Positions 1 through 35,363 of a stretch of DNA of 35,363 nucleotides are shown in pieces. This DNA comes from a virus, in IMG/VR virus record IMGVR_UViG_3300037468_000372, positions 1-35,363 of that record; one strand, given 5' to 3'. The notes beneath the pieces were generated by a model. It was not told the DNA's origin and did not search any database. It saw only the letters and a program-made list of their open reading frames with translations. The translations under genes were made by a program, and so were the position numbers. The first letter of the stretch is position 1. Every line of letters starts with the position of its first letter.

Positions 1-220
1 GTTTTGCAACCAATGATTTATATGAATTTGGTATATTATCTTCGAAATCATCTTCACCAGAAGCTTGCCCTGCTGTTGTTTGTTTTCCAGCAACATTAAC
101 TTTAGTACTTTTTCTAAGCTTATGTTGTTTATTATAATTGTTAAAAGCGTCTTGAGATTTAAAATCTAATTCTGTTATAATCATTTCTCTAATAATTTGT
201 CTTAATTCAGATTTTTTCAT
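1..220 (-). CDS. Leader-bearing small phage protein, 3' end cut by window edge
   Basis: Partial gene: the start is inside the window and the frame is still open at base 1. Translation begins MKKSELRQIIREMIITE and runs about 73 residues into a polar, charged, low-complexity stretch containing VNVAGKQTTAGQASGEDDFED. The ATG at 218-220 has a perfect AGGAGG six to seven bases upstream, and that site overlaps the TAG stop of the preceding gene, which suggests coupled translation. The first 17 residues match the leader found on several other small genes here and end in I-T-E, the T4 gp21-type cleavage consensus. Function of the body is unknown. I infer a protein targeted to the prohead interior. 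Confidence 0.75.
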   Translation of the reverse strand, partial: MKKSELRQIIREMIITELDFKSQDAFNNYNKQHKLRKSTKVNVAGKQTTAGQASGEDDFEDNIPNSYKSLVAK

Positions 221-232
221 TTTTAACTCCTC

Positions 233-2074
233 CTATGATATATTTCTTTTTGCTTTATTAATTCTATCTTTATTTGCTTTATCAGCATTCTTAAAATCTT
301 CAAAATTACTTTTTAAATAATCAAAAGAAGTATTCTGTCCAGCTGGATTATATAAATCATCTTCGACCATTGGTTTACCACTAGCATCTAAACTTGCAAT
401 TTCAAAATATCTTCCTAACACGTGCTTCAAATCTTCATATAAAGAAGTTAATCTTTGTTGCACTGATTTAGCTTCAGTTGCAGTCTTAGTAATATCTTCA
501 CTAACCTTTCTTACTTCTTTCATATTTCTGTTGATTGTCACTTTATCAAACCATCCTTCGGTTTCTTCTAATGCCACTCTCTCTGCCATTTTACCGAGCC
601 CAGAAAGTTTTTCTGCCAACTCAACTAAATCAACAGGTGAATATAATTTTTGTCCATATTCTTCTAATTTTTTAATATCTTCTAAAAAGCATTTTTTGTC
701 TTCAAGTGTTAATTGTGGTATTTCTTCTTCTTCTTTAACACTATCTTTGTTTATAAGGTTTCCCATTTTCATGTTATTCATGTTATTCTCTGCTTCTTTA
801 ATTTCATTTTTAAATTTGTTCTTTGTTAAAAAATCTTTTTTATTTATTATATAAATGTGTTTTAATGAATCTTCAATAGTAATTTTATCTCCATCAACTT
901 TTTTAACAACACCTTCAACTTCTGTAAAATCAACACCTCGTCCGGGTGCAGTTGCCCTTATTGGTTGAAAAGCTTTAAATTTTTTTCCAATCAAATTGTC
1001 TGTTGCTTCTTTAACGTGTTGTGGTAATCCACTGTGCTTTGTTTTAGCAAATTTTTTCAATTCTTTTGTGCCCATTTTAGCCATTTGTTTTGATGCCCCC
1101 TTTAATTTTGATTTAGGAATTTCGCCCTTTTTTGCTGCATAGGCAATTCCTGCAGCCTGCTGTTGAGCTTTTGAAACTGCCTTTTCATGTATATTCAATT
1201 TTTTCTTAATAATTTCTTTAGCTTTCTTTTTGCCAGCCAAACCTCTTCCTGCATAAATTGTAGCACCCGTATTTTGATGATAAACTTCATAATGATCATC
1301 ACTTTTATCATATGCTATAGTGTAAGGATAAAATTTATGAAAATCTTCTTTAGCTTCTTTAACTTGTCCCACACCCAATTTCTTAGCAAGTTCTAATGCA
1401 TCTTTTTCATCAACAATTCCTGAAGAAACTAATTCAGAGTAATATTTTGGATTTTCAGTTAAATGATCTAATGCAATTTCTTCTGCTTTTTCATCTGAAT
1501 CTGTATGCTCTCTTTCAACTTTTTTACCAACTGCAAGTTCATTAGCATCTACAGACTTTGGATCTGTTTTATCACCTTTGCCACCTGGCACATTGTCAAT
1601 TAGTTCTATAAGTTTAATTTTTCTCATTTTTTCTTCCTTAAATGTAGCATTTGGATTTTTAGCATATTGTTTTGCCGCATCCCACCTCATCCATTTTTGT
1701 CCCTTGCCGGCTATTTTTTGGTTAAGATATTTTATAGTATCAGCTCTTTGCATTTGCTTGTCTAAAATTCTTTTATTCTCAGTATCTACTAAATAAAAAT
1801 TAACATATACTATTTTTCCATGCATGTCATAATGCTTTCTTGGTGGCTTGTATGTTCCATATTCAGTTAAAGCTTTACGATTCATTCCGTCAGCTTTTCT
1901 TAATGCATCTTCATAATTGCCCTTAAGAACAGCAGCCAAAAATCCACCAGCCCATTGCAATTCTTTTTTAACTTGTGCATCAAAGTTGCTTGAACTTAAA
2001 ATTCTTTTAGCAACATCTGCAATAGCTTTATTCTTAGAGTATTGCAATTTTTCAAGCATATCTCTAACATCCAT
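233..2074 (-). CDS. 613-residue multidomain head-region protein with DUF5661-like and DUF3008-like segments
   Basis: Apparent order: an N-terminal domain (about 1-165) that I do not recognise; a segment at about 176-216 (GKKVEREHT, then EIALDHLTENPKYYSEL) resembling DUF5661; a short region at about 240-298; a segment at 301-355 (SKAQQQAAGIAYAAKKGE to KTKHSGLP) resembling DUF3008; a KOW/SH3-like beta segment at about 360-417; and a charged, helical, probably coiled-coil C-terminus (about 440-613). Three linkers carry [VI]-K-E-A (238-241, 354-357, 425-428), each near a domain boundary and close to the gp21-type consensus. The start has AGGAGTGTAAAATG. It lies between the prohead protease region and the left edge, where scaffold and capsid genes are expected. 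The family names are from memory and unsearched. It may be a core protein processed in the prohead. Confidence 0.8.
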   Translation of the reverse strand: MDVRDMLEKLQYSKNKAIADVAKRILSSSNFDAQVKKELQWAGGFLAAVLKGNYEDALRKADGMNRKALTEYGTYKPPRKHYDMHGKIVYVNFYLVDTENKRILDKQMQRADTIKYLNQKIAGKGQKWMRWDAAKQYAKNPNATFKEEKMRKIKLIELIDNVPGGKGDKTDPKSVDANELAVGKKVEREHTDSDEKAEEIALDHLTENPKYYSELVSSGIVDEKDALELAKKLGVGQVKEAKEDFHKFYPYTIAYDKSDDHYEVYHQNTGATIYAGRGLAGKKKAKEIIKKKLNIHEKAVSKAQQQAAGIAYAAKKGEIPKSKLKGASKQMAKMGTKELKKFAKTKHSGLPQHVKEATDNLIGKKFKAFQPIRATAPGRGVDFTEVEGVVKKVDGDKITIEDSLKHIYIINKKDFLTKNKFKNEIKEAENNMNNMKMGNLINKDSVKEEEEIPQLTLEDKKCFLEDIKKLEEYGQKLYSPVDLVELAEKLSGLGKMAERVALEETEGWFDKVTINRNMKEVRKVSEDITKTATEAKSVQQRLTSLYEDLKHVLGRYFEIASLDASGKPMVEDDLYNPAGQNTSFDYLKSNFEDFKNADKANKDRINKAKRNIS

Positions 2075-2075
2075 T

Positions 2076-2354
2076 TTACACTCCTGAATGCCAGAATAGT
2101 TTTACAGAATTTTTTCCAAATTTAGATTTTATTTTATCCATAGCCATATCTGCAGCTAATCTATCTCGAACATACCAGAATTTCTGAGCATTATTGAAAT
2201 AAAATTTGCCCATGTGTTCTTTAGTATTCTGAGACTCTGTTAGTTGAGTCACCTCCTTGAATATTTGTTTTATGTCTTCAGTTATTGTCCCAAAAAATCC
2301 TAAAACATATGGGCCGCCTTCCCAAGCTTGTACTTTCTTCACTTGTATTTTCAT
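2076..2354 (-). CDS. Hypothetical 92-residue protein
   Basis: A small soluble protein starting MKIQVKKVQAWEGGPYVLGFFG. No family is recognised. The first half alternates like beta strands, and the second half (about 48-85) looks helical, with YVRDRLAADMAMDKIKSKFG. It lacks the leader carried by its neighbours, which makes it an exception in this cluster. The ATG is preceded by AGGAAAAATAAA. Its 3' end carries the ribosome binding site of the 613-residue gene, with the two genes separated by one base, so the pair is probably translated together. Its location suggests a head or core role, but nothing in the sequence proves this. Confidence 0.7.
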   Translation of the reverse strand: MKIQVKKVQAWEGGPYVLGFFGTITEDIKQIFKEVTQLTESQNTKEHMGKFYFNNAQKFWYVRDRLAADMAMDKIKSKFGKNSVKLFWHSGV

Positions 2355-2365
2355 TTTATTTTTCC

Positions 2366-2623
2366 TTATATTTTTTTAATTTTACCCCAAATATTTTTAG
2401 ACATTTGCATTCGTTTATTATGCCTGTCATCCCAATATTTTACTGCTTCTTTTGCGATTTTATCAGCTTCATCTTTAGATATTTTAAATTTAGTTTGTAA
2501 TTCGCTTGATAATGGCACAAATCCCGCTCCAGGTGCTTGCTTTTTGGCATAATCAATTATTTTTGAATTTATTTCTGATAAAATTTCTTCTCTGATAATC
2601 TGTCTTAATTCTGATTTTTTCAT
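2366..2623 (-). CDS. Leader-bearing 85-residue protein (MKKSELRQ type)
   Basis: Begins MKKSELRQIIREEILSE, the class A leader, ending in L-S-E at residue 17. The body contains a predicted helix (LSSELQTKFKISKDEADKIA, then AVKYWDDRHNKRM) and a basic C-terminus (WGKIKKI), so it may bind nucleic acid. The leader is nearly identical in DNA sequence to those at 220, 3707 and 6668. No family is recognised for the body. By analogy with T4 internal proteins, the leader may be a capsid-targeting sequence cut by the protease encoded at 3767-4390. Confidence 0.75.
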   Translation of the reverse strand: MKKSELRQIIREEILSEINSKIIDYAKKQAPGAGFVPLSSELQTKFKISKDEADKIAKEAVKYWDDRHNKRMQMSKNIWGKIKKI

Positions 2624-2634
2624 TTATTGCTCCG

Positions 2635-2916
2635 CTAATCGTTTATGATCAATAATTTATATTTTCCATCTTCTGATTTATACCACCAACCAGCAACTTC
2701 ATTTTCAGGGTCATGGTCTATATGATCAAATTTAAAAATCATCTCACCCCCTGTCTTTTCATTCTTTAATTTAACTGTTCCACTTCTGCTTGGAAAAAAA
2801 TTTCCCAATTGAGATATTTCTGCAGCAAATGTATTTCTACTTTTATTAAAAGAAATGTCATTCTTTTTAATTAAAAGAGTTTGTTGATCTTCCTTTATTA
2901 AGCTTGCTAATTTCAT
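2635..2916 (-). CDS. Leader-bearing 93-residue protein (MKLxxLIKE type)
   Basis: Starts MKLASLIKEDQQ, the class B leader ending I-K-E. The rest (about 13-93) looks like a small beta-rich domain with alternating hydrophobic residues and aromatics (EVAGWWYKSEDGKYKLLI at the C-terminus). No family is recognised. The ribosome binding site is weak (CTGGATTTTTAAAATG), unlike most neighbours, and a hairpin lies in the upstream gap at 2935-2959, so its translation or transcription may be reduced. I infer a packaged head protein from the leader and the neighbourhood. Confidence 0.7.
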   Translation of the reverse strand: MKLASLIKEDQQTLLIKKNDISFNKSRNTFAAEISQLGNFFPSRSGTVKLKNEKTGGEMIFKFDHIDHDPENEVAGWWYKSEDGKYKLLIIND

Positions 2917-2934
2917 TTTAAAAATCCAGTTTTA

Positions 2935-2959
2935 TTTAAGTGGAGGTTTTCTCCTTAAA
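2935..2959 (-). terminator. Possible hairpin / weak intergenic attenuator
   Basis: On the minus strand, TTTAAGGAG - AAAAC - CTCCACTTAAA can fold into a 9-bp stem with a 2-base bulge. The left arm includes the TAA stop of the 175-residue gene. It is followed by AAATAAAA rather than a U tract, so it is not a typical rho-independent terminator. It could act as an mRNA stability or processing element. Confidence 0.25.
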
Positions 2960-3482
2960 AATCTAACATATTAGTTGCTAACTTTATTGCCTGCTCGTTT
3001 TCCTTGACAAACTTTTCAGCCATTGTTTTAATATCATTTTTATTTGATATTTTATAATTTACACTTTTATAATCTTTAGTTACTTGAAAAATGTTGCCAT
3101 TAAGAAATGCATAAGTGTTTTCTCCATAAGCTTGGCCCAATTTGTCTTCAAAAAATGAATCTGGTTGAAGAACTATACTAGATGAAGAGGCAAGCATAAT
3201 ATATAGTGAACCTGCTCTAGTTTTATCCAATCCATCCATTGCTCTATAATTTGGTTTTGTGCTATATTTTAACATAAATCCATTGTTATATGGTTCAATT
3301 TTTACAGTATAAGAATCAATGTAGCCCAAATTTTCTGCCTTCTTATAAAATTTATCCAATGAAGGTTTTATCTTAAACATTGCAGCTTTGCAAGCATCTT
3401 GAGCCTTTAATAATTCATTTTCTTCATTGAGAACTTCTCTTTTGCCCTCATTTAAAAATCTTCTCCAAACTTTTATATCCAT
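2955..3482 (-). CDS. Leader-bearing 175-residue protein (LNEGK type)
   Basis: Begins MDIKVWRRFLNEGKREVLNEE, the class C leader: an aromatic or basic amphipathic helix ending F-L-N-E|G. The protein encoded at 4488-4820 has the same pattern (WKELLNEGK). The body has a helical part (about 24-55) and then a beta-rich part (about 58-140), ending in a helix (about 145-172). No family is recognised. The start has a strong AAGGAGATAAAAAATG. T4 internal proteins use a similar start pattern (MKTYQEFIxE), so I infer a capsid-internal protein. Confidence 0.72.
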   Translation of the reverse strand: MDIKVWRRFLNEGKREVLNEENELLKAQDACKAAMFKIKPSLDKFYKKAENLGYIDSYTVKIEPYNNGFMLKYSTKPNYRAMDGLDKTRAGSLYIMLASSSSIVLQPDSFFEDKLGQAYGENTYAFLNGNIFQVTKDYKSVNYKISNKNDIKTMAEKFVKENEQAIKLATNMLDF

Positions 3483-3485
3483 TTT

Positions 3486-3707
3486 TTATCTCCTTAATTT
3501 TGCTGTACAATAATCAAACAGTTGTTCATATAATTTACTATTTAATGGAACTCGTTTACTAGCCATTATTTTATTTCCGTGAATCATTAATTGAATATTT
3601 TCAAAATCACCATCTCTTTCAGCACCAATAGTAAACTTAGCCATATCACCAAATTTTTCTTTTAATAATTCTTCTTTAATTATTTTTCTTAATTCAGATT
3701 TTTTCAA
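3486..3707 (-). CDS. Leader-bearing 73-residue protein with TTG start
   Basis: The class A leader MKKSELRKIIKEELLKE is read from a TTG codon at 3705-3707 with AGGAGAATAAA upstream. The leader match supports this unusual start. After L-K-E the body (about 20-73) contains FTIGAERDGDFENIQLMIHG and a short C-terminal helix ending AKLRR. No family is recognised. A perfect T4 late-promoter octamer (TATAAATA) lies about 26 bases upstream on the coding strand. It is the first gene after the protease in transcription order. Confidence 0.7.
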   Translation of the reverse strand: MKKSELRKIIKEELLKEKFGDMAKFTIGAERDGDFENIQLMIHGNKIMASKRVPLNSKLYEQLFDYCTAKLRR

Positions 3708-3732
3708 TTTATTCTCCTATGCAATATTCTAT

Positions 3733-3740
3733 TATTTATA
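3733..3740 (-). promoter_or_regulatory. T4-type late promoter octamer TATAAATA
   Basis: Reading on the minus strand gives TATAAATA, identical to the T4 gp55-dependent late promoter core. It lies in the 59-base gap between the protease gene and the next small gene, about 26 bases before the TTG start. The gap is almost pure A/T, so chance occurrence is a real possibility. Confidence 0.35.
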
Positions 3741-3766
3741 ATATTTATTATTTTATATATTTGCAT

Positions 3767-4390
3767 CTATTCTCCAAGTTCAATTAGAATATCACGAATC
3801 AGACACTCAACACGATTTCTACAAGCAATTATTGGATTTCCTCCCACAGATTCTGTCAATTGTTTTGGTGTCATAAATGCTCCGTGTGTTGATGGATTAG
3901 AAACAAAATCCCAGCCGACTAATTCAAAATCATCCTCAACTTGTAATGTATTATCATCTTCATTAAGTTCAGAAACACTTCCAAGACCTCTTGAAGAAAT
4001 TCCCAGTCTTACATCTGCCAAAAATAATTCTTTTAATATTTTTCCTGATGGAGTATTTAATACTTCAATTGTTCCTACTATATCATCACCATCCCAGTGT
4101 GCATCTAATATAATGTGTGAAACATTTTGTAAATTAACAATAGCACTATCTGGATGATCAAGTTCACCCATTGAGCGCCTTTCTTTTATTAGAGTTTGAT
4201 ATTTTTTTAATTCTCTATCAAGGATGTTTCTTGGATATATTCTCCCATTTTGATTTTTTGCATTTGCTCTTTGCAAAATACCTGAAACAATTAATCTACC
4301 ACTGTTTTTTCCCAAACTCTCCAATATTACTTTTGGGGATATTATAAATGGCAGATAATCTGCTGGACTTAATAGTGGTTTTTTATTCAT
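3767..4390 (-). CDS. 21: Prohead core protease, T4 gp21-like
   Basis: Serine protease that matures the T4-type prohead by cutting scaffold, capsid and internal proteins after [IL]-x-E. At 207 residues it is close to T4 gp21. Recognisable motifs are NGRIYPRNIL at 48-57, the histidine motif GELDHPD with H79, the serine motif GISSRGLGSV with S132/S133, and ELVGWDFVSNPS near 156-167. T4 gp21 uses equivalent His and Ser residues. The ribosome binding site is modest (AAGAGAAAATCAAATG). It sits among many genes whose leaders end in its presumed cleavage consensus, so it is the likely processing enzyme for that set. Confidence 0.93.
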   Translation of the reverse strand: MNKKPLLSPADYLPFIISPKVILESLGKNSGRLIVSGILQRANAKNQNGRIYPRNILDRELKKYQTLIKERRSMGELDHPDSAIVNLQNVSHIILDAHWDGDDIVGTIEVLNTPSGKILKELFLADVRLGISSRGLGSVSELNEDDNTLQVEDDFELVGWDFVSNPSTHGAFMTPKQLTESVGGNPIIACRNRVECLIRDILIELGE

Positions 4391-4401
4391 TTGATTTTCT
4401 C

Positions 4402-4473
4402 TTAAAAATATTTTAATTCTTCTAATGCTTTATTCAACGAATGATGATTTTCATGTTCTAATTCTTTATACAT
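4402..4473 (-). CDS. Possible 23-residue peptide gene upstream of the protease
   Basis: A short frame reads MYKELEHENHHSLNKALEELKYF and fills the gap between the 110-residue gene and the protease gene. The ATG at 4471-4473 has AAAGGAGCG six bases upstream, as good as neighbouring real genes, and the stop lies 11 bases before the protease start. The peptide is amphipathic and helical. In T4 the small core proteins gp67 and gp68 precede gp21, but 23 residues is far shorter. It could be a real microprotein or a leader that couples translation of the protease. Confidence 0.4.
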   Translation of the reverse strand: MYKELEHENHHSLNKALEELKYF

Positions 4474-4487
4474 GCTTTTACGCTCCT

Positions 4488-4820
4488 TTATTCACAGTAA
4501 GCAATTGCTTTATCTTTTAAATATTCAGCTACTTCATCACCTGTCAATTCAGTTTTATAATCATCATGAGGAATATCTGTTTCGAATTTATAAACATTTG
4601 TTTGTATAGCAACGAGTCTTAAACCTGGCAGCCATGTATTTGTTCCAAAATCAACTATACAATAATTTCTGCCTTGTTTTAATTCACTTGCCTTTTTTAA
4701 TATACTTCCTAATCTATAATTATTCTTTTTAAGAAGTTCTTTGCTATATGTTCTTTCATATAAAATATCTACAACATGTTTTCCTTCATTAAGAAGTTCT
4801 TTCCACTGTTTTTCTTTCAT
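4488..4820 (-). CDS. Leader-bearing 110-residue protein (LNEGK type)
   Basis: Starts MKEKQWKELLNEGKHVVDIL, the class C leader ending L-L-N-E|G, as in the 2955-3482 protein. The body (about 24-110) is mixed alpha/beta, with KKNNYRLGSILKKASELKQG followed by strands and a C-terminal helix ending DKAIAYCE. No family is recognised. The start has AGGAGAATAAAAAAATG. The upstream gap holds a copy of the 3' end of another gene (see 4828-4857). It is probably another prohead-targeted protein. Confidence 0.72.
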   Translation of the reverse strand: MKEKQWKELLNEGKHVVDILYERTYSKELLKKNNYRLGSILKKASELKQGRNYCIVDFGTNTWLPGLRLVAIQTNVYKFETDIPHDDYKTELTGDEVAEYLKDKAIAYCE

Positions 4821-4827
4821 TTTTTTA

Positions 4828-4857
4828 TTCTCCTATATTCCGTAAATTGCTGCTAAT
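4828..4857 (-). repeat. Remnant copy of a gene tail plus ribosome-binding region
   Basis: These bases closely resemble 5168-5200, the end of the 132-residue gene. On the minus strand one frame reads LAAIYGI-stop, against LIAIYGIQ-stop at the end of the real gene, and both are followed by the next gene's AGGAG. It looks like a leftover from insertion or exchange of the 4861-5163 gene. Confidence 0.5.
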
Positions 4858-4860
4858 CAT

Positions 4861-5163
4861 TTAACTAACTCTAATGTCTGGATAATCCATTTGCCATGAA
4901 ACTCTTGTTACATATATTTTTGTAACAGCTTTATTTTTTATCATTGGTTTAATGAATTTTTTAAGATCGACTACTGATTTTATAGATTCACCGCTGTCTT
5001 TTTTCTTTATCCAATAATCATCACCACCTGTAACAAAATAATGAATTTCATATTCATTTACTTTAGGATTATCTTTTAGTGAATCTATTGGAACAATTTT
5101 TTCTTCTTTCAACAGTTTATAAATTTCTTCTCTAATTATATTTTTTAAATCAGATTTCTTCAT
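4861..5163 (-). CDS. Leader-bearing 100-residue protein (MKKSDLKN type)
   Basis: A class A leader variant, MKKSDLKNIIREEIYKLLKE, offers I-R-E and L-K-E as possible cut sites. The body (about 22-100) is a small alpha/beta unit, with EYEIHYFVTGGDDYWIKKK, then a helix (VVDLKKFIKPMIKN) and a final strand (KIYVTRVSW). No family is recognised. The ATG has AGGAGAACAAAATG. Near-duplicate sequence flanks it on both sides (4828-4857 and 5168-5200), as expected of a gene that entered by recombination between similar ends. Confidence 0.75.
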   Translation of the reverse strand: MKKSDLKNIIREEIYKLLKEEKIVPIDSLKDNPKVNEYEIHYFVTGGDDYWIKKKDSGESIKSVVDLKKFIKPMIKNKAVTKIYVTRVSWQMDYPDIRVS

Positions 5164-5172
5164 TTTGTTCTC

Positions 5173-5571
5173 CTATTGTATTCCATAAATTGCTATTAAT
5201 GTTTTATCTTCTAAAAACTTGTGTTCAACATTTGGAAACAATCTTGAACTTTCTTTTTTCTCATTTTCAAGAAACATAAGTGCGTGTTCATTGGTGTCAA
5301 ACACCATTGTTAAAAAAAATTTATTTCCATTCTTTAGCCGCCCAAACTTATGTTCAGTTATTATATCTACTCCAGCCTTTTCTTCCAAAAAACCAAGCAT
5401 TGAATTAAAAACTTCTTTTGCTGCAATTTCTTCATAATCCGGAAATTTAAAGTTTTCATTTTTATACTCCGGTTCAATTTCTACATCTTCTACATCTTGT
5501 AATGAATATAATCCCCTGCTAACAGCATCTTCAGATAATTTACGATATATCTTGTGCTCTAATTCATTCAT
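5173..5571 (-). CDS. Hypothetical 132-residue protein, possible leader
   Basis: Starts MNELEHKIYRKLSEDAVSRG. The first 14 residues form a basic amphipathic helix ending K-L-S-E and so fit the leader rule loosely, but they match none of the three clear classes. The body has an acidic patch (VEDVEIEPEYKNE) and an alpha/beta region (about 45-132) ending KTLIAIYGIQ. No family is recognised. The start has GAGAGGTTATAATG. A copy of its 3' end lies at 4828-4857. Confidence 0.72.
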   Translation of the reverse strand: MNELEHKIYRKLSEDAVSRGLYSLQDVEDVEIEPEYKNENFKFPDYEEIAAKEVFNSMLGFLEEKAGVDIITEHKFGRLKNGNKFFLTMVFDTNEHALMFLENEKKESSRLFPNVEHKFLEDKTLIAIYGIQ

Positions 5572-5586
5572 TATAACCTCTCTAAA

Positions 5587-5835
5587 TTATTTTTGTTTAT
5601 AGTGTTCTTTGGCAATATTTTGTATTGTCTTTTTAAAATTATTTGCTTCATCAATGACAATATCTAATTTGTCCATTGCTTGATCCAACATATTAATATT
5701 GTCTGATGTTCCATAATTATTTGCTAAATCTTTTGCTGCTTCAATTTGTGATTTAATTGTTTTATAATAATAAGCAACTTCATTTTTGTTTTCACGTGTA
5801 AAAGCGTGCTCTTTTATTAATTGTTTTAATTTCAT
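5587..5835 (-). CDS. Leader-bearing 82-residue helical protein
   Basis: Class B leader MKLKQLIKEHAF, ending I-K-E|H. The rest is almost entirely helical, with two predicted helices separated by a glycine/asparagine turn (NNYGTSDN). The shape (leader, helix, turn, helix) resembles the next two upstream genes and the C-terminus of the 270-residue protein, so they may be diverged paralogues. The start overlaps the preceding stop as TAATG with AGGGAAAA upstream. A head-core function is inferred only. Confidence 0.75.
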   Translation of the reverse strand: MKLKQLIKEHAFTRENKNEVAYYYKTIKSQIEAAKDLANNYGTSDNINMLDQAMDKLDIVIDEANNFKKTIQNIAKEHYKQK

Positions 5836-6089
5836 TATTTTTCCCTATCACTATACTTTATGTTTTCTTCAATATAGTCACCCAAATTATATAATGCCAT
5901 TAAAGCGTCAGAAGTATATTTTGAGATTTTAGCTAAAACTTTTTTATCATTAAATTTGCCATATTCTTTTTCAATGTCTTTTTTCATTTCTCTAAGTTGA
6001 TCAGCCATTCCATTTATCATATCTTTTTCAGCTGTTATTACACTTGGATGTATTTCTTTTATCAGTTGTTTTAATTGTATTTTTTTCAC
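5835..6089 (-). CDS. Leader-bearing 84-residue helical protein, GTG start preferred
   Basis: An ATG at 6104 would give MSGNKVKKIQLKQLIKE and overlap the previous gene by 14 bases. I prefer the GTG at 6087-6089, one base after the upstream TAA. It gives (M)KKIQLKQLIKE, a clean class B leader at the very N-terminus as in the neighbours, with TGGGA upstream. The body is two long helices joined by YGKFNDKK, resembling the 82- and 92-residue neighbours. The TAATG overlap with the next gene suggests coupled translation. No family is recognised. Confidence 0.7.
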   Translation of the reverse strand: MKKIQLKQLIKEIHPSVITAEKDMINGMADQLREMKKDIEKEYGKFNDKKVLAKISKYTSDALMALYNLGDYIEENIKYSDREK

Positions 6090-6090
6090 T

Positions 6091-6369
6091 TTATTCCCAC
6101 TCATCTTTAATAAAATCTCTTAATATTTCTAAATCTTTTTTAGCAGTTTTATATAATTTTGAAAACTTATTGACAATTGCTTTATCTTGATAAACTTTAG
6201 TTGTTTCCATTTCTGTAAAAAGTGAGCTTAACTGATGTATCATATCGTCAACTTGATCCACATCTGTGTCAACACCTTCAGTTATAAAATCTTTGAATTT
6301 ACTAACAAAATAATCCCTATCTTTTATATCATATTTATAATTTTCATCATAATTTTTTGTTTTTTTCAT
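6091..6369 (-). CDS. 92-residue helical protein with internal leader-like motif
   Basis: The N-terminus is a polar extension, MKKTKNYDENYKYDIKDRDY, followed by FVSKFKDFITEG, which matches the T4-type targeting motif and ends I-T-E|G at residue 31. No start codon lies between the extension and the motif, so the leader here is preceded by extra residues. Two helices follow (about 40-60 and 66-90), ending FIKDEWE, like the adjacent small helical proteins. Its start codon overlaps the stop of the upstream gene. No family is recognised. Confidence 0.72.
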   Translation of the reverse strand: MKKTKNYDENYKYDIKDRDYFVSKFKDFITEGVDTDVDQVDDMIHQLSSLFTEMETTKVYQDKAIVNKFSKLYKTAKKDLEILRDFIKDEWE

Positions 6370-6668
6370 TATTGATATCCTCCAACTGCGGCATTTTTTA
6401 CCTCATCTTCTAATTCATTGTCCCATAAATCATAAAAATTTTCTATAACATCTGCAATTGTGTCTCGTCTATCTTGTCCCTTTACACCAGCTTTATTCAG
6501 TTCTGCATCAATGACAGCTTTTTGACTCTTTTTTAGAACTTTCATTGCCTTAATCCAAGAGTTATTTATTGCATCAAGAATATTTGCAGTTGTTTCAAAT
6601 TCTGTTTCTTCTTTTAAAACTACTTTAAGTTCTTCTTTAATTATTTGTCTTAATTCAGATTTTTTCAT
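6369..6668 (-). CDS. Leader-bearing 99-residue protein (MKKSELRQ type)
   Basis: Class A leader MKKSELRQIIKEELKVVLKE, with I-K-E and L-K-E sites. The body (about 25-99) is helical and acidic, with NILDAINNSWIKAMKVLKK, a short loop (GVKGQDRRD) and a helix rich in D/E, ending AAVGGYQ. No family is recognised. The ATG has AGGAGATAGC upstream. The leader DNA is close to that of genes starting at 220, 2623 and 3707, which makes it one copy of a dispersed repeat of about 40 bases. Confidence 0.75.
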   Translation of the reverse strand: MKKSELRQIIKEELKVVLKEETEFETTANILDAINNSWIKAMKVLKKSQKAVIDAELNKAGVKGQDRRDTIADVIENFYDLWDNELEDEVKNAAVGGYQ

Positions 6669-6676
6669 GCTATCTC

Positions 6677-7489
6677 CTATTTTATTGCCTGCATTTTATT
6701 GGCAATACGGTTCATCTGCTCACCAATTTTTCTCAATGCTTGATGTGATCTTTTATACATATCAACAGATTTAATATTGTTTTCCTCTTTAAATACTCTT
6801 GACTTATCAACTATTTTTTCAACTTCTTTTAATGATTCTCTTACAGTCCTAATAGCCTGTGCCATTTTTTGTTTTGGTGAAAAATTGTCATCTTTGAAGT
6901 CGACTTGTTCATCAATATTATCATATTTTACTACTGCATGTTTATCTACTCTAACTGTTTCACCATTTGCCTTTTTTATTTCATAATAATTATTTTTTGA
7001 ATTTTTAATTATGCCGCTTGATTTAACAAAAAAACCTCTTTCATTTGTATCATCAAAACGAACTTTGTCCCCATTTTTAAATGATATTGTCTCATCTATT
7101 CTTTTAGTTTTTGTCCAATCTGGCATTGCATTTGCTGCAGGTGATCCTTCATAATCTTGACCCGGTTTGGTAAAAGCTTTTGGAGTCATATATGGGCCTG
7201 CATTTCCAGATGCTGAAGTCTCAACTATATTTGTGTCACCAACTTTAATTTCTCCCCACTGCTGACCTGCAAAATTTGAATAGGTATATTTAATCACTCC
7301 GTTCTTAATGCTTTCAACTTTACCATTTATAGTTTCTTTCTTTTTATCAAAATTATTATATTTTTTAATTCTGATTTTGTCGCCAGGTTTATATACTTTT
7401 GCTTCAGGTTTAAATGCTTCCTGCTTCAATTCACCAACAATAATTTTTTTTATTATCTCTCTTAATTTTTTTTCATTCATATTAGCCAT
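6677..7489 (-). CDS. Leader-bearing 270-residue protein with two KOW/SH3-like segments
   Basis: The N-terminus MANMNEKKLREIIKKIIVGE is a leader variant, with cleavage possible after I-V-G-E or at the following L-K-Q-E|A. Residues about 31-87 (YKPGDKIRIKKYN to WGEIKVGD) and about 135-190 (FKNGDKVRF to VRVDKHAVVKYD) look like small beta-barrel KOW/SH3-like units. Between them is a flexible linker, SASGNAGPYMTPKAFTKPG, of a type common in phage head proteins. Residues about 200-270 are helical and resemble the neighbouring small helical proteins. Its start overlaps the previous gene by 8 bases. It may be a core or internal protein. Confidence 0.72.
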   Translation of the reverse strand: MANMNEKKLREIIKKIIVGELKQEAFKPEAKVYKPGDKIRIKKYNNFDKKKETINGKVESIKNGVIKYTYSNFAGQQWGEIKVGDTNIVETSASGNAGPYMTPKAFTKPGQDYEGSPAANAMPDWTKTKRIDETISFKNGDKVRFDDTNERGFFVKSSGIIKNSKNNYYEIKKANGETVRVDKHAVVKYDNIDEQVDFKDDNFSPKQKMAQAIRTVRESLKEVEKIVDKSRVFKEENNIKSVDMYKRSHQALRKIGEQMNRIANKMQAIK

Positions 7490-8390
7490 TCACATTCTCC
7501 TTTTTACTACATCCAGCTTGCTTCATATGTTTTTTAATTTCTGCTATAAGTTCGTATGTTCTTAAAATTCCAACTATATAGTTGTCTTTTATGTTTTTCT
7601 TTTCTGAAATTATTTTAATTTCCTTACCAATTTGCTCAACTTTAATTTTTATTGCAGCATCAGGAATTTTTTTAGTTATCAAATTTATTTCTTTCAATAT
7701 TTTAGCTGTGTGCTTTGATATAATTTCATTCAATGTTTGCACATTGGAAACATTATGAATATAGTCACGGATCAATTCTTTTTGATTTGTATTTAATTTT
7801 GCATTATATTTCTCATTGAATTTTTCAATCAACAATTGTTGAGTAAGTAATTTCACTGTCTTGTCTTCATTTTGAAACTGTCTGATTTCATCTGAAATTT
7901 TTTCTTTTGTTTCACCCTTGCACATAAATTCAACTATGGCAAATTTTGCCTTTATTAAATCTTCAGGATTTGATACCTCATTCAATACATCAGAATATTC
8001 AAATAATTTATAAATTGATGCATATACGTGATAGTTGTCTATTTTGGAAGAAAATAATTTATCTATAGGGAATGTGTCTCTTAGCTCTTTAATTATATTA
8101 TATTTTTCATTTCTTAACTTAGAATTATTTAACTGTTTTCTAGCTTGAACAATGATATCAACGAAACTGGAAGCTTTAGATTCATTGGTAAAATTTTTCT
8201 TAGTCAGTTGTTGATATAGTTGCAACTCTTTTCTAAGTTCTGAATTTTTATTAAAATACTTTTTGACAATTTGCATAGCTTCTGATGAAGATTTTGACTC
8301 ATCTAACACATCGGCTGTTATCTGTCGTGCAAGTGTTTCAAACATTATACCAGTATTTTTAATCTTATTATTCTTAATCTTATTTTTCAT
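7482..8390 (-). CDS. 302-residue helical protein, candidate prohead core/scaffold component
   Basis: Lies directly after the portal gene, where T4-type phages carry core proteins. The protein is almost wholly helical and rich in K, E, I and N. It begins with a basic stretch, MKNKIKNNKIKNTGIMFETL, and continues as FETLARQITADVLDE; the NTGIMFETLARQ motif resembles hypothetical proteins at this position in marine T4-like phages (from memory, unsearched). Several I/L-x-E sites (for example ILKE and LNE) would permit processing by the protease. The start has CAGGAATAAAAATG, with the ATATTTAT element about 26 bases upstream. A scaffold role is inference from position and composition. Confidence 0.75.
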   Translation of the reverse strand: MKNKIKNNKIKNTGIMFETLARQITADVLDESKSSSEAMQIVKKYFNKNSELRKELQLYQQLTKKNFTNESKASSFVDIIVQARKQLNNSKLRNEKYNIIKELRDTFPIDKLFSSKIDNYHVYASIYKLFEYSDVLNEVSNPEDLIKAKFAIVEFMCKGETKEKISDEIRQFQNEDKTVKLLTQQLLIEKFNEKYNAKLNTNQKELIRDYIHNVSNVQTLNEIISKHTAKILKEINLITKKIPDAAIKIKVEQIGKEIKIISEKKNIKDNYIVGILRTYELIAEIKKHMKQAGCSKKENVNG

Positions 8391-8415
8391 TTTTATTCCT
8401 GTATATATACATATT

Positions 8416-8425
8416 AATAAATATG
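8416..8425 (-). promoter_or_regulatory. Degenerate copy of the TATATTTATA intergenic element
   Basis: The minus strand reads CATATTTATT, matching 8 of 10 bases of the element at 17080, 22300, 26420 and 30729, at a similar distance (about 26 bases) before the start of the 302-residue gene. Candidate promoter; the gap is A/T-rich. Confidence 0.25.
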
Positions 8426-8447
8426 CAAAATTGAAAAAATGTAATAC

Positions 8448-10298
8448 TTAATCATCTTTCAATAAATCTTTCAGTGCATCAGATGTCAATATTTCTGAAT
8501 TTTCACCCAGTAGTTGAATTTTCTTTATGCCATCACCATATTTTTTATCTATTTTTTTAAAACTAGCAATAGTTTCTAAATTAAATGGTTGTTTGGGTAA
8601 TTTTGGGGCTTTATTTGCTTTAGCAATATCATTTTGCCCAAGAGGATTTCTGCCCAATGTTCCTTTGTCTGTCTTATATGTTGTGTTCCCTTCGGGAGGA
8701 CGACCCATTTCTCCGGGCTTTTTATTACCTTTGGCTCCACCCCCACTGCCTCCTCCTACATCTTTTCCTGCAATATCTATTTGATCAGGTTCATTATAAC
8801 CTCTTACTGTTCCATCATCATCAACATGCTGACCGGTGTCTTTAGGATCATTTCCTTGTTGCTCAATTTGCAATATTCTATACTCAAATTTAGCATCTTC
8901 AATAACTTGCTCTTTGTATTGTTTAATTTGATCATCACCAAAACTATATATGTTTCTATACATCCAATCCATTGGTATAAATTTTTGTTGCTTCATTGTG
9001 TCAATAAGTTCTGCCTTCTGTTTCCATATTTGAATTTTTTCTTGTTCATATACAGTTGATGGGCTTGCCATTTGCAATTCAAAGTTCAATAAATCAGCAT
9101 CATTATATCCCTGAATGTATAAATGAATCATAGCTAAATTTTTGAATTCAGCTAATAAAGTTTTTTGAATTCTTTCTACTGTTCTTGCAAATCTAATATC
9201 TTCTTGAGATAATGTAGCTTTTGCTCCTAATTGTTCTTCATATCCCAAATATGCTTTTGGTATTCTAAGAGCTGCCATCAATTTGTTTCTTAAATACTCA
9301 ACATCGTCAATAGCATTATAATCCAATCCCTGTAAAACATCAATTTTTGTAGAGTCATCAGAACCACGTTTTGGAAGATAAAAATCCTCTGTAATATTTT
9401 GCATATTATATTTTAAATTGTAATTACCCTGATCATCAACAAATGGAACCTTTTTCATATTATTGACAATTTTTTCCATATATGCATCAATGTCACTTGG
9501 ACCTAAATTTCCAACATCTATACTGAATACACGTTTCATAGGTGCTCGCATTATTCTGTGTATCAACATTGCATCCTCCATCAATGTTAATTGTTTCCAA
9601 ATACGTCTTGCACCCTCAATCATAGATTTGCCATAAGGTAAGAAGTTTGAATCGGTAAGTAATCTAAAATGAGCTATTTCATAATTTTCATATGTGCCCT
9701 GTAGAATTGGGCCATCAATTCTATATTTTGTATCATATGGGTTATCTGGATTTTCACCCTCAATTCTTGTCACCCCATACGGAGACAATGGCATTGCATT
9801 TATAATTCCTAACTTTTCAGCCAAGTCAAGTTTCATCATCATGTCGCCATATTTTACAAGATTTCTTGTCCAATGAATTAAATTAAAATCTATATTTAAT
9901 ATATCATAAAACAAGTTATCCAAAATTCCAGCAATTTCTTTGTCATCTGATTTGATAGATAAAATTTTTCCATATTCATCTTTAACTGTAGCTTCTTCAG
10001 AATATAGATCAAGTGCAGAATTTATAATTGGATCTTGATCCATTAATTCATACTCTCTAAACAACATCAATCTTTGTGATTGAATTGATAGTGATTGATT
10101 ATAACCGTAATTTAATGAAGAATATAAATTTCTATATTGAGCACCCAAATAATTTGTAGACAAAGAGCCCATAGCTTGAGTGCTGTAGGTGTCTAATACT
10201 TTAAGTTTCTTAGTTCCGATGCGTCTAACAACAACATCTCTAGAAAACATTCGTTTTAATTGTTTAAAAACGTTGCTTTCTGTTAATACATTTGCCAT
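8448..10298 (-). CDS. 20: Portal vertex protein, T4 gp20-like
   Basis: Forms the dodecameric ring at the capsid vertex through which DNA enters and to which the neck attaches. At 616 residues it is longer than T4 gp20 (about 524). Typical segments include FYDILNIDFNLIHWTRNLVKYG (about 129-150), the stem-like region RRIWKQLTLMEDAMLIHRIM, FVDDQGNYNLKYNMQNITED, and AALRIPKAYLGYEEQLGAKAT followed by LSQEDIRFARTVERIQ. The extra length is a C-terminal tail (about 505-616) with GGGSGGGAKGNKKPG and a lysine-rich end. The start has AGAGGTATATATG. It follows the terminase and HD genes in the usual packaging order. Confidence 0.95.
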   Translation of the reverse strand: MANVLTESNVFKQLKRMFSRDVVVRRIGTKKLKVLDTYSTQAMGSLSTNYLGAQYRNLYSSLNYGYNQSLSIQSQRLMLFREYELMDQDPIINSALDLYSEEATVKDEYGKILSIKSDDKEIAGILDNLFYDILNIDFNLIHWTRNLVKYGDMMMKLDLAEKLGIINAMPLSPYGVTRIEGENPDNPYDTKYRIDGPILQGTYENYEIAHFRLLTDSNFLPYGKSMIEGARRIWKQLTLMEDAMLIHRIMRAPMKRVFSIDVGNLGPSDIDAYMEKIVNNMKKVPFVDDQGNYNLKYNMQNITEDFYLPKRGSDDSTKIDVLQGLDYNAIDDVEYLRNKLMAALRIPKAYLGYEEQLGAKATLSQEDIRFARTVERIQKTLLAEFKNLAMIHLYIQGYNDADLLNFELQMASPSTVYEQEKIQIWKQKAELIDTMKQQKFIPMDWMYRNIYSFGDDQIKQYKEQVIEDAKFEYRILQIEQQGNDPKDTGQHVDDDGTVRGYNEPDQIDIAGKDVGGGSGGGAKGNKKPGEMGRPPEGNTTYKTDKGTLGRNPLGQNDIAKANKAPKLPKQPFNLETIASFKKIDKKYGDGIKKIQLLGENSEILTSDALKDLLKDD

Positions 10299-10310
10299 AT
10301 ATACCTCTTC

Positions 10311-10817
10311 TTATTTAAATTCATTAAACATATTCAATATTTTGGGATCAATAGATATGTTATTATCTAATAAATATTGAATTGCCCCCAAATATTTAGT
10401 TTTTTGTTTCTCTGTAGGGTTGTCTTTCAGATTTTCTAACATATCTACAAGCTTCACTGTCAATGCAGTTTTGCTAATTTTTGCCAATCTTAATACATAT
10501 TGATTATAGTCTGTCGATTTGTCATGAGAAAGCAATAAAATGAAATTCATTACAACTTTTCCAAATCCACTAACTATTGCATTTTGAACATATTGTTTAT
10601 TTGGAGTATCTTCATAGGTGTCATGCAACAATGCAACTATTTGAACATCTTTTGACAAGCCCAATGATTTTGCTTTTTGGTAAACTCGATAAGGATGAAC
10701 AAAATATGGCTGTCCACTCTTGCGTTTTTGTCCAGCATGAGTAATCATAGCAATATCTTGAGCTTTATCTATAGCTGAAAGTTCGTTTATTATTTTTCTT
10801 GTTATTCTATTAATCAT
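10311..10817 (-). CDS. SpoT/MESH1-like HD hydrolase, putative small alarmone hydrolase
   Basis: 168 residues with the full metal-binding pattern of the RelA/SpoT hydrolase HD fold: H27 in HAGQKRKSGQPYF, H41 in VHPYRV, H65-D66 with E69-D70 in LLHDTYEDT, and D125/N129 in KLVDMLENL. Stand-alone members (MESH1, small alarmone hydrolases) remove pyrophosphate from (p)ppGpp. There is no synthetase domain. The N-terminus MINRITRKIINE ends I-N-E and fits the leader rule, so the enzyme may be packaged and delivered. The start overlaps the terminase stop (TAATG). Finding it between terminase and portal is unusual. Substrate specificity is not proven; it could be another nucleotide pyrophosphohydrolase. 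Confidence 0.85.
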   Translation of the reverse strand: MINRITRKIINELSAIDKAQDIAMITHAGQKRKSGQPYFVHPYRVYQKAKSLGLSKDVQIVALLHDTYEDTPNKQYVQNAIVSGFGKVVMNFILLLSHDKSTDYNQYVLRLAKISKTALTVKLVDMLENLKDNPTEKQKTKYLGAIQYLLDNNISIDPKILNMFNEFK

Positions 10818-12406
10818 TATAAAAATTGAGTTAAATCTATTTCTTCTTCATTAACGCGCATTCTCCAAGGATTTATATGTCCCTGTTGAATGTGTTGATA
10901 TATTGCACTTGTTCTATCAACTTTAATTGAGTCCAGTGCTTTTTTAGTTAATGCTGTTCTAATTCCTTGCAATCTCAATGCAGTATCTCTAACCCACAAT
11001 AAAATTGCTAATGCCATAACTAAGTCATCATGATAATTTTTTGATGCTGCTTGGGGTTTTCCGTCTTTGTAGATGAATGTTCGCAATTCATTTAACAATC
11101 TTTTTGATTTAATTATAACGCTTCTATCATCAAAAAACTCAACCATCTTAGATATAATTGCAGGTCTTGTTGCCATATTTGTTGTAAAACCCGGAACCGA
11201 TTTCATTTCAAGTCTATGAAGTCTGTTGTTAATTTTGTGCATTTTGCTTTCATCAACAACATTGATTTTTTGTTCAGTATAAAATAAATTTTTATATGCT
11301 CTATCTAAAATCTTTTGAATAACAGCCCAACCTATACCATTATTTTCTACAACTACAAGTGCATCATTATATTTTGTTCCATATTCAACAATTAAATTTC
11401 CAAAATCAGCAGTTGAAATTTTACCTTGATATTCAGCAACTTGTGATAAAGTTTCTAAATCTAAAATATGAAATGCAGAATAATCTTCAGCATCACCACG
11501 ACCAACATCACCTACCAATAAATAAACTCTTGTATAATCGGGGTGTCCCCAAATCCAAACATTGTTATCAACACCTGTTTTTTGAATTGGATCTTCAATA
11601 AATGTTTGATTATAATATTCAATAATTTCAGGTGATACCACATTGTCACCGGAGGCCAAAAATGAACCATCACATTCTTGTTTTGCTAATCTAACTCCCA
11701 ATTCTATATCTTGAGCATCTCTCCAAACTTGATCTCTTTCTGGATGTAGTGTCCAGTGCAATGTAATTGGAAAGAATTTATTTTTGCCTTCTTCAGCATT
11801 CATAAATGTTTGATGATACCAATTACCGACACCGTTCGGTGTTGACAAAACTATAATATCTCCTCCTGTTGAAACAATTGGTTGTAGTGCTCCCCAAAGC
11901 TCTTCCATTCCTTCTATAAATGCACCTTCATCAATTATTAAAAGTGCAGCAGCTTCAGATCTACCGGAATCACTAGCACTTGTTCCTGCATATATCATTG
12001 AACCATTTTCATAAGCCTGAGCAAGTTTATTATCTTCTGTGCATTTTTGTTTCATCCAACTTGGTAAATGCTGCCACATTGTTCTAACTTTTTTAATTAT
12101 ATTTTTGGCCACATCTTGTTTTGTGGCAATAACTAAAACATATTTATTTTCATGAAAAGTCATTAACCAAAGTGCATATGCTCCGCATAAAGTAGATAAT
12201 CCCATCTGTCTATTTTTTAATATTATATTTCTACCATTTTTTAAATATGCTGCTAATATATTTTCTTGAAAATCATATAGCATGAATGGTATTAACCCTC
12301 TTTCTTGATGGACTATTTTACAATACTTTTTGATAAAGTGTATTGGATCTTTAGCACACTTTTGATATTCTTCTGCTATTATTTCTTTAAGTGGTTTTGT
12401 TGCCAC
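10817..12406 (-). CDS. 17: Terminase large subunit, T4 gp17-like
   Basis: DNA packaging motor and headful nuclease, 529 residues. The N-terminal ATPase has a Walker A-type motif, KNRQMGLST (64-72), a Walker B with catalytic glutamate, LLIIDEGAF (D159, E160), and a coupling motif, VLSTPNG (about 186-192). The C-terminal RNase H-like nuclease has D300 in LVGDVGRGDAEDYSAF, E354 in VVVENNGIG, and D460/D461 in KNYHDDLVMALAI, matching the acidic triad of gp17. It docks on the portal encoded at 8448-10298. It overlaps the upstream zinc-ribbon gene by 20 bases. All key residues are present. Confidence 0.97.
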   Translation of the reverse strand: MATKPLKEIIAEEYQKCAKDPIHFIKKYCKIVHQERGLIPFMLYDFQENILAAYLKNGRNIILKNRQMGLSTLCGAYALWLMTFHENKYVLVIATKQDVAKNIIKKVRTMWQHLPSWMKQKCTEDNKLAQAYENGSMIYAGTSASDSGRSEAAALLIIDEGAFIEGMEELWGALQPIVSTGGDIIVLSTPNGVGNWYHQTFMNAEEGKNKFFPITLHWTLHPERDQVWRDAQDIELGVRLAKQECDGSFLASGDNVVSPEIIEYYNQTFIEDPIQKTGVDNNVWIWGHPDYTRVYLLVGDVGRGDAEDYSAFHILDLETLSQVAEYQGKISTADFGNLIVEYGTKYNDALVVVENNGIGWAVIQKILDRAYKNLFYTEQKINVVDESKMHKINNRLHRLEMKSVPGFTTNMATRPAIISKMVEFFDDRSVIIKSKRLLNELRTFIYKDGKPQAASKNYHDDLVMALAILLWVRDTALRLQGIRTALTKKALDSIKVDRTSAIYQHIQQGHINPWRMRVNEEEIDLTQFL

Positions 12407-12989
12407 AAAATTTCTCCCTCAATGGTGTTATTTCTTCTTGTAATTTTTCAAGAAACTCTAACAACTGTTTATATTTATCTTCTATAAAAATCTTTTCTTT
12501 TTCATAGTTTGCATTATCCCATCTTTCTATATGTCCATCTTCTCTAACAAATTCTAATTGTTTTTTTAATCCATTTTTTAAATAATCGTCAGTTTCATCT
12601 TTGACATCTTTAAAATATGATAATTGGTTTTCAATTATTTTCCATTTTTCATATTCTTCCCATTCACCTCGTAATCGTATTTGAGTTTCATCTTTTACTA
12701 TACAATCAAAACATTTATTTCTTAATTTTATAAATTTTATATGTAAATAATGTTTTGAAGATTTTCCACATTCAGGACACGTTTGTGGCATTTTTGGAAC
12801 TTTTGTATAAATTGGCTCTTCATATTCCTTAAAAGCGGGCCTTGATAAATCTGTATTTGCTAACAACTCTCTAATTTTTTGTGGATGAATATATCCCATA
12901 GGACTAGCACTTTGTCTTGTAGCCTTTTTCTTTAATATTTCTGTTCTTTCTTCTGCTGTCAATTGTGAAAAATCTAAATCTGTTTCCAT
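12387..12989 (-). CDS. Zinc-ribbon coiled-coil protein, candidate small terminase partner
   Basis: 200 residues. The N-terminal part (about 1-55) is polar and includes a helix, TAEERTEILKKKATRQ. A zinc-ribbon follows with CPECGK (about 70-75) and CFDC (about 93-96). The C-terminal half (about 105-190) is a long charged, probable coiled coil with an acidic stretch. It sits immediately upstream of the large terminase and overlaps it by 20 bases, the place held by small terminase gp16 in T4. gp16 is a coiled-coil protein but not a zinc protein, so the assignment rests on position. It could instead be a DNA-binding regulator. The start has a strong GCGGAGGTTTTATG. Confidence 0.8.
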   Translation of the reverse strand: METDLDFSQLTAEERTEILKKKATRQSASPMGYIHPQKIRELLANTDLSRPAFKEYEEPIYTKVPKMPQTCPECGKSSKHYLHIKFIKLRNKCFDCIVKDETQIRLRGEWEEYEKWKIIENQLSYFKDVKDETDDYLKNGLKKQLEFVREDGHIERWDNANYEKEKIFIEDKYKQLLEFLEKLQEEITPLREKFCGNKTT

Positions 12990-13032
12990 AAAACCTCCGC
13001 TTTTTTTTAATTTAAAATATTTTTAAAAAGTA

Positions 13033-13347
13033 TTAACTAATCATTGTTAAAATATGATCTTCAATATGTCCTGTCAATGTTGTAAATGACAGTCCGGCAT
13101 CATGTGAATCACCATAATTTACTTGAATACCAAGTGTTTTTTCAAGATGTTCTTTTATCTTTTTTGCTATTTTTTCTTTACCATAAACATTATTTAATTT
13201 TACTAATTCATTTGATGTTTTTGGTATATATTGAATTTTACAATACATATTGTCAATATGAACAACTACTTGAAATTTAATATTATTAAAATGCAAAGTT
13301 CCACCCGAATATTCTCTTAAAAAGGTTCTTAATTTTAATTGTGGCAT
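13033..13347 (-). CDS. Leader-like 104-residue protein
   Basis: Starts MPQLKLRTFLREYSGGTLHF. The first 12 residues resemble the leaders and end F-L-R-E, near the gp21-type consensus. The body is alpha/beta: strands FNNIKFQVVVHIDNMYCKIQYI, a helix KEKIAKKIKEHLEKTLG, then VNYGDSHDAGLSFTTL. No family is recognised. The start has GGAGTAAAAAATG, where the GGAG overlaps the stop of the subtilase-like gene. The upstream-downstream packing suggests co-expression with packaging genes. Confidence 0.72.
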   Translation of the reverse strand: MPQLKLRTFLREYSGGTLHFNNIKFQVVVHIDNMYCKIQYIPKTSNELVKLNNVYGKEKIAKKIKEHLEKTLGIQVNYGDSHDAGLSFTTLTGHIEDHILTMIS

Positions 13348-13350
13348 TTT

Positions 13351-14367
13351 TTACTCCATATCTTTAATTTGTTCTTGTCTTAAATAAATTATGCTTGGAT
13401 GATTTCCTTTTGTATATAATACTCTAATTTTACTACTTTCTACTGTTTGACCTGTTGCACCAACTGCATAATAAGAATAATAATATGTTCCATATATTGT
13501 TAACACATCGGTATATTCTAATGGCTCACCTGCTTTAATCATTTTTAATATTGAACCATTTTTTATTATATTATATTGAATTGCGTTCTTAACAGGTTCT
13601 AATTTTATTTTAACTGCTCCCATTGGCGTTCCTGTCACCTTACCAATTGGCCCTAATTCTACCAGTGCCATATAAGGATCTATTGGAGGTGTTAATTGCA
13701 TATGCCTTAATGATTCGTCTAAATTAATATGTCCATATCCATTTTCTTTACACCATTTAACTGGATTTCCAAACTCATCTTTAGGTCTATTACTTTCTTC
13801 TCTCCAAGCAAATTCTCTGGCCAACCATCTTGCCCACCACCAAGTTGCATTGTTTCCATATATTTTTCTCAACTCGTCATATATTCTCCAAATCTTACCA
13901 CACACCCATCCGTTTGCATATGATGAAGCATCTGTTCCACCCTCCCAACACCAATCAGTATCCCAAAACTCTAAACCATTACCATACGCTGTATTATTTC
14001 TATTTTCATCATCACCACATCCGCAAGTTGCAATCAAGGGTGGCTCTGGATCTGTAAATATTTTCATCTCATAATAAACATTGCTTCCCATTGGTATAAA
14101 ACTTTGAACTCTTGGATATACTAATTTTGCAGATTCAATACAATATTTTATTCCTGACATTGAACGAGCAATGGCAATTATATTTTTATCTGTTTTTGCA
14201 TAATTAACTACATCTTGAAATGCGCCACTCACAACTGCAACTTCACTGGACATATCAACATCTGGATAACTATTTTTATCATATGTTGCATTATATCCAT
14301 AAATTATTGCTTGACGAACACCATCTGCGTGTTCAGTTCCCGGGTAATCATTTACTATTATTCTCAT
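13351..14367 (-). CDS. Subtilase-like (S8-fold) virion protein with C-terminal FN3-like domain
   Basis: I place the start at the ATG 14365-14367, which has AAGGAGAAGAAA upstream and avoids overlapping the previous gene, giving 338 residues. A farther upstream start exists but adds a non-conserved stretch. Residues about 1-225 look like a subtilase core: MRIIVNDYPGTEHADGV, AVVSGAFQDVV, FIPMGSN, ATCGCGDDENRNNTAYGNGLEF, and GGTDASSYANGWVCGKI aligning with the Ser motif (G-T-S-x-A-x-P-x-V-A-G), with S148 or S149 as the candidate nucleophile. YGHINLDESL matches the usual GYGxINxxxA ending. The Asp and His motifs are not convincing, so it may be inactive. Residues about 238-318 look like an FN3 domain. 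Probably a structural protein. Confidence 0.7.
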   Translation of the reverse strand: MRIIVNDYPGTEHADGVRQAIIYGYNATYDKNSYPDVDMSSEVAVVSGAFQDVVNYAKTDKNIIAIARSMSGIKYCIESAKLVYPRVQSFIPMGSNVYYEMKIFTDPEPPLIATCGCGDDENRNNTAYGNGLEFWDTDWCWEGGTDASSYANGWVCGKIWRIYDELRKIYGNNATWWWARWLAREFAWREESNRPKDEFGNPVKWCKENGYGHINLDESLRHMQLTPPIDPYMALVELGPIGKVTGTPMGAVKIKLEPVKNAIQYNIIKNGSILKMIKAGEPLEYTDVLTIYGTYYYSYYAVGATGQTVESSKIRVLYTKGNHPSIIYLRQEQIKDME

Positions 14368-14377
14368 TTTCTTCTCC

Positions 14378-14779
14378 TTAAATTTTATCTGCAATTTTAT
14401 CAAATAATTGTAACGCTGCCATTTTTGAATAACCAATTTTAATACATTCTATTTCATCTTTATTTAAATTTTTATATGCCAACCAACGATGATGTCCGTC
14501 AACAATATAATTGTCATTAGATATAAATATAGGATTCATCTTGTTTCCTGATTTAATTGCAATACTTATTCTTTCAATTTTGTCTGCATTGACATTATTT
14601 TGTATAGGATTCAAATCATTAACTTTGTTCACTTCATATTTGAATGGAACTCCATATTTTTTAAATGTATCAATAGCTGTAGGAATGTCATTTCCTTTTA
14701 TTTGTGGCATATCTGATCTATTAATAATTTCTATTAATATTTCTTCTGTAATATATGTTGATAAATCTTTTATACTCAT
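14378..14779 (-). CDS. ParB/Srx-like domain protein with leader-like N-terminus
   Basis: 133 residues. The ParB N-terminal (sulfiredoxin-like) signature is seen in NPIQNNVNADKIERI, NPIFISNDNYIVDGHHRW and LAYKNL, the DGHHRWLA box corresponding to the GxHRxxA motif. This fold occurs in nucleases and in CTP-binding ParB proteins, and many phages encode stand-alone versions of unknown role. The N-terminus MSIKDLSTYITEE ends I-T-E|E and resembles the capsid leaders, so it may be packaged. The ribosome binding site is weak (AGAAGCATAATATG). There is no ParB DNA-binding domain. Activity is not predictable from sequence. Confidence 0.8.
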   Translation of the reverse strand: MSIKDLSTYITEEILIEIINRSDMPQIKGNDIPTAIDTFKKYGVPFKYEVNKVNDLNPIQNNVNADKIERISIAIKSGNKMNPIFISNDNYIVDGHHRWLAYKNLNKDEIECIKIGYSKMAALQLFDKIADKI

Positions 14780-14780
14780 A

Positions 14781-16067
14781 TTATGCTTCTATCATAAATT
14801 TAAAATTAACTTCTAATGATGAACCTGATGCAATTGTTTGAGCACCTATTAATTTTCTTACAGCTATAAACTTGTTTCCTGATGTTTTACTGTTGTTATC
14901 ATAAGTGCTGTCCATTGATGCAACTATCATTGCCTCATTTACAGTTATTGGATCAGCAAAACCATTTGTAAATGTTCTTTTTATATTCCATTCTAATGAA
15001 CTTCCTGATGTTGAGAATACATATTGTGCTCCATCCCAGTTATTTGCACCATATCTTAATTGATCTGCTGAACTTGAACCATGTAGAATCCACTGACAGG
15101 TTGGCCCAAGTATATCTAAACTTTCTGTTGTAGTTCCTTTTCCTACCATTATTCCATTCCAAACAACATTTACACCGGTGTTGTGAGTCATATAATTGTT
15201 GTTAAAACCTGACAGAGCTAAAGCACTTAGTACGTATACATCTGAATATACTATATTTACAGAATTTGCTATTGATGCTCCATCTCTCATTTCACTTAAC
15301 ATATATGCTAATAAGTTTCTATGTATTCCGCTTGTGCTTGGTGCGTATATATTATATTTTACTGTCAAAACTTGAGCTGGTGCCACAGTCACATTAATAT
15401 CATTTCCATTGCTGTCTTTTAATTCTCGTGCTATCAATATTTTATAAGAATTTGGATATGTCTGACTAACAAAATCTATTTCTTTTATATTAATATTTGC
15501 GACACTATTATTTGTAAACACCCTTGATGTTGAAAACATCCACGAACCTGAAATTTCAGTCAGTCCAGTATCAAATGTTTGGATGGCATAACTCATTGAA
15601 CCTATACCTGTTCCGTGTGCTATGATTCCAGATGCTGGGCCATTTGCTTGTGAAAAACTACCAGTATGTGCAACTGAACTTGTTGCCCAAGAAGAACCTG
15701 ATGAATTTACTAAGATGCCATAAGTATAAGTTGTTGCGGGTGCGGGTGCTGAATAGCCTAACATATTATAATATGCTTGAGCTGTCCTTAGTGATCCTCC
15801 TGTATCTGGTATGTTAATATTTGACCCTGGGGCAATAAATGACCTTGACATTATTACACGTGCAAACGCCTGTGTAAAACTTCTGAATGGAATTTTGAAG
15901 TAATCTTTAATATTTCCATCTGAATTATACAGTGTAAGTTCTATATTACTGTCTTCACCTGCAATACTTTCTTTTGGATATGATATTGTTTTAACTTTAT
16001 TTCCATTACTGTCATAGTGAGTGACTTCTGGTGTTATTGATAAATTGTGACTTGATAGTTGATACAT
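14781..16067 (-). CDS. Structural protein with two related C-terminal beta domains
   Basis: 428 residues, rich in S, T, N and G, as in tail or fibre proteins. The N-terminal segment includes ITPEVTHYDSNGNKVKTISY. Two similar beta domains appear later. One, about 175-250, has FTNNSVANINIKEIDFVSQT and ILIARELKD, ending VAPAQVLTVKYNIYA. The other, about 360-428, has FTNGFADPITVNEAMIVAS and FIAVRKLIG, ending IASGSSLEVNFKFMIEA. Each ends in the same 'x-L-x-V-x-[FY]-x' strand, suggesting an internal duplication. It lies just after two small structural genes and the large repeat-rich protein. Probably a virion surface or fibre-associated protein. The start has AAGGAAAATAATATG. Confidence 0.75.
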   Translation of the reverse strand: MYQLSSHNLSITPEVTHYDSNGNKVKTISYPKESIAGEDSNIELTLYNSDGNIKDYFKIPFRSFTQAFARVIMSRSFIAPGSNINIPDTGGSLRTAQAYYNMLGYSAPAPATTYTYGILVNSSGSSWATSSVAHTGSFSQANGPASGIIAHGTGIGSMSYAIQTFDTGLTEISGSWMFSTSRVFTNNSVANINIKEIDFVSQTYPNSYKILIARELKDSNGNDINVTVAPAQVLTVKYNIYAPSTSGIHRNLLAYMLSEMRDGASIANSVNIVYSDVYVLSALALSGFNNNYMTHNTGVNVVWNGIMVGKGTTTESLDILGPTCQWILHGSSSADQLRYGANNWDGAQYVFSTSGSSLEWNIKRTFTNGFADPITVNEAMIVASMDSTYDNNSKTSGNKFIAVRKLIGAQTIASGSSLEVNFKFMIEA

Positions 16068-16091
16068 ATTATTTTCCTTATTTATTTTAAG

Positions 16092-16628
16092 CTACGCTAA
16101 TGACAGTGAGACCACTGTATAAAATGAACCTGATGTTGAACCTGATGGCGGAGGCAATGTGTTTACTGCACTTGCTGTGACATACATTCCTTCGTTATAT
16201 ATAAATACTGATGCTGACATAAAACTTTTAGTTCCTACAAATGAACGATCATCATATACATTTATATTTTCAGTAAAATTTCCTGGATAAATATCTACAT
16301 TACACGCAAATGAACCTAAAGAACCTGTCCATCTTGTTGCAAAGAAACCAGCGCCACTTGCTACTGTATTTGATGATGTATATCTACTACTAAATGTTGG
16401 TAAATCATTTAAACGTTTCCAATTATCTGGTTGAGGTCTTTTAAGTCTTTCTGCCATCACTGCATCCTTTGCATATAAAATCCAATTATCTCCATTCCAT
16501 AAATAAATATCACCATAATAATTATCTAAAGCATAAACTCCTTCTGTTCTTGGTGTATATGAAAACAATTCATTTTTATCTTGAAATACCCATTCTACTT
16601 TCTTATGTCTTATAAAACCATTTGACAT
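16092..16628 (-). CDS. Hypothetical structural protein, 178 residues
   Basis: Contains a short module typical of phage virion proteins, EGVYALDNYYGDIYLWNGDNWILYA (about 29-54), that resembles the repeated 'xVYxxxxGDxYxWxGxxW' units in fibre-associated proteins. A beta-rich S/T/G sequence follows (about 80-178), ending FYTVVSLSLA. No enzymatic motif is visible. The start has GGAGATTATTAAAAATG. It is clustered with the 142- and 428-residue proteins downstream of the long repeat protein, so a role in a tail or head fibre complex is plausible. The module name is not known to me. Confidence 0.7.
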   Translation of the reverse strand: MSNGFIRHKKVEWVFQDKNELFSYTPRTEGVYALDNYYGDIYLWNGDNWILYAKDAVMAERLKRPQPDNWKRLNDLPTFSSRYTSSNTVASGAGFFATRWTGSLGSFACNVDIYPGNFTENINVYDDRSFVGTKSFMSASVFIYNEGMYVTASAVNTLPPPSGSTSGSFYTVVSLSLA

Positions 16629-16630
16629 TT

Positions 16631-17059
16631 TTAATAATCTCCACCAAATGCTGTTATGTGTAGTCCTGCAGACTGAGATACTGAAGTGACTGCTAAAAGT
16701 CTATGAGATGCGCCTAAGTTTAAACCATTTGTATAAAATATTTGTTCTACAGGTCTATTTGTATTTTCAGATATTGTTGTGCCTGCTATTAATACTTCAT
16801 CTATTAAACTATTATTTGTCGGAATAGTATTATCTAATCCATTATTTACAAATAATCTAACTATTGTTGGATTGTTTGTTCCTAAAGAAACTATTTTTAC
16901 TTCATCTATTCTTGAACCGTTTGCAGATGCAGAATAAGCTACCATAATATCTGTCCCTAAAGTTCCACATGCATTATGAGAACCTGTTGGCAATGATGAG
17001 GCAAATAGTTTTGCCCATTGAACATTTGGTGTTCCTATAAAAATTGGATTTGTGTTCAT
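16631..17059 (-). CDS. Hypothetical structural protein, 142 residues, beta-rich
   Basis: Sequence style is that of a small jelly-roll phage surface protein: FIGTPNVQWAKLFASSLP, then SRIDEVKIVSLGTNNPTIVR, LFVNNGLDN, VLIAGTTISENT, and ending VSQSAGLHITAFGGDY. Similar small proteins ending in an A-x-GGDY-like strand are familiar from large environmental phages (from memory, unsearched). The start has AAGGAATTAAATATG. An exact copy of the TATATTTATA element lies 21 bases upstream. It may decorate the capsid or a fibre. Confidence 0.72.
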   Translation of the reverse strand: MNTNPIFIGTPNVQWAKLFASSLPTGSHNACGTLGTDIMVAYSASANGSRIDEVKIVSLGTNNPTIVRLFVNNGLDNTIPTNNSLIDEVLIAGTTISENTNRPVEQIFYTNGLNLGASHRLLAVTSVSQSAGLHITAFGGDY

Positions 17060-17079
17060 ATTTAATTCCTTTTATTTAA

Positions 17080-17089
17080 TATAAATATA
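17080..17089 (-). promoter_or_regulatory. TATATTTATA intergenic element, copy 1
   Basis: The minus strand reads TATATTTATA, followed by TTAAATAAAAGGAATT and the ATG of the 142-residue gene. The exact 10-mer recurs in three other gaps at 15-25 bases before a start codon. Candidate late promoter or processing site. Its reverse complement contains the T4 late box TATAAATA. Confidence 0.4.
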
Positions 17090-17091
17090 TT

Positions 17092-20000
17092 TTACCTAAA
17101 GTTTTGCCATAAAAAGATCTTTTCTCCAACTCCTGATCCAGCTGGACTTCCACCTGGCGCGTAGGAAGCAGATAGCGCATATGAAGAACTTAAAGCATAA
17201 GATGCTGATGTCACTGACACAGATGATGTTGCAGCATATTGTGCCCAAGAAGATGATTCTGCCCAAGATGAAGTTCCATACAAAGAACCTGTAATTCCAG
17301 CAGAAACATTCAATGAACCTGTTATTGCCGTTGGGCCTTGAATTTCTAAATCTTGAGTTCTAATTAATATCCCTGAACCACTTATGTTTATAATAGTTGG
17401 TAATAGTCTAATCCAGCTTGCATCTATTTTTCCAATTTGAATATCGCTACTTGCAGAAATATAAACTGTATCGCCAAATGCATAAAATTGAGATAACTTT
17501 TCAAATACTGCGCTGTTAACAAAGCCCCCACTTACAAATAACGAACCTGTGACTTGAACATCGCTATCCCTTGAAATATAAACTCCATCTAAACTCGCTG
17601 TCCACAATCCGCCTGCTCCACCCGGTGCCCAAGATGCTGAAACTGCCCAAGATGAAGTTCCAAATAATGAACCTGAAAATCCAAACTCAGAAGTTATGCT
17701 ACCATCTTTTATTTGCATGTCGCCAACCTGATCATAAGAACCTATTACAACTACTGAATTTGAAACTATAAGAGAACCTGAAAGTTGAATTGCATCAACA
17801 ATTGACTGTGTTGCCCTTCCTGCTAATAATAAATATTGTGGATGATCGTCAACAGTTAAACCTGTTAAAGTGCCGTGGGATGTTGGAGTATATGTTGTTC
17901 CCAGAGCTTGGGCAGTTCTATAATCTGTTGTTTCAACAATTCCTGCTGTGCTAACAATAATTCTATATAATAATTTTGCTTCTGTAAATGGGAAGTTTCC
18001 AAACACTAATGATTCTGGTGTATTATTTGTTCTTGCCGCAGCCAGAGTTACATCAACTCTTTGACCCATTACTGATAATAAGCTTGAACTTATATCATTT
18101 ACAGCATATACAAAGAATGCACCGTGCTGACCGCCTGCTAAAGATGATGTTGCACCTGTTGTTATATCATTATATCTTTCTGGATTGCCATCATAAATTG
18201 AACTTGTTAAATAAGTTGTAAGAACCATTGATGCTGAATACCAAGCAATTCTTGACTCTGTAATTGGCGTTGTTATATTATAATCGATATCATCATCGTG
18301 CCAGTGACCAACACCAACTTCAAATTTTCCAAGAGAAGCAGTTGTTGTTAACCAAGCTAAACCACTTTGATAACGTGCTCCAATTGTTTCGTGAATATAT
18401 TCGTGAGTTGCTCCATCCATTACAATGCCATGACGTTCATCTGATACAAGTGGAGTTCCAGCTTTTGCACCTAAAAATATTGTTGCAACTGGAGTATTAC
18501 CACTTAAAAAGTCCCATGCAGTTTGTGTCTGTGACAATATACCTGTTCCAACTGCGTAATAAATATAATTACTTATTCCTTTAGTTAGATCAGCCAATAC
18601 TAAACTTTCATTGTTCTTTATATATTCTTCACCGCCAACATATACTTTCCAATTAGAACCTGTAATTTGAAATGTATGACTTGAACTGTGAAAGAACAAT
18701 GTTGTATCTGTTCTATTTGGAAAACCAGTTGGTTCTTTTATCAAATCATTGTAATATGTATTTCTTGACCAAGATGATGATATTGCATATGAAGAGCTAA
18801 TTGCTCTTGATGCAGATTCTGCCCAAGATGCTGTTCCAAATAATGAACCTGTTGCGCTGTTCCAATGTATTGAACCTGTAATCTCTGTTTTATCTGTGAC
18901 ACCATCACCTAAAAATGTATTCTTTAGAACATATAAGCTGCCAAATGTATTTATCTCACCTGTTGCTGAAATACCTTCACTTGAAGTAAATGAACCTGTT
19001 AATTGAACATTTGAATCTCTTGAAATATAAACACCATCAGCAGAAGCTGTCCATAAAGTTCCAACACCAATCGGAACATAAGATGCTGTTAGAGCGTGTT
19101 CTGCCCAAGATGCTGTTCCAAAGAAACCATTAGAACTTGAAATACCACCCTCTGCAAAACCACCAATTTCTATTGAACCTGTAAAAGTAAATCTATTACT
19201 TGAATCAAAACCAAAACTTGCATTTTTTAGAACAGTTAAATTGTCACCAATTTGAGCAGACTTAGAAACATATAACATATCAGAGTTAGCATAAATATCT
19301 CCACTGTTTGCTAATAGCGTCATCGTATTTGGGCCGGGTAATAAACGCATCCATATATTTGGATAGTTTCCAATTTGAATATCACTACTTGCTGAAATAT
19401 ATGCTGTATCGCCAAATGCATAAAATTGAGATAGACCCTCAAATCTAAAATCATTTCCTCCGCTAACATACATAGATCCTGTGACCTGAACATCGCCAAA
19501 TCTTGAAATAGGATCAGCTGATGATGCTGTCCATAAACCTGCAGCTCCACCATAATATGATGCAGTCGCTGCCCAAGAAGATGATTCAATCCAAGATGCT
19601 GAACCTGCATATGAAGCAGAAACTGCATATGAAGAAGTATAAACCATATTTAATGAAGAGCTTCCAACTAAATAAACTTTTAATCCAGACGAACCACTTC
19701 CATCTGTCATTACTCTTACATCTATTCTATCGTTAGTAAGAAGTGCTGTATTTATTCCAGTCAAACTTCCAGTATAAACTGAACCAGATATTGTAATTAG
19801 ATTTGCACCTAATAATGTAGCACCATTTTTCAAAACATCTAAAGTTAAATTAGCGCTTCCTGTCAAACTCAATGATGCTTTAATATCCAACAAAGTAAAA
19901 TCATGCGGCATATACATTGCAACATAAGTTGTTGAAGAAGTTATAGGCGCATATTCATTTGATACCGCAATACCTAAAAAGTTAGGTGCTTTAATTGTTG

Positions 20001-22275
20001 ATGACCACTTGACTAAACCATTTGGATCTGAACTAAAAACCTGTCCGTCAGAACCAGAACTGCCAGCTGCATCATATACACTTCTTGATAGATATAATGA
20101 ACCAGATATTTTTACGTTTCCTAATCTTGAAATGTAAGTTCCATCAACTGACTCTGTCCATAATCCAGATGAACCTGTCCCACTACCTCCACCACTTCCA
20201 GTTGCCAATGTGACATTAGAACCGGGTAGAGCATAAATACTTGCACTTATTATTAAATAAGAACCAGTTGGGTTAGTAGGATTATATCTAAATGCTAATG
20301 AACCTGATTTACTTTGTTCTGTTTGTAATTCAAATCCTACACCTTGATAGTCTTCACCTTTAAAACTTTGACTCAATTCTGCTGGGGAACCAGAATAAAA
20401 TGCAAAACCACCTGGGCCATTTGTAAGAGCATTATTAAATCCTTCATAGCCAACTGATTTAAAAGTGGGCGCGTCTTTACCTGCTAATATTAAACCTGTA
20501 TTTGCACTGCTTCCAATACTAATTGAGCCACTGACTATGTTATCATCCATTTCTATATAAACTGGATTGTTCTTTAATAATATTGGAACAGTGCTCTCTA
20601 CTTTGGTTGGTGCCGATTCTTTTCTAGAATTTAAAAATTCTATTTTAAAATTAACTATCTCATTTCTTTTTATATTATCAAGTGGCACATAAACCTGTAA
20701 ACTATCTGCATTAAATCCATCATCTGATGCTGCTTGAATTGAGATGTTTGCGGCATTCCATTTTCCAGAAACTATTTCAAAGACCAATGTTCCAGTATCT
20801 GTCTTATCTGCAACAAAATTAAAAAATCTTTCACCATAATTTATAAATTTACCAGAATCATTCAATATGTTGGCTACAAGTTTTCCTAGCTGATCATCTA
20901 AAACTGTATGATGAAATGCACTGCCAGATACGTAAATATTCATCTCAGCATTATCACCCAATGATGATGTTGGCTCACCCACCAATGTTACAGTCAATGT
21001 GTATTCTGCATCACCATAAAATTGCATCTTAGTATTTTCTGGGTATACTTTAAGTGCTGCAGGTCTTGCTTCACTCTGTGACATATAAATGGAGTCAAAA
21101 ATATTTAAATCAGTCTGCTGTACGTGTGCACTTGCTGGTAGTAGCCCGCCATCAATTGATGATGAGTGCCAATTTAATTGCACCCATGCGTCAGATGTAA
21201 ATTGTCCAATAAAATTATCAATTGAATTTGAACGGCTTATAAAAAGTTCACTTGGCTCTGCAGGAAATTCGCCCATTAAAACATAGCTTGCATCTGAAAT
21301 TAAATTTTTCTTATATATTTTTAAGGAATCTATTCTGCCTGAAAATGTTTGAAGGTTAGAAAAATCTATTTTTGCAAATGAGGCAGTCAGTGTAGTCATA
21401 GAACCCGTGTCTACAATCTGATAATGAAGTTCCCAATCGTAATTTGCATCAAAATTATAAATGTATTTTGGAATTGACGTCTCTCTTCCTTCATCATCAT
21501 AAACTACCCAATATTTTGTTCCTTTTGGTGTGATAAGTGGTGCATACACAAACGGTGGTGGATCTACATAAAAATTTGTTGTATCAATTATTTCATATGA
21601 TGCAGTATATGAAGAACTAAAATCGACTCCTCCAACCTTTAAGTTACTTATATGAGCTATTCCATTAACATACACAGGTGCAGCTATGGGTGGAAGCGCC
21701 AATGTAAATAAATTAACCTTATATTTTCCATCTGAAGCATTATAACTACCCTGTGCCGCATAAAATGGATTAGTGAATATCTGAAGCTCTGTTATCGATT
21801 CTGTAACAAACAAGTATGCCCTGTCGGCAACTGATGCTGAAACCACGGGAGAATTTTCAAATCTAATTGGCTGATTATTTACAAGTAGTGGATTTATTAC
21901 AATTGGAATTGTTGTTTTTACATTGTATTTTCCTTGCCATTCTGAGGGAACATCTCTCAATTTGCCCACAACTGTTATTTGAGCTTCACCTCTAGCAGTT
22001 CCACTAAACACCCAAACAGAAATTGCACGACCTGACGACTCCACATAAGATGGAATCTCACTATATACAACATCACCATTTTTATCAAGAATTTCTATTA
22101 ATAAATCTGAACCCTGAACAAATTGGTCAGATCCAAGAATTAGAAAATAACTTTTTCCTCTTGGAAATACTTCCGGCACTTCAATAATATTAAAAACCTC
22201 ATTATTTGTGTCGTTCTTGTAAACTGGGAATGTATGTAGACCTTGATATGTCTTTGATCTTTTTATTCTTGCCAT
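17092..22275 (-). CDS. 1727-residue repeat-rich tail fibre-like / large virion protein
   Basis: The largest gene here. The N-terminal part (about 1-560) contains beta-domain-like segments, possibly attachment and Ig-like, beginning MARIKRSKTYQGLHTFPVYK. From about residue 690 onward it has repeated blocks of the form DGVYISRDSNVQLTGS, SLFGTASWAESAS and ISSSYAISSSW. One block, LSQFYAFGDTxYISASSDIQIG, occurs twice (DNA repeats at 19370-19433 and 17432-17495). A non-repeat domain lies at about 1170-1460. The C-terminus ends SGVGEKIFLWQNFR, with no recognisable S74 self-cleaving chaperone. Such repeats are typical of elongated virion fibres. Role in host contact is inferred. The start has AGCAGGAATATATATAAATG. 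Confidence 0.88.
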   Translation of the reverse strand: MARIKRSKTYQGLHTFPVYKNDTNNEVFNIIEVPEVFPRGKSYFLILGSDQFVQGSDLLIEILDKNGDVVYSEIPSYVESSGRAISVWVFSGTARGEAQITVVGKLRDVPSEWQGKYNVKTTIPIVINPLLVNNQPIRFENSPVVSASVADRAYLFVTESITELQIFTNPFYAAQGSYNASDGKYKVNLFTLALPPIAAPVYVNGIAHISNLKVGGVDFSSSYTASYEIIDTTNFYVDPPPFVYAPLITPKGTKYWVVYDDEGRETSIPKYIYNFDANYDWELHYQIVDTGSMTTLTASFAKIDFSNLQTFSGRIDSLKIYKKNLISDASYVLMGEFPAEPSELFISRSNSIDNFIGQFTSDAWVQLNWHSSSIDGGLLPASAHVQQTDLNIFDSIYMSQSEARPAALKVYPENTKMQFYGDAEYTLTVTLVGEPTSSLGDNAEMNIYVSGSAFHHTVLDDQLGKLVANILNDSGKFINYGERFFNFVADKTDTGTLVFEIVSGKWNAANISIQAASDDGFNADSLQVYVPLDNIKRNEIVNFKIEFLNSRKESAPTKVESTVPILLKNNPVYIEMDDNIVSGSISIGSSANTGLILAGKDAPTFKSVGYEGFNNALTNGPGGFAFYSGSPAELSQSFKGEDYQGVGFELQTEQSKSGSLAFRYNPTNPTGSYLIISASIYALPGSNVTLATGSGGGSGTGSSGLWTESVDGTYISRLGNVKISGSLYLSRSVYDAAGSSGSDGQVFSSDPNGLVKWSSTIKAPNFLGIAVSNEYAPITSSTTYVAMYMPHDFTLLDIKASLSLTGSANLTLDVLKNGATLLGANLITISGSVYTGSLTGINTALLTNDRIDVRVMTDGSGSSGLKVYLVGSSSLNMVYTSSYAVSASYAGSASWIESSSWAATASYYGGAAGLWTASSADPISRFGDVQVTGSMYVSGGNDFRFEGLSQFYAFGDTAYISASSDIQIGNYPNIWMRLLPGPNTMTLLANSGDIYANSDMLYVSKSAQIGDNLTVLKNASFGFDSSNRFTFTGSIEIGGFAEGGISSSNGFFGTASWAEHALTASYVPIGVGTLWTASADGVYISRDSNVQLTGSFTSSEGISATGEINTFGSLYVLKNTFLGDGVTDKTEITGSIHWNSATGSLFGTASWAESASRAISSSYAISSSWSRNTYYNDLIKEPTGFPNRTDTTLFFHSSSHTFQITGSNWKVYVGGEEYIKNNESLVLADLTKGISNYIYYAVGTGILSQTQTAWDFLSGNTPVATIFLGAKAGTPLVSDERHGIVMDGATHEYIHETIGARYQSGLAWLTTTASLGKFEVGVGHWHDDDIDYNITTPITESRIAWYSASMVLTTYLTSSIYDGNPERYNDITTGATSSLAGGQHGAFFVYAVNDISSSLLSVMGQRVDVTLAAARTNNTPESLVFGNFPFTEAKLLYRIIVSTAGIVETTDYRTAQALGTTYTPTSHGTLTGLTVDDHPQYLLLAGRATQSIVDAIQLSGSLIVSNSVVVIGSYDQVGDMQIKDGSITSEFGFSGSLFGTSSWAVSASWAPGGAGGLWTASLDGVYISRDSDVQVTGSLFVSGGFVNSAVFEKLSQFYAFGDTVYISASSDIQIGKIDASWIRLLPTIINISGSGILIRTQDLEIQGPTAITGSLNVSAGITGSLYGTSSWAESSSWAQYAATSSVSVTSASYALSSSYALSASYAPGGSPAGSGVGEKIFLWQNFR
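17432..17495. repeat. Direct repeat copy A within the fibre-like gene
   Basis: 64 bases matching 19370-19433 with 4 mismatches, coding for a block including LSQFYAFGDTVYISASSDIQIG. Part of a duplicated module in the fibre-like gene, and a potential site for in-frame recombination that would shorten the protein. Confidence 0.85.
19370..19433. repeat. Direct repeat copy B within the fibre-like gene
   Basis: 64 bases matching 17432-17495 with 4 mismatches, coding for a block including LSQFYAFGDTAYISASSDIQIG. The flanking sequence, including DNA coding for ISR and VTGS, is also similar but more diverged. Confidence 0.85.
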
Positions 22276-22299
22276 TTATATATATTCCTGCTAAATATA

Positions 22300-22309
22300 T
22301 ATAAATATA
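22300..22309 (-). promoter_or_regulatory. TATATTTATA intergenic element, copy 2
   Basis: The minus strand reads TATATTTATA, 25 bases before the ATG of the 1727-residue gene, in the 45-base gap after the Mre11-Rad50 fusion gene. Candidate promoter that would separate the recombination genes from the fibre gene. Confidence 0.4.
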
Positions 22310-22320
22310 GAAACTAAGAA

Positions 22321-25300
22321 TTATTCGTATGATATGTAACTGAAGTTGTCTTTTCTAGTTATTTCAAGATTCATGTCTGCAACTTCTTTAATTGCATCAA
22401 GATGTGATATTGTAATAATGAAGTCAAATTGGGTTTTAAGATAATCAAGCAACATTGAAACAGAATTCAAATTATCAGCATCTAAAGTTCCCCACCCTTC
22501 ATCAATAATTAAGAAATTCGGTCTTGGTAGATTTGATATATTTGTCAATGCTACTCTCAACGCTATTGACGAGATAAATGCTTCCATTCCACTTGCCAAT
22601 TCTATGGGCCATATTCTATTGTCACCATAAACAAGAAGCATATTTATATTTTTGTCATCTGGTTCAACTGAAATTGTAAAGTCAGCAATTTGATTTAATA
22701 TATTGTTTATTTCTATTTCTAGTGCAGGTATTATTGTAGTAATTATTTTGTAAGGTATTCCATTTCTGTCAACACACTCAATATAATACTCATAGTATTC
22801 ACTCATAATCAAATTTTTATCTAATTTTTCTTTAGACTCTTGATATGATTTTATGTTTGTTTCTAACACCTGAACTTCACCATACATTGATAATTTTTTT
22901 CTATCTATTATCTTTATTTGACTTTCCATTATTGCTATGTCTGTATCAAATTGAAGTATTTCTTTTTCTATTTTTTTGTTTTCTTCAATTGCAATTTTAT
23001 TTTCTTCATATTTTTTAATGATACTTTCTATGTCAATAATTTGAATGTCTAAAGACAATATGTGTGAATTTTTGTTTTCAAGTTCTTTATTTAATTCAGA
23101 TGACTCAGTTTGCAATTCTGACAATTGAGCAACTAAATCCCTGTATGTTTCATGTTCATTTTCAATATGTGATTTTGATTTAATTATTTCATCCAACACA
23201 TCAATCTCATTTGAAAGATTTAGCAATTTATTTTCATCAACACTAATTTCATCTTTAGTTTTTATTGCATCTTTAACTAATGCATTATTCATACAAAATG
23301 TGCAATTGGGATCATATTTAACTTCTTTTAATTTTTTAATTTTGTCATATTTGCTTTTTAATACTATATTCAATTTTTCAAAATCAATTTGCAATTTTTT
23401 CTTTTTTTCAATAAAATCTTTATATTCAATATATATGCTTTCAACATTCATATTGAAATAATTCATCATTTTGTCTCTTGTTTCTGACACATCAAGTTGA
23501 ATTTTATTAACTTTATTTATTAAATTATCAACATATTCTTTTTCACTTGTTTTTGTTTTTATTAATTTATCTAATTTCTGATTTACACTATCAATATCAA
23601 TTTGCTCATCAATTTCAATTATTTTCTTTTGTAATTTCTTTAATTGCTTTTCTTGCTTTTTTTGTTTTTCTATCCATTCATCTTGTTGCTTAACCCAATC
23701 ATCATATTTATTTTTTTGTTCATTCAACTCAGTTGTCTTTTTCTGTATTTTGTCATCCCAATCTTCTTTTTGTAAATCTTTAATTACTGAACTTATATCC
23801 TTTAATTGTTCTTTAGCTTGATCGTGCAACAAATCAAAGAGTCCCAATCCCATAAACTGAATTATTAAATCTTTTCTCTTGGCATGTCCGATATCAATAT
23901 AATTAGCATTCTTTTTTTGCATACTGAATGTTGTCAAAACAAAATCTTCAAATGTGCCAACAATATTACTTATATTTTTATTTGTTCCCCATCTGTTTTC
24001 ACCATTAAGACTTTTTTCATTTCCTTCACTGTCTGTATACCAAAAATTTACTTTGTATATGACATCACCTTTTTTAGTTTTCTTTATGTGTCTGTTTATA
24101 TAATAGTGTTTATCTAAAATATCAAACTGCAACTCACATTCTAAAAAATTGGCTCTAGTATTCATTATATTTGTTGGTGAAAAATCTTTGCTTGCCTTGT
24201 CAAATAAGCAAAATGAAAGTGAATCAACAAATGCACTTTTTCCTGTAGCATTTGGTCCAAATAATCCAACAACATCTTTCAAATTATTAAAATTTACAAT
24301 ATTGTTCTCACCATATGAAAACATGTTCGACCATTTGAAATATATTGGCTTCCATTTTACATTTTTAATTGTATCATCAATTTTAATTCCTCTATTTGTC
24401 TCTGCATTTATTTTACAAATTATATCAATAATTTCTTTATCTAAATTGTGATATTCAATTAAATATTTTTCAATTAATTCATTTTGATATTCAACACTTT
24501 GTAAATTATGAATTTCAACATTTTTATTTGTTCCAACAATATATGTTGAATTAATTCTATTGATAGTTAATTCTGTTGGCTTATACTTTTGTTTAACTTG
24601 TGCTACAATTTTATTAACATCATCGTTGTTTGCATCATGTATTTGTAATCTTAATCTACATTTCTTCGGTATACTTACTTCAGGTATTTTTTTATCTTTT
24701 ATTTCTAAAGTAAAATATCCATAATCATTATCTATTTTTATAAATTCACTTGAATTATCTTCTAAATTCCATATCAAATATCCTTTTTCTAATGATTCAC
24801 CATAATTTTGTTGAATTAAACTTCCTGGGTATGCAATATGGTTTGATATAAATTGTTGACAATGAATGTCGCCCAACAACACTAAATCATAACCATCAAA
24901 TGTGGATTTATTTATTTTATCACTTCTCAGTTTATAACCAAAATCATTTGTAGCATTATTAACTACACCATGAAATAAAGCAATTTTATGTGTTGCTTGA
25001 AAAGTATCTGCTTTTATATAGTCTGCAGGGTTATCAAAAATTGACATATGACAAAATGTTAAATCAGCAAAATAATATAATCCACTTCTTTTAAGATAAA
25101 AAATTTCACCTAAATTTGAACTTTCAATTATGGGTGAAATTGCATCCAGTCTATTAATATTATTTAAGTTAGTGTCATGATTTCCGGGTATAATAATAAG
25201 CGGGCAAATTGTTGATAATTGTAAAAGTAACTCATAAACCATAACAATAAGTTCTGGAGTCATTTCAGTTTTTGCATGAACGATGTCACCTGCTAAAACT

Positions 25301-25452
25301 ATAATTGAATTTGCTGTTGATTGATTTCTTATTGATTCATATAATTTAGAAAAAACTTCTTTATATTCTTCATGTCTTTTGTAGGGTCGAATATGAATGT
25401 CTGCTATGTGAAATATTTTATCAACTTTTTTAATATCAGTATCTAATATCAT
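22321..25452 (-). CDS. Single-chain Mre11-Rad50 (gp47-gp46 / SbcD-SbcC) fusion nuclease
   Basis: 1043 residues. The N-terminal Mre11/SbcD phosphoesterase (about 1-255) shows D18/H20 in IADIHI, D56/H59 in LAGDIVH, N91-H92-D93 in IPGNHD, an ALFHGVVNN histidine, and GDIHCQQF near 195. The Rad50/SbcC ATPase begins near 365, with Walker A GPNATGKS (about 400), long coiled-coil arms, a zinc hook CTFC near 716, then ASGMEAFISSIALRVAL (signature) and FLIIDEGWGTLD (Walker B, about 984). T4 encodes these as separate subunits 47 and 46; here they are one chain with no break. The role is double-strand-end processing in recombination-dependent replication. The start overlaps the primase stop (TAATG), with GGAG upstream. 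Confidence 0.95.
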   Translation of the reverse strand: MILDTDIKKVDKIFHIADIHIRPYKRHEEYKEVFSKLYESIRNQSTANSIIVLAGDIVHAKTEMTPELIVMVYELLLQLSTICPLIIIPGNHDTNLNNINRLDAISPIIESSNLGEIFYLKRSGLYYFADLTFCHMSIFDNPADYIKADTFQATHKIALFHGVVNNATNDFGYKLRSDKINKSTFDGYDLVLLGDIHCQQFISNHIAYPGSLIQQNYGESLEKGYLIWNLEDNSSEFIKIDNDYGYFTLEIKDKKIPEVSIPKKCRLRLQIHDANNDDVNKIVAQVKQKYKPTELTINRINSTYIVGTNKNVEIHNLQSVEYQNELIEKYLIEYHNLDKEIIDIICKINAETNRGIKIDDTIKNVKWKPIYFKWSNMFSYGENNIVNFNNLKDVVGLFGPNATGKSAFVDSLSFCLFDKASKDFSPTNIMNTRANFLECELQFDILDKHYYINRHIKKTKKGDVIYKVNFWYTDSEGNEKSLNGENRWGTNKNISNIVGTFEDFVLTTFSMQKKNANYIDIGHAKRKDLIIQFMGLGLFDLLHDQAKEQLKDISSVIKDLQKEDWDDKIQKKTTELNEQKNKYDDWVKQQDEWIEKQKKQEKQLKKLQKKIIEIDEQIDIDSVNQKLDKLIKTKTSEKEYVDNLINKVNKIQLDVSETRDKMMNYFNMNVESIYIEYKDFIEKKKKLQIDFEKLNIVLKSKYDKIKKLKEVKYDPNCTFCMNNALVKDAIKTKDEISVDENKLLNLSNEIDVLDEIIKSKSHIENEHETYRDLVAQLSELQTESSELNKELENKNSHILSLDIQIIDIESIIKKYEENKIAIEENKKIEKEILQFDTDIAIMESQIKIIDRKKLSMYGEVQVLETNIKSYQESKEKLDKNLIMSEYYEYYIECVDRNGIPYKIITTIIPALEIEINNILNQIADFTISVEPDDKNINMLLVYGDNRIWPIELASGMEAFISSIALRVALTNISNLPRPNFLIIDEGWGTLDADNLNSVSMLLDYLKTQFDFIITISHLDAIKEVADMNLEITRKDNFSYISYE

Positions 25453-26405
25453 TAAAACTCCATTTTTAGTTTTATTAAATTTTCAAAATCAACATTACTC
25501 AAACTATCATATAAACTCATAAATTCTCTAAATCCCATTTCACTCGGATCTTTTTGTTTTATATTCATAAACTTTACATCAATTCCTTCTGAAATAAATT
25601 TTTCTGTATATTTGAGAGAAGTTTTTATTGCATCCTTATCTAATGCAATAATGATTGAATTGACATCTCTTGACAACAGTTTGTTTTGAAGAGCTGTTGT
25701 AATACTTTGACCAAGCAATGGAATTGCATTTCTTTTTGCTGCAATGGCGTCAAACACACCCTCAACCAGCGTTATGGGCATTTCCCAATTAATAAAAATG
25801 TCAAAAAATATAACATATTCATTGTTTGGTATAGGGGGATTTTTATATTTAGGGAACCAATTTTCTTCATAACTTCTGGCTATAAAATAATTTAAAGTTC
25901 CATTGACGTCATAAGACGGTATAATAACTCTGTTGGCATATTTCCCCTTTTCACAATATCCGATGTTGTATCGCATAATCTCTGTGTCAGAAATGCCCCT
26001 TCTTTTTATGTAATCATAGGCTTTGGACTTCTTATTTATTGGTATAAATTCATTTGGCAATTCTATTATATTGATTGACTTTGTTTGTTTGTCAAATAAA
26101 TTGTCAGGATCTTTATATGGGACATGAATTATTTGTGAAAGATCATATAGATATTTTTTGTCAGCATTGATTTTCTTCAATAGTTTAATCAAATTTCGAC
26201 CACTCATACCATTTTCATCTTTACAAATCCAGCATCTCCACCAACCGAATTTTTTTGATTCATCATTTAAACAAACAGTCAATTTTTTCTTGTTAAATTC
26301 TCTATTGCACACAGGACACCAAAAATCAACATTATCATTATTGATCATTTTTCCTTTTTGATTTAGTGCTTTTTCAAGTAAATTTAAGACTTGTAGACGA
26401 ATCAT
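25452..26405 (-). CDS. DnaG-type DNA primase, T4 gp61-like role
   Basis: 317 residues. The N-terminal zinc ribbon has C30-x2-C33 and C58-x2-C61 (CPVC and CWIC). Then comes a DnaG catalytic core with AYDYIKRRGIS, YANRVIIPSYDVNGTLNYFIARS, the TOPRIM glutamate in LVEGVFDAIAA (about 216), and the metal-binding DKD in IIALDKDAIK (about 251). It makes RNA primers for lagging-strand synthesis. There is no helicase domain, so a separate DnaB/gp41-like helicase is expected elsewhere. The assigned ATG has a poor ribosome binding site (AATAAGTTATG). The internal Met20 has AAAGGAAAAATG and could be an alternative start, still before the zinc motif. Coupled to the Mre11-Rad50 gene. Confidence 0.92.
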   Translation of the reverse strand: MIRLQVLNLLEKALNQKGKMINNDNVDFWCPVCNREFNKKKLTVCLNDESKKFGWWRCWICKDENGMSGRNLIKLLKKINADKKYLYDLSQIIHVPYKDPDNLFDKQTKSINIIELPNEFIPINKKSKAYDYIKRRGISDTEIMRYNIGYCEKGKYANRVIIPSYDVNGTLNYFIARSYEENWFPKYKNPPIPNNEYVIFFDIFINWEMPITLVEGVFDAIAAKRNAIPLLGQSITTALQNKLLSRDVNSIIIALDKDAIKTSLKYTEKFISEGIDVKFMNIKQKDPSEMGFREFMSLYDSLSNVDFENLIKLKMEF

Positions 26406-26419
26406 AACTTATTTTTAAT

Positions 26420-26429
26420 TATAAATATA
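26420..26429 (-). promoter_or_regulatory. TATATTTATA intergenic element, copy 3
   Basis: The minus strand reads TATATTTATA, 15 bases before the primase ATG, in the gap after the nuclease gene. If it is a -10 box, the primase mRNA would have a very short leader. Confidence 0.35.
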
Positions 26430-26433
26430 AGGG

Positions 26434-26781
26434 TCAATTCTCATATAACAGCTTTAACAGTTTTTCCAACTCTATCACCGCATACGTCTTCGCATTGTTC
26501 TTGCGAAATACCAACAGTGGAATTCTGCCCTCTTTAGTATTGTCTTCTGCCTGCTGAATTGCATCCCAGATGTTTAATTTTTCTTGATTTTTACACTCAA
26601 TATCAAATGGAATTACTTTTTCTGCTGCAGGTGATAATTTTATATCCCGACCCGCTTCACCCATTATCGTATTTTGTATATCACCATCTTGCAATCCATA
26701 ATGATGAGTTTTTTCTAGTAATAATTTTTGAACTTCTTTTTGCAATCTCTTCCCCTTATTTTTAGCTGAACGTGTTTTCAA
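26434..26781 (-). CDS. PD-(D/E)XK nuclease, Hjc/resolvase-like, TTG start
   Basis: 115 residues with the PD-(D/E)XK pattern: E16 in LQKEVQKLL, D46 in GRDIKLS, E62-C-K64 in FDIECKNQ, and a following helix, WDAIQQAEDN. An ending of LLVFRKNNAKTYAVIELEKL is typical of small phage members, annotated as Holliday junction resolvase-like or VRR-NUC-like. The start is TTG at 26779-26781, with AGAGG five bases upstream; there is no suitable ATG. It lies next to primase and the Mre11-Rad50 fusion, supporting a recombination role such as junction cleavage. Exact substrate unknown. Confidence 0.85.
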   Translation of the reverse strand: MKTRSAKNKGKRLQKEVQKLLLEKTHHYGLQDGDIQNTIMGEAGRDIKLSPAAEKVIPFDIECKNQEKLNIWDAIQQAEDNTKEGRIPLLVFRKNNAKTYAVIELEKLLKLLYEN

Positions 26782-26791
26782 ATTAACCTCT

Positions 26792-26957
26792 TTATTTATA
26801 AATTTTCCAAGCTCCAGTTGTTTTACTTTTTATATATCCCTGTCTCTTTAATGTTGCTAATTGATATGGTTCCATTGTAGCTTTTTCACCATCACTACTT
26901 TTTATTTCATAGTGGTATATTAAAATTATCTTCTTTTATTAAGTTTTTTAATTTCAT
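26792..26957 (-). pseudogene. Frameshifted leader-bearing small gene
   Basis: The ATG at 26955-26957 with TAGGGAAAAACAA upstream starts MKLKNLIKEDNFNIPL, then hits TGA. From the same region a +1 frame continues cleanly as YHYEIKSSDGEKATMEPYQL and then ATLKRQGYIKSKTTGAWKIY-K-stop, ending at 26792 just before the nuclease ribosome binding site. The combined product would be about 55 residues with a class B leader. A single-base change, a sequencing or assembly error near the T/A run, or a +1 programmed shift could explain it. The body is small, basic and beta-like, and no family is recognised. Confidence 0.75.
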
Positions 26958-26958
26958 T
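26927..26958. repeat. Exact 32-base direct repeat, copy A (leader region)
   Basis: Identical to 27740-27771. Both encode MKLKNLIKED on the minus strand. This is the longest exact leader repeat I found, and it marks a potential recombination site. Confidence 0.9.
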
Positions 26959-26967
26959 TGTTTTTCC

Positions 26968-27567
26968 CTAAAACTCTTTTGCATCTTTAAAAGTGTCTAA
27001 TGATTTACTATAATTTTTTCCAATTCCAATATCTGAAAAACCAAATTTTTTAATAAAGTCTTTTATTGACATCACAGTTGGAATTTCTGCTTTTTCATCA
27101 AATTGTCTATGAGAAAAATCTATAACTTTATCTCCTACTATATTAGCAACGTGAATATCAATTTGTCCCCACTTTTCATCTGGATTTGCTCCTGAAATAA
27201 CTTTAGCTCGTGGATTGTATTTTGTATATAAATCTGCTATAACATCACAAGCTCCAGCTGCTCCTTCTTTTGTAGTTATATTTAAATCTATATCTGTTTC
27301 GTCTCTTAGCTTTTTTATAAGTTTAGAATTTTTAAATGAATTAATAAAATCCTTTGCAGATAATTCTTTTGCAGATAATTTAGTTGTTGATTTTTCAGTA
27401 TTTTTTTGATTTATTATTTCTTTTTCAGCTGCAGTTCCAATAAAATATTGCCCGCCCCTTGGGCCTTTTTGCATTTTCTTTCCTTTTGGAATATCTTGTC
27501 CTTGCTTTACATAAATTTTATGTGTATTAGATTCTTTTTTTATTAAATCTTTTAATTTTAATTTCAT
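26968..27567 (-). CDS. Leader-bearing putative papain-like cysteine peptidase/transglutaminase-fold enzyme
   Basis: 199 residues. A class B leader variant, MKLKLKDLIKKE, is followed by KIYVKQGQDIPKGKKMQKGP and RGGQYF, a short module seen at the front of other phage proteins. After a polar linker (about 50-90) comes a globular domain with GAAGACDVIADLY (C107), WGQIDIHVANIVGDKVIDFS (H139, D150) and HRQFD. The order Cys at a helix start, His on a strand, Asp after the next strand fits papain-like folds used by peptidases, deamidases and transglutaminases. The catalytic role is inferred. The ATGA overlap with the gene before it suggests coupling. With the leader, it could be an ejected effector or an internal protein-modifying enzyme. 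Confidence 0.72.
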   Translation of the reverse strand: MKLKLKDLIKKESNTHKIYVKQGQDIPKGKKMQKGPRGGQYFIGTAAEKEIINQKNTEKSTTKLSAKELSAKDFINSFKNSKLIKKLRDETDIDLNITTKEGAAGACDVIADLYTKYNPRAKVISGANPDEKWGQIDIHVANIVGDKVIDFSHRQFDEKAEIPTVMSIKDFIKKFGFSDIGIGKNYSKSLDTFKDAKEF

Positions 27568-27965
27568 AGTTTTTTAAAATAAGTTTGTATATCAAAATTA
27601 ATGTGTAATTGTTTTGCTCTAATTTCATAAGCTCGCAATGAAACATCAGTGATAATGTTATTGTAATTTTTAGATTTTAATTGTTTAAGTCCTTGCTTAA
27701 TATCTTCTAAAGTTTTACAGTTTGCTGGGCTGTATTGTGTATCTTCTTTTATTAAGTTTTTTAATTTCATTCTACTTTCTCTTAATTCTACAGTTTCATT
27801 TGGGCTTATCTCTTTTCTATTAACTTTAGTGAATCCTCTAGCCTTAAAAGCATTTGTTTTTGTGCTTGAATATAGTCCTATTGCATCTCTTTCAACATAT
27901 TCAACACGCCAAATTTTATCTTTGTATTTAATTATTTGACCCTTTTTTAAATCTTTAGCTTTCAT
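27564..27965 (-). CDS. 133-residue protein with a capsid-type leader buried at residue 66
   Basis: Residues 1-65 form a small KOW/SH3-like unit, starting MKAKDLKKGQIIKYKDKIWR and with VEYVERDAIGLYS. At residue 66 there is an internal ATG (27768-27770) reading MKLKNLIKEDTQYS, an intact class B leader encoded by the 32-base repeat, followed by a helical domain (about 80-133). AGAGAAAGTAGA before the internal ATG is a possible ribosome binding site. Either two genes have fused in frame, or a nested 68-residue protein is made from the internal start. The start overlaps the upstream gene (TAATG). No family is recognised. Confidence 0.75.
   Translation of the reverse strand: MKAKDLKKGQIIKYKDKIWRVEYVERDAIGLYSSTKTNAFKARGFTKVNRKEISPNETVELRESRMKLKNLIKEDTQYSPANCKTLEDIKQGLKQLKSKNYNNIITDVSLRAYEIRAKQLHINFDIQTYFKKL
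27740..27771. repeat. Exact 32-base direct repeat, copy B (leader inside the 133-residue gene)
   Basis: Identical to 26927-26958. It encodes the MKLKNLIKED leader in the middle of the 133-residue reading frame. Confidence 0.9.
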
Positions 27966-28798
27966 TATAAATCAACTCTCAATACAAATGTTGTGTCCAA
28001 GACATCATCTTGCTTATAGGGTCTTGGTAATTTGCCGATCATTATCAACTCATTATTATCATCATATAGTCCTATTTGAGTAATATATGGCTTGATCAAT
28101 GATGATGTAAGTGGTGCGATATAATGAATGTTGTCAGTGCTGTATGATGTTGGATTGACACTGTAATTAAATTCAGAATCTCCAATTTCACAAAAAACCT
28201 CTTTTTCAATTATTTCATGTGTGCTCTGAAAACTTAAATCAAAATTGGTAAAAAGTGAAGTTGATGCAGGCACCGTTATTACCATTTGACCATATTGATA
28301 AAAAATATTTCCAATATAAACCGATGATGTTGGAGAAATTCCTGACTGACTTACATATAAATTATAACTACCGTCATCAAGAACTCTTACTCCCGATCCC
28401 GATACAATCAATACGCTTCCAGGTTTTATCTCTTCACCATATACTTTAACTGGGATGTTTAAAACTGCAATGTTGCTTCCTGCATCTAAACTTCTTGTTA
28501 TTAAATCAATTTTATCAATATCAATAAAGTTTCTTAAATATGCTCGTGGATGAAGTGGCTCTCTTAAGGCCAAGCTGCGAGTAGGATAGTATAAATGTTG
28601 AATTGAAGACCAAACTAATCTTTTATATGAACCGTCTGGATTTTTTGCATCTGACTGAGAATTGAATACTCCACTTCCTGAAACACCTTCTTGCACAAAT
28701 ATATTATAACTACCTGTAGTGGTATTATCAACATTCCAATTCTTATAGACCTTAAATTTGCGTGTTGAAACGTCATTATGGCCCAATGGTTTAAACAA
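27965..28798 (-). CDS. Tail/baseplate structural protein, paralogue of the next upstream gene
   Basis: 277 residues, TTG start at 28796-28798 with GGAGAAAAAAT before it, no closer ATG. Beta-rich, with YNIFVQEGVSGSGVF, a central region (about 75-200), and a C-terminal domain with FCEIGDSEFNYSVNPTSY, YITQIGLYDDNNELIMIGKL and RPYKQDDV, ending LRVDL. The C-terminal domain matches that of the 349-residue protein (YITGVGLYDANNELVAMAKL, then SQP, ending VRLDF), so they are paralogues. The GLYDxNNEL motif is familiar in baseplate or tail proteins of large phages (from memory). A virion role is likely, with the precise position unknown. Confidence 0.8.
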   Translation of the reverse strand: MFKPLGHNDVSTRKFKVYKNWNVDNTTTGSYNIFVQEGVSGSGVFNSQSDAKNPDGSYKRLVWSSIQHLYYPTRSLALREPLHPRAYLRNFIDIDKIDLITRSLDAGSNIAVLNIPVKVYGEEIKPGSVLIVSGSGVRVLDDGSYNLYVSQSGISPTSSVYIGNIFYQYGQMVITVPASTSLFTNFDLSFQSTHEIIEKEVFCEIGDSEFNYSVNPTSYSTDNIHYIAPLTSSLIKPYITQIGLYDDNNELIMIGKLPRPYKQDDVLDTTFVLRVDL

Positions 28799-28835
28799 AT
28801 TTTTTCTCCATTCTAAACAAACTTTAATAAAATCA

Positions 28836-29885
28836 TTAAAAATCCAATCGGACTTTAATTAGCGCTTCCCGTTCAAAGCTCTTTGCAACAGGTTGACTTA
28901 ATTTAGCCATTGCAACCAACTCATTGTTAGCATCATATAATCCAACACCTGTTATATAAACATGTGGATCATTTGCAAATGATGATTTAATTAATGTTCC
29001 ATCGGATGCAGAATAGAATGATGGATTTGTGCTATAATTATAATTTTTATTTTTAACTCTTACAAAATAGTGAGTTGAAGAAATAAGTTCTTCTGATCTT
29101 GCTGCAAAATATGAAGAACCCGACAATAGTTTAAAGAATACTCCTGCATTATCCTTATAATCAATGCCTGCCCCAGCTGAACCTGTATTATAGTAAAATG
29201 TTATTGATTGAGATACAAGAGTTGGTGACAATATTATTATGCCATAATCAGGATAGCATAATCCATAATGTTTAGTGTTTGTTGCATATGGTCCACCCGC
29301 AATTGTTCCACTGACAATGTTTAAAACTCTGCCAACTCTATCAGTAACTGCATCTTGAGAATCACCGCTATCATCGATCAATGATATACTTTGAGTTCCT
29401 ACAGATGCTGATAGATGCAATTCCCAGTTTCCTGCATCAAGTTTTTGTTTTAAGTTTGCTCTCTTAATGGTAATTGCAAAAAAGTCATTTAATATTACAG
29501 AACCACTATTGAGAATAAATCTGCTACGAGGATTGTCTAATAATAAATTTCTATATTGACCATAAACAGCCTTAGTGGGATTGTCTTTGTCCCATGTTGG
29601 TGCACCGCTTCCTGAAACGTTACCATAAGCAATTGATAGTTCTACTTGGGCACTTGCTGAATTAGCTGATCCATATATATCATAATAATATTTAGCATCC
29701 GGAGGTGATATTGCTGGATTTTGACTACTGGTTAAATTGCCAACACTTGAAGCAGTAAAAAATGTTTGCAATATTGAAACATTGTTTGACCACATTGCAT
29801 ATGTTATTCTACTTGGGACACCTGATATAACATCATCACTGATGTTAAAAGGTGTAAAAGTATTGTCTGGTAATGTATTTGCCAT
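28836..29885 (-). CDS. Tail/baseplate structural protein, 349 residues
   Basis: Longer paralogue of the 277-residue protein. The N-terminus is MANTLPDNTFTPFNISDDVI. The middle has AYGNVSGSGAPTWDKDNP and YRNLLLDNPRSRF, and later NWELHLSAS. The C-terminal domain (about 270-349) has YFVRVKNKNYNYSTNPSFYS, YITGVGLYDANNELVAMAKL and SQPVAKSFEREALIKVRLDF. No enzyme motif is visible. The ATG has AAAGGAGATTTTTAAATG. It sits in a run of structural genes from 35363 to 27965, which suggests a baseplate or tail-tip complex. Confidence 0.82.
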   Translation of the reverse strand: MANTLPDNTFTPFNISDDVISGVPSRITYAMWSNNVSILQTFFTASSVGNLTSSQNPAISPPDAKYYYDIYGSANSASAQVELSIAYGNVSGSGAPTWDKDNPTKAVYGQYRNLLLDNPRSRFILNSGSVILNDFFAITIKRANLKQKLDAGNWELHLSASVGTQSISLIDDSGDSQDAVTDRVGRVLNIVSGTIAGGPYATNTKHYGLCYPDYGIIILSPTLVSQSITFYYNTGSAGAGIDYKDNAGVFFKLLSGSSYFAARSEELISSTHYFVRVKNKNYNYSTNPSFYSASDGTLIKSSFANDPHVYITGVGLYDANNELVAMAKLSQPVAKSFEREALIKVRLDF

Positions 29886-29901
29886 TTAAAAATCTCCTTT
29901 T

Positions 29902-30711
29902 TTAGTCATTATAGCTTTGAGTTTGTTCACCGCCAATTGTTTGTCTTGATACAAATATATTAATTACAACTTCACCACCAGTTTCATTTCCTGTAATTCT
30001 TAAAGTAGTTGAATAAACTGCATTGTCAGGAACTGCCTTGGGAGTTAACAAGAATGAAAAACCAATAAGTGATGCACCCGGAACAGGTGAACCTCCATCA
30101 ATTAAAGTTTGTCCACCAACTGTTACTATTCCCCCCTTGCCTGTTGTCTGAATATTTACGGGACGACTTTGTGGATTATCATTTTGATTAATAATAACTC
30201 CGCCGCCGGAGCCGCCAATAACTCCACCACCACCGCCGCCAATAACTCCACCACCACCGCCGCCAATTATATTTCCGGCAACAGCCATATTTATATACTG
30301 GCTGCTTCCAATTGTTGCAGTATATCCAAGTGTAGAATTTAATCCATTAACTGTAGAAGGTGTGATTACTTGTGATTGTCCTGGGTAACTTAAATATGGA
30401 GCCCTTAAATGAACTTCATTAAGACCTACAGAAATAAGTGGGATTTGTGAACTTCCTTTTGGGAGTGTTATTAATTTAAATCTCATCATTTTACTACCAT
30501 CAGGTATTGCTTCAAGCATTGGTAAGTTTCTAATTGCTACATCATAAAAATCTGAACCTGACGGATGAGATGCATCATATAAAGCATAATCAACTTCATC
30601 ATCTGCTAAAGCAAACTTAGAAATAGCAAAATTTCCTTGTGAAAATAATTCTCTTCCTCTTTTGGTTAGAATTGCATCTACAGTAACAGTATCATTATTT
30701 AAGTATGACAT
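29902..30711 (-). CDS. Structural protein with glycine-repeat linker
   Basis: 269 residues. The N-terminal segment (MSYLNNDTVTVDAILTKRG, then RELFSQGNFAISKFALADDE) is a recognisable opening of tail proteins in large T4-like environmental phages (from memory, unsearched). Residues about 150-174 are three GGGGGGVI-type repeats, encoded by 24-base tandem repeats at 30193-30264, forming a flexible linker between an N-terminal and a C-terminal beta domain (about 190-269, ending IGGEQTQSYND). The start has AAAAGGGAGATTTAAATG, with the TATATTTATA element 18 bases upstream. Function beyond virion structure is unknown. Confidence 0.8.
   Translation of the reverse strand: MSYLNNDTVTVDAILTKRGRELFSQGNFAISKFALADDEVDYALYDASHPSGSDFYDVAIRNLPMLEAIPDGSKMMRFKLITLPKGSSQIPLISVGLNEVHLRAPYLSYPGQSQVITPSTVNGLNSTLGYTATIGSSQYINMAVAGNIIGGGGGGVIGGGGGGVIGGSGGGVIINQNDNPQSRPVNIQTTGKGGIVTVGGQTLIDGGSPVPGASLIGFSFLLTPKAVPDNAVYSTTLRITGNETGGEVVINIFVSRQTIGGEQTQSYND
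30193..30264 (-). repeat. Three tandem 24-base repeats encoding glycine-rich units
   Basis: Copies at 30193-30216, 30217-30240 and 30241-30264. The last two are identical and the first differs at a few bases (GGSGGGVI instead of GGGGGGVI). They are strikingly G/C-rich for this window. Copy number could vary by slippage. Confidence 0.9.
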
Positions 30712-30728
30712 TTAAATCTCCCTTTTAA

Positions 30729-30738
30729 TATAAATATA
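30729..30738 (-). promoter_or_regulatory. TATATTTATA intergenic element, copy 4
   Basis: The minus strand reads TATATTTATA within TAAAATATATTTATATTAAA, identical over 20 bases to the context of copy 1 at 17080. It lies 18 bases before the ATG of the 269-residue gene. Confidence 0.4.
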
Positions 30739-30752
30739 TTTTAATTTCAAAT

Positions 30753-32711
30753 TTATTCTATTTGTAACTTAGTTATTCCATCGTCCTTTGCAATCAATGT
30801 ATTAGTATCTGTCACCCAAGTCTCAATTGATTCTTTGCCATCTATTGTCGTTCCTTTTGTGTTGGCACAACCAATATGTTTAATTCTTTTTTCCCAAGCT
30901 GCATATCCCAAATATCTTACATAATGTCTGTCATTATAATATGTCGTAAATGAATATGATTGAGTTAATGGTGTTCTAAAGTAATCTGATAGATAATATA
31001 TTACACCTGTTTCAAAATTAACAACAGGATCTATTTGAATAAACAAACTTCCAGATATGCCACTTGCAATAGAAGCAGTTATTATACTATAAATATTAGT
31101 TTTTTCAAAATTATCACCACTGGATGTTACATATTGATAAATATTTAAGGATGCTGTTTTAAATTCATAGCTAGATGTGAAACCAGGTATAATTATATTA
31201 ACATTATTATCATATTGATGTTGTGTCAATGCTGGCTTTACATATTTTGCTTTAGGTCTTTCCAACAAAGTTGGTTCATAAAGTATTCCCAAAATAGGTT
31301 TTACTCTTGCAGGAATTAATTTCTTTATATTTTCAAACAATGACTTATCATAATTTTGAATATATTGCAAATATTGAGCAACAGATATTCTTCTTTCAGA
31401 AACACCCCAAAATAATTTAGAAAGTGTTTCAAGATCTGAATATGATTCACTATACATATCACTGTATTTACCAATCAAATCACCTGCACTTTCAAGAGCT
31501 AATGATTTAATGATATTTTCATTGACAGGTTCTGTTGGTGTAAAATATATTCCAACTTTATTTGAGTCTAATTGCGCTTCATCATACTGACTAATTTCTC
31601 TTCTTTCAAATATTGAAAGTGGCCCACTTAAAGATGCACTTTCAATTCTTACTTTATTTGATGATTGACGTCGTGCACCTATATTAAAAGTATGTGCCTC
31701 AGCTTCATATTCAGCTAATCTATAATTATAAGGAAATGTATTTTCCTCAGGCCAACCATAAAATGTTGGTGTTGCATCATATCCCTTTGAAGGAGCTGAA
31801 TTTTTAAATGCGGTTGTCACCATTGACTGACTATTAAATGTTATTGGATCATTAAAACTCCATCTTAATAATAAATCATAAAATGAAGATGTTAATGTGT
31901 TTCCAATATAGGACTCTGGAAATTTAACATGAGAATTTATAACTCCCTCTGCAAGTGGAGTTTCCCATAATCTAAATTCATCTAAATTTCCGCTAAATGG
32001 TTGTGCATAAATTGAAGTGCTGGCAATAAATAATGAACCAGTAGTTAACCAGGATGCAGTGACATCAGATGATGAAATAAATAAACTTGAGGAAACTGCA
32101 TAAAATATTTCACCATAAATATATTTTTTTGCATCTAATTCAAAATCAAAACCATTAGAGCCGCTTGCCCCCTTCTGCAAATTTATAAATGTAAATTTAT
32201 TATCATAAATTGGCATTTCACTTGTAGTCATTACTGCATATTGAGCAGAGCCTGTATAAATTGTAAATTTTATTTTTCCATACTCATTTGTGGTTGGCAT
32301 TACTTGAAGAGACCAAGATGCAGGAACTTCAACCAATGACATTGAATTTGCTCTTGTATAAGTGCTTCCAGTTGCTGAAAATCTCAATTGTAATACACTG
32401 GGAAATCTATTAAATATTGAGGATGTTGCCCAAGCAATTTGTATTCCATTAGTAGAAATAAATGGTAATACATGGGTAAAATTATCAAATTTATAATTGT
32501 TGTAGACACTCTCACTCACATCAGGCCCACCAAATTCTCTAACATACAATAAAGTTGATGGTATTCCATAACAGGTTATAAGAGATTGAAGACTTCTCAG
32601 TGTTCCCTTTGTCTTGTAGAGATGAGGCAAATTCAATAATATCCTCTTCCAAGTCTCGCTTGCAATGTCCCTTAAAACCGTGTATTTGTCTATATTTGTA
32701 TATTCTGCCAT
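30753..32711 (-). CDS. Large structural protein with LamG-like (concanavalin-like) segment
   Basis: 652 residues. The N-terminal helical region (about 1-60) reads MAEYTNIDKYTVLRDIASET and then WKRILLNLPHLYKTKGTLRS, with LQSLITCYGIPSTLL, a pattern seen in tail proteins of large phages. Residues about 100-290 look like a LamG/concanavalin fold: YAVSSSLFISSSDVT, then FSGNLDEFRLWETPL at about 255-270. A helical region follows (about 390-470, IKSLALESAGDLIGKYSDMY), and a C-terminal beta region. Spacing to the previous stop is one base and the ribosome binding site is weak, suggesting translation coupled to the 564-residue gene. Probable tail-tip or baseplate role. Confidence 0.8.
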   Translation of the reverse strand: MAEYTNIDKYTVLRDIASETWKRILLNLPHLYKTKGTLRSLQSLITCYGIPSTLLYVREFGGPDVSESVYNNYKFDNFTHVLPFISTNGIQIAWATSSIFNRFPSVLQLRFSATGSTYTRANSMSLVEVPASWSLQVMPTTNEYGKIKFTIYTGSAQYAVMTTSEMPIYDNKFTFINLQKGASGSNGFDFELDAKKYIYGEIFYAVSSSLFISSSDVTASWLTTGSLFIASTSIYAQPFSGNLDEFRLWETPLAEGVINSHVKFPESYIGNTLTSSFYDLLLRWSFNDPITFNSQSMVTTAFKNSAPSKGYDATPTFYGWPEENTFPYNYRLAEYEAEAHTFNIGARRQSSNKVRIESASLSGPLSIFERREISQYDEAQLDSNKVGIYFTPTEPVNENIIKSLALESAGDLIGKYSDMYSESYSDLETLSKLFWGVSERRISVAQYLQYIQNYDKSLFENIKKLIPARVKPILGILYEPTLLERPKAKYVKPALTQHQYDNNVNIIIPGFTSSYEFKTASLNIYQYVTSSGDNFEKTNIYSIITASIASGISGSLFIQIDPVVNFETGVIYYLSDYFRTPLTQSYSFTTYYNDRHYVRYLGYAAWEKRIKHIGCANTKGTTIDGKESIETWVTDTNTLIAKDDGITKLQIE

Positions 32712-32712
32712 A

Positions 32713-34407
32713 TTAATACCAAGATGAAGTATCTGATGCTGTCATATTTGTGAAAGTGAAATCTGAACTTGTTTGAATTATATAATCATCAAGAGACTTT
32801 AAAGTCTGCCCACTTCTTAAATCAAATCCATAGTGATTTACTGCATGAATTATTAAATCTTTAGGTATTCCTTCACTAATTGAATTATCTTTATAGTGCC
32901 ATGCAGGTAATTTATTTATATAACCATTTATCAAATCATAATAATGCCCTGTCATATTTATGAACTTTACAAAATCTTTATTTTGATTGTCCAACTGCAT
33001 ATCAAGTGGAACAAAATTACTAAAAACATCCTTATTTAAATTGTCATAAATACTAGCACTTGCAACCGCTCCATTGAACCAAATTTGTGCTTGACTTGAT
33101 GAATAAGAATATAGCAAATAAGGAGGAACAGAATTTGATTTTGGCCATGTTGCCTCATTAAATTCACCCACTGAACTGCTTTCATATGACGAACTTACAT
33201 AGTATAAATATCTCTCATAATTGTCAAATTCATTAATTGTATGTTGTTTTAAAGTTCTAAAATAATCTAAACTTGATGAAATTGTAGGATTTGATCCACT
33301 TATACTTGCTGATGTATATAATGATGCAGATCCATATAAATTTATTTTATATTCATATGATTCTACATTTATCATTTTTTGTCTAAATCTTTGTAATCTT
33401 TCACCAATTGAACTGAACTTAACAAAATTTTCAAACTTTCTATAATCTAAATTTATATCAATTCCCTCAATTATACTTGAACTTAAATAAAATCTTATTA
33501 TTTCATTTTGTTTTTCACGATTTGTTGTAATAAGAGTTTCAAAATTTTCTAATGGCGTAGTTCTATAATGTATTCCTGCACTTTTATAATCAATATTGGG
33601 CGGCCTTAAATAATTTAAATTGCTAATATCTTCTTCTTTTCCAGTGTATAATACAAGTTTATCTTCATATTCTGGCATAAGTTCTTCTGAAATCCAACAT
33701 TTATCATAAGCATTTATTCCCTCTTCCAAAGGCTGATATGTTTTTAACAGCAAGTCAAAATCTACGGGATCTTTAGCATTTATAATTAAATAAGTTCTGT
33801 TATTACCAAAGTTCAAATATGTTTTTAATTCCCTTATTCTTTTTGCACCACTAACAGTATTAACACTATGCACAAAATTAATATAGTCTGCCTGAAAGCT
33901 TCCGGTTGTTTCAAGTGGTGGCTCTCCAAACCCACCCAAAGGTTCTCCTCCATTCAAAGGTGAACTAATTAATTGCTCTTCTTCCTCTTCTTCTACAAAA
34001 GGAGGTATCTGTGGCAGCCCTTCAGGGGGTATAAGTTCAACTTCCATTCGTGAAGGTGAAATTCTTTTCAAACTTAATTTATTTCCTAAATGTGATCCAA
34101 CTAAATTTTTAAAAAACTTATATTTTATTTTATAGACACCAGCTGAATAGCCTAGCTCTCTTAGATGAATTCCCGGATTCATCCAAAGCTTATTATTTAC
34201 TACAAACATACTTATATTCCACTCATCTCTAAATTTTATAATAGCAGATTCTAACATCTCATTGGTGCTTACATCATAGACATAAAATTCAAAAATTATT
34301 TTATTGATATCATCCTCTGGATTTAGATAACTCATTAAGCTACCACTTGGAACCTCAAGCAATATTCCTTTGTTAACTAAATCTTGTATGTTGTTTATTT
34401 CAGCCAT
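32713..34407 (-). CDS. Structural protein, 564 residues
   Basis: Probable tail/baseplate protein with no enzyme motif. The N-terminal part (about 1-140) reads as beta-sandwich (IFEFYVYDVSTNEMLESAII). It is followed by a proline/glutamate hinge, PPFVEEEEEEQL, and a domain with YINFVHSVNTVSGAKRIREL, YLIINAKDPVDFDLLLKT and CWISEELMPEYEDKLVL (about 175-255). A helix-rich segment, RKFENFVKFSSIGERLQRF, comes later, then S/T/Y-rich sequence. The C-terminal residues end MTASDTSSWY. It overlaps the upstream gene as TAATG. It pairs with the 652-residue gene, and both probably belong to one tail assembly. Confidence 0.78.
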   Translation of the reverse strand: MAEINNIQDLVNKGILLEVPSGSLMSYLNPEDDINKIIFEFYVYDVSTNEMLESAIIKFRDEWNISMFVVNNKLWMNPGIHLRELGYSAGVYKIKYKFFKNLVGSHLGNKLSLKRISPSRMEVELIPPEGLPQIPPFVEEEEEEQLISSPLNGGEPLGGFGEPPLETTGSFQADYINFVHSVNTVSGAKRIRELKTYLNFGNNRTYLIINAKDPVDFDLLLKTYQPLEEGINAYDKCWISEELMPEYEDKLVLYTGKEEDISNLNYLRPPNIDYKSAGIHYRTTPLENFETLITTNREKQNEIIRFYLSSSIIEGIDINLDYRKFENFVKFSSIGERLQRFRQKMINVESYEYKINLYGSASLYTSASISGSNPTISSSLDYFRTLKQHTINEFDNYERYLYYVSSSYESSSVGEFNEATWPKSNSVPPYLLYSYSSSQAQIWFNGAVASASIYDNLNKDVFSNFVPLDMQLDNQNKDFVKFINMTGHYYDLINGYINKLPAWHYKDNSISEGIPKDLIIHAVNHYGFDLRSGQTLKSLDDYIIQTSSDFTFTNMTASDTSSWY

Positions 34408-35363
34408 TATATGCCAACCTTTATTCTCATTCTAAATAGTTTTGTTGTCTCATTATTTTGAGAGTCTTTAACTTTTATTGTAAATGTTTCCCAAAGATCT
34501 GGAGGTGTTCGTTCTATTGGTATTCCAGTTATCCAACCCTCTGGTAATAACGTCAAATTGTCTGGTAAATAATTGGCAGGAAGCAGCGACCAAACGTATG
34601 GTGGGACACCTCCGCCTGCAACCAGCTGTTTTTCATAATATTCATCTTCAAACCCACTCTTCAGTGTCCATGGCGTTGTTATTGTCAAACTTGAAGAAGG
34701 TGGTGGCGGCGGAGGCTCTTTTATAAATAATCTAATAGCCTTAAAATCATATTTTTGTAAAAAGTCAGCCACCTTAAATGTAACATCGGCATTAAATAGT
34801 TGAACAGGTGTCCCACTTATAATTCCTGTTTGTGCATTTAGACTCAACCCAGTTGGCAACTGAATTCCTGACTCTACCGTCCATATGTATGGAGGAACTC
34901 CTCCAACAACATCGACCGTAGCATTGTAGAATTCATTTATATATCCCTGTGGCAGTTGTCCAGTGGTTATCGTTGGATTTAGACTTGCACTTCCACCACC
35001 TATAATTTCTAACAATGATTCAATTGTTAATTCAAGATAATCAATTGTTTCATATAATGAACCTGTTACAGTCTTTAATTGTTCAACTTCAATTTGCAAT
35101 GATGAATTGGTTGTTATTAAATAATCATACTCTGACTGACTAATTATAATTGCACCCGGCGGTATATCAGCAGCCTGTATTGTTTTTTCATCAGATGAAA
35201 CTCCAAGTTCCTTAAAATCAAAATCAAATATCTGACCCAAATAAGATGAAGAATAATAAGTGTATATAGAAGATCTTTCTATAAATTGTGAAACTTCATT
35301 TATTTGATGTTCTGAGCTTGTTATAGAAATGATATTTCCATTTTCATCTCTTACTGGTTCTAA
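34407..35363 (-). CDS. Tail protein with two putative Ig (He_PIG-like) domains, 5' end outside window
   Basis: The frame is open through the right edge, so at least 318 residues are present and the true start is outside. A TTG at 35238-35240 is not convincing as a start, because the 41 codons before it continue without a stop (LEPVRDENGNIISITSSEHQ at the edge). After a short helical coiled segment (about residues 75-125 of the visible part), two similar domains follow: GVPPYIWTVESGIQLPTGLS with LNAQTGIISGTPVQ, and GVPPYVWSLLPANYLPDNLT with WITGIPIE. These match the Put_Ig/He_PIG pattern used for binding or spacing in surface proteins. A proline run, PPPPPPSSS, joins them. A virion adhesin or tail-spacer role is likely. 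Confidence 0.85.
   Translation of the reverse strand, partial: LEPVRDENGNIISITSSEHQINEVSQFIERSSIYTYYSSSYLGQIFDFDFKELGVSSDEKTIQAADIPPGAIIISQSEYDYLITTNSSLQIEVEQLKTVTGSLYETIDYLELTIESLLEIIGGGSASLNPTITTGQLPQGYINEFYNATVDVVGGVPPYIWTVESGIQLPTGLSLNAQTGIISGTPVQLFNADVTFKVADFLQKYDFKAIRLFIKEPPPPPPSSSLTITTPWTLKSGFEDEYYEKQLVAGGGVPPYVWSLLPANYLPDNLTLLPEGWITGIPIERTPPDLWETFTIKVKDSQNNETTKLFRMRIKVGI

Follow-up and report, generated by a model that had tools for sequence, protein, structure and literature searches.

The 613-residue product (P0001) of an open reading frame in an uncultured T4-like bacterial virus is probably a head-core polyprotein, which would be cut by the cognate gp21-type prohead protease to release packaged cargo. 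The frame lies on the minus strand of a 35-kb IMG/VR fragment, here called the window (35,363 nucleotides, analysed at full length). Domain borders, the placement of the cleavage motif, the gain, loss and exchange of modules at that motif, and a protease homologous to T4 gp21 are all seen in the sequence. The case rests on where the candidate sites are placed and on how the relatives behave, not on the number of sites.

Modules, candidate sites and the cognate protease

The first-pass annotation had reported three [VI]-K-E-A sequences in P0001. A motif scan of all 613 residues returned them at exactly the positions claimed, with V-K-E-A at residues 238–241 and 354–357 (sites 1 and 2) and I-K-E-A at 425–428 (site 3) (Table 1). 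They are the sole [ILVMF]-x-E-[AGS] matches; the remaining [ILV]xE matches are followed by residues other than A, G or S, and two of these, IHE↓K (295–297) and SVKE↓E (445–448), also lie at module borders. Compared with composition shuffles, the generic [ILV]xE[AGS] count is not significant (3 versus 1.9 expected, P = 0.29), and [VI]KEA, a motif chosen post hoc, occurs 3 times versus 0.08 expected (P = 1.5e-4). Because the generic count is within chance, site number in P0001 alone is weak evidence.

The hydrophobic-x-E sequence before each putative cut is common to the capsid propeptide sites inferred for relatives, which read QL[IVL]xE↓[ASN] and carry V at P3 in 5 of 23 cases. Valine at P3, as found at two of the KEA sites, is therefore ordinary for the clade, and the earlier description of the V variants as mere near-matches is no longer appropriate.

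Table 1 Coordinates of the features discussed in the text (positions in the window; ↓, putative cut)
Feature	Residues	Position	Strand	Basis or remark
Putative head-core polyprotein precursor P0001, 613 aa	1–613	233..2074	-	Stop codon included; ORF, Pfam, motif scan
N-terminal extension	1–149	1628..2074	-	Absent from ortholog L089; alignment
Possible internal start		1625..1639	-	SD-like AAGGAAG (1633–1639), then ATG of Met150 (1625–1627)
Leader-like KLIE↓LID, then DUF5661 module	150–240	1355..1627	-	Pfam, alignment
Site 1, V-K-E↓A	238–241	1352..1363	-	pLDDT < 50; L089 counterpart NIKE↓V
Inserted module	241–297	1184..1354	-	Predicted three strands and helix; not in L089
NIHE↓, end of inserted module		1184–1192	-	
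DUF3008 module	298–356	1007..1183	-	Pfam
Site 2, V-K-E↓A	354–357	1004..1015	-	Kept in L089
KOW/SH3-like barrel module	357–427	794..1006	-	Weak assignment; Pfam E 0.07, Foldseek
Site 3, I-K-E↓A	425–428	791..802	-	Not conserved in L089
Additional candidate site, S-V-K-E↓E	445–448	731..742	-	QVKE↓E in L089
Conserved helical core-protein domain	449–613	236..730	-	Own gene in Mel-JY01, L006, L170 and many relatives
Core protein, cut by window end		2..220	-	Exchangeable leader MKKSELRQIIREMIITE↓LDFKSQ..
Cognate gp21-type prohead protease		3767..4390	-	Catalytic His79 (GELDHP), Ser132/133 (GISSRG)
270-aa head-core protein		6677..7489	-	Same design as P0001
Cargo slot 1 of 270-aa protein	21–90	7220..7429	-	17% identical to L169 counterpart; flanks 81–84%
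Cargo slot 2 of 270-aa protein	134–194	6908..7090	-	23% identical to L169 counterpart; flanks 84–90%

Two of the segments named at first pass are above the Pfam gathering thresholds: DUF5661 (PF18905; residues 171–215, E = 8e-9, 36.2 versus 27 bits) and DUF3008 (PF11450; residues 299–354, E = 8.5e-20, 71.1 versus 24 bits). The third, KOW-like, falls below the cut-off, and the Tudor and SH3-barrel matches found for this module by Foldseek against the PDB are not significant. Pfam gives no other domain above cut-off in P0001, and none of an enzyme or peptidase. Residues 1–149 have no match in Pfam, PHROGs or phage records.

The AlphaFold model of P0001, based on an alignment of 21 sequences (pTM 0.33), features confident folds at residues 251–290, 301–340, 361–410 and 451–565. 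Segments with pLDDT below 50, which in itself is no proof of a linker, are found at 234–248, 295–300, 346–359, 417–422 and 429–449, and at other places in the N-terminal part. Sites 1 and 2 fall within segments of this kind, and site 3 is placed between two; NIHE↓K and SVKE↓E are likewise found in low-confidence segments, and low confidence contains or flanks every site. The claim that the KEA sites lie near the module limits is borne out by this model, in which none of them is inside a folded domain. As modelled, P0001 has the layout of a polyprotein, with folded modules in one reading frame and motif-bearing, low-confidence linkers between them.

The gene of the presumed processing enzyme lies 1.7 kb upstream of the P0001 gene in the same operon. 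Its product matches PHROG 207 (head maturation protease, E = 1.6e-47) and the structure of T4 gp21 (PDB 5jbl, E = 5.6e-20), and its two catalytic segments match GELNHPP and GVSSRG of a T4-type phage. Judged by these matches, the head operon encodes a T4 gp21 homolog with the catalytic histidine and serine. The gene order (terminase, portal, small genes, gp21-type protease, small genes, P0001) is that of a T4-type head operon, and the scaffold and major capsid genes come next in relatives. The assignment of the P0001 gene to the head-core region is confirmed by this position between the protease gene and, in relatives, the scaffold and capsid genes. We also considered the C-terminal part of P0001 as the gp22 scaffold and rejected this: the acidic gene at the gp22 position is separate and precedes the capsid gene. 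Long intein-like insertions are present in the prohead protease gene of one relative (L006, 707–2431) and in the terminase gene of another (L170, 32–2575).

The L089 ortholog and free-standing modules

P0001 was compared with a single ortholog, encoded on contig L089 (3300031539_000582; L169 and L240 are the same contig), whose protease is 91% identical to that of the window. A P0001 query against IMG/VR returned DUF3008 pieces only; the ortholog surfaced only via the DUF5661 alignment and, used as a query itself, had no match except itself. It is 410 residues long, and its identity to P0001 is 87% in the core, 83% in DUF3008, 71% in the leader and DUF5661, and 25% in the KOW region. Residues 241–297 are missing from it. 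The window has QVKE↓A-(module)-NIHE↓KAVSKAQ, the module being flanked by QVKE↓A and NIHE↓K, and L089 has NIKE↓VAVSKAQ. The ortholog retains sites 1 and 2 (as NIKE↓V and HVKE↓A), and SVKE↓E corresponds to its QVKE↓E. This agrees with the polyprotein reading put forward at first pass in that sites 1 and 2 are kept and the absent module lies between [ILV]xE motifs; it disagrees at site 3, which this ortholog does not conserve. Change-points located automatically in this pair are 4–8 residues off the sites, not on them, and one unrelated change is at residue 559.

The start codon of the L089 protein aligns with Met150 of P0001, which is preceded by an SD-like AAGGAAG. The annotated start of P0001, MDVRDMLEKLQ, is not leader-like; the sequence from Met150, MRKIKLIELID, aligns with MKRFKLMELIN, the leader of the L089 protein. 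Since L089 begins at the equivalent of Met150, residues 1–149 are an addition in P0001; translation may begin at two positions, and this N-terminal stretch may be a separate part or one made from an alternative start.

Elsewhere the modules occur as genes of their own. The more distantly related L170, whose protease shares 66% identity with the L089 enzyme, encodes DUF5661, DUF3008 and the C-terminal core part in three individual genes that follow the module order of P0001; the first and last have their own leaders. Genes for DUF5661, DUF3008-like and KOW-like proteins adjoin in the same order as in P0001 in the huge phage LR756500, whose DUF5661 protein ends at the position equivalent to site 1. 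Microcystis phage Mel-JY01 encodes the core domain on its own, after the protease gene, and other relatives (for example L061, L070 and L077) have DUF3008 fused to the core domain. The DUF3008 protein of the cultured T4-like cyanophage S-SCSM1, whose gene does not adjoin the protease gene, is annotated as a virion protein, as is the NMN adenylyltransferase of that phage, which starts MKSFLQFLKE↓AAES. The S-SCSM1 virion proteome was measured by mass spectrometry, and the adenylyltransferase is named there (PMC9602691); we read the annotation as meaning that the DUF3008 label rests on peptides.

These free-standing relatives bear on a second reading, in which P0001 is scaffold-like and is chopped by the protease for clearance, as T4 gp22, gp67 and gp68 are, leaving no mature cargo. 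The location of the gene in the head-core operon and the conserved core domain fit such a role; core proteins of T4 are cleaved into small peptides (PMC9958956), and the propeptides of giant phages receive several cuts (PMC10052503). In P0001, however, the matches lie at module borders only and the folded modules are free of [ILV]xE[AGS]; these modules, small folds of diverse kinds, also occur as free-standing proteins, one of them the S-SCSM1 protein annotated as a virion component. We consider wholesale clearance improbable, although the C-terminal core domain may well be cleared by the protease.

Two cyanophage DUF3008 proteins (L242, 3501–3710; L245, 3501–3974) carry leader-like sequences at their C termini (FKEFLEYIE and LKEFLENI), which may act as targeting peptides at that end; T4 Alt, too, is processed at both ends.

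Cassette exchange and the motif across the clade

The 270-residue head-core protein of the window is built from a leader ending in IVGE↓, a first cargo slot ending in NIVE↓, a constant block ending in RIDE↓, a second cargo slot ending in NIDE↓ and a constant C-block. Compared with its 267-residue L169 ortholog, the leader is 81%, the middle block 84% and the C-block 90% identical, and the contents of both cargo slots are unrelated (17% and 23%; Table 1). Change-points in this pair, located without use of the motif, are at distances of 3, 1, 0 and 1 residues from IVGE↓, NIVE↓, RIDE↓ and NIDE↓, respectively. At the junction before the C-block, family members have E at P1 in 43 of 61 sequences and V, L or I at P3 in 44 of 61, while P2 and the sequence upstream vary. 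The AlphaFold model of this protein is poor (pLDDT 53) and was not used as evidence. A leader swap is seen in the core protein cut by the window end: it and its L089 relative share a common body from LDFKSQ onwards and have unrelated leaders, MIITE↓ versus YPINE↓ at their ends, the switch falling exactly after ITE↓/INE↓. Over all BLAST breakpoints between the window and the sister contig, 7 of 9 are within 3 residues of [ILV]xE versus 1.8 expected, most of them being leader ends.

Several other window proteins have leaders or internal leaders. An HD-domain protein at 10311–10817 (minus strand; HD_4, E = 5.5e-9), which resembles small alarmone hydrolases, begins MINRITRKIINE↓LSAIDKAQ, and its L169 relative has a different leader, MNKIKLIQE↓LSAIDKAQ; given this difference, the protein may be packaged and injected. 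The protein at 27564–27965 (minus strand) has a KOW/EF-P-like N-terminal part, then an entire leader in internal position, RMKLKNLIKED, and then a second domain; the design of L089 1865–2308 is the same, with KOW part, internal leader and a different domain. Leader-like N termini also occur beyond the head-core stretch, at 14378–14779 and 26968–27567 (minus strand), as SIKDLSTYITEE on a ParB-like protein and as KLKLKDLIKKES, which suggests that packaged proteins are encoded elsewhere as well.

The joints could alternatively be relics of gene fusion: genes of leader-bearing internal proteins would have been joined, the motifs would be leader remnants without a role, and P0001 would work uncut. 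P0001 segments do occur as separate, leader-led genes in relatives, Met150 retains a start codon and SD-like sequence, and some proteins, such as that at 27564–27965, hold a whole internal leader. Most internal joints, however, keep xx[ILV]xE only and have lost the targeting part of the leader, the reverse of what neutral decay would give; joints recur on either side of inserted modules, and the C-block junction described above conserves P1 and P3 across a divergent family. We judge functionless relics to be unlikely, if less so than clearance of the whole chain.

Across the clade, [ILV]xE[AGS] is found 381 times in head-core ORFs versus 161 in shuffles (2.4-fold), and 89 times versus 21 expected (4.2-fold) in their first 25 residues; other ORFs, used as controls, give 1.2-fold, and decoys in which D, Q or K replaces E give 1.1–1.2-fold in the head-core ORFs. 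Of 505 head-core ORFs, 146 start with a leader such as MKKSELRQIIREE, MKLKQLIKE or MKEKQWKELLNEG (28 in shuffles), and clear leaders are present in 8 of the 14 core ORFs near the P0001 gene. Head-core ORFs with at least three well-spaced sites number 23 (5.2 in shuffles), and proteins with an internally repeated xx[ILV]xE tag number 14 versus 0.3 expected, compared with 2 in the controls. Two long putative polyproteins exemplify such repeats: that of L024 (698 residues) contains EGKLTE or EGKLNE five times, and that of L023 (617 residues) contains ESVNE-type tags. Neither has a match in phage records at E 1e-5, and a looser search reached cyanophage DUF3008 proteins. In L024 (11066–13162), an identical 18-bp sequence, GAAGGAAAACTTACAGAA, encodes EGKLTE four times as a direct repeat, which could promote gain and loss of modules by recombination.

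At breakpoints in head-core proteins, the decoys [ILV]xD, [ILV]xK and [ILV]xQ are not enriched. The breakpoints tested clade-wide are related and non-independent, and the control set also scored for [ILV]xE[AGS], so we take this statistic as supporting evidence only; the control score came largely from terminase DEAAF sites and LxE↓GGAYGH tags. The latter joints lie in proteins upstream of the terminase (in L055, L026, L051, L173, L210 and others, and L007 4681–5946), some of them within long ORFs, and this locus is a possible second polyprotein locus.

These counts also weigh on the simplest alternative, an ordinary multi-domain protein with K/E-rich linkers, in which the motif would reflect chance and the meeting of domain ends with flexible linkers. 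The generic motif count of P0001, taken alone, is compatible with it. Against it stand the multi-site and repeated-tag ORFs, far above shuffles in head-core genes and barely so in controls, and the decoys, which show no enrichment at head-core breakpoints. We give this explanation hardly any credence.

Proposed processing and comparison with known systems

Under the polyprotein reading, the C-terminal helical core domain, perhaps together with the Met150 leader, would bring the P0001 chain into the assembling prohead, where the gp21-type protease would cut after the E of [ILV]-x-E at the module borders. Cuts are most surely expected at 356/357 and 240/241, probable at 297/298 and 448/449, and less sure at 427/428. 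DUF5661, the small alpha-beta module, DUF3008 and the KOW/SH3-like module would be freed as separate internal proteins, which would remain associated with the DNA and could be carried into the next host. Packaging, cleavage and injection are what we infer from this arrangement. Clade-wide, the [ILV]xE joints would act as cassette borders, and cargo could therefore be gained, lost and swapped with targeting and release undisturbed. We lean towards the broader view that, in a large T4-like clade, short [ILV]xE tags recognised by the prohead protease serve as universal joints, at which core proteins and long polyproteins gain, lose and swap leaders and cargo and from which several folded cargos per chain are freed within the prohead.

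If this holds, the virion cargo of tailed phages would come from genuine polyproteins and be freed by the head-maturation protease. A simple rule would follow: where a module border of a head-core gene bears [ILV]xE, packaged and probably injected proteins can be predicted, also in uncultured phages and including many proteins with a DUF label or no annotation. DUF3008, DUF5661 and many small orphan modules would become testable as virion-delivered factors, and the joint, as a neutral insertion point, suggests a route by which early-acting host-takeover modules are exchanged. A literature search of partial coverage found no report of a phage polyprotein cut by the prohead protease and no mention of DUF3008 or DUF5661; with such coverage, the absence of reports is no proof of novelty.

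The closest known system is that of the T4 internal proteins. In IPI, IPII, IPIII and Alt, gp21 cleaves after a capsid targeting sequence (PMC9026906, PMC3012670); the leader is 10 residues long, and its positions 8 and 10 determine processing (PMC9026906). The homologous protease, the short N-terminal leader ending in hydrophobic-x-E, the diverse and fast-changing cargo behind conserved leaders, and the location of the genes in or near the head-core operon are common to both. T4 has one cargo per leader and gene; here, in contrast, several modules share a chain that has a site at every joint, and core proteins, too, carry cargo inserts.

In giant phages (phiKZ, 201phi2-1, SPN3US), head proteins are cut by S80-type proteases (PMC10052503, PMC5694885). 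Both systems have a prohead protease that cuts many head proteins after E, at several sites per protein. In these phages the cuts take off N- or C-terminal propeptides and leave one mature fragment, and SPN3US proteins, cut at several sites, lose propeptides only (PMC10052503); release of multi-module cargo is not described in these two giant-phage papers.

Polyvalent proteins of phages and conjugative elements, which their authors liken to RNA-virus polyproteins (Iyer et al. 2017, PMC5512222), resemble the proposed system in that several conflict or take-over domains travel with the DNA in one polypeptide. Their hallmarks are multiple domains of enzymatic or conflict type and, in many cases, a peptidase within the polypeptide; Pfam finds no peptidase or enzyme domain in P0001. 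Polyvalent proteins are large enzymes, some of them freed by a peptidase within the chain, whereas the modules described here are small and their joints fit a separate prohead protease.
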